Source: Neomelitea salexigens DSM 19753 (GTDB lineage: Bacteria; Pseudomonadota; Gammaproteobacteria; Pseudomonadales; Spongiibacteraceae). Taken from it: a stretch of 64,000 bases of DNA. The translations under genes and the position numbers were made by a program. This document shows, piece by piece, positions 1-64,000 of this stretch. A model generated the notes under the pieces. It was not told where the DNA came from, did no database searches, and saw only the letters and a program-made list of their open reading frames with translations. Position 1 is the stretch's first letter, and each line of letters opens with the position of its first letter. The stretch covers positions 124,001-188,000 of the forward strand of contig NZ_AULP01000003.1 in the NCBI RefSeq assembly GCF_000422345.1. Reading direction: 5' to 3'.

Positions 1-2
1 GT

Positions 3-341
3 GGCTTCGGGGACTCCGCACCAGCGATGGGCATGATTGGTACCCTCGTGGGTTTGGTGCAGATGATGTCCAATATGTCTGATCCCAAGGCGATCGGGCC
101 GGCGATGGCGGTTGCGCTGCTTACTACCTTGTATGGCGCGGTGCTGGCGAACGCTGTCGCGCTGCCAATGGCTGATAAGCTGAATTTTCGTACCCAGGAA
201 GAGCGCCGCAATCGCCACCTGATACTCGAGGCGGTTGACGGCATACAAGAGGGCTTGAACCCAAGGGTGCTCGAATCACTGCTGTCCACCTATTTGCCCG
301 ACAATGCCCGCGATAAAGAAGAAAAGGCTGAGGAAGCCTAG
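3..341 (+). CDS. pomA: Flagellar stator protein, MotA/PomA family (C-terminal part)
   Basis: This gene enters from the left edge, so only its last ~112 residues are seen. It encodes the four-helix stator subunit that conducts ions with MotB/PomB and pushes on the flagellar rotor. The visible part starts in the conserved GDSAPAMGMIGTLVGL segment (third membrane helix), followed by the last helix (ALLTTLYGAVLANAVALP) and a charged cytoplasmic tail. The reading frame is open from base 3, and the first ATG at 27 is internal to the family domain, so it is not the true start. The stop overlaps the GTG of the next gene by one base, which indicates translational coupling. The partner resembles PomB, which suggests Na+ as the coupling ion; that is inference. 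Confidence 0.9.
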   Translation, partial: GFGDSAPAMGMIGTLVGLVQMMSNMSDPKAIGPAMAVALLTTLYGAVLANAVALPMADKLNFRTQEERRNRHLILEAVDGIQEGLNPRVLESLLSTYLPDNARDKEEKAEEA

Positions 342-1198
342 TGGAAGACGTCCCTCAGAAAAAAGCGGCGGCCGGAGCGCCGGCCTGGGTACTGACCTTT
401 GCAGACCTAATGTCCTTGCTGCTGGCTTTTTTCGTTCTGTTGTTCTCATTCTCCGAGATGGACAAGCAGAAGTTTAAGGAGCTGTCAGGCTCTATGCGCG
501 ATGCCTTTGGGGTTCAGCGGGAGGTCCCCGCCTTTAAGCCACCGGTTGGTACCAGTATTATCGCGCGAGACTTTAGCCCCGGCAGGCCAACGCCAACCGT
601 CGAAAACCAAGTTCGCCAACAAGCCGTCAATGAAATGCGCATCTACGCTGAAATGGCAATTGACGAATCCGAGCGGATTAGCAAAGAGGAGTTAGAGGCC
701 GACCTGCAAAAGGTGAAGCGCCATTTGGATATCGAGATTCGCGATGGTTTTGTCGAAGTGGATGACGACGGTGAGCGGGTTATTACGATCCGCATTAAGG
801 AGATGGGCTCGTTTCCCTCTGGCAGTGCCGACCTCAACAATGATTTTAAGCCGGTGATCAATAAAATCGCTGAGTTGGTAGAGGATATTGGCGGCCATGT
901 GGTGATTGCCGGCCACACCGATAATCTGCCAATCAGTACCTCGCGCTTCCGCTCGAACTGGGACCTGTCTTCCGCGCGAGCCGCAACGGTTCTGGAGAGT
1001 ATCGCAGAGCGCAGTGGCCTGCCCGCCGAACATTTCCGCCTAGCCGGGCACGCCGATACCCGACCTTTAGATACCAACAGCACGGCGGAAGGGCGAGCGC
1101 GCAACCGCCGTGTTGAAGTTATTTTACTTAGAGGGGGCGTCCACGACTCCGCTGTTGGCCCGGTCTATGGTGGTCGCGAAGCATCGGTGCTTGAATAG
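341..1198 (+). CDS. pomB: Flagellar stator protein, MotB/PomB family
   Basis: Anchors the flagellar stator to peptidoglycan and supplies the ion-binding aspartate. The 285-residue product has a short cytoplasmic N-terminus, one membrane helix starting with TFADLMSLL (Asp22 is the expected ion-binding residue), a linker, and a C-terminal OmpA-like peptidoglycan-binding domain (roughly residues 150-275, with the NWDLSSARA and GRARNRRVEV signatures). The sequence after the helix (FSEMDKQKFKELSGSM) is typical of the PomB branch rather than enterobacterial MotB. The GTG start shares one base with the pomA stop. Pyruvate kinase follows after ~100 bp and is probably a separate transcription unit. 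Confidence 0.9.
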   Translation: MEDVPQKKAAAGAPAWVLTFADLMSLLLAFFVLLFSFSEMDKQKFKELSGSMRDAFGVQREVPAFKPPVGTSIIARDFSPGRPTPTVENQVRQQAVNEMRIYAEMAIDESERISKEELEADLQKVKRHLDIEIRDGFVEVDDDGERVITIRIKEMGSFPSGSADLNNDFKPVINKIAELVEDIGGHVVIAGHTDNLPISTSRFRSNWDLSSARAATVLESIAERSGLPAEHFRLAGHADTRPLDTNSTAEGRARNRRVEVILLRGGVHDSAVGPVYGGREASVLE

Positions 1199-1296
1199 CG
1201 CCAGAAATATTCGCTACTGACGTCGAACCGCAATGATGGGCGGTGTAACATGGTGATCGGCAAATTAGCCGTTTCAGGGAGTGTAAAGAGATCACC

Positions 1297-2718
1297 ATGC
1301 GTCGTACCAAAATCGTAGCCACTGTCGGTCCCGCCTGCGATTCAGAAGCGCTCTTGCGAGCAATGATATCCGCGGGCGTGAACGTGTTCCGCTTAAATTT
1401 TTCCCATGGCAGTGCCGAGGAGCACAAGGCGCGCTGTCAGATGATACGGGAAATCTCTGCCGAAGAAGACCGCTACGTGGCAGTACTTGGCGATCTGCAG
1501 GGGCCAAAAATTCGCCTGCGTACACTTGCCGTCGATGCCATTGATGTCGCGCCGGGCGATGAGCTTATTCTCGATACACGCTTAGCCGATGGCGAGGGCG
1601 ATGAGCGTCATATTGGGGTCGATTACCAACCGCTTGCCCGTTCGGTCGAGGCCGGTGATACCTTGCTTATCGACGACGGCCGACTGCAATTATCAGTGGT
1701 AAGTGTGGAGGGTGAAGCAGTGCATTGCCGCGCGGAGAGCATCGGTGTATTGCGCTCGCGAAAGGGAATCAATCGCCTGGGTGGTGGTCTTTCGGCGCCG
1801 GCACTGACAGAAAAAGATTTAGCCGATATCAAGCACGCGGCGGAAATGGATCTGGATTTTATTGCTATTTCCTTTCCCAGCAGTGCGGCTGATATCAATG
1901 ATGCGCGGGACAAGCTTGAGGGCGCGGGTTGCCACGCGCAGATCATCGGCAAGATTGAACGCGCTGAAGCGGTTGCCGAGGACGAACACCTCGATGCGCT
2001 CATTCGTGCTTGCGACGGCGTGATGGTGGCACGTGGCGACTTGGGGGTTGAGATTGGTGATGCCAGCCTGATCGGCTTGCAGAAGCACATTATCAAGCGG
2101 GCGCGGGTGCTCAATCGGCCGGTGATCACTGCCACCCAGATGATGGAGTCGATGATCAGCAACCCCATCCCTACTCGCGCCGAGGTGTTTGATGTCGCCA
2201 ATGCGGTGCTCGATGGTACCGACGCGGTGATGCTGTCTGCCGAAACGGCCGCGGGCCAGTATCCGCTGGAAACCGTTAAAGCCATGTCGAGAAACTGTAT
2301 GGGGGCCGAACGCTACCCCTCGGCGCGAAAATCCAGTTACCGGATCGAGCGCAGCTTCGAGTCCGTTGAAGAAACCCTGGCGATGAGCGCCGTGTTTGCC
2401 GCTAACCACCAAGTTGGGGTGAAGGCCATTGTGTCCTTAACCGAGACCGGGCGAACGGTATTGTTAATGTCGCGGCTGACCTCGGGCATTCCGATTTTTG
2501 CGTTTAGCCGCAATGCCACAACCTGTCGCCGGGTGAGCCTCTATCGCGGGGTGTTTGCGGTATCCAGCCCAGGGCCGTCGCCTGCGGTGCACGACTGTAT
2601 TGAAACCCTGAAAGCGGGTGGCCATGTCGATGCGGGTGATTTGATCATTATGACCATGGGTGATCAGGTGGGCGTGGATAATCACACCAATACCATGAAG
2701 ATCGTTCGCGTGCTGTAA
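1297..2718 (+). CDS. pyk: Pyruvate kinase
   Basis: Catalyses the last step of glycolysis, phosphoenolpyruvate + ADP to pyruvate + ATP, in the cytoplasm. The 473-residue length matches bacterial enzymes (~470-480). It begins with the family start RRTKIVATVGPAC. The phosphate-binding RLNFSHG, the metal/lysine signature around IIGKIERAEAV, the MVARGDLGVEIG active-site block and the ATQMMESMI segment are all present. The C-terminal domain (about residues 350-473) carries LTETGRTVLLMSR, where allosteric effectors usually bind. It is probably monocistronic. A strong GC hairpin lies directly after the stop, between it and the convergent SDR gene. Whether it corresponds to the PykA or PykF type cannot be decided here. 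Confidence 0.97.
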   Translation: MRRTKIVATVGPACDSEALLRAMISAGVNVFRLNFSHGSAEEHKARCQMIREISAEEDRYVAVLGDLQGPKIRLRTLAVDAIDVAPGDELILDTRLADGEGDERHIGVDYQPLARSVEAGDTLLIDDGRLQLSVVSVEGEAVHCRAESIGVLRSRKGINRLGGGLSAPALTEKDLADIKHAAEMDLDFIAISFPSSAADINDARDKLEGAGCHAQIIGKIERAEAVAEDEHLDALIRACDGVMVARGDLGVEIGDASLIGLQKHIIKRARVLNRPVITATQMMESMISNPIPTRAEVFDVANAVLDGTDAVMLSAETAAGQYPLETVKAMSRNCMGAERYPSARKSSYRIERSFESVEETLAMSAVFAANHQVGVKAIVSLTETGRTVLLMSRLTSGIPIFAFSRNATTCRRVSLYRGVFAVSSPGPSPAVHDCIETLKAGGHVDAGDLIIMTMGDQVGVDNHTNTMKIVRVL

Positions 2719-2744
2719 GCGGGGGCCAATCCTCTGGCCCCCGC
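2719..2744. terminator. GC-rich hairpin between convergent genes
   Basis: A 9-bp perfect stem (GCGGGGGCC/GGCCCCCGC) with an 8-base loop starts immediately after the pyruvate kinase stop and ends 13 bases before the stop of the convergent SDR. Its position fits a shared bidirectional terminator. Neither flank has a clear T-run, so intrinsic termination is uncertain. Confidence 0.5.
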
Positions 2745-2756
2745 TCAAGGTGTCAC

Positions 2757-3536
2757 TTATTTTTCGTTGTCGGCGTTAGCAGCGTCCAAAAACGCGGGCT
2801 TTTCACCGCCGCCGTGCACAGTGAGTGCTGCACCACTTACGTAGCTGGCCATGTCACTGCTCAGGAATAGACAGGCCTCGGCAATATCGTTGGGAACCGC
2901 CATTCGCCCCAGCGGAATCGTTTCGCCCACCGCCGCAATACCGGCCTCATCGCCGTAGTGCAAATGGGACTGTTCGGTGCGAATCAGGCCGGCAATAATC
3001 GTGTTGCTACGCACCTTGGGCGCCCACTCCACGGCGAGGGAGCTGCTCAGGTTCAACAGGCCGGCTTTCGCCGCACCATAGGCGGCGGTGCCCGGCGACG
3101 GGCGCTGGGCGCTCACTGAAGCAATATTGACGATGCTGCCGCCTTCTTGCTGTTGCATCACCGCATTGCAGGCCTGGGCAAAGAAGAGTGGTGCGAGCAG
3201 ATTGAGGCGTACGATGGATTCGGAAAACCGTGGCGAGGCGGTGGCCGCATCGGCATAGGGGGCGCCGCCAGCGTTGTTGATCAGCACGTCGATGCGACCA
3301 AACTTTTCTTTTACGTTGTCGACAAAGGCCTGGACAGCGTCTGGGTCGCGAACATCCAGCGCGCTGAACCACGCTTCCCGCCCTTCGGCACTGGGTAGGC
3401 TGTCGGGTTCGCTGCGACCGCAGATCGCTACGTCTGCCCCGGCAGCCAAAAACCGCTCGCTGATACCGCGGCCAACACCTTTGCCACCGCCGGTGACGAT
3501 GACGACTTTACCCGTAAAATCCAGTGCGTTTTGCAT
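2757..3536 (-). CDS. SDR-family NAD(P)-dependent oxidoreductase
   Basis: Classical short-chain dehydrogenase/reductase of 259 residues. The Rossmann motif TGGGKGVG (about residues 15-22), the NNAG motif and the catalytic Tyr-x-x-x-Lys (YGAAK) following a Ser-rich strand (IASVSAQ) are all visible. The substrate is unknown. The long C-terminal tail ending HGGGEKPAFL resembles SDRs acting on CoA-linked or steroid-derived ketones, but this is only an impression. It is transcribed away from the F420 operon, with ~280 bp between their starts, and converges on pyruvate kinase. It may be functionally linked to the divergent F420 genes or be independent. Confidence 0.85.
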   Translation of the reverse strand: MQNALDFTGKVVIVTGGGKGVGRGISERFLAAGADVAICGRSEPDSLPSAEGREAWFSALDVRDPDAVQAFVDNVKEKFGRIDVLINNAGGAPYADAATASPRFSESIVRLNLLAPLFFAQACNAVMQQQEGGSIVNIASVSAQRPSPGTAAYGAAKAGLLNLSSSLAVEWAPKVRSNTIIAGLIRTEQSHLHYGDEAGIAAVGETIPLGRMAVPNDIAEACLFLSSDMASYVSGAALTVHGGGEKPAFLDAANADNEK

Positions 3537-3815
3537 TCCTTCTTACCTACCTTGTGCCCTGTCATGTTAGTGTTTGCGGCGGCTTGGCTTCTTGTGAGCT
3601 AATAATCGCCGCGAAATTTTTGGGCGACAGTTTATCGCTTTAGCCCACGATTTAATATGACCGTATTTTTATGCGTAAATGACTTGTTTTGTCAGTGCCA
3701 GTTATAGTGCCCACGTTATACTGGCGATCAGTTTGATGCGTTGGGTGCCTGCCGCTGTGTTCGTCGGCGATAGGGGCCAAGCGTGAGTTTCAACATAAAT
3801 ATAAAGGTATGTGAT

Positions 3816-4490
3816 ATGTCCAACAGTGCAGTAATTGCGATTTTAGGCGGTACCGGTAATTTGGGCACAGGCTTGGCCAGACGCTGGGCCCAAGCGGGTT
3901 ACCGGGTGATTATCGGTTCTCGCACCCAAGAAAAAGCCGAGCATGCGGTTGCTGAGCTCAAGGCATTGATGGATGAGCGCGGGGTCGATGCCGTAGCGGT
4001 CGAGGCGATGGATAACCAATCGGCGGCTGAGGCGGCAGATATTGCCGCATTGACCGTACCTTTCGCCCACCATCGCAGCACATTGGAGTCGCTGCGCGGC
4101 GCGCTGCAGGGCAAGATTTTGATCGATGTGACGGTTCCCCTAGTGCCGCCCAAAGTGGCGCGCGTGCAACTGCCAGAAGAAGGCTCTGCTGGGCAGATCG
4201 CACAGGAGATTCTCGGCGATGACGTCAAGGTGGTATCGGCCTTTCAGAATGTGGCCGCCGTGCATCTGCAGGAAGGTTCTGAGCTCGATTGTGATGTTTT
4301 GGTTTGTGGCAACAACAAAGAAGCGCGGGCAACGGTTATTAACCTGGTTGAAGCCGCCGGGCTGCGCGGTTTCCACGCGGGCAGTATCGCCAATGCAGCG
4401 GCAGTGGAGGCGATGACATCTCTGCTGATATTTATAAACAAGCAGTACCAGTGTCATGCGGGCATCAAACTCACAGGTGTCGACGAGTAA
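3816..4490 (+). CDS. npdG: NADPH:coenzyme F420 oxidoreductase
   Basis: Transfers hydride between NADPH and the deazaflavin cofactor F420, setting the F420H2 pool. The 224-residue protein opens with the dinucleotide-binding loop GGTGNLG (residues 11-17), then GSRTQEKA (Ser35, Arg36), the positions that bind the NADPH 2'-phosphate in archaeal Fno. The middle segment ALTVPFAHH and the C-terminal MTSLLIFINKQY region match the family. A GTG at 3783 would add 11 residues, but the family begins at about the ATG at 3816, so that start is chosen. It is first in a tight operon with all F420 biosynthesis genes and ends 9 bases before cofE. This context makes the assignment much stronger than sequence alone. 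Confidence 0.88.
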   Translation: MSNSAVIAILGGTGNLGTGLARRWAQAGYRVIIGSRTQEKAEHAVAELKALMDERGVDAVAVEAMDNQSAAEAADIAALTVPFAHHRSTLESLRGALQGKILIDVTVPLVPPKVARVQLPEEGSAGQIAQEILGDDVKVVSAFQNVAAVHLQEGSELDCDVLVCGNNKEARATVINLVEAAGLRGFHAGSIANAAAVEAMTSLLIFINKQYQCHAGIKLTGVDE

Positions 4491-4499
4491 GTTGCACTG

Positions 4500-5270
4500 A
4501 TGGCCAGTTCGCAATTACAGCTAGTTGCCTTACAGAATTTCCCGCTGGTGGAACCAGGAGACGATTTGAGCGCCATGGTGGCTGATTCGCTGCTCGGCAA
4601 TCAGCTAAGCCTGCAAGATGGCGATGTGCTGGTGCTCGCGCAGAAGATCTTCTCCAAGGCGGAAGGGCGCTATGTTCGCTTGTCTGATGTCTCACCCAGT
4701 GAAGAAGCGCTGGCACTGGCGCAGCGCTGCGACAAGGACCCGCGACAAATGGAGTGCGTGCTCCAGGAGTCACGGGAGGTGCTGCGGGCGCGTCCAGGTG
4801 TGGTGATTGTGGAGCATCGCCTCGGGGTGGTTCACGCAAATGCTGGCATCGACAAGTCGAATATCCCCAATACTGAAGACGACCCCCAGTTGCTGCTGTT
4901 ACCCATTGACCCCGATGCCAGTGCACGGCGTTTAAAGGCGGCGCTGGATGCGCGTTTTTCGGCAAACATTGCGGTGATCATTAACGACAGCGCGGGCCGG
5001 GCGTGGCGCAATGGCACGGTGGGCTTTGCGCTCGGCACCGCCGGGTTCGAGGTTGTTGAAAATCGCATTGGCGATGCCGACCTGTTCGGTCGGACCCTCG
5101 AAGTAACCGAAATTGCCGTCGCTGACGAGCTTGCCGCGGCGGCGTCTTACCTGATGGGGCAAGCCGATGAGGGCTGCCCGGTGGTGCTGCTGCGCGGTGC
5201 TAATTTGCGCCCCTCTGACGAGGGCTCGCAGGGTTTATTGCGCGACCGCGACCGGGATATGTTTCGCTAA
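4500..5270 (+). CDS. cofE: Coenzyme F420-0:L-glutamate ligase
   Basis: Adds glutamate residues to F420-0 using GTP, forming the gamma-linked tail of F420. The 256-residue length corresponds to the stand-alone archaeal-type CofE. The actinobacterial FbiB carries an extra FMN-reductase domain that is absent here. Family segments visible are LQDGDVLVLAQKIFSKAEGR (N-terminal fold), VVIVEHRLGVVHANAGIDKSN, and DSAGRAWRNGTVGFALG. The stop overlaps the cofD start by one base. Without the FMN domain, the route to the saturated phospholactyl (or phosphoglyceryl) moiety must differ from mycobacteria. Confidence 0.9.
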   Translation: MASSQLQLVALQNFPLVEPGDDLSAMVADSLLGNQLSLQDGDVLVLAQKIFSKAEGRYVRLSDVSPSEEALALAQRCDKDPRQMECVLQESREVLRARPGVVIVEHRLGVVHANAGIDKSNIPNTEDDPQLLLLPIDPDASARRLKAALDARFSANIAVIINDSAGRAWRNGTVGFALGTAGFEVVENRIGDADLFGRTLEVTEIAVADELAAAASYLMGQADEGCPVVLLRGANLRPSDEGSQGLLRDRDRDMFR

Positions 5271-6226
5271 TGGCGACGTTATCGGGAAAATTTCTCGCAC
5301 TGAGCGGGGGCGTTGGCGGTGCCAAATTAGTGAGGGGCTTGGCCGAGTGCCTGTCACCATCGCAGCTGCAAGTGGTGGTGAATACTGCCGATGACTTCGA
5401 CTACTGGGGCTTACGAATTTGCCCCGACCTCGACTCCAATCTATACGCCCTGGCAGACCTGAATGATGAACAGCGCGGCTGGGGATTGCGCGATGAAAGC
5501 TGGGTAACGCTGGAAGCGATGCGTCGACTCGACGACGGCCAGTGGTTCCAGTTGGGCGATCGCGATTTGGCGACGCATTTGTACCGCACTCAAGCGCTGG
5601 CGGCGGGGCAGTCGTTAACGGATGTCACTCGTCAGTTGGGCGAGCGCCTGGGCTGTCCCGCGGCGCTGCTGCCCATGACCGAGCAGCGCGTAGCAACGCG
5701 AGTGTTTACTGATATGGGTGAACTCGCCTTCCAGGAATATTTTGTTCGCGAGCGCTGTGAGCCCCGAGTGGAGAAGGTCGTTTTCGACGGCCTCGATACG
5801 GCTGAGTTCAACCCGGCGATTATCTCCGCGCTTGCCGACCCTGCCCTGCGCGGCATCATTATTTGTCCATCTAACCCATTTCTGAGCGTCGACCCGATTC
5901 TATCCTTGCGGGGGTGCCGCGAGGCGCTCATGCAAGCGAACGTGCCGGTGGTCGCTATTTCGCCGATTGTGTCCGGCGCGTCGGTGAAGGGCCCTGCTGC
6001 AAAAATGATGCGAGAGCTCGATATACCCCGCAGGGCGGCGGCGGTGGCTGAATACTATGGCGACCTGCTGGACGGCTTTATCATCGACAGAGCTGATGTT
6101 CAGCAGTGCGATGACATCGCCCAGACGGGGGTCGCCTGCCGAGCTGTGCCAAGTATGATGACCACTCTTGACAGCAAGCGGCGTTTGGCCGAGGAGACGC
6201 TGTCGTTGATTGAGGAATTGGTGTAG
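5270..6226 (+). CDS. cofD: 2-phospho-L-lactate transferase (F420-0 synthesis)
   Basis: Joins the guanylylated three-carbon phosphoacid made by CofC to the deazaflavin FO, giving F420-0 or a relative. The 318-residue product begins with the CofD signature LSGGVGGAKLVRGL (residues 11-24), followed by NTADDFDYWGLRICPDLDSNLYAL, which carries the FO/metal-binding Asp residues, and the IICPSNPFLSVDPIL block. It overlaps cofE by one base and is followed 3 bases later by cofC, so co-translation is expected. Confidence 0.93.
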   Translation: MATLSGKFLALSGGVGGAKLVRGLAECLSPSQLQVVVNTADDFDYWGLRICPDLDSNLYALADLNDEQRGWGLRDESWVTLEAMRRLDDGQWFQLGDRDLATHLYRTQALAAGQSLTDVTRQLGERLGCPAALLPMTEQRVATRVFTDMGELAFQEYFVRERCEPRVEKVVFDGLDTAEFNPAIISALADPALRGIIICPSNPFLSVDPILSLRGCREALMQANVPVVAISPIVSGASVKGPAAKMMRELDIPRRAAAVAEYYGDLLDGFIIDRADVQQCDDIAQTGVACRAVPSMMTTLDSKRRLAEETLSLIEELV

Positions 6227-6229
6227 GCG

Positions 6230-6952
6230 ATGTGGTTAATACTCCCACTGAAGGATTTTGTTAAAGCGAAACAGCGCTTGTCCGGGTGTCTGAGCATATC
6301 TGAGCGGCGGGCCTTGTTTCAGCACATGGTGGAAGATGTATTGGCGCAGCTATCGGCGGTCGATGAAGTGGATCAGCTGTTGATTGTGTCTGACGACCCA
6401 GCGGCGCATTTGCTTGCCGAGCACTTTCACGCACTTTGCTGGCCGGAATCGCAGCTGGGCAGCGGTTTGAATGCGGTGTTGGAGGCGACCCTGGATCGAA
6501 TCGCTTCCCTGGAAAAGCCCCCCCAGCACGTCATGATTGTGCACGGTGATTTGCCGTTATTGAGCGCGGCTGAGCTGCGTGACCTTATCGCCGTGCAACG
6601 CCAGGCAAGTGAACAGGTGGTTATCGCCACGGATCGCCACGGTGGCGGCAGTAATGTTGTGTTGATGCCCTTAGCAAGTCGAATCCGTTTGCGCTATGGG
6701 GAGGGGAGTTTAGCTGCCCACACCGCAGAGGCGGCGGCGCGCAATTTGCCGCTTCAAGTGTTTCACGCGCCTGGCTTGGCCAACGATATCGATACCCGTG
6801 AGGACCTGCTAGCGCTGGTAAGTGCAGGCATCTCCAATCGCGCCCCTCAAACGATGCGCTACCTGAGTGAAAGTGGTATTGCGCGCCGCTTATTGCAGAT
6901 GAATCCTCGTGAGTGCGCGGCGGTTGAGCCGCCGCGAGTAGTGAGAAGCTGA
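6230..6952 (+). CDS. cofC: 2-phospho-L-lactate guanylyltransferase
   Basis: Activates a phosphorylated three-carbon acid with GTP, producing the donor for CofD. The 240-residue protein has a nucleotidyltransferase fold with the N-terminal LPLKDFVKAKQRLSG (GTP-binding Lys residues), the metal-binding HGDLPLLS segment and the RHGGGSNVVLM segment. The substrate may be 2-phospholactate, phosphoenolpyruvate or 3-phosphoglycerate, since all three uses are known in different CofC/FbiD enzymes, and this sequence alone does not decide it. The C-terminus (about residues 205-240) extends past the core fold. Its TGA overlaps the fbiC ATG. Confidence 0.9.
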   Translation: MWLILPLKDFVKAKQRLSGCLSISERRALFQHMVEDVLAQLSAVDEVDQLLIVSDDPAAHLLAEHFHALCWPESQLGSGLNAVLEATLDRIASLEKPPQHVMIVHGDLPLLSAAELRDLIAVQRQASEQVVIATDRHGGGSNVVLMPLASRIRLRYGEGSLAAHTAEAAARNLPLQVFHAPGLANDIDTREDLLALVSAGISNRAPQTMRYLSESGIARRLLQMNPRECAAVEPPRVVRS

Positions 6953-9402
6953 TGATGAATTCTATGTCGATTGACGCCCTTCTAGAGACGGCCTTGCGCG
7001 GCTCGCTTAGCGATGAGCAGGCTCGACAACTCATTCGCTGCGAAGATACCGCCACGCTGGCGGCAGCGGCAGCGACCTTGCGAGACCGGGGCTTCGGGAG
7101 CGGCGTGAGTTATTCCCGCAAAGTCTTTATTCCCCTTACCCAGTTGTGTCGCGACGTTTGCCACTACTGCACCTTCGCCAAAACTCCCAAGCGTATCGAG
7201 CAGGCGTATATGCCGGTCGAGCAAGTGATTGAGCAGGTGCGTCAGGCCGAAAAACTGGGCTGCAAAGAAGCCTTGTTTACCCTGGGTGAACGCCCTGAGC
7301 TGCGTTATAAGGCCGCGCGTGAAGCGCTCGCGCAGATGGGATTTGCAAGCACCCTGGAATATCTCGCCCATGTTGCGGGGCGGGTCTTGGCGGAAACATC
7401 GGTTCTACCGCATATCAATGCGGGCTGCATGAGCGAAGATGAGATCGCTCTGCTGCGTCCGGTCTCTGCGTCTATGGGCATTATGTTGGAGTCGGCATCG
7501 GAGCGCCTGTGTGAAAAGGGCATGCCTCACTACGGCTCGCCCGATAAAACCCCTGAGGCGCGATTGCAAACCCTGCGCCGCGCTGGCCAAGCGAGGGTGC
7601 CGTTTACCTCAGGCATCTTAATCGGTATTGGCGAGACCCGTGCTGAGCGCATTGAATCTCTGCTTGCCCTGCGAGACGTTCACCGCGAGTTTGGCCATTT
7701 ACAAGAAGTGATTGTGCAGAATTTTCGCGCCAAGGAAGGCACTAAAATGGCGTCGGCACCGGAGCCCGATCTCGATGACTTGCTATGGACGATCGCCGTC
7801 GCTCGGTTGATATTTGGGGCGGAAATGAGCATTCAAGCGCCACCAAACCTCAGCCCCGGCGTGCTGCCGCAGATCGTTGCTGCCGGGATCAATGACTGGG
7901 GCGGCGTGTCGCCAGTGACGCCCGACTTTGTGAATCCCGAAGCGCCGTGGCCACATGTGGAGCGCTTGGCCAAGGAAACGGCGCTAAGTGGTAAATATCT
8001 GCACGAGCGTCTGACAATCTATCCCTCTTATGTCCGACGGGCGCAGCATTGGCTGGACCCCGCATTGGTGCCGCGCCTACTTAGTCGCGTGGATGGCCAG
8101 GGCCTGCCGAGGGTGGACGAATGGCTTACCGGGCAGGCCGCTGATGCACCCGAGGCGGAGCTTGCATTGCTTGCTAAGCGCCGGCCTGTTGCAAGTGCCG
8201 CCGTTGCCGATATTTTACAGCGAGCAGAGGCTGAGCAGCGGCTAACTCAGCAAGATATTGTCAGCTTGTTTGAAGCGCGCGGTGAAGACTTTGCCGCCGT
8301 TTGCCAAGCAGCGGACCGCCTGCGCGAGCGGCGCTGTAGCGATACCGTTAGTTATGTTGTCAATCGCAACATCAATTACACCAATGTCTGTTATTTCAAG
8401 TGCCAGTTTTGCGCTTTCTCTAAGGGCAAACTCAGTGAGAATTTGCGTGGCCGACCCTATGACCTGAGTGCCGACGAAATCGCCCGGCGCGCCAAAGAGG
8501 CCTGGCAGCGCGGTGCCACCGAAGTGTGTATGCAGGGTGGCATTCACCCTGAATATACCGGGCAGACCTATCTGGATATAGTGGCGACGCTGCGCGAGGC
8601 GGCGCCGGCAATGCACATTCACGCCTTCTCGCCACTGGAAGTCTGGCAGGGTGCTCAGACGCTGGGTATGCCGCTGGAGGATTACCTGCGGCAATTAAAG
8701 GAGGCGGGTTTGCACAGTCTGCCTGGAACCGCTGCCGAAGTGTTGGATGACCGGGTCAGGGCAGTGTTGTGCCCCGATAAAATTAATACCGAGCAGTGGC
8801 TTCAGGTCATGGAAGTTGCTCATGGGGTTGGTCTGCCAACAACCGCAACGATTATGTTCGGCCACGTTGACGGCTACGAGCACTGGGCCAATCACCTGCT
8901 GGCAATACGCGCGTTACAGCTGAAAACAGGCGGTTTTACTGAATTCGTGCCGCTGCCTTTTGTCGCCGCAGAATCGCCAATCTATTTGAAAGGGCGCGCT
9001 CGTCGCGGGCCAACGTTCCGCGAATCGCTGCTGATGCATGCGGTCGCACGCTTGGTCTTTAATGGATTGATCGACAATATTCAGGCGTCCTGGGTGAAAA
9101 TGGGCGCGGAAGGGGTCATGGCCTGTTTGAATGCCGGGGTTAACGATCTCGGCGGGACGCTGATGAATGAAACCATCACCCGGGCCGCTGGTGCTAGCCA
9201 TGGCGAAGAGACATCGCCTCAGGAAATGGAGCAGCGCATCGCTGCGATGGGGCGCGTTGCGCGTCAACGCAACACCCTCTACGGCGAGGCCGATACGACG
9301 CAGATGGAACGCGCCCGGCATGCCGAGCGCTTGGCGGCTGCGGTCAATACGCCGGCGAGCAAGTATGAGCGCAGTAAGCGTCAACTAATTGCCAGCGGCT
9401 AA
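6952..9402 (+). CDS. fbiC: FO synthase, CofG-CofH fusion
   Basis: Makes the deazaflavin chromophore FO from tyrosine and the ribityl-diaminouracil of flavin synthesis, using two radical-SAM centres. The 816-residue protein is a fusion. The N-terminal CofG half has its cluster cysteines in CRDVCHYC (Cys66, Cys70, Cys73). The C-terminal CofH half has CYFKCQFC (Cys480, Cys484, Cys487). The order is the same as in mycobacterial FbiC (~856 residues), whereas archaea use two proteins. Both halves keep the radical-SAM barrel segments (PHINAGCMSEDE; MQGGIHPEYTGQTY). Two adjacent ATGs (6952, 6955) are possible starts. It overlaps cofC and is followed after 23 bases by an SDR gene. Confidence 0.95.
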   Translation: MMNSMSIDALLETALRGSLSDEQARQLIRCEDTATLAAAAATLRDRGFGSGVSYSRKVFIPLTQLCRDVCHYCTFAKTPKRIEQAYMPVEQVIEQVRQAEKLGCKEALFTLGERPELRYKAAREALAQMGFASTLEYLAHVAGRVLAETSVLPHINAGCMSEDEIALLRPVSASMGIMLESASERLCEKGMPHYGSPDKTPEARLQTLRRAGQARVPFTSGILIGIGETRAERIESLLALRDVHREFGHLQEVIVQNFRAKEGTKMASAPEPDLDDLLWTIAVARLIFGAEMSIQAPPNLSPGVLPQIVAAGINDWGGVSPVTPDFVNPEAPWPHVERLAKETALSGKYLHERLTIYPSYVRRAQHWLDPALVPRLLSRVDGQGLPRVDEWLTGQAADAPEAELALLAKRRPVASAAVADILQRAEAEQRLTQQDIVSLFEARGEDFAAVCQAADRLRERRCSDTVSYVVNRNINYTNVCYFKCQFCAFSKGKLSENLRGRPYDLSADEIARRAKEAWQRGATEVCMQGGIHPEYTGQTYLDIVATLREAAPAMHIHAFSPLEVWQGAQTLGMPLEDYLRQLKEAGLHSLPGTAAEVLDDRVRAVLCPDKINTEQWLQVMEVAHGVGLPTTATIMFGHVDGYEHWANHLLAIRALQLKTGGFTEFVPLPFVAAESPIYLKGRARRGPTFRESLLMHAVARLVFNGLIDNIQASWVKMGAEGVMACLNAGVNDLGGTLMNETITRAAGASHGEETSPQEMEQRIAAMGRVARQRNTLYGEADTTQMERARHAERLAAAVNTPASKYERSKRQLIASG

Positions 9403-9425
9403 TAATAAAAAATAGGAATAACATC

Positions 9426-10187
9426 ATGGCAGTCTATGCAATGACAGGCGGTGCCACTGGCATCGGGGCAGCGATTCGCGAGCGGCTCTGCGACGCGGGG
9501 CATCGCGTTGTGTCGGTGGATTTACGCGATGCCGATATCTGTGCAGACCTGAGCGACTACAATGGCCGTCAGAGGGCTATCGATGGTATTCGCCAGCTTT
9601 GCCCGGAAGGCATAGATGGTTTTATCCCTTGCGCGGGTGTCGGACCATCGGTGAAGCCGCCGTCGCTGATTGCGCGCATCAATTATTTTGCGGCGGTCGC
9701 CGTGACCGAAGGCGTGCTGGACTTGCTGGAAGCACGTGGCGGCCGCGTGGTGATGATTGCGTCGAACTCCGCGCCGATGGTGCCTCTAAACGATTACGTC
9801 GAATTGCTCCTCGACGGCGAGGAGGAAGCGGCTTGCGAACTGGCCGATAGTCGCGATACCCATTCCGCCTATGCCGGTTCCAAGCACGCCATCTGCTGTT
9901 GGCTGCGTCGACGCAGTGGCGACTTGGCGCGACGTGGCATTCGCATCAATGCGGTTGCGCCGGGTATTGTGCAAACACCTCTGAGCGAAAAGGTGCTGGC
10001 CGATGCCGAGCTTGGTCAGGCAATGCGAGATTTTGGTGACAGTGTGCCCCTTGGGTGTATTGGTCAGCCTCAGCAAATTGCCGATGTGGTGAGCTTTTTA
10101 CTCGGGCCGGGTGCCGACTACATGACTGGCGCTATTATTTTTGTCGATGGCGGACATGACGCCATGCTGCGCCCCGACAGTTTCTAG
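9426..10187 (+). CDS. SDR similar to 3-alpha-hydroxysteroid dehydrogenase/carbonyl reductase
   Basis: A 253-residue short-chain dehydrogenase that strongly recalls HsdA of Comamonas testosteroni. Shared features are an N-terminal GGATGIGAA glycine motif, the ADLSDYNGRQRAI segment, CAGVGP in place of the usual NNAG, an INYF segment, the catalytic YAGSK (Tyr-x-x-x-Lys) and the C-terminal DGGHDAMLRPDSF. The family oxidises 3-alpha-hydroxysteroids or reduces xenobiotic carbonyls with NAD(P). It has its own Shine-Dalgarno (AATAGGAATAACATC) 23 bases after fbiC and appears to be the last gene of the F420 operon. A steroid substrate fits the ring-cleavage genes 15 kb downstream, but this is inference. 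Confidence 0.82.
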   Translation: MAVYAMTGGATGIGAAIRERLCDAGHRVVSVDLRDADICADLSDYNGRQRAIDGIRQLCPEGIDGFIPCAGVGPSVKPPSLIARINYFAAVAVTEGVLDLLEARGGRVVMIASNSAPMVPLNDYVELLLDGEEEAACELADSRDTHSAYAGSKHAICCWLRRRSGDLARRGIRINAVAPGIVQTPLSEKVLADAELGQAMRDFGDSVPLGCIGQPQQIADVVSFLLGPGADYMTGAIIFVDGGHDAMLRPDSF

Positions 10188-10270
10188 CTTTTTGCCATTT
10201 ACCCTTGGCAGCGCGCATAATGCGGCCCCTGCGCTGTTAATGAACTGCTATACCTGCTGCTAGGGCCGCC

Positions 10271-11158
10271 ATGCTTTCTGTTGTATCTCCCTTACTGCCG
10301 ATAATGTTGCCGGTGCTGCTGTGCGCGGCCTTGGGTGTTGTTTGGGTGCGCTGCAAACAACCTTTCGACCAGGAATTTGTGCGTCGCATGGTGATGTGGG
10401 TCGGTGCTCCCGCGTTGATTGTGTCAACGCTCGGCAGCGTGGAGATTGCGCCGGCCGTGTTGTCGGAGGTGCTTGCTGCAAGTCTTTTAATGCTGGCCTG
10501 GACGGCGCTGCTCGGGGCGGCATTTTGCGCCCTTGCGGGGCTTTCCATACGCAACTTCTTGGTGCCGTTGTCCTTTGGTAATTTCGGCAATATGGGTTTG
10601 CCGATATGCCTGTTCGCCTTTGGTCAGCAGGGCCTGGCATTGGCGCTGGGGGTATTTTTAGCCACGATGGTTTGCCACTTTTCACTTGGCGTTGCGGTGC
10701 TAAATGGCTCAAATGCAGTGCGCGCGGTGCTGCGCTCCCCAATCATTTACGCAGGTGCCCTGGCGGCGTTACTGGTGTTTTGTGATTGGACGCTGCCCGC
10801 GACGGCAAGTAATACCCTGAGCATCCTCGGCGGCATGTCGATTCCATTAATGCTGATAACACTGGGTGTTTCTCTGGGGTCCCTGCGGGTTGCCGTGGCT
10901 GGGCGTGCGCTGGTCCTTGGCGTTGCTCGCTTGGCGCTGGGCTTAAGTGCAGGTTTTCTTACGGTGTGGTCGCTGGAGCTGGATGGGCTGGTACGCGAGG
11001 TCGTGTTGTTGCAGTCGGCAATGCCTGCGGCGGTGTTTAATTACCTGCTGGCGGTGCAATATCAGCGTGAGCCGGCCACGGTGGCGGGCATGGTGGTTAG
11101 CTCAACGCTGATAAGTTTTATCAGTATTCCGTTGCTGCTGCTTTACTTAAACGTCTGA
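10271..11158 (+). CDS. AEC-family (auxin efflux carrier type) permease
   Basis: Inner-membrane transporter of 295 residues with about ten hydrophobic helices covering almost the whole length. The central signature FGNFGNMGLPICLFAFG and the C-terminal QSAMPAAVFNYLLAVQY are typical of the bacterial AEC/MleP/YfdV permeases. Known members move organic anions such as malate or efflux small acids; the substrate here cannot be predicted. It lies 83 bases after the F420-linked SDR on the same strand and could be read through, but the gap is larger than those within the operon. It converges with the enoyl-CoA hydratase gene. Confidence 0.85.
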   Translation: MLSVVSPLLPIMLPVLLCAALGVVWVRCKQPFDQEFVRRMVMWVGAPALIVSTLGSVEIAPAVLSEVLAASLLMLAWTALLGAAFCALAGLSIRNFLVPLSFGNFGNMGLPICLFAFGQQGLALALGVFLATMVCHFSLGVAVLNGSNAVRAVLRSPIIYAGALAALLVFCDWTLPATASNTLSILGGMSIPLMLITLGVSLGSLRVAVAGRALVLGVARLALGLSAGFLTVWSLELDGLVREVVLLQSAMPAAVFNYLLAVQYQREPATVAGMVVSSTLISFISIPLLLLYLNV

Positions 11159-11192
11159 GGCCAGTGATCTGCTGGGTCAGCGGTAAAGCACG

Positions 11193-11978
11193 CTAGCGCT
11201 GTTGGGCGCGGCCGCGGGCCATAACCTGCAAGCGCCGGGCTTCGACATCCTCGCTACTCACCTGTCGATTCCACTCACTGGATACGCGGTGCTCCAGCGT
11301 TAATGCCGATGCCAGTGTGTGTTTCGCGCCGTCGTCAATCAAATTGTGATAACGGCTAAGCATGCCGGGCTCTACAAAGGCAATATCTTCGGCCAGGGCG
11401 ATCGCTTCGCTAAGCAGAGTGTCCTCGGGATACACTCGGTTAACAAGGCCCCATTCGGCAGCGGTGTCGGCGCTAATAAAGCGACCGCTCAGCGACATTT
11501 CTTTTGCGCGGGACAGGCCGATAATCCTCGACAGTTTCTGCGACAACCCCCAGCCCGGCATGATGCCCACTAGCGCATGGGTGTCGGCAAAGCGTGCCTG
11601 TTCAGAGGCGAGCAAAATATCGCAGGCCAGGGCGAGCTCGAAACCGCCAGTAATGGCAACGCCATTAATTGCGCCGATAACGGGCTTGCCGCATTCGGCG
11701 ATGGCGGTTACCGGGTTGGACATCGGGTCTTGGTCGTTTGCCGCACTGAGGTCGTCTCCGGCGCCGAGTTCTTTTAGGTCTAGGCCAGCGGTAAAGGCTT
11801 TGTTGCCCGCGCCAGTGAGCACCACCGCGCGCACCGTGTCGTCGTCGCGGATGCGCCGCATCTGCTTGCATAGGGCGCTGCGCAGCTCGGCGCTGAGCGC
11901 ATTCATCGCATCGGGGCGATTGAGTGTGACAACGGCAACGCCGTTTTCACGGCGTTCGAGTAATACCGTATCGCTCAT
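11193..11978 (-). CDS. Enoyl-CoA hydratase/isomerase (crotonase family)
   Basis: A 261-residue crotonase-fold protein, expected to act on an acyl-CoA in beta-oxidation-like pathways. It shows the oxyanion-hole segment KAFTAGLDLKEL (about residues 63-74) and the GVAITGGFELALACD block with the first catalytic Glu. The second catalytic position, usually in a PE motif before the G-x-x-PG turn, reads ADTHALVGIMPG, so the Glu is replaced by His. This is a recognised subgroup, so reaction type is uncertain. The ATG at 11978 is chosen because AAGGA lies 7-8 bases upstream; an upstream in-frame ATG would add 35 residues of unlikely sequence. Confidence 0.88.
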   Translation of the reverse strand: MSDTVLLERRENGVAVVTLNRPDAMNALSAELRSALCKQMRRIRDDDTVRAVVLTGAGNKAFTAGLDLKELGAGDDLSAANDQDPMSNPVTAIAECGKPVIGAINGVAITGGFELALACDILLASEQARFADTHALVGIMPGWGLSQKLSRIIGLSRAKEMSLSGRFISADTAAEWGLVNRVYPEDTLLSEAIALAEDIAFVEPGMLSRYHNLIDDGAKHTLASALTLEHRVSSEWNRQVSSEDVEARRLQVMARGRAQQR

Positions 11979-12067
11979 GGACTGATCCTTATTATTTATA
12001 TTGTTCAGCTGAGTTAAGTGTACTGCCGGAAAAAGGGCGAAGATAGCGCTTGGTTGCCCGTGTGGGG

Positions 12068-12087
12068 GCCGGTGGTCGGGCACCGGC
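12068..12087 (-). terminator. Hairpin downstream of DUF3806-like gene
   Basis: Seven-base perfect stem (GCCGGTG/CACCGGC) with a six-base loop, 8 bases past the stop of the gene at 12095. No T-run follows, so it could be a weak terminator or simply a stabilising hairpin. Confidence 0.3.
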
Positions 12088-12094
12088 TCGGCCG

Positions 12095-12580
12095 TCAGCG
12101 GACGATAATTTTTTTCTTAATGCGCTTAATTTCCTGTTCTAAGCGCTGGTAGATCGCTTGGACATCAACGTCGGCGCCCACCCGTACGCGACTAGAAATT
12201 TGCGTGACAGGAAACAAGAACTCATCCTTCGCGGGCACCTCCAGGGCGCGGCTGCGGCCTTTGGCATCGCTGTAGATTACCCATTTCAGGCCATTTTCCC
12301 GGCGCAGGTGCTCACCCAGAATAATACCCATTGCCTGCAGTTGTGCAGTTTCATCGGGTTTCACCAGCTTGCGGTCGAGAATGTCTTGAATCAGGCGGAG
12401 GTCGCTATCGCGGCCGTGACCAAAGTTACGCCCCATGGAAATTTGCACCAAGCTGTTGAGCTCTTGTCGGCGCTCTTCCATATAGCGCTGGTCCAGTGGT
12501 GTCAGAGGGTCGGTGCGCCACTGCGCGGCGCTGGCGACGGTGGTGACAAGCGCCAGCAGAATGGGCATGAGTATTTTCAT
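12095..12580 (-). CDS. Secreted DUF3806-like protein
   Basis: A 161-residue protein with an N-terminal signal peptide (MKILMPILLALVTTVASA, cleavage expected near residue 18) and a soluble domain likely in the periplasm. The segment LDQRYMEERRQELNSLV and the DLRLIQDILDRK stretch resemble DUF3806, which has no known function. The C-terminus is highly basic (KRIKKKIIVR). It starts with a good ribosome-binding site (AGGAGAACCGACA before ATG) and is divergent from dapA. I cannot assign a role. Confidence 0.7.
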   Translation of the reverse strand: MKILMPILLALVTTVASAAQWRTDPLTPLDQRYMEERRQELNSLVQISMGRNFGHGRDSDLRLIQDILDRKLVKPDETAQLQAMGIILGEHLRRENGLKWVIYSDAKGRSRALEVPAKDEFLFPVTQISSRVRVGADVDVQAIYQRLEQEIKRIKKKIIVR

Positions 12581-12764
12581 TGTCGGTTCTCCTGACTTTG
12601 TTAATCAGCAATGGCTTCTCGCCATTATACGGCTTTGGACCGACCGATTGCGGCAATGTTTCTATTGCGGGCAGAGAATGTGCCGAGGCCGCGAAATCTC
12701 CCTTGAGCTGGGCCTCTCTGGCCAGTACCATTGGCGGCTTGCAGAAAATTCTGGAGATTCAGGC

Positions 12765-13640
12765 ATGATTACCGGCAGCATTGTCGCCCTAGTTACCCCA
12801 ATGCACAGCGATGGCAGCATCGACTGGCAGGCGCTGTCTCGCTTGATTGAATGGCACATTGATCAGGGTACCGATGGCATTGTGGCAGTGGGGACCAGCG
12901 GTGAGTCAGCGACCTTGGGTATGGATGAGCACAAAATGTTCATCAAAGCCTGTGTCGACCAGGTTGCCGGGCGTGTCAAAGTGGTTGCTGGCACGGGCGC
13001 AAACTCCACCAGCGAGGCGATTGAGCTTACGGAAGTGGCGCGGGAAGTCGGGGCCGATGCCTGCCTGTTGGTGACGCCATACTACAACAAGCCCACTCAG
13101 GAAGGGCTGTATCGTCACTATATGGCTATTGCCGATGCCGTTGATATTCCGCAAATTTTATACAACGTGCCGGGCCGCACCGCCTGCGATATGCAAAATG
13201 CGACCACGGTTCGACTGGCAGACCACCCGAATATTATTGCCATTAAAGATGCGACCGGCGATATTGCACGCGGCCGGGAACTGATTGACGCCGTGGGCGA
13301 CAAAATAGACGTGTTGTCCGGTGATGATGCCACCGCTATGGAGCTGATGCTGCAGGGGGGTAAAGGCAATATTTCAGTTACCGCGAATGTTGCGCCAGCG
13401 GCCATGAAAGCGGTGTGTGACGCCGCGATGGCGGGAGATCGCGCAGCGGCTGAGGCAGCGAATGCGCCACTGCTGGCATTGCATGAGCGGCTGTTTGTTG
13501 AATCCAACCCTATTCCCGTTAAATGGGCCTTATATGCCATGGGCAAAATGGAAGAGGGCATCCGCCTGCCGTTGACCCCGTTAAGCGAGGGGGCTCAGCC
13601 TCAGGTACGCGAGGCCTTGGAACACGCCGGGCTACTGTAA
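12765..13640 (+). CDS. dapA: 4-hydroxy-tetrahydrodipicolinate synthase
   Basis: Condenses pyruvate with aspartate semialdehyde, the first committed step to diaminopimelate and lysine. The 291-residue length matches E. coli DapA (292). Visible catalytic elements are the TSGES loop (residues 44-48), Tyr133 in LYNVPGRTA, and the Schiff-base Lys161 in IAIKDATGD. The ATG at 12765 gives the family N-terminus MITGSIVALVTPM; upstream in-frame codons would add 84 non-homologous residues. It is followed by bamC 28 bases later. dapE, dapD and dapC are elsewhere in this window, so the lysine pathway is scattered over about 40 kb. Confidence 0.97.
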   Translation: MITGSIVALVTPMHSDGSIDWQALSRLIEWHIDQGTDGIVAVGTSGESATLGMDEHKMFIKACVDQVAGRVKVVAGTGANSTSEAIELTEVAREVGADACLLVTPYYNKPTQEGLYRHYMAIADAVDIPQILYNVPGRTACDMQNATTVRLADHPNIIAIKDATGDIARGRELIDAVGDKIDVLSGDDATAMELMLQGGKGNISVTANVAPAAMKAVCDAAMAGDRAAAEAANAPLLALHERLFVESNPIPVKWALYAMGKMEEGIRLPLTPLSEGAQPQVREALEHAGLL

Positions 13641-13668
13641 TCCGCCCCACAAGGGCGCTAACTAATAA

Positions 13669-14688
13669 GTGAAGAAACGAATGCGTTTTAGCTCCGTCCG
13701 TTATGCCGTTGTTATTTTGAGCCTGGTCGCGGTCAGCGCCTGTGGTGCGTTCCGCGACCGCTCCCACGACTATCGTCGCGCGCAACTCAGTGAAGCGCTG
13801 GTTCTGCCCGCTGGGGTGAGCGATGAAGCGCTCGACGACCTCTATGTGGTTCCCGGTATCCGCGACCACCAACCCCTGCCGGGCGAGTTCGAAGCGCCGC
13901 GCCCGGAACAGCTCACCAAGAACGTGGGCACGGCTGAGGTCAAAATTCAGCGCCTGGATGATGACCACTGGATTCTGCTAGACGGTGAGCCCGGCCAAGT
14001 GTGGCCGCGAGTGCGCGTTTTCCTGGATCGTGCGGGCGTGCAATTAGCCACTATCGATAACGAGCAGGGCATTCTCGAAACGCAGTGGCGCGACATTGAA
14101 CAGGGCGCGCCCCAGGAGCGTTTTCGGCTGCGCTTGGAGCACGGCGTTCAAGTAGGGACCAGTGAAATTCATTTATTGGTACAACAGGGGGTTGCCAGCC
14201 AGCCCTGGCCTGCGCAGTCCACTGACCCTCAGCGTGAGCGGCAATTGGCGCGGGTACTCGCGCAATTTTTGGCGGATAGCGAAAATCAGGGGTCTGTTTC
14301 TATCCTTGCCAAACGCGGCAGCAAGAGCAAAGGAAAGATCTTTATTGAAGGCGAGGGCAACAATCGCTACCTGCGGCTTTTCCTGCCCTATGACCGGGCG
14401 TGGGCCGCATTGGGGCTGGCGTTGAACAAAGCGGGTTTTGAAATTGAAGACGAAGCGCCAGCGGTTAACAAATACTGGCTCAGTTACATCGACCCCGAAG
14501 ACAAAGACGATGGTTGGTTGAGCGGCTTCTTCGGTGCCAATCGTGCCAAGCGTAGTCGTTACGTGGTGGAATTGAAGCCGGTCGCTGAAGGGCAGTCTGT
14601 GATCATTTTGAATTATCAAAAGGGACGTCGTTTGCGCAGTGAAGAACGGGAGATCCTGCTCAATCGGATTATGGGATACCTGCACTAA
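13669..14688 (+). CDS. bamC: Outer-membrane assembly lipoprotein BamC
   Basis: Accessory lipoprotein of the BAM complex that inserts beta-barrel proteins. The 339-residue product has a lipoprotein signal (LSLVAVSAC, lipidated Cys25 counted from the GTG) and, after it, the unstructured segment DYRRAQLSEALVLPAGVS that in E. coli wraps BamD. Two helix-grip domains follow, the second ending near KGRRLRSEEREILLNRIMG. The GTG at 13669 is followed by an ATG at 13681 that is an equally possible start. The position between dapA and purC is the standard one in Pseudomonas-like gammaproteobacteria. It overlaps the next start by one base. Confidence 0.9.
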   Translation: MKKRMRFSSVRYAVVILSLVAVSACGAFRDRSHDYRRAQLSEALVLPAGVSDEALDDLYVVPGIRDHQPLPGEFEAPRPEQLTKNVGTAEVKIQRLDDDHWILLDGEPGQVWPRVRVFLDRAGVQLATIDNEQGILETQWRDIEQGAPQERFRLRLEHGVQVGTSEIHLLVQQGVASQPWPAQSTDPQRERQLARVLAQFLADSENQGSVSILAKRGSKSKGKIFIEGEGNNRYLRLFLPYDRAWAALGLALNKAGFEIEDEAPAVNKYWLSYIDPEDKDDGWLSGFFGANRAKRSRYVVELKPVAEGQSVIILNYQKGRRLRSEEREILLNRIMGYLH

Positions 14689-15446
14689 TGCGTTTTGCCT
14701 CGCTCGGTAGTGGCAGTAAGGGCAACGCCACACTGATCGAGTCTGACGAGGCCTGCCTGCTGGTGGATTGCGGCTTCACGATTGCAGAGACTGAAAAGCG
14801 AATGGCCCGCCTGGGGCGTTCGCCCAGCGAATTGAGCGCAATATTGGTCACCCACGAACACAGTGATCATATCAAGGGTGTGCTGCCTCTGGCGCGAAAG
14901 TACGATCTGCCGGTGTACAGCAGTTTTGGCACCGCAGAATACAAGCAAATGAGAGCCTATAAACGCTGGCAGCAATTGTCCCTGGGCAAGCAAGCGGACA
15001 TTGCCGGCATTGATGTTTCCCCGGTCGCGGTGCCGCACGATGCCCGTGAACCCTGTCAATTTGTGTTTCGTTACCAAAAAAAGACCTTCGGCTTACTCAC
15101 GGACTTGGGTAGTATTACGCCCGTCGTGCAGGAACAGTACGCGCTGTGCGATGCCCTGTTGTTAGAGTGCAACCACGACATGCCGATGCTACAGCAGGGG
15201 CCGTATCCGCCATCACTAAAGCGGCGAGTGGGCGGCGATTGGGGGCATCTCAACAACATACAGGCGGCGCAGCTGTTAAGCCGTGTTGATGTTGCGCGCT
15301 TGCAGCATGTGGTGATGGCGCACTTGAGTGAACAGAACAACACTCCTGACCTGGCGAGGTCAGCGGTGGAACCTATTTTAGTGAACAGCGATGCATTGCT
15401 GTCTGCAGATCAACAAGCCGGTTTCGACTGGTTAGAAATCGCATAA
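14688..15446 (+). CDS. Metallo-beta-lactamase-fold hydrolase (YycJ/WalJ type)
   Basis: Cytoplasmic metal-dependent hydrolase of 252 residues. The metal-binding motif HEHSDH (His56, His58, Asp60, His61) and later His residues (VPHDA; LLECNHD; HLSEQNN) form the expected two-metal site. The N-terminal FASLGSGSKGNATL is characteristic of the YycJ/WalJ branch, thought to act as a DNA exonuclease or in coupling wall synthesis with division in Gram-positives; the role in gammaproteobacteria is unproven. It is translationally coupled to bamC and precedes purC by 18 bases, an arrangement seen in related genomes. Confidence 0.88.
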   Translation: MRFASLGSGSKGNATLIESDEACLLVDCGFTIAETEKRMARLGRSPSELSAILVTHEHSDHIKGVLPLARKYDLPVYSSFGTAEYKQMRAYKRWQQLSLGKQADIAGIDVSPVAVPHDAREPCQFVFRYQKKTFGLLTDLGSITPVVQEQYALCDALLLECNHDMPMLQQGPYPPSLKRRVGGDWGHLNNIQAAQLLSRVDVARLQHVVMAHLSEQNNTPDLARSAVEPILVNSDALLSADQQAGFDWLEIA

Positions 15447-15464
15447 TAGCGAAAGAGGCAAACC

Positions 15465-16184
15465 ATGGAAAAACGCGAGGAATTGTATTCGGGTAAAGCA
15501 AAGTCGGTATATAAAACCGACGATCCGGATCGCTTCATTCTCACCTTCAGAAATGACACCTCGGCGTTTGATGGCGTGAAGGTTGAGCAGCTTGACCGCA
15601 AGGGCATGGTCAATAACAAGTTCAATGCGTTCATCATGGAAAAGCTGCAGCAGGCGGGTGTGCCGACGCATTTTGAAGGCCTTCTCAATGACAGTGAGGC
15701 CTTGGTAAAGCGCCTTGATATGTTCCCCATTGAGTGCGTGGTGCGCAATATCGCTGCGGGTTCAATCGTCAAACGTCTGGGCGTTAAGGAAGGCTTGGAG
15801 CTCACGCCACCGACCTTTGAAACGTTTTTGAAAGACGACGCCCTGCACGACCCGATGATCAATGAGTCACATATCCGCAGTTTTGGCTGGGCGACCGACG
15901 AGCAGATGGCGCGGATGCGTGAGTTGACCTATCAGGTGAACGATATTCTCAAGGCACTGTTCCTGGATGCCGGCATGCTGCTGGTCGATTACAAGCTTGA
16001 GTTCGGCGTGTTTAGCGACGGTGAGATTTACCTGGGTGATGAGTTTTCACCTGATGGCTGCCGTATCTGGGACAAAGAGACTCGCGAAAAGCTCGACAAG
16101 GACCGCTTCCGTCAAGACCTTGGTAATGTCGTAGAATCTTACGAGCTGGTAGGTCGCCGTTTGGGCATGAATTTCGACGATTAA
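15465..16184 (+). CDS. purC: SAICAR synthetase
   Basis: Catalyses ATP-dependent joining of aspartate to CAIR in purine synthesis. The 239-residue length matches the E. coli enzyme (237). The N-terminal [21 protein letters not shown] is the ATP-binding glycine/lysine segment, and the signatures [13 protein letters not shown] and [29 protein letters not shown] are intact. A good ribosome-binding site (GAAAGAGGCAAACC) precedes the ATG. A perfect 8-bp hairpin follows the stop. Confidence 0.97.
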
Positions 16185-16199
16185 GTACCCCACCTTTCT

Positions 16200-16218
16200 G
16201 GCCTGCCTCGGGCAGGCC
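16200..16218 (+). terminator. Hairpin after purC
   Basis: Eight-base perfect stem GGCCTGCC/GGCAGGCC with a TCG loop, 15 bases past the purC stop. It lacks a T-run (followed by AAGCTCCCC), so it may terminate weakly or protect the 3' end. Confidence 0.4.
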
Positions 16219-16345
16219 AAGCTCCCCCCCGATTTTGGCATTCAGCACAGGCGCGCTAGACTGTTAGCGATAACGTCGTCCCCTTATACCGGCGGTTGAG
16301 TTTCACTCTGAAGCGATGCAACCAGTAAATTGAGGAGTGTTGCCT

Positions 16346-16738
16346 GTGTTGGTCACAGTTGCCCGCTATTCCTTTCCCTGGGAAGCCCAGATAAATCGCG
16401 CTCGGCTGGAAGCCGAGGGGATTCCCACTTTTGTCGCCGATGAACAGACCATCAATATGCAGTGGCTCTACTCCGATGCCCTGGGGGGCGTGCGCTTGCA
16501 GGTGCCCTCCGCTTGCGAAGAACGTGCCCGAGAGTTACTAAGCGAAGATCGAAGTGAAGATCTGGAAACGTCGCAGGGCAGTGATGTGTCGCTGTGCCCA
16601 GTGTGTTGTGCTGAAATGCAATCTGAGCGGCGAGGTCGTCGCTGGGCCTTTCTCGTGTTCCTGGGCATTGATTTCCCCCTGTTCCCCACACGAAAAATAT
16701 TGCGTTGTAGCCGCTGTGGTTATGAACAACGGTTATGA
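16346..16738 (+). CDS. DUF2007-type protein with C-terminal zinc ribbon
   Basis: A 130-residue cytoplasmic protein. The N-terminal half (ARYSFPWEAQINRARLEAEGIPTFVADE, then GGVRLQVPSACEERARELL) matches the DUF2007 'putative signal-transducing' fold. The C-terminal part has two Cys pairs (CPVCCAEM; CSRCGYEQ) that could form a zinc ribbon, separated by a hydrophobic stretch (WAFLVFLGIDFPLFP). GTG at 16346 is chosen because GAGG lies 9 bases upstream; the GTG at 16337 abuts that site and is too close. Function unknown. It has no obvious operon partner. Confidence 0.72.
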   Translation: MLVTVARYSFPWEAQINRARLEAEGIPTFVADEQTINMQWLYSDALGGVRLQVPSACEERARELLSEDRSEDLETSQGSDVSLCPVCCAEMQSERRGRRWAFLVFLGIDFPLFPTRKILRCSRCGYEQRL

Positions 16739-16847
16739 ACAACCGAGCTGATTAATGCGGTAGAATTTGAGACAGAACTTTTGCGTTAGATTAACGCCGT
16801 TCTGACCGCTTAACGATAGTCTTGTGCACGCTTTGCAAAGGGTAGAT

Positions 16848-17546
16848 ATGGAGCATCGACACCACTACGAGCAGCATCGAATGGGCCGTATCGCATGGCT
16901 GCGCGCGGCGGTGCTCGGCGCAAATGACGGTATAGTCTCTACCTCCAGCTTGTTATTGGGTGTCGCTGCGGCGGGAGCAAGCGGTCATACCCTGTTGCTT
17001 ACCGGCTTGGCTGGTGTGGTTTCCGGCGCGATGTCGATGGCCGCTGGCGAGTATGTGTCGGTGAGCTCTCAGGCCGATATAGAGCGTGCCGACATCGAGA
17101 TTGAGCGGCGCGAGTTGGCAGAAAATCCAGTGCAGGAGCATGAAGAGCTGGCGCAGATATACATCCAGCGCGGCCTTGATGATGCGCTGGCAGAGCAAGT
17201 TGCCTCGCAGATGATGGACCACGATGCCCTGGCTGCGCACAGTCGCGACGAGCTCGGCTTATCGCCTTACCACCGGGCTAAACCGCTTCTCGCGGCGGTA
17301 TCGTCCGCAGCCAGCTTTGCCTTGGGGGGCGCACTGCCGCTGGGTTTGGCGATTGCGCTGCCTCCGCCTCTGTTGCTCACCGTGATGCCGGTAGCAATTT
17401 TATTATTCTTGGCCCTGCTCGGTGGTACTGCTGCCTATGTGGGTGGAGCGCCAATTCGCGCAGCGGCCTTGCGAGTGACTTTCTGGGGAGCGCTGGCGAT
17501 GGCTCTTACCGCTTTAGTGGGGCATTTAGTGGGTGTGGTTATCTAG
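16848..17546 (+). CDS. VIT1/CCC1-family metal transporter
   Basis: Integral membrane protein of 232 residues from the family that moves Fe2+/Mn2+ out of the cytoplasm (into vacuoles in plants and yeast). The N-terminal LRAAVLGANDGIVSTSSLLLGVAAAG and SGAMSMAAGEYVSVSSQADIERADIEIE are the hallmark helices, with the acidic metal-binding loop in the middle (about residues 80-135, rich in Glu and His). Three more helices follow. ATG at 16848 has AAAGGG upstream; a GTG 24 bases earlier is less likely. The physiological role in bacteria is probably iron or manganese tolerance. Confidence 0.87.
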   Translation: MEHRHHYEQHRMGRIAWLRAAVLGANDGIVSTSSLLLGVAAAGASGHTLLLTGLAGVVSGAMSMAAGEYVSVSSQADIERADIEIERRELAENPVQEHEELAQIYIQRGLDDALAEQVASQMMDHDALAAHSRDELGLSPYHRAKPLLAAVSSAASFALGGALPLGLAIALPPPLLLTVMPVAILLFLALLGGTAAYVGGAPIRAAALRVTFWGALAMALTALVGHLVGVVI

Positions 17547-17593
17547 AGATGAAAGTAGAGATCACGGCGCTCGGCATTACGCCAAGGCTATTT

Positions 17594-18643
17594 TTATCCT
17601 TGCGACAGAGAGCGGCGACTTTTCCCCGGTGACTCACCTGTCCAGCGGCGATAGGCGCGCTGGAATGCGCTTTGTTCTGAGAATCCCAGTAGTGCTGCCA
17701 CGTCGGCCAGGCTCAGTTCCGGGTCGGCCATATACTGCTCGGCCAGGGTTTGACGCAATTCGTCGATCAATTGCCGGAAGCTCAATTCTTGCTCAGCGAG
17801 CAGGCGCCGCAGCTTGCGTGGGCTGACCCCCAGTTTCTGTGCGACTTGGCTTAGGTCAGGGGTGCCATTGTGCAACTGCTCGGCAATGCTGCGTTTGCAA
17901 TCTTTCAGCCATTGCGGCGGTTGTGCCCGGCTTAGCTGTTTCAGTTGCTTTTCACAAATCTCGTCGAGCATGGCCAGCGCCTGAACATTGGCCATTTGAA
18001 TTGGCAAATCCAGTGCCGCCTCCGGGAAGGCGAGGCTGTCGACGTCGGCATCGAAATATACCGGGCAGCCGAAGAAGCGTTGCAATTCTTCGCTGTCTTC
18101 GGGGACTGGATGCCGAAACCGTATCCACGTGGCGCGAATATCGCTGCCGGTAAACTGAGGGGCAAGGGTTTTGACAACGGCGAAGTTGAGCTCGGCATGG
18201 TGGTGGCTCAGGGCGATTGCCGGCGGCAGCAGACAATGCCAGCGCAGCACAACATCGCCGTTTTCGTGCACCACCTCGTCCCGGAAGGCGTCGTAGTCTA
18301 AACCTGAGTAGCGCACTAAGCGCTGTACTTGTTGTTCCACATTGGCGCAGGCGAACTGCGCCAGCGCGCCCACCCCCACATGTCCTGGCCGCACGAACTG
18401 GCCCATATGCAAGCCCAGGTGCGGGTCGCGCAACTGCGCTGCCGCACTGTCGAGCATGCTTGCATAACTGAGGTAGGGGATGCGTTCTTCGGGTTGTTCC
18501 AGCAGTTCAACAGGCAGGCCGTGGCTTTCAAGTAGCTGTGAGGCAGGCAGGCCGTTGGCGTCGCAGTAATCGGTGAGCAATCGCAGGAAGTGCACCGCAA
18601 CGGTGTACTGCATTGCATCGTTGTCTGGGCTGGCCTTGGGCAT
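17594..18643 (-). CDS. AraC-family transcriptional regulator
   Basis: A ~349-residue regulator. The N-terminal two-thirds is the ligand-sensing domain found in OruR/ArgR-like AraC proteins (LRDPHLGLHMGQFVRPGHVGVGALAQFACANV). The last ~90 residues carry the double helix-turn-helix (DLSQVAQKLGVSPRKLRRLLAEQ and SLADVAALLGFSEQSAFQRAYRRWTG). The start is uncertain: ATG at 18643 is used, while 18613 and 18706 are also possible. It is divergent from the gene set at 18874-24336, which it probably controls. GGTCAA repeats 20 bp apart lie in the shared upstream region. Confidence 0.87.
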   Translation of the reverse strand: MPKASPDNDAMQYTVAVHFLRLLTDYCDANGLPASQLLESHGLPVELLEQPEERIPYLSYASMLDSAAAQLRDPHLGLHMGQFVRPGHVGVGALAQFACANVEQQVQRLVRYSGLDYDAFRDEVVHENGDVVLRWHCLLPPAIALSHHHAELNFAVVKTLAPQFTGSDIRATWIRFRHPVPEDSEELQRFFGCPVYFDADVDSLAFPEAALDLPIQMANVQALAMLDEICEKQLKQLSRAQPPQWLKDCKRSIAEQLHNGTPDLSQVAQKLGVSPRKLRRLLAEQELSFRQLIDELRQTLAEQYMADPELSLADVAALLGFSEQSAFQRAYRRWTGESPGKSRRSLSQG

Positions 18644-18726
18644 GGTTTGGCGTGTGTGAACTGTGAATCGTTGCCTTAAGGTACTACAGTCCGGCGCGCT
18701 GATCATCTGCCAACCGTGGACAGTTG

Positions 18727-18752
18727 GGTCAATTCCCTGGCATTACGGTCAA
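18727..18752. promoter_or_regulatory. Candidate AraC-type direct repeat
   Basis: GGTCAA occurs at 18727 and again at 18747, exactly 20 bases apart, each followed by a short CCC tract, in the intergenic region between the AraC regulator and its divergent neighbour. AraC proteins usually bind direct repeats about two helical turns apart, so this is a plausible binding site. Six-base repeats can occur by chance. Confidence 0.3.
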
Positions 18753-18873
18753 GATGCCCTTGTCAGAGCGAGCTATGCTGTGCACTAACTACCCCTTGTG
18801 CAGCCAGCAACGGAGAGGCAATGATAATAATGAATACAGTGTGGACGTTAGGGCCATTTCAGGAGGGCAGGCT

Positions 18874-20157
18874 ATGAAGCGCCGCCGGGTATTAGCGGCC
18901 GCTGGCGCCACAATGGCGGCAGGGCTGGGCGGCTTGTGGTTGCGCCCCGGTGACAACGGCGAGCCTTACAACGACTATTTTCGTCGCCTTAACGACGAGT
19001 TACAGCGCAATGGTCCTATGCGCCCGGTGATGGTGATAGACCTGGATCGCGTTGACTATAACCTGGCCTTGGTCACCGACAGTCTGGCTAAAACCGGCAA
19101 GCACTATCGCATTGTAGAAAAATCACTGCCCAGCATGAAGCTCCTTGACTATGTGTCAGCTAAGTCGGGAAGTAAGCGATTCATGAGTTTCCATCAACCC
19201 TTTTTAAATCACGATGCACGGAATATCCCCGACGCTGATCTACTGCTGGGCAAGCCATTGCCGGTTAAGTCGGCCGAGGAATTTTACGCGCGCCATCGCG
19301 GTACTTTTGACCCCTCTCGCCAGCTGCAGTGGTTAATAGATACCCCACAGCGTTTGCAACAATACCTGGAGTTGGCAAACCGTTTGGGCACCTCCATGTT
19401 GGTAAACGTTGAAATCGATGTTGGCCTTCACCGCGGTGGAGTTGATAGCGATGAGGCGCTGATCGCTATTCTCGACCTGATCCACGCTCACCCTCAGCAA
19501 CTGACCTTTAGCGGCTTTATGGGTTACGACGCCCATGTTGGCGCGGGGGTGCCGGGTATTTTGGGCAGCCCCGAGGAGCTGCTCGATAAAGCCATGGCAG
19601 GCTATCAACACTATGTAGACCTCGCCAGGCAACGCTACCCGGCGATGTGGCAGGGCAGTCTTACTTTAAACACTGGCGGCAGTCCGAGTTATCGCCTGCA
19701 CGAGCGAGAATCATTGAGTACCGAAGTGAGTGTGGGAACGGCGCTGCTCAAGCCCAGCCACTACGATCTTGCCACCCTGGAAGGGCATCGCCCCGCGGCG
19801 TTTATTGCCACGCCGGTGCTCAAGGCAGAGGGGCCAATTCGCCTGCCTGCACTGGACGATAAATCGGCTATTTTCTCGTGGTGGGATGTCAATCAGCGCC
19901 AGACCTATTTCGTTTACGGCGGCTATTGGCGCGCAGACTACGAAGCGCCGCAGGGGCTGCAGTTCAACGCTAACTTTGGCCACAGCGCCAACCAAGAGAT
20001 CGTCAATGGCTCCCCGGCAACCAATTTGCGGGTGGATGACCACGTGTTCTTAAGGCCGATGATTAGCGAGAGTGTGCTACTTGAATTTGGCGATCTACTG
20101 GTACTGCGCGGTGGCAAAATCATCGACCAGTGGCCGGTAATGTCGCAAAACGTATGA
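18874..20157 (+). CDS. Tat-exported alanine racemase-fold (DSD1-like) PLP protein
   Basis: A 427-residue protein resembling D-threonine aldolase/D-serine dehydratase-type PLP enzymes. The N-terminus MKRRRVLAAAGATMAAGLGG looks like a Tat signal, so it probably acts in the periplasm. The PLP-barrel signature MVIDLDRVDYNLALV is followed by HYRIVEKSLPS, where Lys83 is the expected PLP Schiff-base residue. GGVDSDEAL and TLNTGGSPSY fit phosphate-binding loops. At the C-terminus the H-x-C zinc motif of D-serine dehydratases is not seen (DDHVFLRPMISES instead), so the activity may differ. A perfect AGGAGG precedes the ATG at 18874. It starts a set continuing with cytochrome c, FAD oxidase and TonB receptor genes. 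Confidence 0.78.
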   Translation: MKRRRVLAAAGATMAAGLGGLWLRPGDNGEPYNDYFRRLNDELQRNGPMRPVMVIDLDRVDYNLALVTDSLAKTGKHYRIVEKSLPSMKLLDYVSAKSGSKRFMSFHQPFLNHDARNIPDADLLLGKPLPVKSAEEFYARHRGTFDPSRQLQWLIDTPQRLQQYLELANRLGTSMLVNVEIDVGLHRGGVDSDEALIAILDLIHAHPQQLTFSGFMGYDAHVGAGVPGILGSPEELLDKAMAGYQHYVDLARQRYPAMWQGSLTLNTGGSPSYRLHERESLSTEVSVGTALLKPSHYDLATLEGHRPAAFIATPVLKAEGPIRLPALDDKSAIFSWWDVNQRQTYFVYGGYWRADYEAPQGLQFNANFGHSANQEIVNGSPATNLRVDDHVFLRPMISESVLLEFGDLLVLRGGKIIDQWPVMSQNV

Positions 20158-20197
20158 CGCGCTGGCGAGCGCCCCAGCGGACTAAGAGGAAAAAACA

Positions 20198-20563
20198 ATG
20201 AAAAAACGTATCGCATTAGTGCTGCTTGCCGGTTTTTCCGGCCTGGTTGCCTGCAGTTCAGAAACGGGTGACAGTGCCGCCGAGGCAGCCGCACCGATTG
20301 CAGCGCTACAAATTAACGATCCGGTGTTGCGCCGTACCTACGAAAGCTCATGCATGAATTGCCACGGTGTTGCCGGTACCGGCGCGCCGATCAGTGGCGA
20401 TGTTGAGGCCTGGGCGCCGCGATTGGCCAAGGGGATGGACACCCTGTTGGATCACAGCATAGATGGTTTTAATTCCATGCCGCCGATGGGCATGTGTCCC
20501 CAGTGCTCAGAGGATGACTTTGTCGCACTGATCGAACTGATGGCTGGTGTACAGGGAGAATAG
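20198..20563 (+). CDS. Cytochrome c lipoprotein (c5-like)
   Basis: A 121-residue electron carrier. A lipoprotein signal ends with LVAC (Cys19), so it is likely tethered in the periplasm. The single haem site is CMNCH (Cys52, Cys55, His56); a Met-rich segment (FNSMPPMGMC) provides the sixth ligand, and the extra CPQC pair is typical of cytochrome c5-like proteins. It ends 2 bases before the FAD-oxidase gene, which makes it a likely electron acceptor for that enzyme. AAGAGGAAAAAACA gives a strong ribosome-binding site. Confidence 0.87.
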   Translation: MKKRIALVLLAGFSGLVACSSETGDSAAEAAAPIAALQINDPVLRRTYESSCMNCHGVAGTGAPISGDVEAWAPRLAKGMDTLLDHSIDGFNSMPPMGMCPQCSEDDFVALIELMAGVQGE

Positions 20564-20565
20564 TT

Positions 20566-21957
20566 GTGGCTGTTACTCGCAGAACCGTTCTTAAGCAACT
20601 CTCAACGGCCGCTGCCCTGGGTGCGGTGACAAGTTGGAGCCCGGTATCGGCCGCCGCGCGGCGTCGAAGACTGATTCCGTGGTCGAACTGGTCAGGTGGC
20701 CAGCGCTGCATTCCCGCGCAACGGGTCGCGCCCACCAGTGAAGCGGCCATTGCCGACTTGCTGGAAAACAGCCGTGGCGTGGTGCGGCCGGTTGGGGCCT
20801 CGCACTCCTTCTCTGCGCTGGTTCCGACCGATGGCACGCTGGTGTCGCTGGCGCAATTGACGGGCATGATCGGCCATAACCCTGACACCCTCGAAGCAGA
20901 ATTTTGGGCGGGAACGCCCATGTCGCAGATGGGGCAGCCGCTGCATGAGGCGGGGCAGGCGCTGGTCAATATGGCGGATATTGACTACCAAACGCTGGCG
21001 GGAGCCATTGCGACATCTACCCATGGGACCGGTATCGACTACGGTTCTTATTCGGCGTATGTCAGCGGCCTGCGCTTGATTACCGCCAGTGGTGACGTAC
21101 TCGATTGCGATGCGGAAAATAATCCCGAGATTTTCTCAGCCGCTCGCGTTTCGTTGGGGGCGTTGGGGGTAATTACCCGCATTCGCATGAAAAACCGGCA
21201 ACCGTTCCGCGTGCATGAGCAAACCTGGGTGCAGGACACCAACGAACTGCTCGAAGATGTTGACCGCTTGCGCAGAGAGAATGATCGCTTTGAATTTATT
21301 CCCATACTGCATTCGGATGTTTCGCTGTGCGTGACACTAAACGAAACTAACGATCCGAAAACGCTGCCCAAGGAGGGCGGTGGTGATGGCGACAAAGTGG
21401 GCTTGTTGCGCAGTGTGCATAAATACGCGGGGAGCTTTCCTAACGCTCGGGCATCGCTGGTGAATACGCTGGCTAAGCAGATGGATTTTCCCGACGTGAT
21501 CGACCAGTCATATAAGGTGTTTGCCAATGTGCGAGATCAGCGGTTTAACGAAATGGAATACACCGTGCCCGCCGAGGCCGGCCCGGATTGCTTGCGAGAA
21601 ATCATGGCGCTGGTGCGCAAGAAGAACTTGAACAGCTTTTTGCCGCTGGAGTACCGCTATATCAAAGCCGATGATATACCGCTGTCAATGTTCAGCGGTC
21701 GCGATGGCTGTGCGATCTCTGTGCACCAGTCTTACGAGCTGGACTACCACAATTTCTTCGCCGCGGTTGAGCCCATATTTTGGAAGTATGAAGGCCGCCC
21801 GCACTGGGGGAAGCTGCATAGTCTGAATGCGGCGCAGCTTTCCAAGTTGTATCCCCAGTGGCAGGACTTTACGGCGCTGCGTGAAGAACTCGATCCCGAC
21901 GGGCGCTTTTTGAATGGTCACCTGGCCTCTGTTTTTGGTACGCGAATGCGCAACTAA
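20566..21957 (+). CDS. Tat-exported FAD-linked oxidoreductase, lactone-oxidase (ALO/GULO) type
   Basis: A 463-residue VAO-family flavoprotein. The N-terminal TRRTVLKQLSTAAALGA is a Tat signal, implying a folded, cofactor-loaded periplasmic enzyme. The FAD domain shows VRPVGASHSFSAL, in which His80 is the likely covalent flavin attachment site. GAIATSTHGTG and SLGALGVITRI are conserved. The C-terminal domain (HWGKLHSLNAAQL, then DPDGRFLNGHL) is the D-arabinono-lactone oxidase region. Family members oxidise sugar lactones or alditols. With a cytochrome c gene directly upstream it may work as a dehydrogenase rather than an oxidase. GTG start with AGGGAGAATA upstream. The substrate is unknown, and a sterol substrate cannot be excluded. 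Confidence 0.85.
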   Translation: MAVTRRTVLKQLSTAAALGAVTSWSPVSAAARRRRLIPWSNWSGGQRCIPAQRVAPTSEAAIADLLENSRGVVRPVGASHSFSALVPTDGTLVSLAQLTGMIGHNPDTLEAEFWAGTPMSQMGQPLHEAGQALVNMADIDYQTLAGAIATSTHGTGIDYGSYSAYVSGLRLITASGDVLDCDAENNPEIFSAARVSLGALGVITRIRMKNRQPFRVHEQTWVQDTNELLEDVDRLRRENDRFEFIPILHSDVSLCVTLNETNDPKTLPKEGGGDGDKVGLLRSVHKYAGSFPNARASLVNTLAKQMDFPDVIDQSYKVFANVRDQRFNEMEYTVPAEAGPDCLREIMALVRKKNLNSFLPLEYRYIKADDIPLSMFSGRDGCAISVHQSYELDYHNFFAAVEPIFWKYEGRPHWGKLHSLNAAQLSKLYPQWQDFTALREELDPDGRFLNGHLASVFGTRMRN

Positions 21958-22008
21958 TACGGCGTGCTAAACCGCTTTGCTAGCTGCTGCTAAATAAGGA
22001 AATTATTG

Positions 22009-24336
22009 ATGAAATCCGCATTTATTCGCCCTCTGCTGTGTATGGTTGGCATTGCCGCCGCTGGCGCCGTGCAGGCTCAGTCGCGGGTCTTGGAAGAGGT
22101 GATTATCACCGCGCAAAAAACCGAGCAGAGTCTACAGGACGTGCCTATTTCGGTGACCGCTGTTGACGGCGAGTTTATGCAGGATGCCGCGATCGGCGAT
22201 TTGCAGGAGCTGTCGGTGTTTGTTCCCAATGTTCGCATGGACGACAACGACCCCGGTTCTCCGCAGATTTTTATTCGCGGTTTCGGCACCAATACCTTTA
22301 ATCCGAGTTTTGAAAGCTCCGTGGGGCTGGTTCAAGACGAGCTGTTTATGGGGCGGGCCGGTTATTTTACCGAAGGCATGTTTGATGTTGGCCGCGTTGA
22401 AGTATTGCGAGGCCCACAGGGCACGCTGTTTGGCAAAAATACCGTGTCTGGTGTTTTCAACGTTTTCAGCCGTCCCGTCACCGAGGCATTCAGCGCCAAC
22501 GCCGAGCTGCGCGCAGGCGAGTTTGGTGAGCAGCGAGTTGAGGTGGGTGCAGGGGGCATGCTCAACGATTGGTTCGGCCTTCGTTTTGCCGCGATGGATA
22601 CCCAGCGCGACGGCCAATTGCATAATCAGTTTAGCGGGCGCGACCAAGAGGCCTCAGAGCAGGATGCCCAGCGCTTGAAACTGCTATTTGTTCCCAGCGA
22701 CGCGATGGAGATCGAGCTCATTGCGCTGGAGTCACAAACCGAAATGGCCTATTGGCCTAAGCAGCTAAAAGCGCTGGATGCGGATACGCGCGACTATCTG
22801 GCCGACTTTGATGCCAATATTGAAGATGACCCGGAAGACTTCACCACTAGCATGAACCGAGACGGCGAGCTGGAGAAAGGGTCAACAACATACAGCGCCA
22901 AGTTGTCATACAGCTTTGGCGAAGTTGGCGCATTGCGCGACTTGAATATGGTTGCCGTGTTGGGGCGCAGCGACTTTTTTGTTGAGCAAGACCAGGATAT
23001 GGACGTTTCACCGGCAGATCTGCTCACCTTGTTTAACCGCGAGGACTACCGCCAGGACACCTTGGAATGGCGCTTTACGGGTAATGCCGAAAGCTTGTTT
23101 GGCTTGGGTAATGACTTGCAGTTTGTCGCCGGGTTGTTCTACTTCGAGTCGGACTACGAACTTAATGCCAAGCTTCAATTAGGGGATGATATAGGAAGCT
23201 GGCTGGGAACCAACGACGCCCAGCAAATGGCAGGCAGTGATGCGATCTTGCTGCCCGGGTTGCAGTTGCTCGCGCAAACAACCACCGATGATCATTTCCG
23301 TTTTCACTACTTGCAAAACACCGAGTCGCTGGCACTGTTTGGGCAATTCAGCTTGAGCCTAGGCGATAACTGGGTGGTGACACCGGGGCTGCGTTTTAAC
23401 CGTGAAGACAAGCGCATTGACACCCTGGGAGAGTCGGCTTGCAGCAGTACCACTATGCTGCCCGCGTTGACCTGTGTCACGCCGCTGTTATTGGATACCC
23501 AGGACTACAACAAGCGTGGGCTAGAGCGGAACGAACGCGACGTGTCGCCCAAACTCTCGGTTATGTACTACCTGAGTGAAGAAACCAATGTCTTTGCAAC
23601 CGTGAGTCGCGGTTTTAAAAGTGGCGGTTTTAACGCTATTTCTTTCACCGGTGAAGACATCGAATTCGATGACGAAAATGCAACCACGGCGGAGCTGGGA
23701 ATCAAGGGGCGCTTCTTTGATCGCAGCCTCAGCGTGAATGCCACCCTGTACCGCACTGAGTTTGAAGACCTACAGGTCCTGGCATTTAATGGTGTGTTCT
23801 TCGACGTTAGCAATGCCGCTACGGCAACCTCGCAGGGCCTGGAGGTGGATTGGCAGTGGCTCACGCCTTGGGAGCCGCTATCAATGTCGGGGTCGTTGGG
23901 CTTACTTGATGCGCGCTACGACGAGTATCAAGGAGCACCTGCGCCGGTCACGGATGGCATTGATCAGCGCCAGGACCTCAGTGGCGAGCGCATCGCCTTT
24001 GCCCCCGAAGTGAGCGCGACACTTAGCCCCAGCCTGCACTTTACGCTGGGTGATGCCTTCAGTGTGAATATCGCGGCGGATATCATCCATCAAGGTGAGC
24101 AATACACCGATGTCGACCTCGATGACAACACCCGGGTACCTGCTAATACCAAGCTTAATTTGCGCCTGTCGCTTGCCAGCGCAGATGAGTGGTGGAGTGC
24201 CACCGTTGGTGTGAAGAATGCCAGCGATGAGCGCACTCAGAATCAGGTGATAGACTCGGTGCTGTTCCCGGGAACCTACTACGCTCAGCAAAACCCTGGG
24301 CGCCAGGTATACGGATCGCTGCGCTTTAACTGGTAG
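22009..24336 (+). CDS. TonB-dependent outer-membrane receptor
   Basis: A 775-residue outer-membrane importer. A signal peptide (to about AAGAVQAQ) is followed by the TonB-box-like LEEVIITAQK, the plug domain (about residues 35-155; QDVPISVTAVDGEF, RGPQGTLFGKNTVSGVFNV) and a beta-barrel that ends with an aromatic residue (LRFNW). The EVIITAQK/QSLQDVPISV start is typical of the large receptor class expanded in sphingomonads and marine gammaproteobacteria that import diverse organic compounds, not only siderophores. ATG at 22009 is preceded by AAGGA. It lies 51 bases after the FAD oxidase and likely delivers the substrate of that set. Confidence 0.93.
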   Translation: MKSAFIRPLLCMVGIAAAGAVQAQSRVLEEVIITAQKTEQSLQDVPISVTAVDGEFMQDAAIGDLQELSVFVPNVRMDDNDPGSPQIFIRGFGTNTFNPSFESSVGLVQDELFMGRAGYFTEGMFDVGRVEVLRGPQGTLFGKNTVSGVFNVFSRPVTEAFSANAELRAGEFGEQRVEVGAGGMLNDWFGLRFAAMDTQRDGQLHNQFSGRDQEASEQDAQRLKLLFVPSDAMEIELIALESQTEMAYWPKQLKALDADTRDYLADFDANIEDDPEDFTTSMNRDGELEKGSTTYSAKLSYSFGEVGALRDLNMVAVLGRSDFFVEQDQDMDVSPADLLTLFNREDYRQDTLEWRFTGNAESLFGLGNDLQFVAGLFYFESDYELNAKLQLGDDIGSWLGTNDAQQMAGSDAILLPGLQLLAQTTTDDHFRFHYLQNTESLALFGQFSLSLGDNWVVTPGLRFNREDKRIDTLGESACSSTTMLPALTCVTPLLLDTQDYNKRGLERNERDVSPKLSVMYYLSEETNVFATVSRGFKSGGFNAISFTGEDIEFDDENATTAELGIKGRFFDRSLSVNATLYRTEFEDLQVLAFNGVFFDVSNAATATSQGLEVDWQWLTPWEPLSMSGSLGLLDARYDEYQGAPAPVTDGIDQRQDLSGERIAFAPEVSATLSPSLHFTLGDAFSVNIAADIIHQGEQYTDVDLDDNTRVPANTKLNLRLSLASADEWWSATVGVKNASDERTQNQVIDSVLFPGTYYAQQNPGRQVYGSLRFNW

Positions 24337-24428
24337 CACCTGCTCCGGCGCCACTGCGACGATATGTCCCGCCCACTTGCTCGCCTAAGCAGCGATAATG
24401 GTGGGGCATGTCAACTCGGAGCGCGTCT

Positions 24429-24992
24429 ATGTCTGTTAACACACCCCTCATCGCCTTACTCGCTGGCTCTCTCGCCGTATCGGCCATCGCCGAGCCCCGG
24501 CCCAATGCTGCTGAAATGCAAGCGCAGGCCCTGCCTATCGTGAAACGCTTTGGTGCCACCTTGAAGCCGCAGTTGCAGGCAGCAGTGAAGTCGGGAGGCT
24601 TTGCCCATGCCATCAACGTGTGTGCGGATATCGCGCCGGCCATTGCCGCGCAGATTAGCCAGGACACGGGGTGGACAGTTAAGCGAGTCAGTCTCAAAGC
24701 GCGCAACCCCAATGCGGTGCCCGACGTCTATGAACGCGGCGTGCTCGAAGATTTTGAGCGGCGTAAGGCTGAGGGAGAGGCGGTCGCGGCGCTAAACGAT
24801 GGCCAATGGCAGGATGGCCGCTATCGCTTTATGAAGGCGCAAGGCGTTGAAGGTTTGTGCCTGAATTGCCACGGCAGTAATTTGACACCGCCGGTAGTAA
24901 AAGCCTTGTCGCAGCGCTACCCCCAAGACCGTGCGACGGGCTATGCCGTGGGAGACATTCGCGGCGCGATCAGCCTGATCGCCCCAGAATAG
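24429..24992 (+). CDS. DUF3365 (Tll0287-like) c-type haem protein
   Basis: A 187-residue exported protein with signal peptide (LIALLAGSLAVSAIAE) and a haem-binding CLNCH motif (Cys144, Cys147, His148). The fold region (VKSGGFAHAINVCADIAPAIAAQ; GWTVKRVSLKARNPNAVPD) matches the DUF3365/Tll0287-like haem sensor family, in which a c-type haem protein may sense redox state or gas. ATG at 24429 has GGAG 7 bases upstream; the ATG at 24408 is possible. It sits between the TonB receptor and the steroid operon. Whether it belongs to either is unclear. Confidence 0.82.
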   Translation: MSVNTPLIALLAGSLAVSAIAEPRPNAAEMQAQALPIVKRFGATLKPQLQAAVKSGGFAHAINVCADIAPAIAAQISQDTGWTVKRVSLKARNPNAVPDVYERGVLEDFERRKAEGEAVAALNDGQWQDGRYRFMKAQGVEGLCLNCHGSNLTPPVVKALSQRYPQDRATGYAVGDIRGAISLIAPE

Positions 24993-25050
24993 GCGGGTGT
25001 TCGACTCGTCTTTTTGGAGGTCGTCCATTCGGATGGGCAGCTGAGCGCAG

Positions 25051-25064
25051 TTGATCTATATCAA
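25051..25064. promoter_or_regulatory. FNR/Anr-type box
   Basis: TTGAT-CTAT-ATCAA is a perfect match to the FNR/Anr consensus TTGAT-N4-ATCAA, located 84-97 bases before the kshA start codon. FNR-type proteins activate or repress under low oxygen. If it is a class II activator site (centred at -41.5), transcription would begin near 25099. No FNR gene is in the window, so the binding protein is assumed to be encoded elsewhere. Confidence 0.6.
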
Positions 25065-25104
25065 ATTCCAGGAGCGGGGCGCCCCTTACTCTGTGTGCCA
25101 TGAG

Positions 25105-25123
25105 CTGTCACAAGTGGTGACAG
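25105..25123. promoter_or_regulatory. Inverted repeat upstream of the steroid operon
   Basis: CTGTCAC-N5-GTGACAG is a perfect 7-bp inverted repeat with a 5-base centre, ending 24 bases before the ATG of kshA. It has no T-run and precedes an operon, so an operator for a dimeric repressor (TetR or GntR type) is more likely than a terminator. The cognate regulator was not identified. Confidence 0.5.
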
Positions 25124-25147
25124 CATCGAACACCGAGGACAGCCGCC

Positions 25148-26224
25148 ATGAACAAGCCCCTGCGCGAACCCTACATTATCGAAACCAAGCCCCTGCCAGA
25201 GCGCTACGCGAGGGGCTGGCATTGTCTGGGCAAAGCCAGCAGTTTTGGCTGCGAGCCTGCGGCATTAAATTATTTTGGCAGTAAATGGGTGGCGTTTCGC
25301 GGAGAGGAGAGCGGCGAGCTATTTGTGGTCGGCTCGTATTGCCCACATATGGGGGCGGACCTGAGCCGTGGCAAAGTGTGCGGAAACTCGCTGCGCTGCC
25401 CCTTCCATGAGTGGAGCTGGGGTGGCGATGGGGTGTGTGACGATATCCCCTATGCCGACCGCATTCCCCCGAAAGCAGTGATTCCCTCGATGCCGGTTAT
25501 GGAAGAAAACGGCCTCGCCTTTGTCTGGCACGACCCGGAGGGTCACCCACCCATTCCCGAGCAGCGTCCACGCCGCAACAGTGATTATTTTTCTGGGGAG
25601 TGGTCCGACTGGAATATTGCCGAATTTACCATTCACTCCAACTGTCGTGAGCTGGTCGATAACATGGCCGATATGGCGCACTTCGGCCCTGTTCACTACT
25701 CCCAAGTGCAGACCTTCAAAAACATTCAAGACGGGCACACCTACACTCAGGTGATGTCTGGTGGCCACGATATTCTGGCCGACGAGGGCCAGGGCTTTAC
25801 CTCCGTTGCAACCTACGAAGGGCCCGCGTATATGACCACTACCATGGTCGGTTCGATGGACGGGCGAGAAGTGATGACCCACCTGCTGGTGAGCCACGTG
25901 CCGGTAAACATGGAAGAGTTCATCATTCGCTTAGGCGTCATGGTTAAAAAAGACCCCAGCCTGAGCGAAGAGGGAAACGCCGCCTTAGTGCAAGCGTACA
26001 CGCAGATGTCAGTCGACTCCTTCGTGCAGGACGTCGAAATTTGGAACAACAAAGTTCGCATTGATAACCCACTAATGTGCGACGGCGACGGCCCGATTAA
26101 TATGCTGCGCAAGTGGTACAGTCAGTTCTACATGGATGTTGCGGACATCCCGGATAACATCACCGCGCTGAAAGAGCACGAAACGCGTATCAAGTACCCC
26201 CACGCTCAGGCGGAGTCAGAGTAA
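25148..26224 (+). CDS. kshA: Rieske oxygenase, 3-ketosteroid 9-alpha-hydroxylase type (KshA-like)
   Basis: Terminal oxygenase component that would hydroxylate a steroid at C9, opening ring B. The 358 residues contain a Rieske [2Fe-2S] site CPH...CPFH (Cys65, His67, Cys84, His87) and a mononuclear iron site (Asn172/Asp175 with His178 and His183 in DNMADMAHFGPVHY, and Asp295 in QDVEIW). The stretch PHMGADLSRGKVCGNSLRCP and WSWGGDGVC closely follow mycobacterial KshA. A reductase partner (KshB) is not present nearby. The gene is first of a four-gene operon, and its stop overlaps the next ATG. Other Rieske oxygenases acting on bulky terpenoids are the main alternative. Confidence 0.82.
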   Translation: MNKPLREPYIIETKPLPERYARGWHCLGKASSFGCEPAALNYFGSKWVAFRGEESGELFVVGSYCPHMGADLSRGKVCGNSLRCPFHEWSWGGDGVCDDIPYADRIPPKAVIPSMPVMEENGLAFVWHDPEGHPPIPEQRPRRNSDYFSGEWSDWNIAEFTIHSNCRELVDNMADMAHFGPVHYSQVQTFKNIQDGHTYTQVMSGGHDILADEGQGFTSVATYEGPAYMTTTMVGSMDGREVMTHLLVSHVPVNMEEFIIRLGVMVKKDPSLSEEGNAALVQAYTQMSVDSFVQDVEIWNNKVRIDNPLMCDGDGPINMLRKWYSQFYMDVADIPDNITALKEHETRIKYPHAQAESE

Positions 26225-27117
26225 TGTCACTGACACGCATTAACGCTCTTGGTTATGTGCTGATCGAGACCCGTGACACCGCCCAGTGGGCGCACTTTCT
26301 CACGCAGGTTGTTGGCCTGCAGGCGGCGGGCCGCTCGGCGGACTGGGACCTCTATAAAATGGACGCTTACTGCTGGCGAGTCGCTGTCGTGCACGGCGAG
26401 CGTGAGCGCTTTCATACAGCGGGCTGGGAGCTTGCCGCCTATGAGGATTTGGAAGCGCTGAGTACGCGTTTGGCCGAGCAGGGCGTACACGTCAGCCGCC
26501 TGAGCGATACCGCATGCGCGCAGCGCAAAATACGTGACGGACTGGCCCTTAACGACCCTAGCGGTCAGCGAGTTGAACTGGTGAAAAGCTGCGCGCTGGA
26601 CTGTTTAGCCCTGCAAAGCGATGTCGGTGTGCCAGCGTTTGAAACCGGTTTCAACGGTGACATGGGGCTGGGGCACTATGTGTTGCCGACCCGAGAGTTC
26701 GACGCCTGTATCGATTTTTATCACAGGCTGCTGGGTTTTGAGTTTACCGACTCCATGCAGCTGGGCGAGCAGGGCCTGCGCTTTCTTCATGTCGATAACC
26801 CCCGGCACCACAGCCTGGCCATTTATCAAGACCCGAATCCGGCGGCGAGTGGCTGTGTGCACCTGATGTTTGAGGTGCCAGACCTCGATCAACTGGGACT
26901 GTTCATGGACCGTTGCCGCAGCCACAACGTTGGTGTGGCCGCGTCGCTGGGCAAACACTGCAATGACCAGATGGTATCGGTGTATGTAAATAGCCCAGGC
27001 GGTTTTGCGATTGAGTTTGGCTGCGGCGGATTGCAGCTGGATTGGCAACACTACCGTCCCACCTTTAGTACGCGCCCCTCACAGTGGGGCCATCACTGGC
27101 AGCACGCCGACAACTAG
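26224..27117 (+). CDS. hsaC: Extradiol ring-cleavage dioxygenase (HsaC/TesB-like)
   Basis: A type I extradiol dioxygenase of 297 residues expected to cleave a catechol meta to the hydroxyls, as HsaC does to the aromatised A ring of steroids. It has two tandem VOC domains. The iron ligands lie in the second domain: His151 (LGHYVLP), His213 (CVHLMFEV) and Glu264 (FAIEFG). The catalytic His of the family lies in PRHHSLAI (His195/196). Biphenyl-type BphC enzymes share this architecture, and the KshA/HsaA neighbours favour a steroid catechol. It overlaps kshA by one base and ends 21 bases before the monooxygenase gene. Confidence 0.83.
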   Translation: MSLTRINALGYVLIETRDTAQWAHFLTQVVGLQAAGRSADWDLYKMDAYCWRVAVVHGERERFHTAGWELAAYEDLEALSTRLAEQGVHVSRLSDTACAQRKIRDGLALNDPSGQRVELVKSCALDCLALQSDVGVPAFETGFNGDMGLGHYVLPTREFDACIDFYHRLLGFEFTDSMQLGEQGLRFLHVDNPRHHSLAIYQDPNPAASGCVHLMFEVPDLDQLGLFMDRCRSHNVGVAASLGKHCNDQMVSVYVNSPGGFAIEFGCGGLQLDWQHYRPTFSTRPSQWGHHWQHADN

Positions 27118-27138
27118 CAAGAATTGAGGTAGAAAATA

Positions 27139-28320
27139 ATGAGTGATTTTAACCGTAGTAAACAGCTGTTGCTCGACGCCCGCGCCATGGTTCCCGCCCT
27201 GCTTGAGCGTCAAGGCGAGGCAGCGTCACTGGGTCGCCTGCCGGATGCCACCATTGCCGAGATGCAGCGCAGCGGATTTTTCAAGATTATGCAGCCAGCC
27301 CGCTACGGCGGCTATGAGCTTCCTCCCCAGCAATTTTTTGATGTGCAGCAAACCCTTGCCGAGGGCTGTATGTCGACCGCGTGGGTACTGGGCGTAGTCG
27401 CTATCCACAATTGGCAGCTGGGTATGTTTGACGACCGCGCACAGCAAGATGTGTGGGGCGACGACGACTCCACGTTGATCTCGTCCTCATACATGCCAGT
27501 GGGTAAGGTAAAACGTGTCGAAGGGGGGTATATGCTGTCTGGACACTGGGGTTTTTCCTCGGGTTCCAAACACTGTAAATGGGCATTTTTGGGGGGCATG
27601 GTGCCACCAGTGGCCGACGAAGCCCCGGACTACCGGACCTTTTTGGTGCCGCTGGGCGACTATGACATCGTCGATAACTGGGGTGTGAGCGGCCTTCAGG
27701 GAACGGGCTCGAACGACATCGTGATCAAAGAACCGGTGTTTGTACCCGAGTACCGCACCCACCGCAGTGCGGACGGTTTTAGCGGCGATAACCCAGGTTG
27801 TAAGGAAAATGCTAATGCCATTTTCCGCCTGCCGTTTGGACAGATTTTCACTCGCGCGGTTGCCTGCTCCTCCATTGGCGCCTTGCAGGGTGTGGTAGAC
27901 AGCTACGTTGAGGTGAATCGCAATCGCGTTGGTTTGAACGATGGTGCACGTGCGGCCAAAGACCCCAATGTGCAAATGGCTCTGGCCAATGCCGTGTCGG
28001 CAATTACCGAGTGCCGGGTAATGCTCAAAGATGATCTGGCGTATTTTGTGAATACCGCCGAGGCCGGTGACACACCCGCCATTGAGCAGCGCATTCAGCG
28101 CCGTTTCCACGCTGCCAGTATCTCCCGCAAGTGCGCCGATGCCGTGAATGAGCTTTTCATCGCCTGTGGCGCACAGGGAATCTTTTGCGGTCATCCGCTC
28201 AATCGTGCGTGGTTGGATATTAATGCTGGCCGCCAACACGTTGCGAATAACCCCTTCAAGTTTGGCCGCAATTTGGGTGCTACAATGCTGGGACAGCCGA
28301 ATACGGACTTCTTCCTTTGA
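27139..28320 (+). CDS. hsaA: Flavin-dependent monooxygenase, HsaA-like (acyl-CoA dehydrogenase fold)
   Basis: Oxygenase subunit of 393 residues that probably hydroxylates a phenolic steroid ring to the catechol cleaved by the preceding dioxygenase. It has the acyl-CoA-dehydrogenase fold of group D flavin monooxygenases. Conserved with HsaA are RLPD near the N-terminus, GGYMLSGHWGFSSGS, GLQGTGSNDIVIK and the C-terminal DINAGRQHVANNPFKFGRN. A small flavin reductase (HsaB) is expected as partner but is not in the window. A Shine-Dalgarno (TTGAGGTAGAAAATA) precedes it. Its stop lies 11 bases before the globin ATG. Confidence 0.84.
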   Translation: MSDFNRSKQLLLDARAMVPALLERQGEAASLGRLPDATIAEMQRSGFFKIMQPARYGGYELPPQQFFDVQQTLAEGCMSTAWVLGVVAIHNWQLGMFDDRAQQDVWGDDDSTLISSSYMPVGKVKRVEGGYMLSGHWGFSSGSKHCKWAFLGGMVPPVADEAPDYRTFLVPLGDYDIVDNWGVSGLQGTGSNDIVIKEPVFVPEYRTHRSADGFSGDNPGCKENANAIFRLPFGQIFTRAVACSSIGALQGVVDSYVEVNRNRVGLNDGARAAKDPNVQMALANAVSAITECRVMLKDDLAYFVNTAEAGDTPAIEQRIQRRFHAASISRKCADAVNELFIACGAQGIFCGHPLNRAWLDINAGRQHVANNPFKFGRNLGATMLGQPNTDFFL

Positions 28321-28331
28321 GTGAGGCTGCG

Positions 28332-28712
28332 ATGCAAACGCCATACGAGATTTTGGGTGAACGAGGTATTCGCGATGTTGTTGCCGAGTTCTATCGCTTG
28401 ATGGACAGTGAGCCAGCCTATGAAGAAATTCGCGCCATGCACACGCCGGACCTCGGTCCGGTAAGTGAGCAGCTGAGTCTGTATCTGATCAGCTGGATGG
28501 GCGGGCCCCCCGTGTATGCCGAGCGTAACGGCAGTATGTGCATTACCGCGGCGCACCGGGGCCTGGGGCTGGCTCCTAGACACAGTCAGCAATGGCTGGA
28601 CTGCTTCGCGCAGGCGTTGCAGCCGCGCGATGACGCCGAATTATTGCAAAAAATGCTGTTGCCAGCCTTGCGGCGAATCACTGATATGTTGGAGCGCTCA
28701 GCGGCTGAATGA
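28332..28712 (+). CDS. Group II truncated haemoglobin
   Basis: A 126-residue globin of the truncated, group II type. Tyr21 is the expected B10 tyrosine, GGPPVYAERNG matches the conserved E-helix/EF turn, His75 (TAAHRGLGL) is the expected proximal haem ligand and Trp88 (QQWLDCF) the conserved G8 tryptophan. Such globins bind O2 tightly and can help O2 chemistry or NO/peroxide defence. The ATG at 28332 has GTGAGG just upstream; a TTG at 28317 is a less likely start. Co-transcription with oxygenases is suggested by the 11-base gap. A role in supplying or sensing O2 for them is inference. Confidence 0.85.
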   Translation: MQTPYEILGERGIRDVVAEFYRLMDSEPAYEEIRAMHTPDLGPVSEQLSLYLISWMGGPPVYAERNGSMCITAAHRGLGLAPRHSQQWLDCFAQALQPRDDAELLQKMLLPALRRITDMLERSAAE

Positions 28713-28801
28713 CAAAATGGCAATGGCGCGATTGGGCATGATGGCGTAGCGTTGGTGGTGGGGCCTGCCCCTACTGCCAATAATAACAACAGGAACTGCC
28801 C

Positions 28802-29662
28802 ATGAAGCGATTTAGCTGCCTCCGCCGCGCTGCCGCGCTGGTGTTTGTACTGCCTTTTTTTGCCGCCTGCTCACCGGCCACCACAGCGCCTTCGCTGGCG
28901 CCCGTAGCAGAGCTTCGGCCCGGGATTTTGCAGGGCTATTTATCGCCGCAGGCGGTGCCGAATAGTCTGGCCTTGGTGTCGCCGCCGCCCACCCAGGGCA
29001 GCGCAGCAGAAGCCCTGGATCGGGCGATCAATGAACAGGTGTTGACGCTGCGCGAATCACCGCGCTGGCAACAGGCGCGCCGCGACGCAGAGTTGCGCTT
29101 TCCCGCCGCCGCAGACGTCTTTTCCTGCGCCTTGGATTTACCCATCAACACCGAACAAACCCCTCAGCTTTACCGCTTGCTTCGCCGCAGCCTGACCGAT
29201 GCGGGCTTTGCGACCTACGCAGCGAAGAATCACTATCAGCGCCAGCGCCCCTTTATGGTGAATGGCCAGGCCAGCTGTACCCCTGAACAAGAGAATTACC
29301 TGAGGAAGGATGGCTCATTTCCCTCGGGACACGCGGCGCTGGGCTGGGCCTGGGCACTGATTCTCGCGGAGCTAGCGCCCGAGCGGCAGGACGCGATTTT
29401 GGCCAGAGGGCGCGCCTTTGGCCAGAGCCGGGTGGTGTGCAATGTGCATTGGCAAAGCGATGTCCTGGAGGGGCGGGCTGTCGGTGCAGCAGCCGTCGCC
29501 GCCCTCCACAATAACGCTGAATTTACGCAGGCAATGCAGGCTGCACGTGTGGAATTGTCTACCTTGCGATCAGCCGGGGTGACAAGCCCTGGCAATTGCG
29601 CCTCTGAGGCGCAAGCTTTGTCGGATTTACCTGATGAAATACCCTGGCCTGCAAATCGTTAA
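28802..29662 (+). CDS. Class A non-specific acid phosphatase (PAP2 family), lipoprotein
   Basis: A 286-residue secreted phosphatase. A lipoprotein signal ends at FFAAC (Cys23). The three PAP2 active-site motifs are complete: K-x6-RP (KNHYQRQRP), PSGH (FPSGHAALGWA) and SR-x5-H-x3-D (SRVVCNVHWQSD). This pattern and length match PhoN-like class A acid phosphatases, which remove phosphate from many organic esters in the periplasm. It follows the globin gene by 89 bases and may have its own promoter. No clear Pho box was found upstream. Confidence 0.9.
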   Translation: MKRFSCLRRAAALVFVLPFFAACSPATTAPSLAPVAELRPGILQGYLSPQAVPNSLALVSPPPTQGSAAEALDRAINEQVLTLRESPRWQQARRDAELRFPAAADVFSCALDLPINTEQTPQLYRLLRRSLTDAGFATYAAKNHYQRQRPFMVNGQASCTPEQENYLRKDGSFPSGHAALGWAWALILAELAPERQDAILARGRAFGQSRVVCNVHWQSDVLEGRAVGAAAVAALHNNAEFTQAMQAARVELSTLRSAGVTSPGNCASEAQALSDLPDEIPWPANR

Positions 29663-29682
29663 CAGAGACGGGAAAACCCCGT

Positions 29683-29988
29683 TTATGACGACGTGTCGCC
29701 GCGGGTCTTCCACGGTGAGTCGCCGGGGGCGGGGCTTTCGGAAGCGGTTTTGGGCTCGGCTTTTTTAACGCGAATGGTCGCGCCGTCTATCTCTGTGCCG
29801 TTGAGCGCTTTCATCGCGACTTTTGCTTCCCCCGCTTTTGGCATTTCCACAAATGCAAAGCCCTTCGAGGCTTGTGTATTGGCATCTTTTACCACGGTGC
29901 ACGACTGTACAGCGCCGTAGGCTTCAAATTGCAGACGCAGTGCTTCGTCGGTAACGGCGCGGCTGAGGTTGCGAACCAATAGTTTCAT
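29683..29988 (-). CDS. RRM-domain RNA-binding protein
   Basis: A 101-residue cytoplasmic protein with a single RNA-recognition motif. RNP2 is LLVRNLS near the N-terminus and RNP1 is KGFAFVEM around residue 45. The ~20-residue tail is rich in Ser, Pro and acidic residues. Small bacterial RRM proteins of this kind are often cold-induced and bind single-stranded RNA. It is probably monocistronic. A short GC hairpin (ACGGG/CCCGT at 29668-29682) lies between its stop and that of the convergent phosphatase gene. Confidence 0.88.
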   Translation of the reverse strand: MKLLVRNLSRAVTDEALRLQFEAYGAVQSCTVVKDANTQASKGFAFVEMPKAGEAKVAMKALNGTEIDGATIRVKKAEPKTASESPAPGDSPWKTRGDTSS

Positions 29989-30055
29989 ACTTGGCCTGTC
30001 AGTACGGTAAGGGGGAGGGCACTATACGCCCTTTCCTCCGAGAATACCTGTCTGC

Positions 30056-30919
30056 TTAGCGGCTGTGCGACGCCAGAAATGCGGTAATAGCTGCTTGCGC
30101 AGTGGGTTCAGTGAGCAGGGGGGCATGCCCCGTATCGGCGATCTCCAGTACGTTGAGGTCAGGTTTGATGGCCTGCATGCGCGCCACGCAGTGGCGGCTG
30201 AGCAAGTCTGACAACTCGCCGCGCAACAGTAACATTGGTGTAGCGGCGGCGGCCTCAAACAGGGGCCACAGGTCCGGGGGGATGCCGTCGCTGTCCGCTT
30301 GCAGGGGGACGGCGATGTTGGGGTCGTAGTTCAATACCGGCTGGCCGTCGCTGTTTTCCACGTAAAGGTTGCGGGTAAAGGTTTGCCAGTCCTCATCATT
30401 AAATAGCGGGTACTCACGCTGTTGCGTATCGCGGGTACGCTGCACAGCCTCCTGCCAGGTGGTGATCGGTGGTGGACTTGCACAGACATAGGCCTTAATA
30501 CGCGCAATGCCTTCGGGGTTGGCTTCGGGGCCGATGTCGTTGATCACCGCGCCATGGATGCGCGCGCCCGATGTTGCGCACAATATCATCGAGGTTAGCC
30601 CGCCCAGCGATGTGCCGATCAGCTTCACCCTGTCCAATTGCTTGGCGTCCATCAGCGCCAGTACATCGGCGGCATAGGTAGCGGGTTGGTAGTTGTCTGG
30701 GTTGCCGTCGTAGTCAGAGCGGCCGCGGCCGCGCAGGTCAACGGCGAGCAGGTGATAGTGTGACGAGAGCTCCTCGCACAGCAGGGCAAAGTCTGCTGAG
30801 CTTCGCGTTAGTCCCGGAATACAAATGATACTGTCTGCGTTTTCATCGCCATATTCCCTTGCGTACAGTTTCAGTCCGTCGCTACTGGTATACCAATAGT
30901 CGTTATAGTTTTTAGACAT
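30056..30919 (-). CDS. Alpha/beta-hydrolase
   Basis: A 287-residue cytoplasmic alpha/beta-hydrolase without a signal peptide. The nucleophile elbow is GTSLGG, the acid is probably the Asp in LRGELSDLLS and the histidine is in DTGHAPLL. The oxyanion segment IPGLTRSSADF is also clear. The substrate is unknown; an ester or a meta-cleavage product is possible, but the GNSxGG motif typical of HsaD is absent. The ATG at 30919 gives a normal family N-terminus; upstream in-frame sequence overlaps the TonB receptor gene and is rejected. A strong terminator lies between it and the TonB receptor gene upstream, so it depends on read-through or its own promoter. Confidence 0.85.
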   Translation of the reverse strand: MSKNYNDYWYTSSDGLKLYAREYGDENADSIICIPGLTRSSADFALLCEELSSHYHLLAVDLRGRGRSDYDGNPDNYQPATYAADVLALMDAKQLDRVKLIGTSLGGLTSMILCATSGARIHGAVINDIGPEANPEGIARIKAYVCASPPPITTWQEAVQRTRDTQQREYPLFNDEDWQTFTRNLYVENSDGQPVLNYDPNIAVPLQADSDGIPPDLWPLFEAAAATPMLLLRGELSDLLSRHCVARMQAIKPDLNVLEIADTGHAPLLTEPTAQAAITAFLASHSR

Positions 30920-30938
30920 AATTGCTAGCTCATAGAGT

Positions 30939-30977
30939 AAAAAGGCCCGGAGGCAGCCAACGTGCCTGGCTCCGGGC
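30939..30977 (-). terminator. Rho-independent terminator of the TonB receptor gene
   Basis: On the minus strand a 7-bp outer stem (GCCCGGA/TCCGGGC, with an inner GGCA/TGCC stem) starts 14 bases after the receptor stop and is followed directly by TTTTT. This is a convincing intrinsic terminator separating the receptor gene from the hydrolase gene. Confidence 0.8.
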
Positions 30978-30990
30978 AACGGGGCGCGTA

Positions 30991-33288
30991 TTAGAAGGCG
31001 TAGCTGACGCTGGCAGTCCAGGTGCGCGGCGCGCCGTAGAATGCCAGCTCGCCTGAGGCGAGGTTGTAGCCACCGGTTTTGTATTCCTTGTCTTCGATGT
31101 TTTTCACAAACACACTCACCGTCCAATGCTCGTCGGCGGAGTACCAGTTGGCACTGGCGTCGAGCAGGGTATAGGACTCGTCCTGGTCGCAGCTGCACTC
31201 AACGTTGTTGAAGTTGCGCGATGCATCGCGGTAAGACAGGGCGCTGTTCAAGGCGATACGACCGGCGTTGCCAAGGTCTTTCTCATAATTTAGCGCAAAC
31301 TGGCCCGTCCAGTTGGGTGCATTGAGCATTTCCCAGCTGTCGGAAACATCCTGTCCGCCCGACTGCACCTCGGTGAGCTCGGCATTCATGTATCCCAGTG
31401 CGAGAGAGCTGCTCAGACCATCGGTGATTTGCAGCAGTGACTCCAGTTCCGCGCCGCGTATCTCGGCGGTACCCGCGTTCACAACGTCAGAAGAGAAGAA
31501 TACCGGCGCGGGTTGGGCTGTCTGCACCGTGAGTTGCATGTCGTCATAGGCCATATCGAAAACGGTGGCGTTAAGGCGAATGCGGTCGTTCCAAAGCTGT
31601 GATTTAACACCGAGTTCCCAGGTCTCAACGGTTTCCGGATCGTAGCCTTTGGCGATATCCGGGTTTTTGCTGGCGTCGCCGCGCATATCAAAGCCGCCGG
31701 ATTTAAAGCCTTCGGCATAGCTCACATAGAACATCACGGCATCGTTCATCTGCCAGTCGAGCTTGATACTGGGGCTAATCTCATTCCAGTCTTTGTCGGC
31801 GTCTTTATCGCTGATGTCGGTAAAGGTTGCCAGCAGGGTATCGTTGGCCGGGTCACCGTGGGTAAAGCCGGAGCCCTGCTGCGTGCTATAGGGGAAGGAG
31901 TTAGTGGTGTTATACGCCAGGCGCTGAATGTTTGAGTTCTTTTCGTCATTGGTCCAGCGCATGCCGGCCGTTAGGGTCAGGCTGTCGCTGAGGTCATAGT
32001 TCACATTGGCGTAGATCGAGGTGCTGGTGGTATCCACATCACCGCCGATCGCCAGATCGTAGTGGTCGCCATCCATGTATGGGGTGCCGCCGAGTCCGTT
32101 GAGTACCACGTCGAAGGCACCGGCTGAGTTGCCGGTGAAATAATAGAGGCCACCGACAAAGGCCAGGCGGCCGCTGCCGTAGTTAAATTGCAGCTCGTGG
32201 GACTCCTGCTCATCGCTGTACTTGGCGGGTACGTCGAAGGCGTCCAGCGGGGTTCCGTCAAAGTCGATGAACTGCTGGGTTTCACCCTCGCGGTTGGCGT
32301 AGATGTACTTCACCACCACATTGTCAGACAAGTCGTAATCGGCGGTTAAGGAGAAGCCGCTGTTCTCCACATTGGATTTATGAGTGGTGCCGCAGGCGCC
32401 GTCGTAGGGGTTGCTTGAGCGTTCAAACGGCTGGCCGTTGGCGGGGTGTGTCAGGGCTGTGGGGCTGGACTGTGAGCCGCAGCGCTGGTTGCTGTTGTCA
32501 TCGGTGCGATCGCCGGCGACGCGAATAAACAGCCGGTCACTTGGGGTGTATTCCGCGCTCAGGCGTGCGACAAGCACATCCTTGTTGTAGTTTTCCTGGC
32601 TGCTGCTATAGGTGCCGGTGTTGATGTCATAGCCGGTATCAACATCGCCAAAACCGTCGCGAGTGAGTTTCGCAATAGCCGCACCGACATAGAGCTGTTC
32701 GTCGAGAATTGGCAGCTGTGCAGACAGCATCATGTCGCGTTGGTTGTAGGCGCCAACGGCAGTGGTGATCTTCGCTTCGGCATCGCCCGTCATTCTGCGA
32801 GTGATGTACTTGATCGCGCCGCCTACGGTGTTTTTGCCATACAGGGTACCTTGTGGGCCGCGCAGCACTTCTATGCGTTCAACGTCGAAGACATCTAGCA
32901 CGGCTGCCTGTGGGCGAGCGTAGTAAACATCGTCGACATACACGCCGACACCGGGTTCAAACCCCCACAGCGGATCCTGTTGGCCCACGCCGCGAATATA
33001 CGCAGTGAGTGTGGAGTTGGTGGCGCGGCTGGCGCGCATTTGCGTGTTGGGGACATTTTTCTCCAGTTCGGTAACTGAAGTAATTCCCTTGTTTTCCAGC
33101 TCCAGTGCATTGAGCGAGGTAATCGATACCGGTACCTCTTGGAGGTTCTGTTCACGCTTTTGCGCGGTAACCAGTACTTCTTCCAGGGCGACGGCCTGCT
33201 GGGCCAGCGCCGATTGATGAATGCCGGCGACACTGCACAAGGCGATGAGGGCGGCGAGGGGTTTTTTGTCACTTTTTATACTTATCAT
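30991..33288 (-). CDS. TonB-dependent outer-membrane receptor
   Basis: A 765-residue importer. The signal peptide ends near SALAQ, followed by the TonB-box-like ALEEVLVTAQK, a plug domain (QNLQEVPVSITSL; RGPQGTLYGKNTVGGAIKYI) and a beta-barrel with a C-terminal Phe (ASVSYAF). It belongs to the same broad class as the receptor at 22009, used for organic nutrients. Its promoter region holds two TTCAAC-N4-GTTGAA palindromes identical in core to the one between the symporter and TetR genes, so it is probably repressed by that TetR protein. It likely brings in the compound handled by the neighbouring hydrolase, symporter and dehydrogenase. Confidence 0.93.
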   Translation of the reverse strand: MISIKSDKKPLAALIALCSVAGIHQSALAQQAVALEEVLVTAQKREQNLQEVPVSITSLNALELENKGITSVTELEKNVPNTQMRASRATNSTLTAYIRGVGQQDPLWGFEPGVGVYVDDVYYARPQAAVLDVFDVERIEVLRGPQGTLYGKNTVGGAIKYITRRMTGDAEAKITTAVGAYNQRDMMLSAQLPILDEQLYVGAAIAKLTRDGFGDVDTGYDINTGTYSSSQENYNKDVLVARLSAEYTPSDRLFIRVAGDRTDDNSNQRCGSQSSPTALTHPANGQPFERSSNPYDGACGTTHKSNVENSGFSLTADYDLSDNVVVKYIYANREGETQQFIDFDGTPLDAFDVPAKYSDEQESHELQFNYGSGRLAFVGGLYYFTGNSAGAFDVVLNGLGGTPYMDGDHYDLAIGGDVDTTSTSIYANVNYDLSDSLTLTAGMRWTNDEKNSNIQRLAYNTTNSFPYSTQQGSGFTHGDPANDTLLATFTDISDKDADKDWNEISPSIKLDWQMNDAVMFYVSYAEGFKSGGFDMRGDASKNPDIAKGYDPETVETWELGVKSQLWNDRIRLNATVFDMAYDDMQLTVQTAQPAPVFFSSDVVNAGTAEIRGAELESLLQITDGLSSSLALGYMNAELTEVQSGGQDVSDSWEMLNAPNWTGQFALNYEKDLGNAGRIALNSALSYRDASRNFNNVECSCDQDESYTLLDASANWYSADEHWTVSVFVKNIEDKEYKTGGYNLASGELAFYGAPRTWTASVSYAF

Positions 33289-33359
33289 AGAAACACCTGT
33301 GGCTTGAATATTTTAGGGTAGTCGCTTTCTTGGCTCCGACTGATTTGTATAGGTTGTTG

Positions 33360-33375
33360 TTCAACGTTTGTTGAA
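33360..33375. promoter_or_regulatory. TetR-type operator copy 1 (TTCAAC-N4-GTTGAA)
   Basis: TTCAAC-GTTT-GTTGAA, a perfect 6-bp inverted repeat with a 4-base centre, 72-87 bases upstream of the TonB receptor start. The core is identical to the sites at 33392 and 34931. In the direction of transcription it lies downstream of the promoter-like hexamers of copy 2. Confidence 0.7.
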
Positions 33376-33385
33376 TTCAGTTTCG

Positions 33386-33414
33386 ACGTTATTCAACGAT
33401 TGTTGAAAAGTCAA
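33386..33414 (-). promoter_or_regulatory. Promoter with embedded operator copy 2, TonB receptor gene
   Basis: On the minus strand TTGACT and TAACGT are separated by 17 bases, and the whole spacer is filled by the palindrome TTCAAC-GATT-GTTGAA (33392-33407). The -35 is good and the -10 is weak. The same geometry at the symporter promoter supports the reading: a repressor bound here would block RNA polymerase. Confidence 0.6.
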
Positions 33415-33455
33415 ATGAATTTTCTCCTTATGTATGCCGCGCTGTGCGAGGCCAG

Positions 33456-34892
33456 TTAGTTTTTCGCGTTGCGAATACGTAAGTAAGCCAGGCCGAGTAG
33501 CACGTAGGCGATGGATGTTAAAATGGCATAGCTCGCCGACACGGCGGGGTTGGCAATGCCACCAAAGAGGTTGAGGTAAAAGTGGATAAGCAGCGCGCTG
33601 ATCGACGCGCTGGCAATCAACGGTAGCGGTAAACTGCCGCGAAACAACACGCCAAATAGCATCGGCACGAGTGACGCTGCCGCTAAACCATAAACACCTT
33701 TCTGGGCGAATAAACCGATTAAGGGAGGTGGGTTCCAGGCGAGGGTTAAGCCAATGATTCCCACCATAATCAGGGTCCAGCGGGACCAGGCCAGGCCCTT
33801 GCTGCGGTTTTTGCTCAGCGGGGAGACAATATCATTCACCACCATCGCAGAGAGCGAGACAAGAATGCCGTCGAGGGTGCTCATCCCCGCAGCGAGCAGG
33901 GTGATAAAAATAAACGTCAATGTCAGCTCGCCGACCACACTGCCACTAAATTGATGCAACAGGTATTCGCGAACGACGGTGTCTTGTGCGCTGATTTCCA
34001 AGCCGTCGAGTCGCGCGTAAAGGCCGACCATCAGAATAAGCGTGAACAGCGTGCCGACCACAACTGTGGTGCCAATGAATTTGCCGATGTCCGCTTCGCT
34101 GCGTAAATACAGTACTTTAGTGAGAATATGCGGCTGTAACATCAGTGCAAAGGTGATGATAAAACCCGCGCCAAAAACCGAGAAAAAATCATAGTAAAGG
34201 TTGCTGTCGGTGTTCACTACCGCGGCGTAGCCTTCGCCAATATCGCGCAGCGAGGATAGAAAATCGCCGTTGAAATAGTCCGCGCCCTGGGCGAATAGCA
34301 GCAGGGTGACCACGATCATCATTATGCCTTGCAAGGTGTTGGTGTAGGCGTGGGCATAGGTGCCGCCCATCAGCACATAAGAGAATACAAACAACAACAC
34401 AATGACCAACGCTGGTTTTTGCTCGATAGGGAAGATGCCCGTCATCAACAGACTGCAACCGACCAGAATAAGCACTACGAAGCTCACCGATAATAAATTA
34501 ATAAAGGCGAAAACCAGGCTGAAGCCGCGGTGTTGGTAGCGGTGGTATATCCAGTCTGGAAGGGTCAATGCCTGCTTCTCTTCGCCGAGACGCAAGAAGC
34601 CGCGTGACAAGACTAAGAACGCGCTAAGAATGCCGGCCGACCCCGCGACGGCGTAGTGCATATAGGCAGAAACGCCGTGCACATAAACAAAGCCGGGGTT
34701 GATGACAAAGGTCGCCGTGGAGGCGATCGAGGCTGCCAGCGTAATGCCGATGATATAGGGGCTCATATCTTTGTTGCCGATGGCAAAGCCGCTAATGTCC
34801 TGCGTGCGGCGCATGCCTATCCAGGAGAGCCAGTAGACCAGTGCAACATAGCCACCAGTCAGCACATATTTAAAGACCTCTGTCGATATCAT
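33456..34892 (-). CDS. Sodium:solute symporter (SSS family)
   Basis: A 478-residue inner-membrane Na+-coupled transporter with about 12-13 helices. The N-terminal SWIGMRRTQDISGFAIGNKDMSPYIIGITLAASIASTATFVINPG is the family hallmark (Na+ and substrate region), and the later LAAGMSTLDGILVSLSAMVVNDI is the eighth-helix signature. The substrate class cannot be fixed by eye; relatives carry short-chain acids, amino acids, sugars or vitamins. ATG at 34892 has AAGGCGG upstream; an upstream in-frame ATG would start inside or before the operator and is rejected. A perfect palindrome lies in its promoter. Confidence 0.9.
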   Translation of the reverse strand: MISTEVFKYVLTGGYVALVYWLSWIGMRRTQDISGFAIGNKDMSPYIIGITLAASIASTATFVINPGFVYVHGVSAYMHYAVAGSAGILSAFLVLSRGFLRLGEEKQALTLPDWIYHRYQHRGFSLVFAFINLLSVSFVVLILVGCSLLMTGIFPIEQKPALVIVLLFVFSYVLMGGTYAHAYTNTLQGIMMIVVTLLLFAQGADYFNGDFLSSLRDIGEGYAAVVNTDSNLYYDFFSVFGAGFIITFALMLQPHILTKVLYLRSEADIGKFIGTTVVVGTLFTLILMVGLYARLDGLEISAQDTVVREYLLHQFSGSVVGELTLTFIFITLLAAGMSTLDGILVSLSAMVVNDIVSPLSKNRSKGLAWSRWTLIMVGIIGLTLAWNPPPLIGLFAQKGVYGLAAASLVPMLFGVLFRGSLPLPLIASASISALLIHFYLNLFGGIANPAVSASYAILTSIAYVLLGLAYLRIRNAKN

Positions 34893-34928
34893 GTACCATC
34901 CGCCTTGTATTTTATTTATTGGTGAGCC

Positions 34929-34957
34929 ACTATATTCAACAAGTGTTGAATATACAA
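34929..34957 (-). promoter_or_regulatory. Promoter with embedded TetR operator, symporter gene
   Basis: The half-sites TATATTCAACA and TGTTGAATATA form a perfect 11-bp inverted repeat with a 2-base centre at 34931-34954. Read on the minus strand, TTGTAT (34952-34957) and TATAGT (34929-34934) are 17 bases apart, so the palindrome core occupies the -35/-10 spacer. The divergent TetR gene begins 89 bases to the right, which suggests joint control of symporter and regulator. Confidence 0.8.
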
Positions 34958-35042
34958 GCGGTGGCAAAACACTGTCTACATCACAAGCAAACGCGAACAC
35001 TGCAGCGGGCAATTTGCAGTGTTAGAAAAACTGGGTGGCACA

Positions 35043-35696
35043 ATGACAAGAAAAACAAATGCGGTGAAGAGCGAGCGAATACTGGACGTGGCAGAGGAGC
35101 TCTTTGCCCGTCACGGCTATGACGGCGTCACCATGCGGCAAATTTCCACTGGGGCAAAGGTGGATGTTGCATTGGCCAATTACCACTTCGGCAAGAAGTT
35201 AGATGTTTTCTACGCGGTGTTTAATCGCCGTGCAGAACACCTCGGAAGCACCCGCCGCCAGGTACTGCAGGAGCAGTTTACCGATGGAGAACCGCAGCGC
35301 TTAGAGCAGGTAATCGAGGCATTTTTGTTGCCGCTAAAGCTGGCTCAGGAGAGCGGTGATCCAGGCTGGAAAAACTACATGGCGCTGCTCGCCTATGTAA
35401 TGACATCGCCGGTGTGGAGCCGGGAAATGATGGAAAACACCTTTGACAAACACGTGGGCGATTTCATTGCCGCGCTGCGGCAGATTTTCCCAACGGCGCG
35501 GGATGAAGACCTGCACTGGTGTTATCACTATGTATCGGGTGCCCTGGCGCTAACCTTAGCGCAGACCGGTCGTATCGACCGCTTGTCGGGTGGCAAGTGT
35601 CTGTCGTCGGATTTTGATGCCGCCTATGACCGAATGATTCCCTTTATGGCCGCGGGCTTTCGCGCGGTATGTGGTGAAGAGCGAACTCCCCAATAA
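35043..35696 (+). CDS. TetR-family transcriptional regulator
   Basis: A 217-residue repressor. The N-terminal helix-turn-helix (SERILDVAEELFARHGYDGVTMRQISTGAKVDVALANYHFGKK) is classical TetR. The C-terminal ligand domain (about residues 80-217) resembles the CecR/YbiH type (MTSPVWSREMMENTF; FPTARDEDLHWCYHYVSGAL). ATG at 35043 is chosen; an upstream in-frame ATG would add eight residues. It is divergent from the symporter gene across a perfect palindrome, and the same palindrome core recurs twice before the TonB receptor gene. It is therefore the best candidate regulator of these genes and of itself. The dehydrogenase gene follows 20 bases later. Confidence 0.9.
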   Translation: MTRKTNAVKSERILDVAEELFARHGYDGVTMRQISTGAKVDVALANYHFGKKLDVFYAVFNRRAEHLGSTRRQVLQEQFTDGEPQRLEQVIEAFLLPLKLAQESGDPGWKNYMALLAYVMTSPVWSREMMENTFDKHVGDFIAALRQIFPTARDEDLHWCYHYVSGALALTLAQTGRIDRLSGGKCLSSDFDAAYDRMIPFMAAGFRAVCGEERTPQ

Positions 35697-35716
35697 CTCA
35701 AATATATGAGGCAAGC

Positions 35717-36490
35717 ATGCGACACAAAACAGCGTTAGTTACCGGAGCGGCCAGCGGCATTGGGCTGGCCCTTGCGGCTGATTTATCGAAACAGGGTTTT
35801 CGAGTTTGCCTCACTGACGCTGACGAACAAGCGGTAACGAGCGCTGCCCAGTCACTGAACGGAGCGGCGGCTGAGGTATTGGCCCTGCCACTGGATGTTA
35901 CCAACCAAGAGCACATCAGCGGTGCGGTATCGCGTTTGGAGAACGAATGGGGCGGCGTCGATGTACTCATTAATAATGCGGGCATTCAACACGTAGCCTC
36001 CTTGGAGGACTTTCCCGTCGACCGCTGGAAATTGTTAACAGAGATTTTATTGGTTGGCCCAGCCCTGCTGAGTCGCGCCGTATTGCCGAGTATGCGAGCG
36101 CGAAACTTTGGCCGTATCGTCAATGTGGGCTCCATCCACTCGCTGGTGGCGTCGCCCCATAAGAGCGCGTACGTGGCGGCTAAGCACGGTTTGTTGGGCT
36201 TTTCCAAAACCGTCGCGCTGGAAACCGCAGATTGTGATATCACCATTAACACCCTGTGCCCGTCCTACGTAAAGACGGCGCTGGTGCAAAAGCAAATCAG
36301 CAGTCAGGCGCTGGCGCACGGTATTTCCGAGGATGAGGTGATCAATAAAATTATGCTCGAGCCGATGCCCAAAAAGAGCTTCATCGACATGGATGAGCTG
36401 TGCGGCGCGATGAATTTCTTGCTCAGTGATGCGGCGCGAAATATGACCGGCCAGGAAATGGTCATCGACGGTGGCTGGACTATTCGTTAA
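35717..36490 (+). CDS. bdhA: 3-hydroxybutyrate dehydrogenase-like SDR
   Basis: Probably oxidises (R)-3-hydroxybutyrate to acetoacetate with NAD. The 257-residue SDR has TGAASGIG, NNAGIQHVASLEDFP, NVGSIHSLVASPHKSAYVAAKHGL (catalytic Ser and Tyr-x-x-x-Lys) and LCPSYVKTALVQKQI, all of which are characteristic of bacterial D-beta-hydroxybutyrate dehydrogenases. GAGG lies upstream of the ATG. It follows the TetR gene by 20 bases and is likely co-transcribed. A related short 3-hydroxyacid or alcohol is possible, since the residues after the catalytic block differ slightly from typical BdhA. Confidence 0.82.
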   Translation: MRHKTALVTGAASGIGLALAADLSKQGFRVCLTDADEQAVTSAAQSLNGAAAEVLALPLDVTNQEHISGAVSRLENEWGGVDVLINNAGIQHVASLEDFPVDRWKLLTEILLVGPALLSRAVLPSMRARNFGRIVNVGSIHSLVASPHKSAYVAAKHGLLGFSKTVALETADCDITINTLCPSYVKTALVQKQISSQALAHGISEDEVINKIMLEPMPKKSFIDMDELCGAMNFLLSDAARNMTGQEMVIDGGWTIR

Positions 36491-36581
36491 TGCCGGAGGT
36501 GGCGCGCTAGGCGCAGGGCCGGGAGCCACGGTACAATCGCCGCTCAGATAAGCGCGGACCAGAGTGGCAGATTCCATAACA

Positions 36582-38572
<1,991 letters not shown>

Positions 38573-38737
38573 TTAACAGAGAACGCCGGGAAAATCGGCG
38601 GCGGCAGTTCGCTGGCAGCGGCTGTTCAAAATGTCAGTGGAGTGAGTGTTTTTGTCATAGAGAAGGGCTTGGCAGCTCGGTAACATCGGGCTCAGTTGTA
38701 CGCCAATCGAATGCCTAACGATGATAAAGGAGTGGCT

Positions 38738-40351
38738 ATGAGTGTTGACCTGAACGTGGCGGCCGCCGCCGCGCAGTTTGATTTTGCCGACCAGGATATT
38801 CCGCAGCGCCTGCGGCACTGGGCCGAAGTGCGGCCTGATCACCCCTTTATGATTTGGGAGCCGCGTTCGGGCGAAGAGCGCAGCTGGAGCTACAAGGCCT
38901 TTGACGAAGAGACCAGCAAAATCGCTGCGGGTCTCTATGCGAAGGGCGTGCGCAAGCACGACAAGGTTATGATTCACGCCGAGAACTGCCCTGAGATGGT
39001 ACTGGCATGGTATGCCTGCGCCAAATTAGGTGCGGTGGGTGTCACCACCAACACCCGCTGTGTGGGTGGCGAAATTGAGTACTTTGCTGCGCACACTGAG
39101 GCAGTGGGGGTAATCACCCAGCCCAAGTTCGTGCAGGAAATTAAGAACAACGCCAAAAATATCCAGTGGCTGGTTGTCACTGAAGACAACTCCGGCGAAG
39201 CCGCAGAGGCGGATCAGCAGCACGACGAACAGCTATTCGAAACCCTGTATGGCGATGCCAGTACCGTGCCCGAGCGTCCAGCCGAGCCCATGCTGCCAGC
39301 GGGGATTATGTTTACCTCTGGCACGACATCACTCCCGAAGGCGGTAGTGCACACTCATGCCAATGCCCTGTGGTCAGGCACCATGGGCTCACAGAGCATG
39401 AATATGGACCGCGATAGCGTTTACCTGGGTTTCCTGCCTTTCTTTCACGTGAACTGTCAGAGCTGGGCATTCTGGGGCTCATTGGGTGTGGGCGGCACTG
39501 CAGTATTGTTGCCCAAGTTTTCCGCCAGCCGGTTCTGGGAAATTATCGACAAACACCAAGTGACCCACTGCTCAATGATCCCCTTCGTCTTTAAGGCGAT
39601 TGGTGCCCAGGCCGTGCCTGAAGAGCACAGCCTGAAAGTGATGCCGATGGGTATTATCTGGAAGGAAATTGAAGGTTGGTTGAAGGCCAAGCCTTTTGCT
39701 AGCTGGGGCATGACAGAAACCGTTACCCACGCAACGCGCTCAGACTTCGTGCAAGAGTGGCCGCAGGGCAGTATTGGTAAACCCACGCCGGGCTATCACT
39801 TGGCGGTGGTTAACCCCGAAACCGGCGAGCCCTGTAAAAAAGGCGAAATCGGTGAGCTGTGGGTTCACGGCGTACGCGGCGTAAATATCTTCCTGGAATA
39901 TTACAAAAACCAGGAAGCCATGGACAAGTCGTTCACTGAAAACGGCTGGTTCAAAACCGGTGATATGGTTCACGTGGGCGATGAAGGCCACTTCTACTTT
40001 ACCGACCGGGATAAAGATGCCCTGAAAGTCGGCGGCGAAAACGTCTCGGCTCGCCAAGTGGAAGAAGTGGTAATGCAAGTTCCCGGCGGCGGCGTCGGCG
40101 AAGTGGCGGTGGTTGCTAAGTCTCACGATATGCTGGACATGGTGCCGGTTGCCTTCGTTATTAAGGGTTGGGGCGCGCCGGAGGACGACGACGCGTTCGC
40201 CCAGGCCATCATCGATCACTGCAAAGCCAACATGGCAGACTTTAAAGTGCCGCGCGCCGTCTACTTTGTCGACGAATTTCCGCGTGCGACCCTAGAGAAG
40301 GTTGCCAAGAACAAACTCCGTGAAATGGCTGACGAGATGCCTGCGGTCTAA
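38738..40351 (+). CDS. Acyl-CoA synthetase (AMP-forming)
   Basis: Activates a carboxylic acid to its CoA ester using ATP. The 537-residue protein belongs to the ANL superfamily: P-loop FTSGTTSLPKAVVHTH, the A5-like region WGMTETVTHATRSDF, the hinge motif WFKTGDMVHVGDEGHFYFTDRDKDALKVGGENVS and the C-terminal catalytic Lys in TLEKVAKNKLRE. It is most like medium/long-chain fatty-acyl or CaiC-type ligases; the substrate is not known. ATG at 38738 has AAAGGAGT upstream, while two earlier ATGs lack a good site. A strong terminator follows. A steroid or terpenoid side-chain acid is a possible substrate, from context only. Confidence 0.9.
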   Translation: MSVDLNVAAAAAQFDFADQDIPQRLRHWAEVRPDHPFMIWEPRSGEERSWSYKAFDEETSKIAAGLYAKGVRKHDKVMIHAENCPEMVLAWYACAKLGAVGVTTNTRCVGGEIEYFAAHTEAVGVITQPKFVQEIKNNAKNIQWLVVTEDNSGEAAEADQQHDEQLFETLYGDASTVPERPAEPMLPAGIMFTSGTTSLPKAVVHTHANALWSGTMGSQSMNMDRDSVYLGFLPFFHVNCQSWAFWGSLGVGGTAVLLPKFSASRFWEIIDKHQVTHCSMIPFVFKAIGAQAVPEEHSLKVMPMGIIWKEIEGWLKAKPFASWGMTETVTHATRSDFVQEWPQGSIGKPTPGYHLAVVNPETGEPCKKGEIGELWVHGVRGVNIFLEYYKNQEAMDKSFTENGWFKTGDMVHVGDEGHFYFTDRDKDALKVGGENVSARQVEEVVMQVPGGGVGEVAVVAKSHDMLDMVPVAFVIKGWGAPEDDDAFAQAIIDHCKANMADFKVPRAVYFVDEFPRATLEKVAKNKLREMADEMPAV

Positions 40352-40367
40352 ATTTTAAGGTGTTTGG

Positions 40368-40394
40368 AAAAGGTCGCTTAGGCGGCCTTTTTTT
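40368..40394 (+). terminator. Rho-independent terminator after acyl-CoA synthetase
   Basis: A 10-base-pair stem (AAAAGGTCGC pairing with GCGGCCTTTT, one G-T pair) with a TTAG loop starts 16 bases after the stop; the T-run continues for seven bases in total. Confidence 0.88.
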
Positions 40395-40425
40395 GTCCCT
40401 AAATAAACGCAGTGGTGTTGCACAG

Positions 40426-40454
40426 TTGTCATAAAATCATCCCGATTTTGTCAC
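40426..40454 (+). promoter_or_regulatory. Possible Pho-box-like repeats
   Basis: TTGTCAT at 40426 and TTGTCAC at 40448 are direct repeats exactly 22 bases apart, twice the 11-base period of PhoB half-sites, with an AAAAT spacer after the first. The middle half-site is degenerate. They lie ~70 bases before the small gene at 40524. Confidence 0.3.
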
Positions 40455-40523
40455 GGGGGCGGCGTAGTCTTCTGGCTGTCGGCGGCGTTTGAGCGTTGCC
40501 CAATGTCCATGAGAGGAATTGCG

Positions 40524-40712
40524 ATGAACCGTTACTACAAAGCTCAGGCCTCACAATCCGAACACCACCAGCGCCAAATTCGCGCTGAGCTTTCGCGCCA
40601 AGTAGAGGATTTTCTAAAAAAAGGTGGGCATATAGAACAACTGGATGGCCCCAACTTCAAACCGCATCGCAGCGTAAGAGTCAGCAGCTCAGCCTTCACC
40701 GAAATGCTGTAA
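40524..40712 (+). CDS. Small hypothetical protein (62 aa)
   Basis: A 62-residue hydrophilic protein with no signal peptide. It has a helical, Gln/Arg-rich N-terminal half (HHQRQIRAELSRQVEDF) and a FLKKGGHIEQLDG motif, similar in style to a short motif found in small stress regulators of gammaproteobacteria such as SutA. That resemblance is weak. ATG at 40524 is supported by GAGGAATTGCG; an earlier ATG would add 7 residues. Its last 24 bases overlap the 3' end of the convergent CYTH gene. Function unknown. Confidence 0.6.
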   Translation: MNRYYKAQASQSEHHQRQIRAELSRQVEDFLKKGGHIEQLDGPNFKPHRSVRVSSSAFTEML

Positions 40713-41219
40713 GCGCAGTGCCTGCGGCCATTGGTTAAACGGCTGTTGTGACAAGCTGCTGTTGTAGTAGTTAACGAGGCCGGTTACCTCTTTACCCAGC
40801 CAGCTGGCTGTGGGGATTGGCTGATTGTCGTGATCGAGCTCAATTTCGGCGATGATGAGGCCGTGGTTGTCACCGGCAAATTCGTCGATCTCCCAGTGCC
40901 GTGTGTCATTGGCAATGGGCAGGGTATAGCGGGTTTTCTCCACCAGCGGCCCTTCACACAGGGCGAGCATCGCGCGGGCGTCGTCGAGAGGAATGGTGTA
41001 TTCAAACTCGACGCGGCTCGCGCCTTGGCTGATGCCCTTGATGGTCAGCCAGGCGGCATCACCCGCAAGGCGTACCCGAACATTGCGGTGTGGATCCCGG
41101 CTAAGATAGCCCTGCACCATATGGCAGCCTATGACGCCCAGCGCCTCGGCCTGTAAACGCCAGTCGTTATTGCTGACCAGGTATTTGCGTTCGATCTCCA
41201 TGGGGGCAGGGCTGGTCAT
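40689..41219 (-). CDS. CYTH-domain protein (triphosphate tunnel metalloenzyme)
   Basis: A 176-residue protein with the N-terminal ExExK signature (Glu8-Ile-Glu10-Arg-Lys12) and further tunnel residues: VRVRLAGDAAWLTIKG, EFEYTIPLDDA, WEIDEFAG and IAEIELD. CYTH proteins hydrolyse inorganic triphosphate or, in the CyaB branch, make cyclic AMP. The short form here resembles the triphosphatase-like members. It overlaps the upstream gene's stop by one base (TAATG) and probably forms an operon with it. Confidence 0.88.
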   Translation of the reverse strand: MTSPAPMEIERKYLVSNNDWRLQAEALGVIGCHMVQGYLSRDPHRNVRVRLAGDAAWLTIKGISQGASRVEFEYTIPLDDARAMLALCEGPLVEKTRYTLPIANDTRHWEIDEFAGDNHGLIIAEIELDHDNQPIPTASWLGKEVTGLVNYYNSSLSQQPFNQWPQALRLQHFGEG

Positions 41220-41542
41220 TATCGTGATTTCTCGCTGAGTTGGCGCCTGTTCAGCGCGGACTCGCTCAGGCAGTGAATTTGTGTTTTGCGGATTTGCCAG
41301 CCTTCTTCAGCCAGCGCGCGAATAATGGCGTCGCTCAACCATTCCTCTCCGATCCATGCGCCACCGAGGACCAGCGATTCCTCGACGACGCAATAGACCT
41401 GTAAGCTGTTGGGAAAACGCTGATAGTCAACGGTGTGCGTCAGCCAGCAAAAGCCCGGTAGGGGTTTGGCCAGCGCGGTTTCGCAAACGTCGTTAAGGCG
41501 GCGGACCAGCTGTTTTTCGCGTTTTTTGTCGGTTTTTCGCAT
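41219..41542 (-). CDS. Conserved hypothetical protein (107 aa)
   Basis: A 107-residue soluble protein that begins MRKTDKKREKQLVRRLNDVCETAL and contains FCWLTHTVDYQRFPNSLQVYCVV. Homologues in other gammaproteobacteria share this beginning and are often labelled Fis-family regulators, but I see no convincing Fis helix-turn-helix. It is coupled to the CYTH gene by a TAATG overlap, so the two may act together. Function unknown. Confidence 0.7.
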   Translation of the reverse strand: MRKTDKKREKQLVRRLNDVCETALAKPLPGFCWLTHTVDYQRFPNSLQVYCVVEESLVLGGAWIGEEWLSDAIIRALAEEGWQIRKTQIHCLSESALNRRQLSEKSR

Positions 41543-41569
41543 AGCGCCTTATGTAAACGTAGAGTGCGG

Positions 41570-42016
41570 TCAGGGCGTCGCTGTAGCGTCCAGGAAGCGC
41601 AAGCGCAGTGTTTCGATGCGCTCGCGATTTACGCCGAAGTCATAGTAGCCAATTTTAGATGCGCTGCGCACATCGACGCGATTTTTTTCCGGTGTATACA
41701 GCAGTTCAACATCGTCACGGTAGCGCATTATTTTACTGTGCACCTCTACGTGGAGGTAGTGCGGGGATTGTGCGATGACCTGGGTTCTCGGCAGTGCGCG
41801 CAGTAGCGATTGCAGGGTTTGCCACTGCTCGGCAGAGGTGACTTTAAATGGTGAAGTGAAAGCATCCAGGTCTTCACTCAGGCTCGATACACAGCGGGGC
41901 GCTGACGGGCAGCTTGAGAGCGCAGTGGGGGTATCGACCTGCACAGGCGACTGCTGGGGTGCCGCGCAGCCGAAAAGGAGGGCGACGGTCGATGTAATAA
42001 GGAATAAGTGGCGCAT
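41570..42016 (-). CDS. DUF1499-family lipoprotein
   Basis: A 148-residue predicted lipoprotein. The signal ends with LLFGC (Cys at about residue 17), and the mature part fits DUF1499: CPSAPRCVSSL, then a long strand-rich domain ending DVRSASKIGYYDFGVNRERIETLR. ATG at 42016 is preceded on its strand by a GGGGGA stretch; longer in-frame extensions upstream are rejected because they would remove the lipoprotein signal. Function unknown. Confidence 0.82.
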   Translation of the reverse strand: MRHLFLITSTVALLFGCAAPQQSPVQVDTPTALSSCPSAPRCVSSLSEDLDAFTSPFKVTSAEQWQTLQSLLRALPRTQVIAQSPHYLHVEVHSKIMRYRDDVELLYTPEKNRVDVRSASKIGYYDFGVNRERIETLRLRFLDATATP

Positions 42017-42138
42017 GTTGAGAATCCCCCGGGCTGATGAATAGCATTGTATACGTGGTAGTGAAAATTCGGTTGTTGTGTCATCGAGTTTTACGCGAAC
42101 TCTGCTAGGCTGGCGCAGGGTAAGGGCTTCAAAATACG

Positions 42139-43659
42139 ATGGAAGGGCGTGTGCGTATTCGATTATTGGTTTTTGTATTGCTTGCGCTGGTGGCGTCTTG
42201 TGCTGCGGTGCCGCCGCAGGCAGCCGGCGAAGACTCAATTATTCCTGCGGCGTCGCAGGCCACTACCCGCTGGCAAAAGTTAAGCGTCGATGGCGTGCCA
42301 GTAGGGCTGAGGAAGTTAGTGAGTTTTTGCGATGACACGCGCTGCACGACCGAGCAGACGCTCCGCGTTCAAATTCAGCAGCCGGGGGAGGCCGCTGAAC
42401 AAACAGAAACGCTACTTCGCTACGTAGAGGCGCGCCATGGCAGGCCGCTTCAGGCAACTAAGGTGCAGCAGTCGCGGGCGGCGACTCACAGGCTGGCCAT
42501 TGAATACCGTGGTCAGCGCCTATGGTTATCTCAGGGGCAGGCCTTCACGCCTGTCGCTGCTCAAGCCGTGGCGCAGTTTCCTCATCAGCGGCAACGCTTG
42601 TTTGCGCAGCATGCCAAAAGCGGTGAGTTGCTTACCCAGGAATGGAGTTTCGCGCAGCAGGCGGTGGAAGCGGTGCGCTACCGGTTTACACCGCTGAATG
42701 CACCGTTGACGCAGGCCTTGTCGACCGCATTGACGCCTTGGTTGACGGTGCTGCGCTGGAAAATAAGTAAAGATGTTCAGCGCCAGGGGGCGTGGCAGCG
42801 CAGTGCGATTTACTACGCCGATGGCGGTTTTACGGTGTTGGCGCAGTACAGCGAATCTGCCGGTCAGTCGATGTGGTTGTTGCCCTGTGATGACGCGTGC
42901 CGCGCCGAGCCATTGGAGGCGATGAGTCATGTATACCAACGGTTATTGCGCTCCCCCTACCGCATAAGCGATCAGGCGTTGAATGGCAAAGTTCGCTACC
43001 AGCTGCGCGGCGCGCCCTCGCATTGGCAGCCGCCGAGCACCGGTCAGCAATCCGTGCAAAAAAACGGCGATGATTGGTGGGTTACCGTATGTAAGCACTG
43101 TGATCTTGCCTCGCCTGAGGCGGCGCCCGTGGATGACTACCTTGGCGAGAGCTATTGGTTACCCTCGAAGGCCTCGGCATTTACCACCGTGGTGGATGAG
43201 CTGATAGGTCCGGCGCCCATTGCGCCAGCGGTAAAAATGCAGCGTCTAACCCGCTTTGTCAGTGCTCATATGGACGACGTGGCCACGTACAGCGGCTATG
43301 CGACAGCGCTGCAGGCGATGGAGAGCGCTCAGGGCGATTGCACAGAACATGCGCTGATGTTGGCGGCCCTGGCGCGGGCCGCCGGTATTCCCAGCCGGGT
43401 TGTTATGGGAGTGGCTTACAACAACGAACGCTTTTTAGGCAGGCGTTTTGTGTTTGTGCCCCACATGTGGGTAGAAGCCTGGACGGGTGAACGCTGGGAA
43501 AACTTTGACAGTGCGCTGGGGCCATTTAGTGCCGGACATATTGCCCTGGCTGTCAGTCATGGTGATCAGGCTGACTTTTTGGCGATGAACGCGTTGCTGG
43601 ATGGGCTACGTATTGTATCGGCCGTGCAGCTAAAAAGCCGCGTGGCCGATACCGAGTAG
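42139..43659 (+). CDS. Transglutaminase-like cysteine-peptidase-fold lipoprotein
   Basis: A 506-residue exported protein. It has a lipoprotein signal (VLLALVASC, Cys21), a long N-terminal region of unknown fold (about residues 40-360), and a C-terminal transglutaminase-like domain. The catalytic triad is visible: Cys401 in GDCTEHALML, His442 in VPHMWVEAW and Asp457 in NFDSALG. Bacterial proteins of this type are thought to be peptidases or to modify proteins in the periplasm. The N-terminal region contains several Cys residues, including CKHCD and CDDAC. It is divergent from the DUF1499 gene. Confidence 0.84.
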   Translation: MEGRVRIRLLVFVLLALVASCAAVPPQAAGEDSIIPAASQATTRWQKLSVDGVPVGLRKLVSFCDDTRCTTEQTLRVQIQQPGEAAEQTETLLRYVEARHGRPLQATKVQQSRAATHRLAIEYRGQRLWLSQGQAFTPVAAQAVAQFPHQRQRLFAQHAKSGELLTQEWSFAQQAVEAVRYRFTPLNAPLTQALSTALTPWLTVLRWKISKDVQRQGAWQRSAIYYADGGFTVLAQYSESAGQSMWLLPCDDACRAEPLEAMSHVYQRLLRSPYRISDQALNGKVRYQLRGAPSHWQPPSTGQQSVQKNGDDWWVTVCKHCDLASPEAAPVDDYLGESYWLPSKASAFTTVVDELIGPAPIAPAVKMQRLTRFVSAHMDDVATYSGYATALQAMESAQGDCTEHALMLAALARAAGIPSRVVMGVAYNNERFLGRRFVFVPHMWVEAWTGERWENFDSALGPFSAGHIALAVSHGDQADFLAMNALLDGLRIVSAVQLKSRVADTE

Positions 43660-43666
43660 AGAGAGC

Positions 43667-43867
43667 TTATTCGTAGGCGACTGGCATGTCGGCGAGGCTG
43701 TCGTCGCCGGCCATATCAATGTCTGCAACGGTGACGGCATCGCTGCTGTGAACCGCGCCAATAACGGTAACTTCTTCCAGAAGCAGTTGAGGCTCGTCGG
43801 CGCTGGCAGCGCCCGCTACGATAAGTGCTGCGGCGGCCAAAACTGCGCGAAAACTATTGAGTGACAT
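43667..43867 (-). CDS. Small secreted protein (66 aa) with TonB-box-like segment
   Basis: A 66-residue product with a signal peptide (MSLNSFRAVLAAAALIVAGAASA), leaving a mature peptide of ~43 residues, strongly acidic, beginning DEPQLLLEEVTVIGAVHSSD. LEEVTVIG resembles the TonB box found at the mature N-terminus of TonB-dependent receptors. AAGGGGATCAAAT precedes the ATG at 43867, which favours a real gene. It converges on the transglutaminase gene with 7 bases between them. No family was recognised. Confidence 0.6.
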   Translation of the reverse strand: MSLNSFRAVLAAAALIVAGAASADEPQLLLEEVTVIGAVHSSDAVTVADIDMAGDDSLADMPVAYE

Positions 43868-43948
43868 ATTTGATCCCCTTGACGAGTTTGCAAGCAACGA
43901 CACTGTGCTGCGGTGGTCTTTCAATGGTGGGCAGTATGCCCACGCATT

Positions 43949-43966
43949 GTTACAGGGGTATGACGA
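43949..43966 (-). promoter_or_regulatory. Weak Pho-box-like site
   Basis: On the minus strand TCGTCAT-ACCC-CTGTAAC resembles two PhoB half-sites (CTGTCAT) with the usual 4-base spacing; five of seven bases match in each half. It is ~80 bases upstream of the 66-residue secreted protein. Confidence 0.22.
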
Positions 43967-44032
43967 ATTTATTTCAAAGCGCGATGTTAGATGAATTTGT
44001 CATGAATTTTTGATCTGAAGGAAATGTGGGTG

Positions 44033-44449
44033 TCACGTTTGCGCTGCCGTTTCAGGCGGGCCTTTCAGTTCCACGCGGTTACCCTCGGGGTCTTGAATAT
44101 AAATGGATGGCCCGTACCCCTGTGCGCCATAGCGCCGCTGAATGCCCTGATGGGCAATGCCCTGGCCGTCTAGGTAGGCCAGCACGGCGTCGCCGTCGAA
44201 GTTGTCCAAGGTCAGGCAGAAATGGTCCATATTGTGGCCATTTTGCCCCGGTGCTGGGCCGCCTTCCTGGCCTAGCGGGGCGTCCACAGGGACGATATCG
44301 ATAAGGCTGGCACCGGCGCGCAGTTGATAAAGGCCCAGCTGTGCTTCCTCGCGCTCGATGTGACAACCGAGGCGCTGGTAAAAGTCGATCATCGCGGCGA
44401 GTCGCGTTGTGCGAAGCACAACATGGTCCAAGCCCTGGATTTGAATCAT
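44033..44449 (-). CDS. Glyoxalase/VOC-family protein
   Basis: A 138-residue single VOC-domain protein. The putative metal ligands are in GLDHVVL (His9), NMDHFCL and NRVELKG. This organisation matches VOC proteins such as virulence protein STM3117-like lyases and glutathione/bacillithiol-dependent enzymes; the substrate is unknown. It lies 27 bases downstream of the YaeQ gene on the same strand and may be co-transcribed with it. Confidence 0.85.
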   Translation of the reverse strand: MIQIQGLDHVVLRTTRLAAMIDFYQRLGCHIEREEAQLGLYQLRAGASLIDIVPVDAPLGQEGGPAPGQNGHNMDHFCLTLDNFDGDAVLAYLDGQGIAHQGIQRRYGAQGYGPSIYIQDPEGNRVELKGPPETAAQT

Positions 44450-44476
44450 TGTGACACCTGCGTTTTCAAGGTCTCG

Positions 44477-45031
44477 TTACTGAGCACGCTGCTCACCATG
44501 CAGCCATTGCGGGTGGATGGCAATATTGTCACTGCTGCTCGACACCCAGACACTGTCTTCATCCAAGGTAAACTGTAGCTGCATTGAACGCTGGGTGAGC
44601 GCGCTCAATGCCCGCGATTCGTCTTCGGGAATTTCGACGACACTCAACCAGCTTTGCTGGCTCAGCTTGCCTTGGTTTTCCTGCCACCATTGGGCTGTGC
44701 TACGGCCGCCGTAGCAAACCACGACAACGTGCCGGGCTTTGGAGCGCGCTCGGCGCAAGCGCTTTTCACTGGGCTGCCCCAGCTCTATCCACAGCTCGGT
44801 TTCTCCGCTCAGACTGTGGCGCCACAGGTCTGGCTCATCATCATTGCTGAGGCCGCGAGAAAACTGCAGTGCGGGGTCGGCAAATAGCGCAAAGCTAAGG
44901 AGTCGCAGCATCATGCGCTCGTCTGTTTCAGAGGGGTGGCGTGCCAGCGTGAGTTGGTAGGGCTGGTAATGGTGGCGCCGCAGGTCACTAATCTCGATAT
45001 CGGCTTTGAAAATACTGGCTGTTAACGCCAT
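44477..45031 (-). CDS. yaeQ: YaeQ family protein
   Basis: A 184-residue cytoplasmic protein of the YaeQ family (nuclease-like fold, cellular role unclear; E. coli YaeQ can compensate for loss of RfaH). Recognisable stretches are ALTASIFKADIEISDLRRHHY, HPSETDERMMLRLLSFALFA, ELWIELGQPSEKRLRRA and VVVVCYGGR. ATG at 45031 has GAGG 8 bases upstream; a GTG nine bases earlier is possible. The gene is between a YqaA-family membrane protein and a VOC protein. Confidence 0.92.
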   Translation of the reverse strand: MALTASIFKADIEISDLRRHHYQPYQLTLARHPSETDERMMLRLLSFALFADPALQFSRGLSNDDEPDLWRHSLSGETELWIELGQPSEKRLRRARSKARHVVVVCYGGRSTAQWWQENQGKLSQQSWLSVVEIPEDESRALSALTQRSMQLQFTLDEDSVWVSSSSDNIAIHPQWLHGEQRAQ

Positions 45032-45049
45032 TGCGGTCACCTCTGTTGT

Positions 45050-45478
45050 TTACACCGCGGCATTGTACCCGAGTATGAGCAATGCGTAGCGCAGGCTTTT
45101 ACCAATGGCGACCAAGGTAAAAAAGCTCAGTGCGGGCACGCGCATAATGCCGCCGACCACGGTCAGCGCATCACCGCCGATTGGCAGCCAGGACATCAAC
45201 AACGTCCATTTGCCGTAGCGGGCAAACCAGCCCTGCGCGCGTTCCAGGTCTTTTTTGCGTGCGGGAAACCAGCGTCGATCAGCATAGTGGCTGAGCTTGC
45301 CGCCCATCCACCAGTTGACCCCCGCGCCGAGGGTATTGCCGCTACTGGCTGCAAGCCACAGCCAAAAGGGCAGTAGCCCGGCTTCGAGCTGGGTGATCAA
45401 CAGCACTTCCGAGTAAAACGGCAGCAGTGTGGCTGCGCCAAAGGCGGCGGCAAACAGGAGTAAATACGCGCTGATCAT
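45050..45478 (-). CDS. YqaA family membrane protein (VTT domain)
   Basis: A 142-residue inner-membrane protein, the same length as E. coli YqaA, with a DedA/VTT-like core: a re-entrant region FGAATLLPFYSEVLLITQL, GNTLGAGVNWWMGGKLS and SWLPIGGDALTVVGGIMRV. DedA-type proteins help scramble or flip lipids and maintain proton-motive force; the YqaA branch is not characterised. Its ATG overlaps the TGA of the upstream glutamine-amidotransferase gene (ATGA), so the two are translationally coupled. Confidence 0.88.
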   Translation of the reverse strand: MISAYLLLFAAAFGAATLLPFYSEVLLITQLEAGLLPFWLWLAASSGNTLGAGVNWWMGGKLSHYADRRWFPARKKDLERAQGWFARYGKWTLLMSWLPIGGDALTVVGGIMRVPALSFFTLVAIGKSLRYALLILGYNAAV

Positions 45479-46152
45479 TGCGTAGCAGCCTGGCAAAGTT
45501 GCGCAAATAAACGGCGCTGGCGCGCGTGCTGAGGCAGATATTCGGGGTGCCATTGTACCCCTAGCCGAAACGGTTGTTGCGGGTCTTCAATGGCTTGGGT
45601 GATGTTATCAAGGTCGCGACCGCTGACGCGCATGCCTTCGCCCAGCCGATCAACGGCCTGGTGGTGCAGGCTATTAATTCTGCATTGCTCCTCGCCCAGC
45701 ACGTCGAAAAGTTGTGTGTCGGTATCGACGTGGAGCGTTTTATGGGGCAGCAGCATGCGCCGGTTGCTGGTGCGTTTTCGCAAGGGCGTTAAGTCGACGT
45801 GCAAGCTGCCGCCCAATACAACGTTGAGCAGTTGCGCGCCCCGACAGATCCCCAAGATTGGCAGACCGCTTGGCAGTAGCCGCTCCAGCGCGCCGATCTC
45901 AAAGCGGTCTCGGCGAGGATTCATTGGCGCGACTTCGGGGGCATCCGGCAGATACAGGCCCTGGTCGATATCGTCGCCGCCACTGATGATAATACCGTCG
46001 ATATGACGCGGCACGTCGCCGTGCTCAGGGGTGAGGTGAATGGCCTCGGCGCCCGCTCGGCGAAGTGCCCAGCGAATAAACCACCATGACACGGGGAATC
46101 GTCTGTCCTCGCCGGTAACCGCGATAACAGGGTGTGAGTCACTCGAGCGCAT
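45475..46152 (-). CDS. Class I glutamine amidotransferase-like hydrolase (peptidase C26)
   Basis: A 225-residue protein of the gamma-glutamyl-GABA hydrolase/PuuD-like group. The catalytic Cys103 lies in LGICRGAQLLN, and His202/Glu204 are in VQWHPEYLP; GIIISGGDDID is the conserved oxyanion region. Such enzymes cleave gamma-glutamyl amides. The next gene upstream (46182-47198) encodes an amidoligase, a known partnership in which one makes and the other breaks or edits gamma-glutamyl bonds. It overlaps the YqaA-family gene by four bases. Confidence 0.88.
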   Translation of the reverse strand: MRSSDSHPVIAVTGEDRRFPVSWWFIRWALRRAGAEAIHLTPEHGDVPRHIDGIIISGGDDIDQGLYLPDAPEVAPMNPRRDRFEIGALERLLPSGLPILGICRGAQLLNVVLGGSLHVDLTPLRKRTSNRRMLLPHKTLHVDTDTQLFDVLGEEQCRINSLHHQAVDRLGEGMRVSGRDLDNITQAIEDPQQPFRLGVQWHPEYLPQHARQRRLFAQLCQAATQ

Positions 46153-46181
46153 TTTGCTGATAACTGTCGTCCTTTATGAAT

Positions 46182-47198
46182 TTACAAGAGTTCGGGGATC
46201 AATCTGCTATCTACATGCTGTGTCCAGTCGCTGAATAGACTGCTGGTCGTGCTTTCCAGGTGCTCTCGGTAGGCCTGACACATCGCTTGCAAGCGCGCCT
46301 CGTCACAGGCCAGCGTGTCGACTTGCAGCCAATCGCGCCAGGGGTGGGTCAAGCCCCAATTTGGGTCGTCGATCAGGCTATTCGGCAAACGGTAATGCAG
46401 GGTGGGGCGCGCTTTCACCCGAGGGTCGTCGATATGTTGGCGCAGTAACGTTTCGTTCATATGAGCAAACAGCGGCAGCATGTCCAGTGCGCGGTTGCGA
46501 GTTGGATTGAAGTGGATGTAATCCTCGATGAGTTCATCCGCGCTGGGTTGGTAATCTGTTGCGAGCACCTTGCGCATATAATCGCGCTTAAATGGGTCAA
46601 TATAGCTGGTCAGGCGCCGGCTTAAATCGACCCTGCTGCGCTGCTTGAGCCAGTCGTATAAACAGATAAAGGCGCGAAAATAGTTGAGTACCGTCGAGGC
46701 TTCGCAATCGGGCATTTCAGGGTTTAAGTGCAAGCCAAAGGCGTTTTTGGCTGACGCTTCGGTGCCCTTGGCGCCAGCGAGGCGCAAGCGAAGGAATAGA
46801 TCTTCCAACTGCCAAAGCTCGCTCAGCGCGATAGGCGGGGCGACGATCTCAAAGGGCACCAACTGTTTGGCAACGAGCCCGACTATCGACTCTGTCAGTT
46901 CCTCGAAGTCATTGCCGGCACCGGCCTGTTCCCTGTCTCGTCCAAGCTTTTTAATATAAGCCGAATCGAGCTCGACCCCGAAGGTGCCGAAAGGCGTGTC
47001 AGTCACTTGGTATTCGTAGTCGGACTGACGTTCGATGCGGCCGCCAAAGCAGTCGACGATAGTCTCTGCGATGGCATCCATTTCCATTCCGGTAAACTCA
47101 ATTTCCACACCTAGCCGGCGCTCGCTACCCCCTTCTGCATTGCGAGCGGGGGGCAATGGCCACAGACTGGCGCGGTAGTCATTGGGTTTTGATGTCAT
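46182..47198 (-). CDS. Amidoligase family protein
   Basis: A 338-residue protein of the Amidoligase_2 family, distantly related to glutamine synthetase and gamma-glutamylcysteine ligase. The N-terminal RRLGVEIEFTGMEMDAIAETIV contains the conserved metal-binding Glu pair, followed by FGVELDSAYIKK and the central GLHLNPEM. These enzymes are predicted to form amide bonds between an amino acid (often glutamate) and an amine. GGAGACGCGA precedes the ATG. Its start overlaps the 3' end of the upstream AI-2E-family gene by 20 bases. Product unknown. Confidence 0.87.
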   Translation of the reverse strand: MTSKPNDYRASLWPLPPARNAEGGSERRLGVEIEFTGMEMDAIAETIVDCFGGRIERQSDYEYQVTDTPFGTFGVELDSAYIKKLGRDREQAGAGNDFEELTESIVGLVAKQLVPFEIVAPPIALSELWQLEDLFLRLRLAGAKGTEASAKNAFGLHLNPEMPDCEASTVLNYFRAFICLYDWLKQRSRVDLSRRLTSYIDPFKRDYMRKVLATDYQPSADELIEDYIHFNPTRNRALDMLPLFAHMNETLLRQHIDDPRVKARPTLHYRLPNSLIDDPNWGLTHPWRDWLQVDTLACDEARLQAMCQAYREHLESTTSSLFSDWTQHVDSRLIPELL

Positions 47199-48264
47199 TC
47201 GCGTCTCCGATAATGTTGGCGATAGGCTTGAGTGAGTCTACGTGCTTGCAGACCACTTGGAACAAGGTGAGCAGGGGGACGGCCAGTAGGACACCTGGCG
47301 CACCCCACAGCCAGCCCCAAAAAAAGATCCACAGGAAAACAATAATCGGGTTCAGGCTGAAGCGCATACCGTGAATAAAGGGGTCAACAAACTGCCCCAC
47401 CAGGGCGGTGAACAAGGCATAGCCAAGCGGTGCGACAAGTACCAGAGCCGGTGTGTGAAAACTGACGGCACTGACGATAGTCAACAGCATGACCGTAATG
47501 CTCACCCCGAGATAGGGGATGTAGCGCAGCAGCGCGGCAACGGCGCCCCACAGCGCGGGGTCGGGGAAGTCCAATAACCACAGACATACGGTGGTGATTA
47601 CCCCGACACCAACGTTGACCAAGGTAATAGTCAGTAGGTAGCGCGACATTTGCTCCTGGGCATGGCGAGCGAGTTGGGTGGCTGCGGCCTTATCTTGCTT
47701 GTTGGGCAGGCTATTAATAAACCGCTGCATTAGGGCGTCGCCTGAGCTGAGCAAGAAAAATAGCAGGATGATGCTGAGCGTACCGTAGACACCGAAGTTG
47801 CGAGCGACCTCCCAAATCTCGCCACGCCAGCCGGTATCCGCGATAACCACCTTGTTTATCTTGGGGTTAGCGGGGCCGGAGAATTCCTCTGCCAAACTGT
47901 CTATGCTCGCGGTGGCGGCATCGACATTGCTGCGCTCACTATTGACCTCGCGCAGGTGGTCGCGGATCACCTCTGCCGCTTCGGGGGCGCGCTGTAACCA
48001 CTCGCTGGCTGGCGATGCCAGGGCATAGAAGCCCGCGCCGATACTGCCGGTGCAGGCCGATAGAATCAGTAGCGCGGCTGCGCTGCGGGGCAGCCGCCAG
48101 CTCTGCAAGCGACTCACGGCAGGTGCCAACAACAGGGCGAAGATGAGCGCCAGTGTAATTGGCAACATGACGTCACGCGCAAGCCTAAGCGTATAAAGTA
48201 CCGCTAAGACCGCCAGCAGGCGCAGGGCCCAGTCGCTGTGTTTCGAAGATTGTGTGTTATGCAT
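47179..48264 (-). CDS. AI-2E (PerM/TqsA) family transporter
   Basis: A 361-residue inner-membrane protein with about 8 helices and a large periplasmic segment (about residues 85-145). The C-terminal signature GYALFTALVGQFVDPFIHGMRFSLNPIIVFLWIFFWGWLWGAPGVLLAVPLL is typical of the family. Members export quorum signals (TqsA) or act as Na+/H+ antiporters; the role here is not known. It overlaps MgtC by 8 bases and the amidoligase gene by 20 bases, so all are probably in one transcript. Confidence 0.9.
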   Translation of the reverse strand: MHNTQSSKHSDWALRLLAVLAVLYTLRLARDVMLPITLALIFALLLAPAVSRLQSWRLPRSAAALLILSACTGSIGAGFYALASPASEWLQRAPEAAEVIRDHLREVNSERSNVDAATASIDSLAEEFSGPANPKINKVVIADTGWRGEIWEVARNFGVYGTLSIILLFFLLSSGDALMQRFINSLPNKQDKAAATQLARHAQEQMSRYLLTITLVNVGVGVITTVCLWLLDFPDPALWGAVAALLRYIPYLGVSITVMLLTIVSAVSFHTPALVLVAPLGYALFTALVGQFVDPFIHGMRFSLNPIIVFLWIFFWGWLWGAPGVLLAVPLLTLFQVVCKHVDSLKPIANIIGDANDIKTQ

Positions 48265-48709
48265 TTTCTGAGTCTGTATTTGCCCAGTGTTTGAGGGGGC
48301 GCAGAGCGCGAAGGGTTAAAAAGGTCATCAGGCTTACCACGATCGCTATTTCATAGCGCTGCCAAGCCACCGCAGTGCCAATGGCGCCGGTTGCCCAGAT
48401 CGCCGCAGCTGTCGCGGTGCCACTAACGGCACCACCTTGCTTAAGAATGGCGCCGCCACCGATAAAACCAATGCCACTCATCAAACCATACATTAAACGC
48501 GCGTGAGATTCCGAGCCACTTAAGATGTCTCGGCCGATAAGTAGGTAGGCGCAGCACGCAATGGCCACCAGTGGGAACGTTCTCAAGCCGACGCCGCGCG
48601 ACTCAACTTCGCGGTTCCAGCCGATGGGAATAGCGAGTAGGTAGGCGATAGCCAGCTGCGTTAAGTGGTGGCCGATCAGCGGCCAATTTATATCAGCGAT
48701 TATGGGCAT
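48257..48709 (-). CDS. MgtC/SapB family membrane protein
   Basis: A 150-residue protein with four to five membrane helices and no C-terminal ACT-like domain, i.e. the short MgtC/SapB form. Signatures: IPIGWNREVESRGVGLRTFPLVAIACCAYLLIG, GIGFIGGGAILKQGGAVSGTATAAAIWATGAIGTAVA. MgtC proteins modulate ATP synthase and help growth at low Mg2+, but short homologues are of uncertain function. It appears to start the transcript that runs through the AI-2E-family and amidoligase genes. Confidence 0.9.
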   Translation of the reverse strand: MPIIADINWPLIGHHLTQLAIAYLLAIPIGWNREVESRGVGLRTFPLVAIACCAYLLIGRDILSGSESHARLMYGLMSGIGFIGGGAILKQGGAVSGTATAAAIWATGAIGTAVAWQRYEIAIVVSLMTFLTLRALRPLKHWANTDSENA

Positions 48710-48718
48710 GGCACAGTG

Positions 48719-48907
48719 TTACTTTGCCGGCTCTCGCGGCCCGAATAGCCACCAGATGATTAGCCCGAGAAGGGGTAGCAGTAGAATAAGCACGATCCAC
48801 AACAGTTTATTTGCAGAGCTGTTGCGACTTTGAACGATGTTTAGAATGGCCCAGATGTCGGCGATAAAAATTAACAAGCCGAAAAAACCGGTGATCTGTA
48901 ACTCCAT
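48719..48907 (-). CDS. PLDc_N-domain small membrane protein
   Basis: A 62-residue membrane protein with two helices: FGLLIFIADIWAILNIV and LLWIVLILLLPLLGLIIWWLFGPRE. This corresponds to the isolated N-terminal domain of cardiolipin synthase-type phospholipase D proteins, frequently found as a stand-alone peptide of unknown role. ATG at 48907 has a GGGGGC stretch upstream; a longer in-frame start adds ten residues without support. It lies 9 bases before the MgtC gene on the same strand. Confidence 0.82.
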   Translation of the reverse strand: MELQITGFFGLLIFIADIWAILNIVQSRNSSANKLLWIVLILLLPLLGLIIWWLFGPREPAK

Positions 48908-48987
48908 GTTAGCCCCCGTTATTTTTAGGCCCGGCAATGCCCGGCCACTGAATAATAGAGTAGTTTGTCGACGCAGAGTTCACCAAT

Positions 48988-49016
48988 ACAAAAACGCCGC
49001 CCAAAGGGGCGGCGTT
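48988..49016 (-). terminator. Rho-independent terminator after dapD
   Basis: A 10-base-pair stem (AACGCCGCCC/GGGCGGCGTT) with a 4-base loop followed by a T-run on the minus strand, starting 24 bases past the dapD stop. It isolates dapD from the PLDc_N/MgtC genes downstream. Confidence 0.9.
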
Positions 49017-49039
49017 CTCAAGCGGCTGTTTACCCAGGC

Positions 49040-50077
49040 TTAGTTGTGGGCGTGCAGCATGTCATTGAGGGCGATTGCTGACTTGTTTGTCAGCACCTCA
49101 ATGGCGCCATTTTTGGAGTTGCGGCGGAACAACAGGTCCGATTGGCCAGCCAGGTCGCGGGCCTTGGCAGTGCCTGCGTGCTCACCTTTTTCATCGATCA
49201 TGGTGACGACCGATCCAGCGGTGATGTAGAGGCCGGCCTCTACTGTGCAGCGGTCGCCCAGTGGAATACCCACGCCAGCATTGGCGCCGATCAGGCACTC
49301 TTTGCCGATGGAAATAATAATATTGTTGCCGCCGGACAAGGTGCCCATGGTTGAACAGCCACCGCCCAAGTCGGAACCAGAACCAATCATCACCCCGGCT
49401 GAGATGCGCCCTTCAATCATACCGGGACCTTCTGTACCGGCATTAAAGTTAACAAAGCCTTCGTGCATGATGGTGGTGCCCTCGCCGAGATAGGCGCCAA
49501 GGCGTACGCGCGCGGTGTGGGCAATACGAACACCGGAGGGCATAACGTAGTTCGTCATTTTGGGGAATTTGTCGACGGACATGACCTCAAGCAATTCACC
49601 GTTCAAGCGGGCTTCTAATTGGCGCTGGGGCAGCTCGCGAAGGTCGATAGCGCCTTGGTTGGTCCAGGCAACATTGGGCAGAACGCCAAACAGGCCGCTT
49701 AGGTCCAGAGAGTGCGGCTTGGCCAGGCGATGAGAGAGCAGGTGCAGCTTCAAGTAACCCTCGGGTACCGAGCTGGGGGCAGCGTCGTCAGCCAGCAAGG
49801 TAACAACCAGCGCCTGTTTGGCGGTTGCCAGCTGTGCGGCGATATCGGCCTGGGCGCTGTCGCCGGCGGCCTTCAGTGCTTCAGCGACGCGGCTCATTTG
49901 CTCGCTGTTTACAGTAATTGCCGCATTGCCGCCTTTGTACTCAACAATGGGGGCGATCGCCGCGCATAAGGCTTCAGCGGGTTGTAGCAATGGCTGGGGG
50001 TAGAAGACATCCAGCCATTCGCCTTTGCTGTTTTGGCTGCCTAGACCCAGGCCCAGGCTAAATAGTGCGTTACTCAT
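49040..50077 (-). CDS. dapD: 2,3,4,5-tetrahydropyridine-2,6-dicarboxylate N-succinyltransferase (long form)
   Basis: Transfers succinyl from succinyl-CoA to tetrahydrodipicolinate in diaminopimelate synthesis. At 345 residues it is the long DapD form seen in Pseudomonas and actinobacteria, not the 274-residue E. coli form. The C-terminal left-handed beta-helix of hexapeptide repeats is evident from AYLGEGTTIMHEGFVNFNAGTEGPGMIEGRISAGVMIGSGSDLGGG onwards, with NIIISIGKECLIGANAGVGIPLGD. It is followed upstream in the genome by the ArsC-like gene and shares its strand with nth and dapC. It ends with a strong terminator. Confidence 0.95.
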   Translation of the reverse strand: MSNALFSLGLGLGSQNSKGEWLDVFYPQPLLQPAEALCAAIAPIVEYKGGNAAITVNSEQMSRVAEALKAAGDSAQADIAAQLATAKQALVVTLLADDAAPSSVPEGYLKLHLLSHRLAKPHSLDLSGLFGVLPNVAWTNQGAIDLRELPQRQLEARLNGELLEVMSVDKFPKMTNYVMPSGVRIAHTARVRLGAYLGEGTTIMHEGFVNFNAGTEGPGMIEGRISAGVMIGSGSDLGGGCSTMGTLSGGNNIIISIGKECLIGANAGVGIPLGDRCTVEAGLYITAGSVVTMIDEKGEHAGTAKARDLAGQSDLLFRRNSKNGAIEVLTNKSAIALNDMLHAHN

Positions 50078-50097
50078 GAAGGTTCTCTCTTACAGGC

Positions 50098-50457
50098 TTA
50101 AAGCGTGTGGTGGGTAAATAAACGTTCGTAGTGCTCGGCTTTAAAGCCAAGCTGACGCGCGCTGCCGGTGTCGAGCAGTGGGCGTTTCATTAATGTTGGG
50201 TGCTGTTGCAGCAGTTGCACTGCCGAGGCGTCGTCATCAATTGCGCGGCGCTGTTCATCATTTAGCTGTTTCCACGTGGTGCTGCGCTTATTGATCAGGC
50301 TGTCGCCCAGCTCTTGCAGCCAGCTGTGCAGTTGCTCGGCGGCAAGGGCCTGTTCGCGGACGTCGTGGAACTGATAGTCGACATTGTGATCATCCAGCCA
50401 GTGGCGTGCCTTGCGCACCGTGTCGCAGTTTTTAATTCCGTATAAAGTCGTTGTCAT
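50098..50457 (-). CDS. ArsC/Spx-family protein (YffB-like)
   Basis: A 119-residue thioredoxin-fold protein of the Spx/MgsR/YffB branch. The N-terminal LYGIKNCDTVRKARHWLDDH holds the single active-site Cys11; the C-terminal LMKRPLLDTGSARQLGFKAEHY has the conserved arginine segment. It is not a true arsenate reductase by neighbourhood. The same gene is often found between dapD and dapC in pseudomonads, as here. ATG at 50457 is used; a TTG two codons earlier is also possible. Confidence 0.9.
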   Translation of the reverse strand: MTTTLYGIKNCDTVRKARHWLDDHNVDYQFHDVREQALAAEQLHSWLQELGDSLINKRSTTWKQLNDEQRRAIDDDASAVQLLQQHPTLMKRPLLDTGSARQLGFKAEHYERLFTHHTL

Positions 50458-50553
50458 GGCCAATGCTGTGTTCTGAAAAGGCTCGGCATCATAGCAAAAA
50501 GCCGCGCTGGGTTCACGGCGCGGCCACGCTCGGCGGACGCGCCATCGGTGTGT

Positions 50554-51234
50554 TTATGCCTTGCGGGTTTTCTTGGGGTGTTTTCGCTGGGGATAGCAGG
50601 TGGTGCATATCTCACAGACGGTGCCGTCGCAGCCACGCGCGCTGCAAAATTCGCGGCCGTAGTAGATGATTTGCAGGTGCAGAGCATTCCAGCGGTCTTT
50701 GGGGAACAGTCTTTTCAGGTCTTTCTCGGTTTGGGCAACGCTTTTGCCATTCGTCAGCCCCCAGCGTTGCGCCAAGCGATGAATATGGGTATCGACTGGA
50801 AAAGCGGGTACGCCGAAGGCCTGCGACATGACGACGCTTGCGGTTTTGTGGCCGACTCCGGGCAGGGTCTCCAGTGCTTCCATGTCTTCTGGCACCTGGC
50901 CATTGTAGTCGGCAAGCAAAATTTCCGAGAGCCGCTTGATGGCTTTCGACTTCTGCGGAGACAGGCCACAGGGGCGGATGATCTCGCGAATATCGTCGAC
51001 ACTTTGCTGGGCCATATCCGCCGGATTGTCGGCGAGCGCAAACAGTGCCGGGGTCACTTGGTTGACGCGCTCATCGGTACATTGGGCCGATAGCAGTACC
51101 GCCACCAGCAGGGTGTAAGGGTCTTTGTGATCCAGCGGGATTGGCTGGGTGGGGTAGAGCTCGTCGAGGCGGCGCAGAATAAAGTCGACGCGCTCAGCCT
51201 TCAGTAAGTTACGCCCTGGTTCGCCTGCGTTCAT
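50554..51234 (-). CDS. nth: Endonuclease III (DNA glycosylase/AP lyase)
   Basis: Base-excision repair enzyme removing oxidised pyrimidines. The 226-residue protein shows the helix-hairpin-helix LPGVGHKTASVV with catalytic Lys130 and the catalytic Asp148 in PVDTHIHRL. The C-terminus has five cysteines (Cys197, 202, 207, 210, 213) instead of the C-x6-C-x2-C-x5-C iron-sulfur spacing of the E. coli enzyme. The tail is highly basic. The start overlaps the stop of dapC by four bases. Confidence 0.95.
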   Translation of the reverse strand: MNAGEPGRNLLKAERVDFILRRLDELYPTQPIPLDHKDPYTLLVAVLLSAQCTDERVNQVTPALFALADNPADMAQQSVDDIREIIRPCGLSPQKSKAIKRLSEILLADYNGQVPEDMEALETLPGVGHKTASVVMSQAFGVPAFPVDTHIHRLAQRWGLTNGKSVAQTEKDLKRLFPKDRWNALHLQIIYYGREFCSARGCDGTVCEICTTCYPQRKHPKKTRKA

Positions 51235-52421
51235 GCGTTGAGCGTCTCCACATAGCGGCGAATACGCTGGGCGGCCTCGACACAGTTTTCAAGCTCGGCG
51301 ACCAGCGCCATGCGCACATAACCACTGCCGGGGTTACTGCCATTCACCTCTCGCGAAAGGTAAGAGCCGGGCAATACGGTGACATGCTGTTGATCAAACA
51401 GCTGTTTAGCAAATTCCGTGTCGGCGATGGGCGTTTTTGCCCACAGGTAGAACGAGGCTTCGGGCTGTTGTACGTCTAAGCAGCCGCCCAGTTCCTCTAA
51501 AACCCGAGCGAATTTCTCGCGATAGAGGTCGCGGTTTTCTTTTACATGGGCCTCGTCGTTCCAGGCAGCGACGCTGGCAAGTTGGTGTTGAATGGGCATG
51601 GCGCAGCCGTGGTAGGTGCGATACAGCAGGAAGTCGGCCAGCACCTTCGCATCCCCCGCGACGAAGCCTGAACGCAGACCGGGCAGGTTTGAGCGTTTCG
51701 ACAGGCTGTGAAACACGACGCAGCGCTCGTAGTTATCGCGCCCCATTTCTGCACAGGCTTGCAAAAGGCCTGCGGGAGCGTGCTGCTCGTCAAAATACAG
51801 TTCGGAGTAGCATTCATCGCTGGCCAGGATGAAGTCGTACTTATCAGCCAGTCGGATCAGCTTTTGTAACGTGGCGACGCTGGTGACGGCGCCGCTAGGG
51901 TTGCCCGGGGAGCATAGGTACAACAACTGGCAGCGCTGCCAAACTTCCTCGGGCACGGCGTCGTAGTCAGGAATAAAACCATTGCCGGCGTTACAGGCGA
52001 GAAAGTGGGGTTGTGCACCGGCTAATAGCGCCGCGCCTTCATAGATCTGGTAGAAGGGGTTAGGGCTGCATACCAGGGCGTCATCGCTGGGGTTGACGAC
52101 GGCTTGGGCAAAGGCAAACAGGGCCTCGCGGGTGCCATTGACCGGCAGTACCTGCGTTTCAGGATCTAAAGTCTTCAGGCCAAAGCGGCGCTCGGCCCAG
52201 TGCGCAATACTTTGGCGCAACTCGGCTATTCCCTTGGTTGTGGGGTAGTTGCTGAGTCGGCCCAGCTCATTGGCCAAGGTGTCGGCAACAAAGCACGGTG
52301 CAGGGTGACGGGGTTCGCCAATGGATAGCGGAATCGGCGGCAAGTCACTGCTGCTGGTGCCTAACAAGGCACGCAGTTTTTCGAAGGGGTAGGCCTGTAG
52401 CGTTTGTAGGCGCGGATTCAT
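51231..52421 (-). CDS. dapC: Succinyldiaminopimelate transaminase
   Basis: PLP-dependent aminotransferase of 396 residues converting N-succinyl-2-amino-6-ketopimelate to N-succinyl-diaminopimelate. Conserved stretches: LPPIPLSIGEPRHPAP, LPVNGTREALFAFAQA, LCSPGNPSGAVTS (substrate Asn), ASDECYSELYFD and the PLP-lysine region FHSLSKRSNLPGLRSGFVAGD. The context with glnD upstream and dapD downstream is the standard Pseudomonas arrangement. It shares one base with the glnD stop. Confidence 0.94.
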   Translation of the reverse strand: MNPRLQTLQAYPFEKLRALLGTSSSDLPPIPLSIGEPRHPAPCFVADTLANELGRLSNYPTTKGIAELRQSIAHWAERRFGLKTLDPETQVLPVNGTREALFAFAQAVVNPSDDALVCSPNPFYQIYEGAALLAGAQPHFLACNAGNGFIPDYDAVPEEVWQRCQLLYLCSPGNPSGAVTSVATLQKLIRLADKYDFILASDECYSELYFDEQHAPAGLLQACAEMGRDNYERCVVFHSLSKRSNLPGLRSGFVAGDAKVLADFLLYRTYHGCAMPIQHQLASVAAWNDEAHVKENRDLYREKFARVLEELGGCLDVQQPEASFYLWAKTPIADTEFAKQLFDQQHVTVLPGSYLSREVNGSNPGSGYVRMALVAELENCVEAAQRIRRYVETLNA

Positions 52422-55084
52422 TAGGCTGATTTACTCGCTTTTTCATCCAGCTCGGAACAAATCGCGTGTTGAATTTGTTCACACAGTTGGGGGTCATTGA
52501 TCGGGCGGTTGTGTTCGTCGGTGACAAAGAACACGTCTTCAACGCGCTCACCAAGGGTGGCGATTTTGGCATTTTGCAGGTACACGCCGTAGTCATTGAA
52601 GATCAGCGCCAGCCTCGCCAATAGGCCTGGCCGGTCTGGGGTAATAACTTCAAGCATGGTGTGACCTTTATTGAGGTCGGTGGCCATACTGGTGCGCGTC
52701 GGGGTGGAGAATAGGCGCATTTGCCGGGGCATGCGGCGACTGCTGAGGTCAGGGGAGTCGTCGGGTTTCTCAAGTTGTTGCGTCAGAAACTCGGTGATTT
52801 CGCGGATGCGTTCGGGGTTGTCGCCAATGGGTTCGCCATCCACACCGAGTACGTAAAAGGTATCCAGCGTGTAGTTGGTCCCGGTATTGTAGATTCGCGC
52901 ATCTTGTATGCTGAGGTCAAGTTGTTCCATCGCGCCAGCCAGTACCGCGAATGTGCCTTTACGCGACGGTGCGTGCACAAAGATCTGCGTTGCGCCTTCG
53001 TGGTCCAGCAGCCCGCCTTCCTTCACTAATACCAGTGAGTCCTCGGGCGAGGTGCGCTGAGCGATAGCACGGCAGTGCCAAACAATGTCGTCGACTTGCT
53101 CGCGGATAAAATAGTCTTCACCCGTGCTTTTCCACAGCTCGCGAATTTCTTCTTCGGTAAAGCCGTAGTCTTCGAGCTTTTCGATAGCGCCAAGCTGGGT
53201 CTCTGCAATCCACTCCTGCTTATCGATGGGATTTTCCAGACCGCGCCTCAGGGCGCGGCGCGTTTCTGCATAGAGCTGGCGCATTAGTGAGGCGCGCCAG
53301 GACGTCCACAGCGTCGGGTTGGTCGCATTGATATCGGCAATGGTTAAGCAGAAAAGGTAGTCCAGGTGCTGCTGGTCACCCATTTCCAGGGCGAAATCGC
53401 GGATCACATCGGGATCCTGGATGTCTTTGCGCTGTGACACCGAGGACATCTCAAGGTGTTTCTCCACCAGCCAGGCAACGAGGTTGGTGTCGCGCCGGTT
53501 TAAACCGAGGTATTGGCAAAACTCGCGCGCATCCACCGCGCCTAGGGTGGAGTGGTCGCCGCCGCGCCCTTTGGCAATGTCGTGGAAGAGCCCGGCGAGG
53601 AATAGTAATTCAGGCTTGGGCAGACGCTGCATGATGCGGCAGGCCATCGGGTAGACCTTCACCATGTCCGGGTAGCGGAAGCGGCTGAGGTTCTTGATGA
53701 GTTCCAGGGTGTGGGCATCGACCGAGTAGATATGGAAAAGGTCGTGCTGCATTTGGCCGGTGATTTTGCCAAATGCCGGGATGAATTTTCCGAGTACGCC
53801 AAATCGCTTCATTCGACGGAGGTTGAGTGCGACGCGCTGCGGGGCGCGCAATAACTCCATGAAAAATCGCTTATTGCGCGGGTCGGCGCGAAACTCGTCG
53901 TCGATTAAGTGACGCGATTTGCGGATCAGTCGAATGGTGCTGGCACGCACGCCGTCGATAGCGTCGTGATGGGCCATTAACACAAAAATTTCCATCAGCG
54001 CGGAGGGCGTTTTTTCAAACACTTTTTCGTTGCTAACTTCGATATGGCCGTTGCGAATGCGAAAGCGCGGGTTGAGCTCAAGTACGGTCTCCGCCTCGCA
54101 GGCGCGCAGAATGGTTTCGTCGAAGTGCTGCATCAGTACGTCGTTGAGCTCACCGAGGTGCTGCGCCCAGCGGTAGTACTGTTGCATGAAGCGCTCTACG
54201 GCGAGTTTGCTGTCGTCGTCTTCGTAGCCGAAACGGGCGGCCAGGGTTCGCTGGTGATCAAACAGCAGGCGGTCTTCTTCACGACCAGTGATTAAATGAA
54301 GGGCGAAGCGCAGGCGCCAGAGGTAGTTCTGGCCGTCTTTTAGCGTGTCGAGTTCTTCCTGACTTAAAAAGAGTTTTTCGCGCAGCTCGTCGATGGATTG
54401 GGCGCCAAAGTGGCGTTTGATCACCCAGCCGATCATTTGAATGTCGCGCAGGCCACCGGGAGAGCTTTTAATATTGGGTTCGAGGTTGTATTCGGTATTG
54501 GCGTATTTGCGGTGGCGACTGATTTGTTCGTCCCACTTTGCCCGGAAAAACTCGGCGCTGGGCCAGATTTGGTCAGGGCCGACTTCGTTCATCAGCAGCT
54601 CGTGCAGGGTGGCATTGCCCTCAAGCGGGCGCGACTCCATTAGGTTGGTAACCACCGTGATGTCGTCAATGGCGGCTTGGCGGCATTCGTCGATGCTGCG
54701 CACGCTGTGGCCGATCTCCAGGTTGATATCCCAAAGGTGGGTGATAAAGCCTTCGATATTTTCGCGGTAGTTGTGTTGATCGTCGCGGCTGAGAATCAGC
54801 AGGTCGATATCCGAGCAGGGGTGCAGCTCGCCGCGCCCATAGCCTCCAACGGCAATGAGGGAGATGTCGTCCCCCCATTGATACTGCGACCAGAGGTTGC
54901 GCAGCAGAATGTCGATTTTCTCTGAGCGCAATTTTACCAGCGTATGTACAGCCTCGTCGGCGTCAAAGCGTTCTCGGAGCTCATCCTGGAGCTCGCTGAG
55001 GTACTGTTTATAGGTCGCGATTAAATTATCGGACTGGGCCGTGGCATCCTGCAGGGCCTCTGCATTCAGAAGCGTGCTGCTCAT
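52421..55084 (-). CDS. glnD: [Protein-PII] uridylyltransferase/uridylyl-removing enzyme
   Basis: Senses glutamine and modifies PII signalling proteins. The 887 residues contain, in order, a nucleotidyltransferase domain with GGYGRGELHPCSDIDLLIL (Asp92, Asp94), a PII-UTase helical region, an HD phosphohydrolase domain (LFLAGLFHDIAKGRGGDHS) for deuridylylation, and two C-terminal ACT domains (IFVHAPSRKGTFAVLAGAMEQL; MLEVITPDRPGLLARLALIF). Length agrees with the family (~890). It lies 5 bases after map and overlaps dapC by one base. Confidence 0.97.
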   Translation of the reverse strand: MSSTLLNAEALQDATAQSDNLIATYKQYLSELQDELRERFDADEAVHTLVKLRSEKIDILLRNLWSQYQWGDDISLIAVGGYGRGELHPCSDIDLLILSRDDQHNYRENIEGFITHLWDINLEIGHSVRSIDECRQAAIDDITVVTNLMESRPLEGNATLHELLMNEVGPDQIWPSAEFFRAKWDEQISRHRKYANTEYNLEPNIKSSPGGLRDIQMIGWVIKRHFGAQSIDELREKLFLSQEELDTLKDGQNYLWRLRFALHLITGREEDRLLFDHQRTLAARFGYEDDDSKLAVERFMQQYYRWAQHLGELNDVLMQHFDETILRACEAETVLELNPRFRIRNGHIEVSNEKVFEKTPSALMEIFVLMAHHDAIDGVRASTIRLIRKSRHLIDDEFRADPRNKRFFMELLRAPQRVALNLRRMKRFGVLGKFIPAFGKITGQMQHDLFHIYSVDAHTLELIKNLSRFRYPDMVKVYPMACRIMQRLPKPELLFLAGLFHDIAKGRGGDHSTLGAVDAREFCQYLGLNRRDTNLVAWLVEKHLEMSSVSQRKDIQDPDVIRDFALEMGDQQHLDYLFCLTIADINATNPTLWTSWRASLMRQLYAETRRALRRGLENPIDKQEWIAETQLGAIEKLEDYGFTEEEIRELWKSTGEDYFIREQVDDIVWHCRAIAQRTSPEDSLVLVKEGGLLDHEGATQIFVHAPSRKGTFAVLAGAMEQLDLSIQDARIYNTGTNYTLDTFYVLGVDGEPIGDNPERIREITEFLTQQLEKPDDSPDLSSRRMPRQMRLFSTPTRTSMATDLNKGHTMLEVITPDRPGLLARLALIFNDYGVYLQNAKIATLGERVEDVFFVTDEHNRPINDPQLCEQIQHAICSELDEKASKSA

Positions 55085-55089
55085 AGAAA

Positions 55090-55881
55090 TTAACCTTTAT
55101 AGAAGGGCTCGTCGGGGCGGGCAGTGAGAACTTCCACGCCATCGGCGGTGACCGCCATGGTGTGTTCCCACTGCGCCGAGAGTCGGCGATCTTTGGTGGT
55201 AACGGTCCAGCCGTCTTTCAGGTTGAGCTTGGTGTGTTTCTTACCGGCATTGATCATGGGCTCGATGGTGAAGGTCATGCCTTCTTTTAATACCAGATCA
55301 TTGCCGCGGTTGTAGCCCTCGCCATAGTGGAGAACCTGAGGGTCTTCGTGGAAGCCTCTGCCGATGCCGTGGCCGCAATACTCTTCCACCACGCTGTAGT
55401 GGTTACTCCGTGCATGTTTGGCGATCACTGTGCCGATATCGCTCAGGCGCGCGCCCGGTTTAACCAATGCAATGGCTTTATACAGGCATTCCTGGGTCAC
55501 GACGCACAAGCGTTTTGCATGTTCGGGCACATTGCCAACGTAGTACATGCGGTTGGTGTCGCCGTGCCAGCCATCTTTTATAACAGTGACATCGATATTG
55601 AGCAGGTCTCCGTCCTTCAACACCTTTTTGTCCGAGGGGATGCCGTGGCAAATGACCTCGTTTACCGAGGTACAGATGGATTTCGGGAAACCGTTGTAAT
55701 TAAGCGGCGCCGGAATGGCTTGTTGTACATCGACGATATAGTCGTGGCAGATCTTATCGAGTTCAGCGGTGGTAACGCCGGGGCGAACGTGCTCGGCGAT
55801 CATGTCCAGCACTTCGGCGGCCAAGCGTCCTGCCACGCGCATGGCGGCGATTTCCTCAGGGGTTTTGATAGTTACATTCAT
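55090..55881 (-). CDS. map: Methionine aminopeptidase, type I
   Basis: Removes N-terminal methionine from nascent proteins. The 263-residue length matches E. coli MAP (264). Metal ligands are visible: the Asp residues in DLLNIDVTVIKDGWHGDTNRM, His in EYCGHGIGRGFHEDP, Glu in FTIEPMINAG and Glu in QWEHTMAV. ATG at 55881 gives the family N-terminus MNVTIKTPEEIAAMR. A much longer in-frame extension (to 56583) runs antisense through the rpsB leader and gene and is not coding. It is divergent from rpsB, the usual arrangement. Confidence 0.97.
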   Translation of the reverse strand: MNVTIKTPEEIAAMRVAGRLAAEVLDMIAEHVRPGVTTAELDKICHDYIVDVQQAIPAPLNYNGFPKSICTSVNEVICHGIPSDKKVLKDGDLLNIDVTVIKDGWHGDTNRMYYVGNVPEHAKRLCVVTQECLYKAIALVKPGARLSDIGTVIAKHARSNHYSVVEEYCGHGIGRGFHEDPQVLHYGEGYNRGNDLVLKEGMTFTIEPMINAGKKHTKLNLKDGWTVTTKDRRLSAQWEHTMAVTADGVEVLTARPDEPFYKG

Positions 55882-56018
55882 AGTGGGGTGATCTGCCCGG
55901 ATAGTCGTTAAACTGAAAACAGCGCATTGTAGACTATCGCCGCAGCAGACGCGATTGCTCAGCCGCGTCATTGCCTGGGATAGCGTGATTTCTGCTTTAT
56001 GTCGCTGGGGGCTTGTGG

Positions 56019-56025
56019 TATAAAT
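56019..56025 (+). promoter_or_regulatory. Candidate -10 element of the rpsB promoter
   Basis: TATAAAT, followed by a GC-rich stretch (ACGCGCCCC) of the kind seen at stringently controlled ribosomal-protein promoters. A -35 at 17 bases upstream (TTTATG, 55996-56001) is weak. Transcription from here would give a leader of about 140 nt before the rpsB ATG. Confidence 0.42.
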
Positions 56026-56169
56026 ACGCGCCCCGAAAGCAGGCCCTCTGCTGAAAGGGCATAAACGACGCGCATTCGTCGACACGTAATCCCGGGTGCT
56101 GCAGCATGGCTGTGGTTGGGTTGCGGGGCGGATGCAAGTTCCTAACCCGATGAAAATCAAGGAAAAATC

Positions 56170-56916
56170 ATGTCTCATGTAAGCATGCGTGAAATGCTGC
56201 AAGCCGGCGTTCACTTCGGTCACCAGACGCGTTACTGGAACCCCAAAATGGCACCCTTCATCTTCGGTGCCCGCAACAAAATTCATATCATCAACCTCGA
56301 GCACACTGTTCCTGCGATGAACAATGCCTTGGACGCGCTGGCTAAGCTGGGCGCGAACAAAAACAAGGTGCTGTTTGTTGGAACGAAGCGCGCTGCCGGT
56401 AAAATTATTGCCGAGCAAGCTAGCCGTGCCGGTATGCCCTATGTGAGCCACCGCTGGTTGGGCGGTATGCTGACAAACTACAAAACTATCCGTCAGTCTG
56501 TTCGTCGTCTGCGTGAGCTGGAAACTCAGGCTCAGGACGGTACTTTTGACAAGCTGACCAAGAAAGAAGCCCTGATGCGTCACCGCGACATGGAGAAGCT
56601 TGAGCGCTCCATCGGTGGTATCAAAGAAATGTCAGGCCTGCCTGATGCGCTGTTTGTTATCGACGTTGACCACGAGCGCATCGCTATCCAAGAAGCTAAC
56701 AAGCTGGGTATTCCGGTATTTGGCATCGTGGATACGAACAGCAACCCCGATGGCGTTGATTACGTAATCCCCGGTAACGATGATGCGATCCGTGCGATCA
56801 AACTTTACGTTACTGCTGTAGCTGATGTGATCATCAATGCTGGCGCTAACGCCGCAGTTGCTGCCGACGAATTTGTTGAAGTAGCGCAGGAAGAAGGCGA
56901 CGCAGCGGCCGAGTAA
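56170..56916 (+). CDS. rpsB: 30S ribosomal protein S2
   Basis: Structural protein of the small ribosomal subunit. The 248-residue sequence shows [41 protein letters not shown], the [12 protein letters not shown] region and the [21 protein letters not shown] block, followed by [26 protein letters not shown]. The acidic C-terminal tail is normal. It is first in the rpsB-tsf-pyrH-frr series. A terminator hairpin follows before tsf. In E. coli S2 autoregulates this leader, and the long 5' region fits similar control. Confidence 0.98.
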
Positions 56917-56935
56917 TTGGCCTGTGTAATCGCGT

Positions 56936-56961
56936 AAAAGGGGGCAAGGCCCCCTTTTTTT
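56936..56961 (+). terminator. Terminator/attenuator between rpsB and tsf
   Basis: GGGGGC/GCCCCC stem extended by AAAA/TTTT, AAG loop and seven T residues, 20 bases after the rpsB stop. As tsf lacks an obvious strong promoter, it probably lowers rather than abolishes tsf expression, as in E. coli. Confidence 0.85.
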
Positions 56962-57024
56962 GGATATTTATTGAGCAGGCCCGCAGGGTGGGCCGAAATC
57001 AAGCCCAAACAAGAGGATTTTAAG

Positions 57025-57888
57025 ATGGCTGTTTCAGCAGCAATGGTTAAAGAGCTTCGCGAGCGCACTGGTCTTGGCATGATGGAGTGCAAAAAAGCAC
57101 TTAATGAAGCCAATGGTGACATCGAACTGGCGATTGAAGAGCTGCGTAAGTCAAGTGGTATGAAGGCGGCTAAGAAGGCCGGTCGTACCGCTGCTGACGG
57201 TGTTGTTGCAACCAAAGTAGCCGAAGACGGTAGCTATGCCGTGGTTGTGGAAGTGAACAGTGAGACCGACTTTGTGGCTCGCGATGAAGGCTTCTTGAGC
57301 TTTGTTGACTTGGTTGCTAACAAAGCCTTTGCTGAAAAGCAGGACGACGTGGCTGCGCTGATGGCGGGTGAGCTGGAAGTTGCTCGTGAAGCGCTGGTAC
57401 AAAAAATTGGTGAAAACATCTCGGTTCGCCGCATCCAGGTGCTCAGCGCTGAAGCAGGTGTTGTGGACAGCTATGTTCACTCTAACAACCGCATTGCCGT
57501 GTTGGTGGCCCTGAAAGGTGGTGATGCTGAATTGGCGCGCGACGTTGCCATGCACGTGGCTGCAGTAAACCCCCGTGTTGCCAAGCAAAGCGATATGCCT
57601 GAAGAAGAAGTTGCCAAAGAGCGTGAAATCTTCACTGCGCAAGCGCAGGAGAGTGGCAAGCCAGCTGAGATCATCGAGAAGATGATTGAAGGTCGTATCC
57701 GCAAGTTCCTGTCGGAGAATGCTCTGGTTGATCAGGCTTTTGTTAAAGACCCTGAGCAGACAGTGGGCAAGTTGCTGAAGAATGCCGGTGCCGATATTCA
57801 AACCTACATTCGTTTCGAAGTGGGTGAGGGCATCGAAAAAGAAGAAGTCGACTTCGCAGCCGAAGTGGCTGCACAGCTCAAGGGCTGA
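57025..57888 (+). CDS. tsf: Elongation factor Ts
   Basis: Guanine-nucleotide exchange factor for EF-Tu. The 287-residue protein has the N-terminal UBA-like domain ([34 protein letters not shown]), the [10 protein letters not shown] core motif and the dimerisation/coiled-coil region. ATG at 57025 follows AAGAGGATTTTAAG; the upstream in-frame start at 56971 is rejected. It is followed by a strong terminator. Confidence 0.98.
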
Positions 57889-57898
57889 GTCGCGGAAG

Positions 57899-57921
57899 CG
57901 GGGCCTCAAGGCCCCGTTTTT
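57899..57921 (+). terminator. Rho-independent terminator after tsf
   Basis: Seven-base-pair stem CGGGGCC/GGCCCCG with loop TCAA and five T residues, 11 bases after the tsf stop. It suggests that pyrH has its own promoter in the ~50 bases that follow or relies on read-through. Confidence 0.9.
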
Positions 57922-57971
57922 CTATGCGATGATTAAAGTGTGTGCGGTAAGTTGATTTGCAGGGGTGAAAT

Positions 57972-58703
57972 ATGTCCACTCAAAGTCGGGACAAAAAATA
58001 TAAGCGCATTCTTCTTAAGCTGAGTGGTGAGGCCCTGATGGGGCAGCTCGGTTTTGGCATTGACCCCAAGGTGCTCGATCGCATGGCACTGGAAGTGGGG
58101 CAGCTCGTCGGTATTGGTGTACAAGTTGGCCTGGTTGTCGGTGGCGGCAATCTATTCCGTGGTGCAGCACTACAAACGGCAGGCCTGGATCGTGTAACCG
58201 GCGATCACATGGGTATGCTGGCCACCTTAATGAATGCACTTGCCATGCGCGACGCGCTCGAGCGCAGTAATATCAAGTCGTCAGTGATGTCGGCGATCCC
58301 GATGAGCGGCGTGGTTGATCACTATGATCGCCGCAAGGCCATTCGCGCGCTGAGTCGCGGCGAGGTGGTGATTTTTGCCGCGGGTACAGGTAACCCCTTT
58401 TTCACGACCGATTCTGCAGCGTGCCTGCGGGGCATTGAGGTCGATGCAGACTTGGTGCTTAAAGCCACCAAAGTGGATGGCGTGTACAGCGCTGACCCAA
58501 TGATTGATCCCGATGCTAAGAAATACGACCATTTGAGTTACGATGAGGTATTGGACAAGAAGTTAGAGGTCATGGATCTCACGGCGATTTGTCTGTGTCG
58601 CGACCACGAGATGCCGCTGCGCGTCTTCGCCATGGAGCAGCAGGGTGCGCTGTTAAATATTGTGGTTGGTGGCAACGAGGGAACTTTGGTATCAGCGGGC
58701 TAG
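57972..58703 (+). CDS. pyrH: UMP kinase
   Basis: Phosphorylates UMP to UDP for nucleotide and cell-envelope precursor synthesis. The 243 residues include [50 protein letters not shown] and [22 protein letters not shown], all highly conserved in bacterial PyrH hexamers. The gene precedes frr with only ~30 bases between them, the usual order. Confidence 0.98.
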
Positions 58704-58732
58704 TGCCGCGGTGCCAATTGAGGAGAGATAAA

Positions 58733-59290
58733 GTGATAGACGAACTCAAGCAAGATGCCGAAGAGCGCATGGCAAAGGCCATTGAAGCGCTAGGTGGCAA
58801 TTTTAATAAAATTCGCACGGGGCGCGCCCACCCAAGTCTGTTGGACAATATTCGCGTCTCTTACTACGGTGCTGAAACGCCGCTTTCTCAGCTGGCAAAT
58901 ATCGGTGTTGAAGATGCCCGAACGCTTACGGTTACGCCCTGGGAAAAGAACGTGGTGCCCGATGTTGAGAAGGCCATCATGAAGTCGGACCTCGGCTTGA
59001 ACCCCAGCACCGCCGGTGCGGTTATTCGTATTCCAATGCCCGCCCTGACGGAAGAGACTCGTAAGGGCTATATCAAGCAGGCTCGTCAAGAGGCCGAGCG
59101 CGCGCGGGTTTCGGTGCGCAATGCGCGTCGCGACGTGCTGGCGGATATCAAAGAGCTGCTGAAAGAGAAAGAGATCAGTGAAGACGAAGAACGTCGCGCT
59201 CAGGATGACGTGCAAAAAATCACTGATAAATACGTCGCAGAGGTTGATAAAGCACTCGCGGCGAAAGAAAGCGATCTAATGGAAATTTGA
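58733..59290 (+). CDS. frr: Ribosome recycling factor
   Basis: With EF-G, splits post-termination ribosomes. The product is 185 residues, the exact family length, and shows [57 protein letters not shown] and the helical [20 protein letters not shown]. It uses a GTG start at 58733, placed well after AGGAGAGATAAA. A longer in-frame extension into pyrH is rejected. Confidence 0.97.
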
Positions 59291-59310
59291 TCGACTAAGA
59301 AGCAGTTTTC

Positions 59311-60069
59311 ATGGCAGTTGATATGGCCCATCGTGGCTCAGAACCTTCCGCGGCGCCTCGGCATGTCGCCATCATTATGGATGGCAATAACCGCTGGGCG
59401 AAAAAGCGCGGACTCAAAGCAGCAGGTGGACATCGCGCCGGTGTGGAAGTGATTCGCGGGCTGCTTAAGTGCAGCCGCGAGCGCGGCGTAAAGGTGATTA
59501 CGCTGTTCGCGTTTTCCAGCGAAAATTGGCAGCGTCCAAGCATGGAAGTCCAGGCTTTGATGCGGCTGTTTGGCAGTTATCTGGATAGCGAGACCAAAAA
59601 GCTCCACGAAGATGGTGTGCGAATGCGCTTCATCGGTGAGCGGGGACGTTTCTCCGCTGGCTTGCGCAAGCAGATGGACTACAGCGAGCAGCTCACGCGC
59701 TTTAACACTGAAACGACTCTAGTGATCGCTGTGGATTACGGCGGTCAGTGGGATATTGTCAGCGCCGCACGCGAGCTTGCTCAGAAAGTTGAAGACGGGC
59801 AGTTGCGCGTTGACGACATCGATATTACTTTGTTTGATCAACACACGGCCCTGGCTGATCTGCCCAAACCGGATTTGTGCATACGCACCGCCGGTGAACA
59901 GCGCATTAGTAATTTTATGCTTTGGCAGCTTGCCTACAGCGAGTTTTATTTTTGCGATTGCTTGTGGCCAGATTTTGATGAAACGGAATTGCATCGGGCG
60001 CTAGACGCCTATGCCAGCCGTGAGCGCCGCTTCGGGGGCCGCGATAATGATAATGATAACGGCGAATAG
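59311..60069 (+). CDS. uppS: Undecaprenyl pyrophosphate synthase
   Basis: cis-Prenyltransferase that makes the C55 lipid carrier for peptidoglycan and O-antigen. The 252 residues contain RHVAIIMDGNNRWAKKRGL (catalytic Asp24 and the Arg/Lys pocket), TLFAFSSENWQRPSMEVQALM, and the C-terminal RTAGEQRISNFMLWQLAYSEFYFCDCLWPDF. The order frr-uppS-cdsA-dxr-rseP-bamA is the conserved envelope cluster. The acidic Asn/Asp-rich C-terminal tail (DNDNDNGE) is unremarkable. Confidence 0.98.
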   Translation: MAVDMAHRGSEPSAAPRHVAIIMDGNNRWAKKRGLKAAGGHRAGVEVIRGLLKCSRERGVKVITLFAFSSENWQRPSMEVQALMRLFGSYLDSETKKLHEDGVRMRFIGERGRFSAGLRKQMDYSEQLTRFNTETTLVIAVDYGGQWDIVSAARELAQKVEDGQLRVDDIDITLFDQHTALADLPKPDLCIRTAGEQRISNFMLWQLAYSEFYFCDCLWPDFDETELHRALDAYASRERRFGGRDNDNDNGE

Positions 60070-60089
60070 ACACCGGAGATTACCCTCTT

Positions 60090-60926
60090 ATGCTTAAGCA
60101 GCGGATTATTACCGCCGTCGTGATAGTGGCTGCGCTACTTGCTGCCATGGCCTATCTGTCGGCGGGTCAACTATCGTTACTGTTCGCTGGCATTGTGCTG
60201 GTGGCCGCTTGGGAATGGGCTGACCTCAGTGACCTGCGGCCTCAGGTGGCTAGGCTGGCCTATGTCTTGGTCATAGGTGCTCTTATTGCCAGTGTGTACG
60301 CGCTGTTGGGCGATGTTGCCTCCTGGTCGGCGGCAGCGTTGCAGGAGTTGTTTGTCGCGGCTTGTGTGTGGTGGGCGGTCGCGTTGCTTTGGGTTAAAGG
60401 CTATCCGGTGAGCGCTGGCTTGTGGGGTTCTCGGCCGGTTCGCATCGTTATGGGGGTGGCGGTACTGCTGCCTACGTGGCTGGCGTTGAGCTATCTGCGC
60501 AATCTTCCCAATGGGGCCTGGTTGTTGTTAATGCTGGTGGCCTTGGTTGCCATCGCAGACATTGGTGCCTATTTCTTTGGCCGCCGTTTTGGCAAGGCGA
60601 AATTGGCGCCGGCGGTCAGTCCGGGTAAATCCTGGGCCGGGTTCTGGGGCGGCTTGGCGTGTAGCGTGTCTTTCATGGCTGCGCTCTGGTACTTCTGGCC
60701 AGGCGGTATGCCCGTAAGCTTGCCGGCCATGTTGGTGTTGGCGGCAATCACTTCATTGGCTTCGGTGCTGGGCGACCTGTTAGAAAGCATGGTTAAGCGG
60801 CATCGCGGCATTAAAGATAGTAGCCAGTTGTTGCCGGGTCACGGCGGCGTAATGGATCGCGTTGACAGTTTAACCGCTGCATCGCCGGTGTTTGCCCTGG
60901 GGCTAATGTCGGTGGGCTGGCAGTAA
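60090..60926 (+). CDS. cdsA: Phosphatidate cytidylyltransferase
   Basis: Makes CDP-diacylglycerol, the precursor of all phospholipids. It is an inner-membrane protein of 278 residues with about eight helices; the family signature near the C-terminus ([37 protein letters not shown]) is complete, and [28 protein letters not shown] is the cytidylyl region. It shares one base with dxr. Confidence 0.97.
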
Positions 60927-62101
60927 TGGAGCGCGTGACGGTATTGGGGTCTACCGGCTCTATCGGCGTCAGTACCTTGGATGTGCTGTCGCGTCATCGC
61001 GACACCTTCGAGCTGTATGCCATCACTGCAAATAGCAGCGTAGAGGCAATCCTACAGCAAACGTTGGCTCACCAGCCTCGCTATGTTGTGCTGCGCGATG
61101 AGTCTAGCGCTGAGCAGCTGGCGACGCAGTTGCGCCGAGCGGGCAGTGAATGCGAGGTGCTTGCCGGCGAGGCGGGGCTGTGTAAGGTCGCCGCTGAAGC
61201 TGACACGGTGATGGCGGCGATAGTGGGGGCGGCCGGTTTGCTGCCTACATTGTCGGCCGTTGAGGCGGGGGCTAAAGTTCTGCTGGCCAATAAAGAGTCA
61301 TTGGTTATGGCGGGCCAGTTGTTTATGGATGCGGTCGAGCGCAGCGGTTCGACGCTGTTGCCTATCGACAGTGAGCACAATGCCATCTTTCAGTGTATGC
61401 CCGGCGTGCATCGCCAAGGGCTCGATGCGCAGGGGGTGCGACGCATTTTGCTGACCGGCTCCGGCGGGCCCTTCCGGCAGCGCTCGGTGGAGAGCTTGGC
61501 GTCGGTGACGCCCGATGAGGCCTGCGCCCACCCTAATTGGTCTATGGGGCGAAAGATCTCCGTCGACTCCGCCACCATGATGAACAAAGGGCTCGAGCTT
61601 ATCGAGGCGTGCTGGTTGTTCCACTGCCCCCCGGAGCGCATCGACGTGGTGGTTCATCCGCAAAGCGTTATTCACTCGATGGTCGAATATGTCGATGGTT
61701 CCGTGCTGGCGCAAATGGGCCAGCCCGATATGCGCACGCCGATCGCCCATGCCCTGGCTTGGCCTAAGCGCATGGAATCCGGCGTTGCCTCTCTGGATTT
61801 AATTGTGCAGGCGCGGCTGGATTTTGAGGCCCCGGATGAGCAGCGTTTCCCCTGTTTGCGCCTGGCAAGAGAGGCCGCAGAGCTTGGTGGCAGTGCCAGC
61901 GCCAGTTTGAATGCAGCGAATGAAATTGCTGTTGAGGCGTTTTTGGCAGAGCAATTGCCGTTCACCGCAATACCGACACTGCTGGAGCGCGTGATGGCTG
62001 ACGTTGAAAATGTTGAACCGCTGACACTGGGCGATGTCCAAGCTGCGGACCTTCAGGCGCGTGAGCGCGCGCGGTCTCTCGTTCGCGAATTTGGATTTTG
62101 A
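60926..62101 (+). CDS. dxr: 1-deoxy-D-xylulose 5-phosphate reductoisomerase
   Basis: NADPH-dependent step of the MEP isoprenoid pathway. The 391-residue enzyme begins [22 protein letters not shown] (NADPH loop) and shows [31 protein letters not shown] (metal ligands), TGSGGPF and [22 protein letters not shown]. It supplies isoprenoid precursors used by uppS. It is separated from rseP by 11 bases. Confidence 0.98.
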
Positions 62102-62112
62102 GGTAGCTGGCC

Positions 62113-63471
62113 GTGCTGGGACTCCTGCAAACGATATTCATCACGGTACTGACACTGGGTATTCTGGTGTCAATTCATGAGTTCGGTCATTTCTGGGTGG
62201 CACGCCGCTGTGGTGTCAAAGTGCTGCGTTTTTCTGTGGGCTTTGGCAAGCCGCTGCTTAGTTGGCGTGACAAGTTGGGCACTGAGTACGCCGTAGCGGG
62301 AATACCGCTGGGTGGCTATGTAAAAATGCTGGACGAGCGCGAGGGCGAGGTTCCTGAAGACCAGCGCCACATGGCCTTTAACCGGGCAACGCCGATGAAG
62401 CGCATCGCGATTGCCGCTGCCGGCCCCTTAGCGAATTTCGTACTGGCCATATTTGTATACTGGCTGGTTTTTCTCAATGGCGTTAGCGGCGTTGCGCCGG
62501 TCATTGATCGCGTTGCCCCCGGTTCACTGGCTGAGCAGGCTGGTCTCATTGAAGGTCAGGAAATTGTTGCTGTTGATGGCGTGGAGACCCCTACGTGGGA
62601 AACGCTGCAAATGCAGTTGCTGGAGCGCATTGGCGAGAGTGGCGAACTCAGTATCAGCGTGAAAACTGCGGGCTCGAGTCTGCGCTACGAAAACCGCGTT
62701 CAGATCAACAAGTGGATGCAAGGCCTGGAAGAGCCGCGCCCTCTGGACGAGTTGGGCGTGACACTGTTTGTGCCTGAATTAGTGCCTGAAATTGGTGAGC
62801 TGGTCGCCGGCGGAGCCGCACAGCAAGCGGGTTTGCAGGAAGGCGATATCATCGTTGAATCCGACGGAAAAGCGGTGTCGACCTGGCAGGATTGGGTGCA
62901 AATTGTTCGCGCCAGCCCCGATAAGGCGCTGTCTCTGCGGGTTAAGCGCGAAAACCGCTTGCTAGATCTTGTGATGACGCCGCAGAGAAAGCTTGAAGAC
63001 AACGGCATGGCTGTCGGTTTTGCTGGGGTAGGGGTTAAGCCTCCGCAATGGCCCGAGAGCATGCTCCGAGAGGTGGATTACGGCCCCGTGGCCGCCCTGG
63101 TTGCTGCCGGCGAAAAGACGTGGCGCATGAGTGTGTTTACGCTGGAATCGATAAAAAAAATGATCACCGGCTTGTTGTCGCCGAAAAACTTGAGTGGCCC
63201 GATAACGATTGCTAAAGTGGCCGGCTCTTCCGCTCAGTACGGCTTTTTTTCGTGGCTGAGTTTTCTGGGTTTGCTGAGTATCAGTTTGGCGGTATTGAAC
63301 TTGCTGCCAATTCCGATCCTTGATGGCGGACATATTGTCTATGCCGCGATTGAGGGCATTATCGGTCGCCCGGTAACGGAACAAGTGCAGGCATGGGCTA
63401 ACCAATTGGGTTTGGCGTTGGTGGTGTGTGTCATGTTTTTTGCTTTATATAACGACGTATTGCGCCTCTGA
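62113..63471 (+). CDS. rseP: Intramembrane zinc protease RseP
   Basis: Site-2 protease that cleaves anti-sigma factor RseA during envelope stress. The 452 residues have the HEFGH zinc motif (His22, Glu23, His26) in the first helix, two PDZ domains (around residues 130-205 and 225-300; SLAEQAGLIEGQEIV and AAQQAGLQEGDIIVESDG) and the C-terminal zinc-binding LPIPILDGGHIVY. GTG start at 62113. It directly precedes bamA, whose product's assembly state feeds the stress response. Confidence 0.97.
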   Translation: MLGLLQTIFITVLTLGILVSIHEFGHFWVARRCGVKVLRFSVGFGKPLLSWRDKLGTEYAVAGIPLGGYVKMLDEREGEVPEDQRHMAFNRATPMKRIAIAAAGPLANFVLAIFVYWLVFLNGVSGVAPVIDRVAPGSLAEQAGLIEGQEIVAVDGVETPTWETLQMQLLERIGESGELSISVKTAGSSLRYENRVQINKWMQGLEEPRPLDELGVTLFVPELVPEIGELVAGGAAQQAGLQEGDIIVESDGKAVSTWQDWVQIVRASPDKALSLRVKRENRLLDLVMTPQRKLEDNGMAVGFAGVGVKPPQWPESMLREVDYGPVAALVAAGEKTWRMSVFTLESIKKMITGLLSPKNLSGPITIAKVAGSSAQYGFFSWLSFLGLLSISLAVLNLLPIPILDGGHIVYAAIEGIIGRPVTEQVQAWANQLGLALVVCVMFFALYNDVLRL

Positions 63472-63555
63472 TTTTAGGGTTTAGCGATATATTTTACCCA
63501 GTGCTCTTGCACCCTTGTTTTGGTGAAGAGCCCTAGCCGTGGTTGCTGGTTTTTG

Positions 63556-64000
63556 ATGAAACGCTTTTTCCTGTACGCATTGTTTTTTTGTTTGGCGAGT
63601 CCGCTTGTGTCTGCGCAAACGCGCATCAACGATATCCGTGTTGAGGGTTTGCAACGTATTGCGGCCGAAACGGTGTTCTCTGCGTTGCCGCTCAATGTCG
63701 GTGACCTGATCACCCAGCAAGCTGTTGCCCAGTCTTCCCGTGCGCTGTTTGCTACCGGCAATTTCGATGATATCCAGATCGGTGTGGACAAAGACGTTCT
63801 GGTTGTTCGGGTAACAGAGCGCCCCGCTATCAGCAAAATTAATATCGAAGGTAACAAAGCCCTGGCAACCGATGCCCTGTTAGACGGTTTGAAAGGGGCC
63901 GGTCTGGCCGAGGGTCAGGTATTCAAGCGGGCAACGCTTGAAAATATGCGAATGGAATTGACCCGCCAGTACGTATCTCAGGGTCGTTACGATGCCAGTA
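63556..64000 (+). CDS. bamA: Outer-membrane protein assembly factor BamA (N-terminal part)
   Basis: The first 148 codons of BamA run off the right edge. A signal peptide (LYALFFCLASPLVSA) is followed by POTRA domains: TRINDIRVEGLQRIAAETVFSALPLNVGD (POTRA1) and ERPAISKINIEGNKALATDALLDGLKGAGLAEGQVF (POTRA2). BamA is the core of the machine that inserts outer-membrane beta-barrels; its partner BamC is encoded at 13669. ATG at 63556 gives the usual signal length. The preceding TTG is less likely. Confidence 0.97.
   Translation, partial: MKRFFLYALFFCLASPLVSAQTRINDIRVEGLQRIAAETVFSALPLNVGDLITQQAVAQSSRALFATGNFDDIQIGVDKDVLVVRVTERPAISKINIEGNKALATDALLDGLKGAGLAEGQVFKRATLENMRMELTRQYVSQGRYDAS

Follow-up and report, generated by a model that had tools for sequence, protein, structure and literature searches.

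A TetR-family regulator encoded in the analysed window, a stretch of 64 kb, is likely to act as a ligand-released repressor on the palindrome TTCAACRNNYGTTGAA and to control the uptake of 3-hydroxybutyrate. The operator, its position in the promoters, its conservation, its co-occurrence with tetR and the operators at the depolymerase genes of relatives are read from the sequence; binding, sign of control, ligand and cargo are what we infer. The assignment of the regulator, its operator and its targets, a TonB-dependent receptor and a symporter, to one local regulon is very well supported by these sequence features.

The exact motif TTCAACN4GTTGAA occurs three times in the window, at 33360-33375, 33392-33407 and 34935-34950 (all annotated on the minus strand). 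As a preliminary description of this DNA had stated, two copies precede the receptor gene and one lies between the symporter gene and tetR. The latter is the core of positions 34931-34954, which read TATATTCAACA-AG-TGTTGAATATA and indeed form the perfect 11+2+11 palindrome described there. The genome-wide scan that had been proposed as a check returns the same three exact copies in 3.44 Mb and none outside the locus, while the reversed pattern, used as control, occurs once. At the background rate of this control, three exact copies within 1.6 kb have a probability of ~2e-11. With up to 2 mismatches allowed, five matches are seen in the window vs. a shuffle mean of 1.7. Alignment of the sites of orthologous loci leads to the refined operator TTCAACRNNYGTTGAA, in which the central purine and pyrimidine are nearly invariant. 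Eleven further sites with one mismatch are found elsewhere in the genome. They were set aside as background since their number is roughly what the reversed control predicts and all of them break the rule for the two central bases.

Two of the operators are located within promoter-like sequences. The symporter promoter (34929-34957, minus strand) consists of TTGTAT (34957-34952), 17 bases (34951-34935) and TATAGT (34934-34929) and encloses the operator shared with the tetR side. The receptor promoter (33386-33414, minus strand) consists of TTGACT (33414-33409), 17 bases (33408-33392) and TAACGT (33391-33386), with receptor operator 1 (33392-33407) in its spacer. Each spacer is made up of the 16-base motif and one extra base. 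The earlier claim that the palindromes fill 17-base spacers therefore holds for the symporter copy and the upstream receptor copy, not for receptor operator 2 (33360-33375), which lies 32 bp downstream of operator 1, where transcription is expected to start. A generic promoter scan showed no excess over shuffles and listed neither of the two promoters. The hexamer pairs are too weak to be called alone, and the promoters are supported because they are conserved in orthologues: of 23 upstream receptor operators, 21 have TTGA at a distance of 7 bases on the upstream side and 19 have TAnnnT adjoining on the downstream side, and the symporter operator is accompanied by TTG in 24/29 and by TAnnnT in 21/29. 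Two Microbulbifer loci (L030 and L031) are exceptions to the receptor register, with TTGACA preceding a middle, weaker site. The geometry predicted to block the polymerase is a conserved property and reaches beyond one genome. A 15-base spacer for the receptor promoter gives a marginally higher mean -10 score among orthologues (8.87 vs. 8.65 for 17 bases); we kept 17 bases, as this edge comes from the GAA that is invariant in the operator. A promoter for tetR was looked for and none was identified, so that tetR is only presumed to be autoregulated.

Conservation was evaluated in 35 orthologous loci whose TetR is at least 46% identical to that of the window, the closest one in a named genome being that of Spongiibacter marinus DSM 17750 (100%). 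The holders are mostly marine bacteria and mostly Gammaproteobacteria. The exact motif is present near tetR in 31/35 loci, and a tandem pair with at most one mismatch precedes the receptor gene in 23/35. The sites of such pairs are mostly 28-34 bp apart, with spacings of 20-21 bp found twice and of 63 bp twice. The latter belong to Microbulbifer and contain the weaker middle site ~31-32 bp from each partner. These spacings suggest cooperative binding on the same face of the DNA; helical phasing is not established by them, given a variation of two thirds of a turn and the relatedness of the loci. In L030 and L031 there are thus three tandem sites before the receptor gene, spaced by ~31-32 bp, with TTGACA before the middle one.

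The genes under the operators belong to families that do not reveal the substrate. The TonB-dependent outer-membrane receptor (30991-33288, minus strand; PF07715 and PF00593) is present in 25 of the 35 loci and the sodium:solute symporter (33456-34892, minus strand; PF00474) in 26. Compared with the preliminary description, the likely substrate is new, and so is the gene which follows tetR by 20 bp on the plus strand (35717-36490), probably co-transcribed with it. Its product, a short-chain dehydrogenase, passes the model TIGR01963 for 3-hydroxybutyrate dehydrogenase (343.6 bits, cut-off 307.05), and hydroxybutyrate dehydrogenases make up all 13 of its best solved relatives. The active-site residues of the solved enzymes are Gln, Ser, His, Lys, Tyr, Gln and Trp. 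Aligned to 1wmb and 3v2h the dehydrogenase (Bdh) keeps them, with the Trp of CPGWV being Tyr as in 3v2h. An alpha/beta hydrolase (30056-30919, minus strand; PF00561) is encoded downstream of the receptor gene in the window and found in 24/35 loci. Its scores for PHB families all stay far short of the cut-offs, and it is possibly a cytoplasmic oligomer or ester hydrolase. The gap between receptor and hydrolase genes contains a terminator-like, GC-rich hairpin followed by CTTTTT (30944-30978, minus strand); its fold is no stronger than that of shuffles (z -0.66), and the generic scan mentioned above does not list it. This hairpin makes membership of the hydrolase less certain, and the gene may be only partly co-expressed in this species. 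A PHA synthase gene is located on contig C8 of the genome (158065-158568) and has no operator copy; synthesis of the storage polymer seems to lie outside the TetR regulon. Apart from the locus, the window holds on the plus strand (25148-28712) a cluster resembling aromatic or steroid ring degradation, without operator copies. It encodes a probable Rieske oxygenase (no family match), an HsaC/BphC-like extradiol dioxygenase and an HsaA-like monooxygenase followed by a small globin-like ORF, and all of its enzymes stay below equivalog cut-offs.

The degradation of PHB to acetyl-CoA proceeds via depolymerase, hydrolase, dehydrogenase, ligase and thiolase (PMC7830162). In the known pathway these are depolymerase, oligomer hydrolase, Bdh, acetoacetyl-CoA synthetase and thiolase; the window shares Bdh, and the depolymerase, ligase and thiolase found in relatives match further steps. 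The relatives also place the operator at depolymerase genes. In the window's genome the operator is confined to the locus and is conserved with it, and genome G151 adds an unlinked pair: its only exact sites away from tetR are two copies with a spacing of 37 bp immediately before a gene for a secreted short-chain PHA depolymerase (L137/L164). In four genomes with a TetR of 53-54% identity (L156, L159, L160 and L161) the depolymerase gene adjoins tetR and is preceded by a degenerate operator pair, 22 bp apart, in which one site is the symmetric TTCATCN4GATGAA. A site with one mismatch accompanies the depolymerase gene of L168. In G117, one locus holds both a depolymerase gene with a one-mismatch site and a 3-hydroxybutyrate dehydrogenase gene. 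Depolymerase genes are found downstream of the receptor gene on the same strand in L011, L013 and L144, and below the hydrolase gene in Sessilibacter and L013. The strand that carries the receptor gene of G242 continues with genes for the hydrolase, for homologues of the Microbulbifer thiolase and CoA ligase, and for a depolymerase; in L140 the dehydrogenase gene is inside the receptor operon. Among 30 depolymerase loci fetched, operators are present in 6 of the 7 from genomes with the TetR, and a pair in none of the 23 from other genomes. The substrate argument rests on positional association, because the genome-level association of TetR and depolymerase is modest (7/23 vs. 19/222, p 0.005). 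Taken together, these sequence data suggest that the regulon rather probably handles 3-hydroxybutyrate or a PHB-derived substrate. No type-1 secreted PHB depolymerase over the cut-off was found in the window's genome; the food here would hence consist of 3-hydroxybutyrate in free form or of oligomers that other organisms have produced.

The same regulator and operator might instead serve another carboxylic acid or ester, such as a medium-chain hydroxy acid or an aromatic or steroid-derived acid, with dehydrogenase and depolymerases being lineage-specific additions. This reading draws on the PsrA relatives of the regulator, which sense fatty acids (PMC13104628), on NicR as second solved relative, on the HsaA/HsaC-like cluster 3-8 kb away in the window, and on the Halieaceae, most of whose loci carry a general acyl-CoA ligase and no adjacent bdh. 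We consider it unlikely, though the most serious competitor, as several lineages have PHB-depolymerase genes that carry the operator or adjoin the locus, bdh is next to tetR or to the receptor gene in two different arrangements, and the steroid-type genes are free of operators. Import of oligomers through the TonB-dependent receptor is conceivable, with the odds somewhat against it. Equally tentative is the broader idea of a dedicated, widespread locus for bioplastic scavenging that would resemble a polysaccharide utilisation locus: the receptor would import ester-linked oligomers released from PHB, and the repressor would in some species switch a secreted depolymerase, too.

The pairing of regulator and operator was evaluated across the order. 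Among 245 genomes the refined motif is present in 19/19 with a TetR of at least 58% identity vs. 27/226 others (Fisher 4e-16; the genome and locus counts are related by descent and Fisher values overstate their independence), and nearly all of these 27 have a single copy. Within the genus, all six genomes that encode a close TetR contain two or three sites, while none of the 12 others has any. Stronger support for the pairing comes from loci with another gene order or another transporter, in which the sites are retained. Those of the Hyphomonas type, L033 and L036, have an MFS transporter in place of the symporter and the receptor gene on the opposite side of tetR, and an exact site is kept in both intergenic regions (at tetR and at the receptor gene). 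In L145 tetR and the receptor gene are immediate neighbours in divergent orientation with two sites in between, and in L032, where only a CoA ligase and the hydrolase accompany tetR, the sites are kept. The two Hyphomonas loci L034 and L035 have no exact operator at tetR although their recognition helix is identical. With layout and register conserved, sites co-occurring with the TetR and surviving rearrangement, the proposal that regulator, operator and targets can be read from the sequence is supported. Neighbourhood alone is no proof of pairing, and a different, unlinked regulator could bind the palindromes with the adjacent TetR as bystander; this is very improbable, given that tetR is the one gene constant through all rearranged loci bearing the operator, that sites and TetR co-occur, and that the footprints of the TetR-like SACE_5754 on TTCAACATGCGTTGAA and TCAACACTTGTTGA (PMC6346578) indicate that the fold can read such a sequence.

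The regulator itself (35043-35696, plus strand) shows the composition of the TetR family, an N-terminal TetR_N helix-turn-helix (PF00440) and a C-terminal ligand domain, TetR_C_30 (PF17939), both above gathering scores. Its best solved relatives are PsrA of Pseudomonas (2fbq) and then NicR (5fhp). With PsrA it shares both domains and palindromic operators in promoters, and the PsrA sites GAAACN4GTTTC and TTCAAACN4GTTTGAA (PMC13104628) resemble the operator of the locus. In contrast, identity to PsrA is at the ~30% level and the NCBIfam PsrA model gives 100.4 bits at a cut-off of 300. The half-site TTCAAC is one base shorter than TTCAAAC of PsrA, and TTCAACRNNYGTTGAA has CAAC instead of the AAAC half-sites of the PsrA consensus G/CAAACN2-4GTTTG/C. 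The recognition helices read VDVALANYHFG in the window and VNLAAVNYHFG in PsrA, and a local transport regulon is opposed to control of fatty acids and rpoS. By neither of the two defining features, model score and operator, is the regulator PsrA, and its sequence places it in a PsrA-like but distinct family. NicR, the TetR repressor of the nicotinate pathway (5fhp, 5fgl), is related over the full length and differs in ligand and targets. The operator of SACE_5754 from Saccharopolyspora erythraea is practically the same as that of the locus, its DNase I footprints including AAATCAACACTTGTTGAATTA and GTTATTCAACATGCGTTGAAAACT (PMC6346578); the likeness described here is that of the operator sequence; this regulator belongs to another phylum and has other targets (0388, 3599, 6149). 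PsrA activates rpoS in Pseudomonas (PMC13104628), yet an activating or mixed role of the window's TetR is hardly to be expected, since operators that lie between -35 and -10 and over the start, in a conserved register, should block the polymerase.

Based on this analysis, the TetR protein would act as a dimeric repressor on TTCAACRNNYGTTGAA. If no inducer is available, a dimer would occupy the -35/-10 spacer of both the symporter and the receptor promoter and exclude RNA polymerase, and a second dimer over the start of the receptor transcript would tighten the control. The same control probably extends to the divergent pair tetR-bdh. Release of the repressor from the DNA would be brought about by 3-hydroxybutyrate, its oligomers or a CoA derivative. 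The compound would then cross the outer membrane through the receptor and the inner one through the symporter. Ester-linked oligomers may be cleaved by the hydrolase, and acetoacetate would be produced by the dehydrogenase. In relatives the set is extended by a CoA ligase, a thiolase and a secreted PHB depolymerase.

The locus appears to follow the usual scheme in which a TetR protein represses nearby genes for catabolic uptake; the regulon as such is probably new, no description of it having been found in the freely accessible papers searched. PMC7830162, which describes the PHB pathway, mentions neither TonB nor TetR, and a TetR operator common to a TonB receptor and a symporter is absent from it. 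Regulator, operator and probable substrate can hereby be assigned to a conserved locus whose receptor and symporter are otherwise generically named. If the substrate is right, TTCAACRNNYGTTGAA beside a PsrA-like TetR would mark, at the sequence level, bacteria that import the products of PHB breakdown. The question whether TonB-dependent transport moves polyester oligomers becomes testable.

Degenerate operators, including the symmetric TTCATCN4GATGAA, are seen in the genomes with a TetR of 53-54% identity (L142, L143, L156, L159, L160 and L161). Recognition helix and operator do not covary strictly, as helices of the YYFG type occur with both TTCAAC and TTCATC sites. The loci with TTCATCN4GATGAA could serve the study of joint change in operator and recognition helix.
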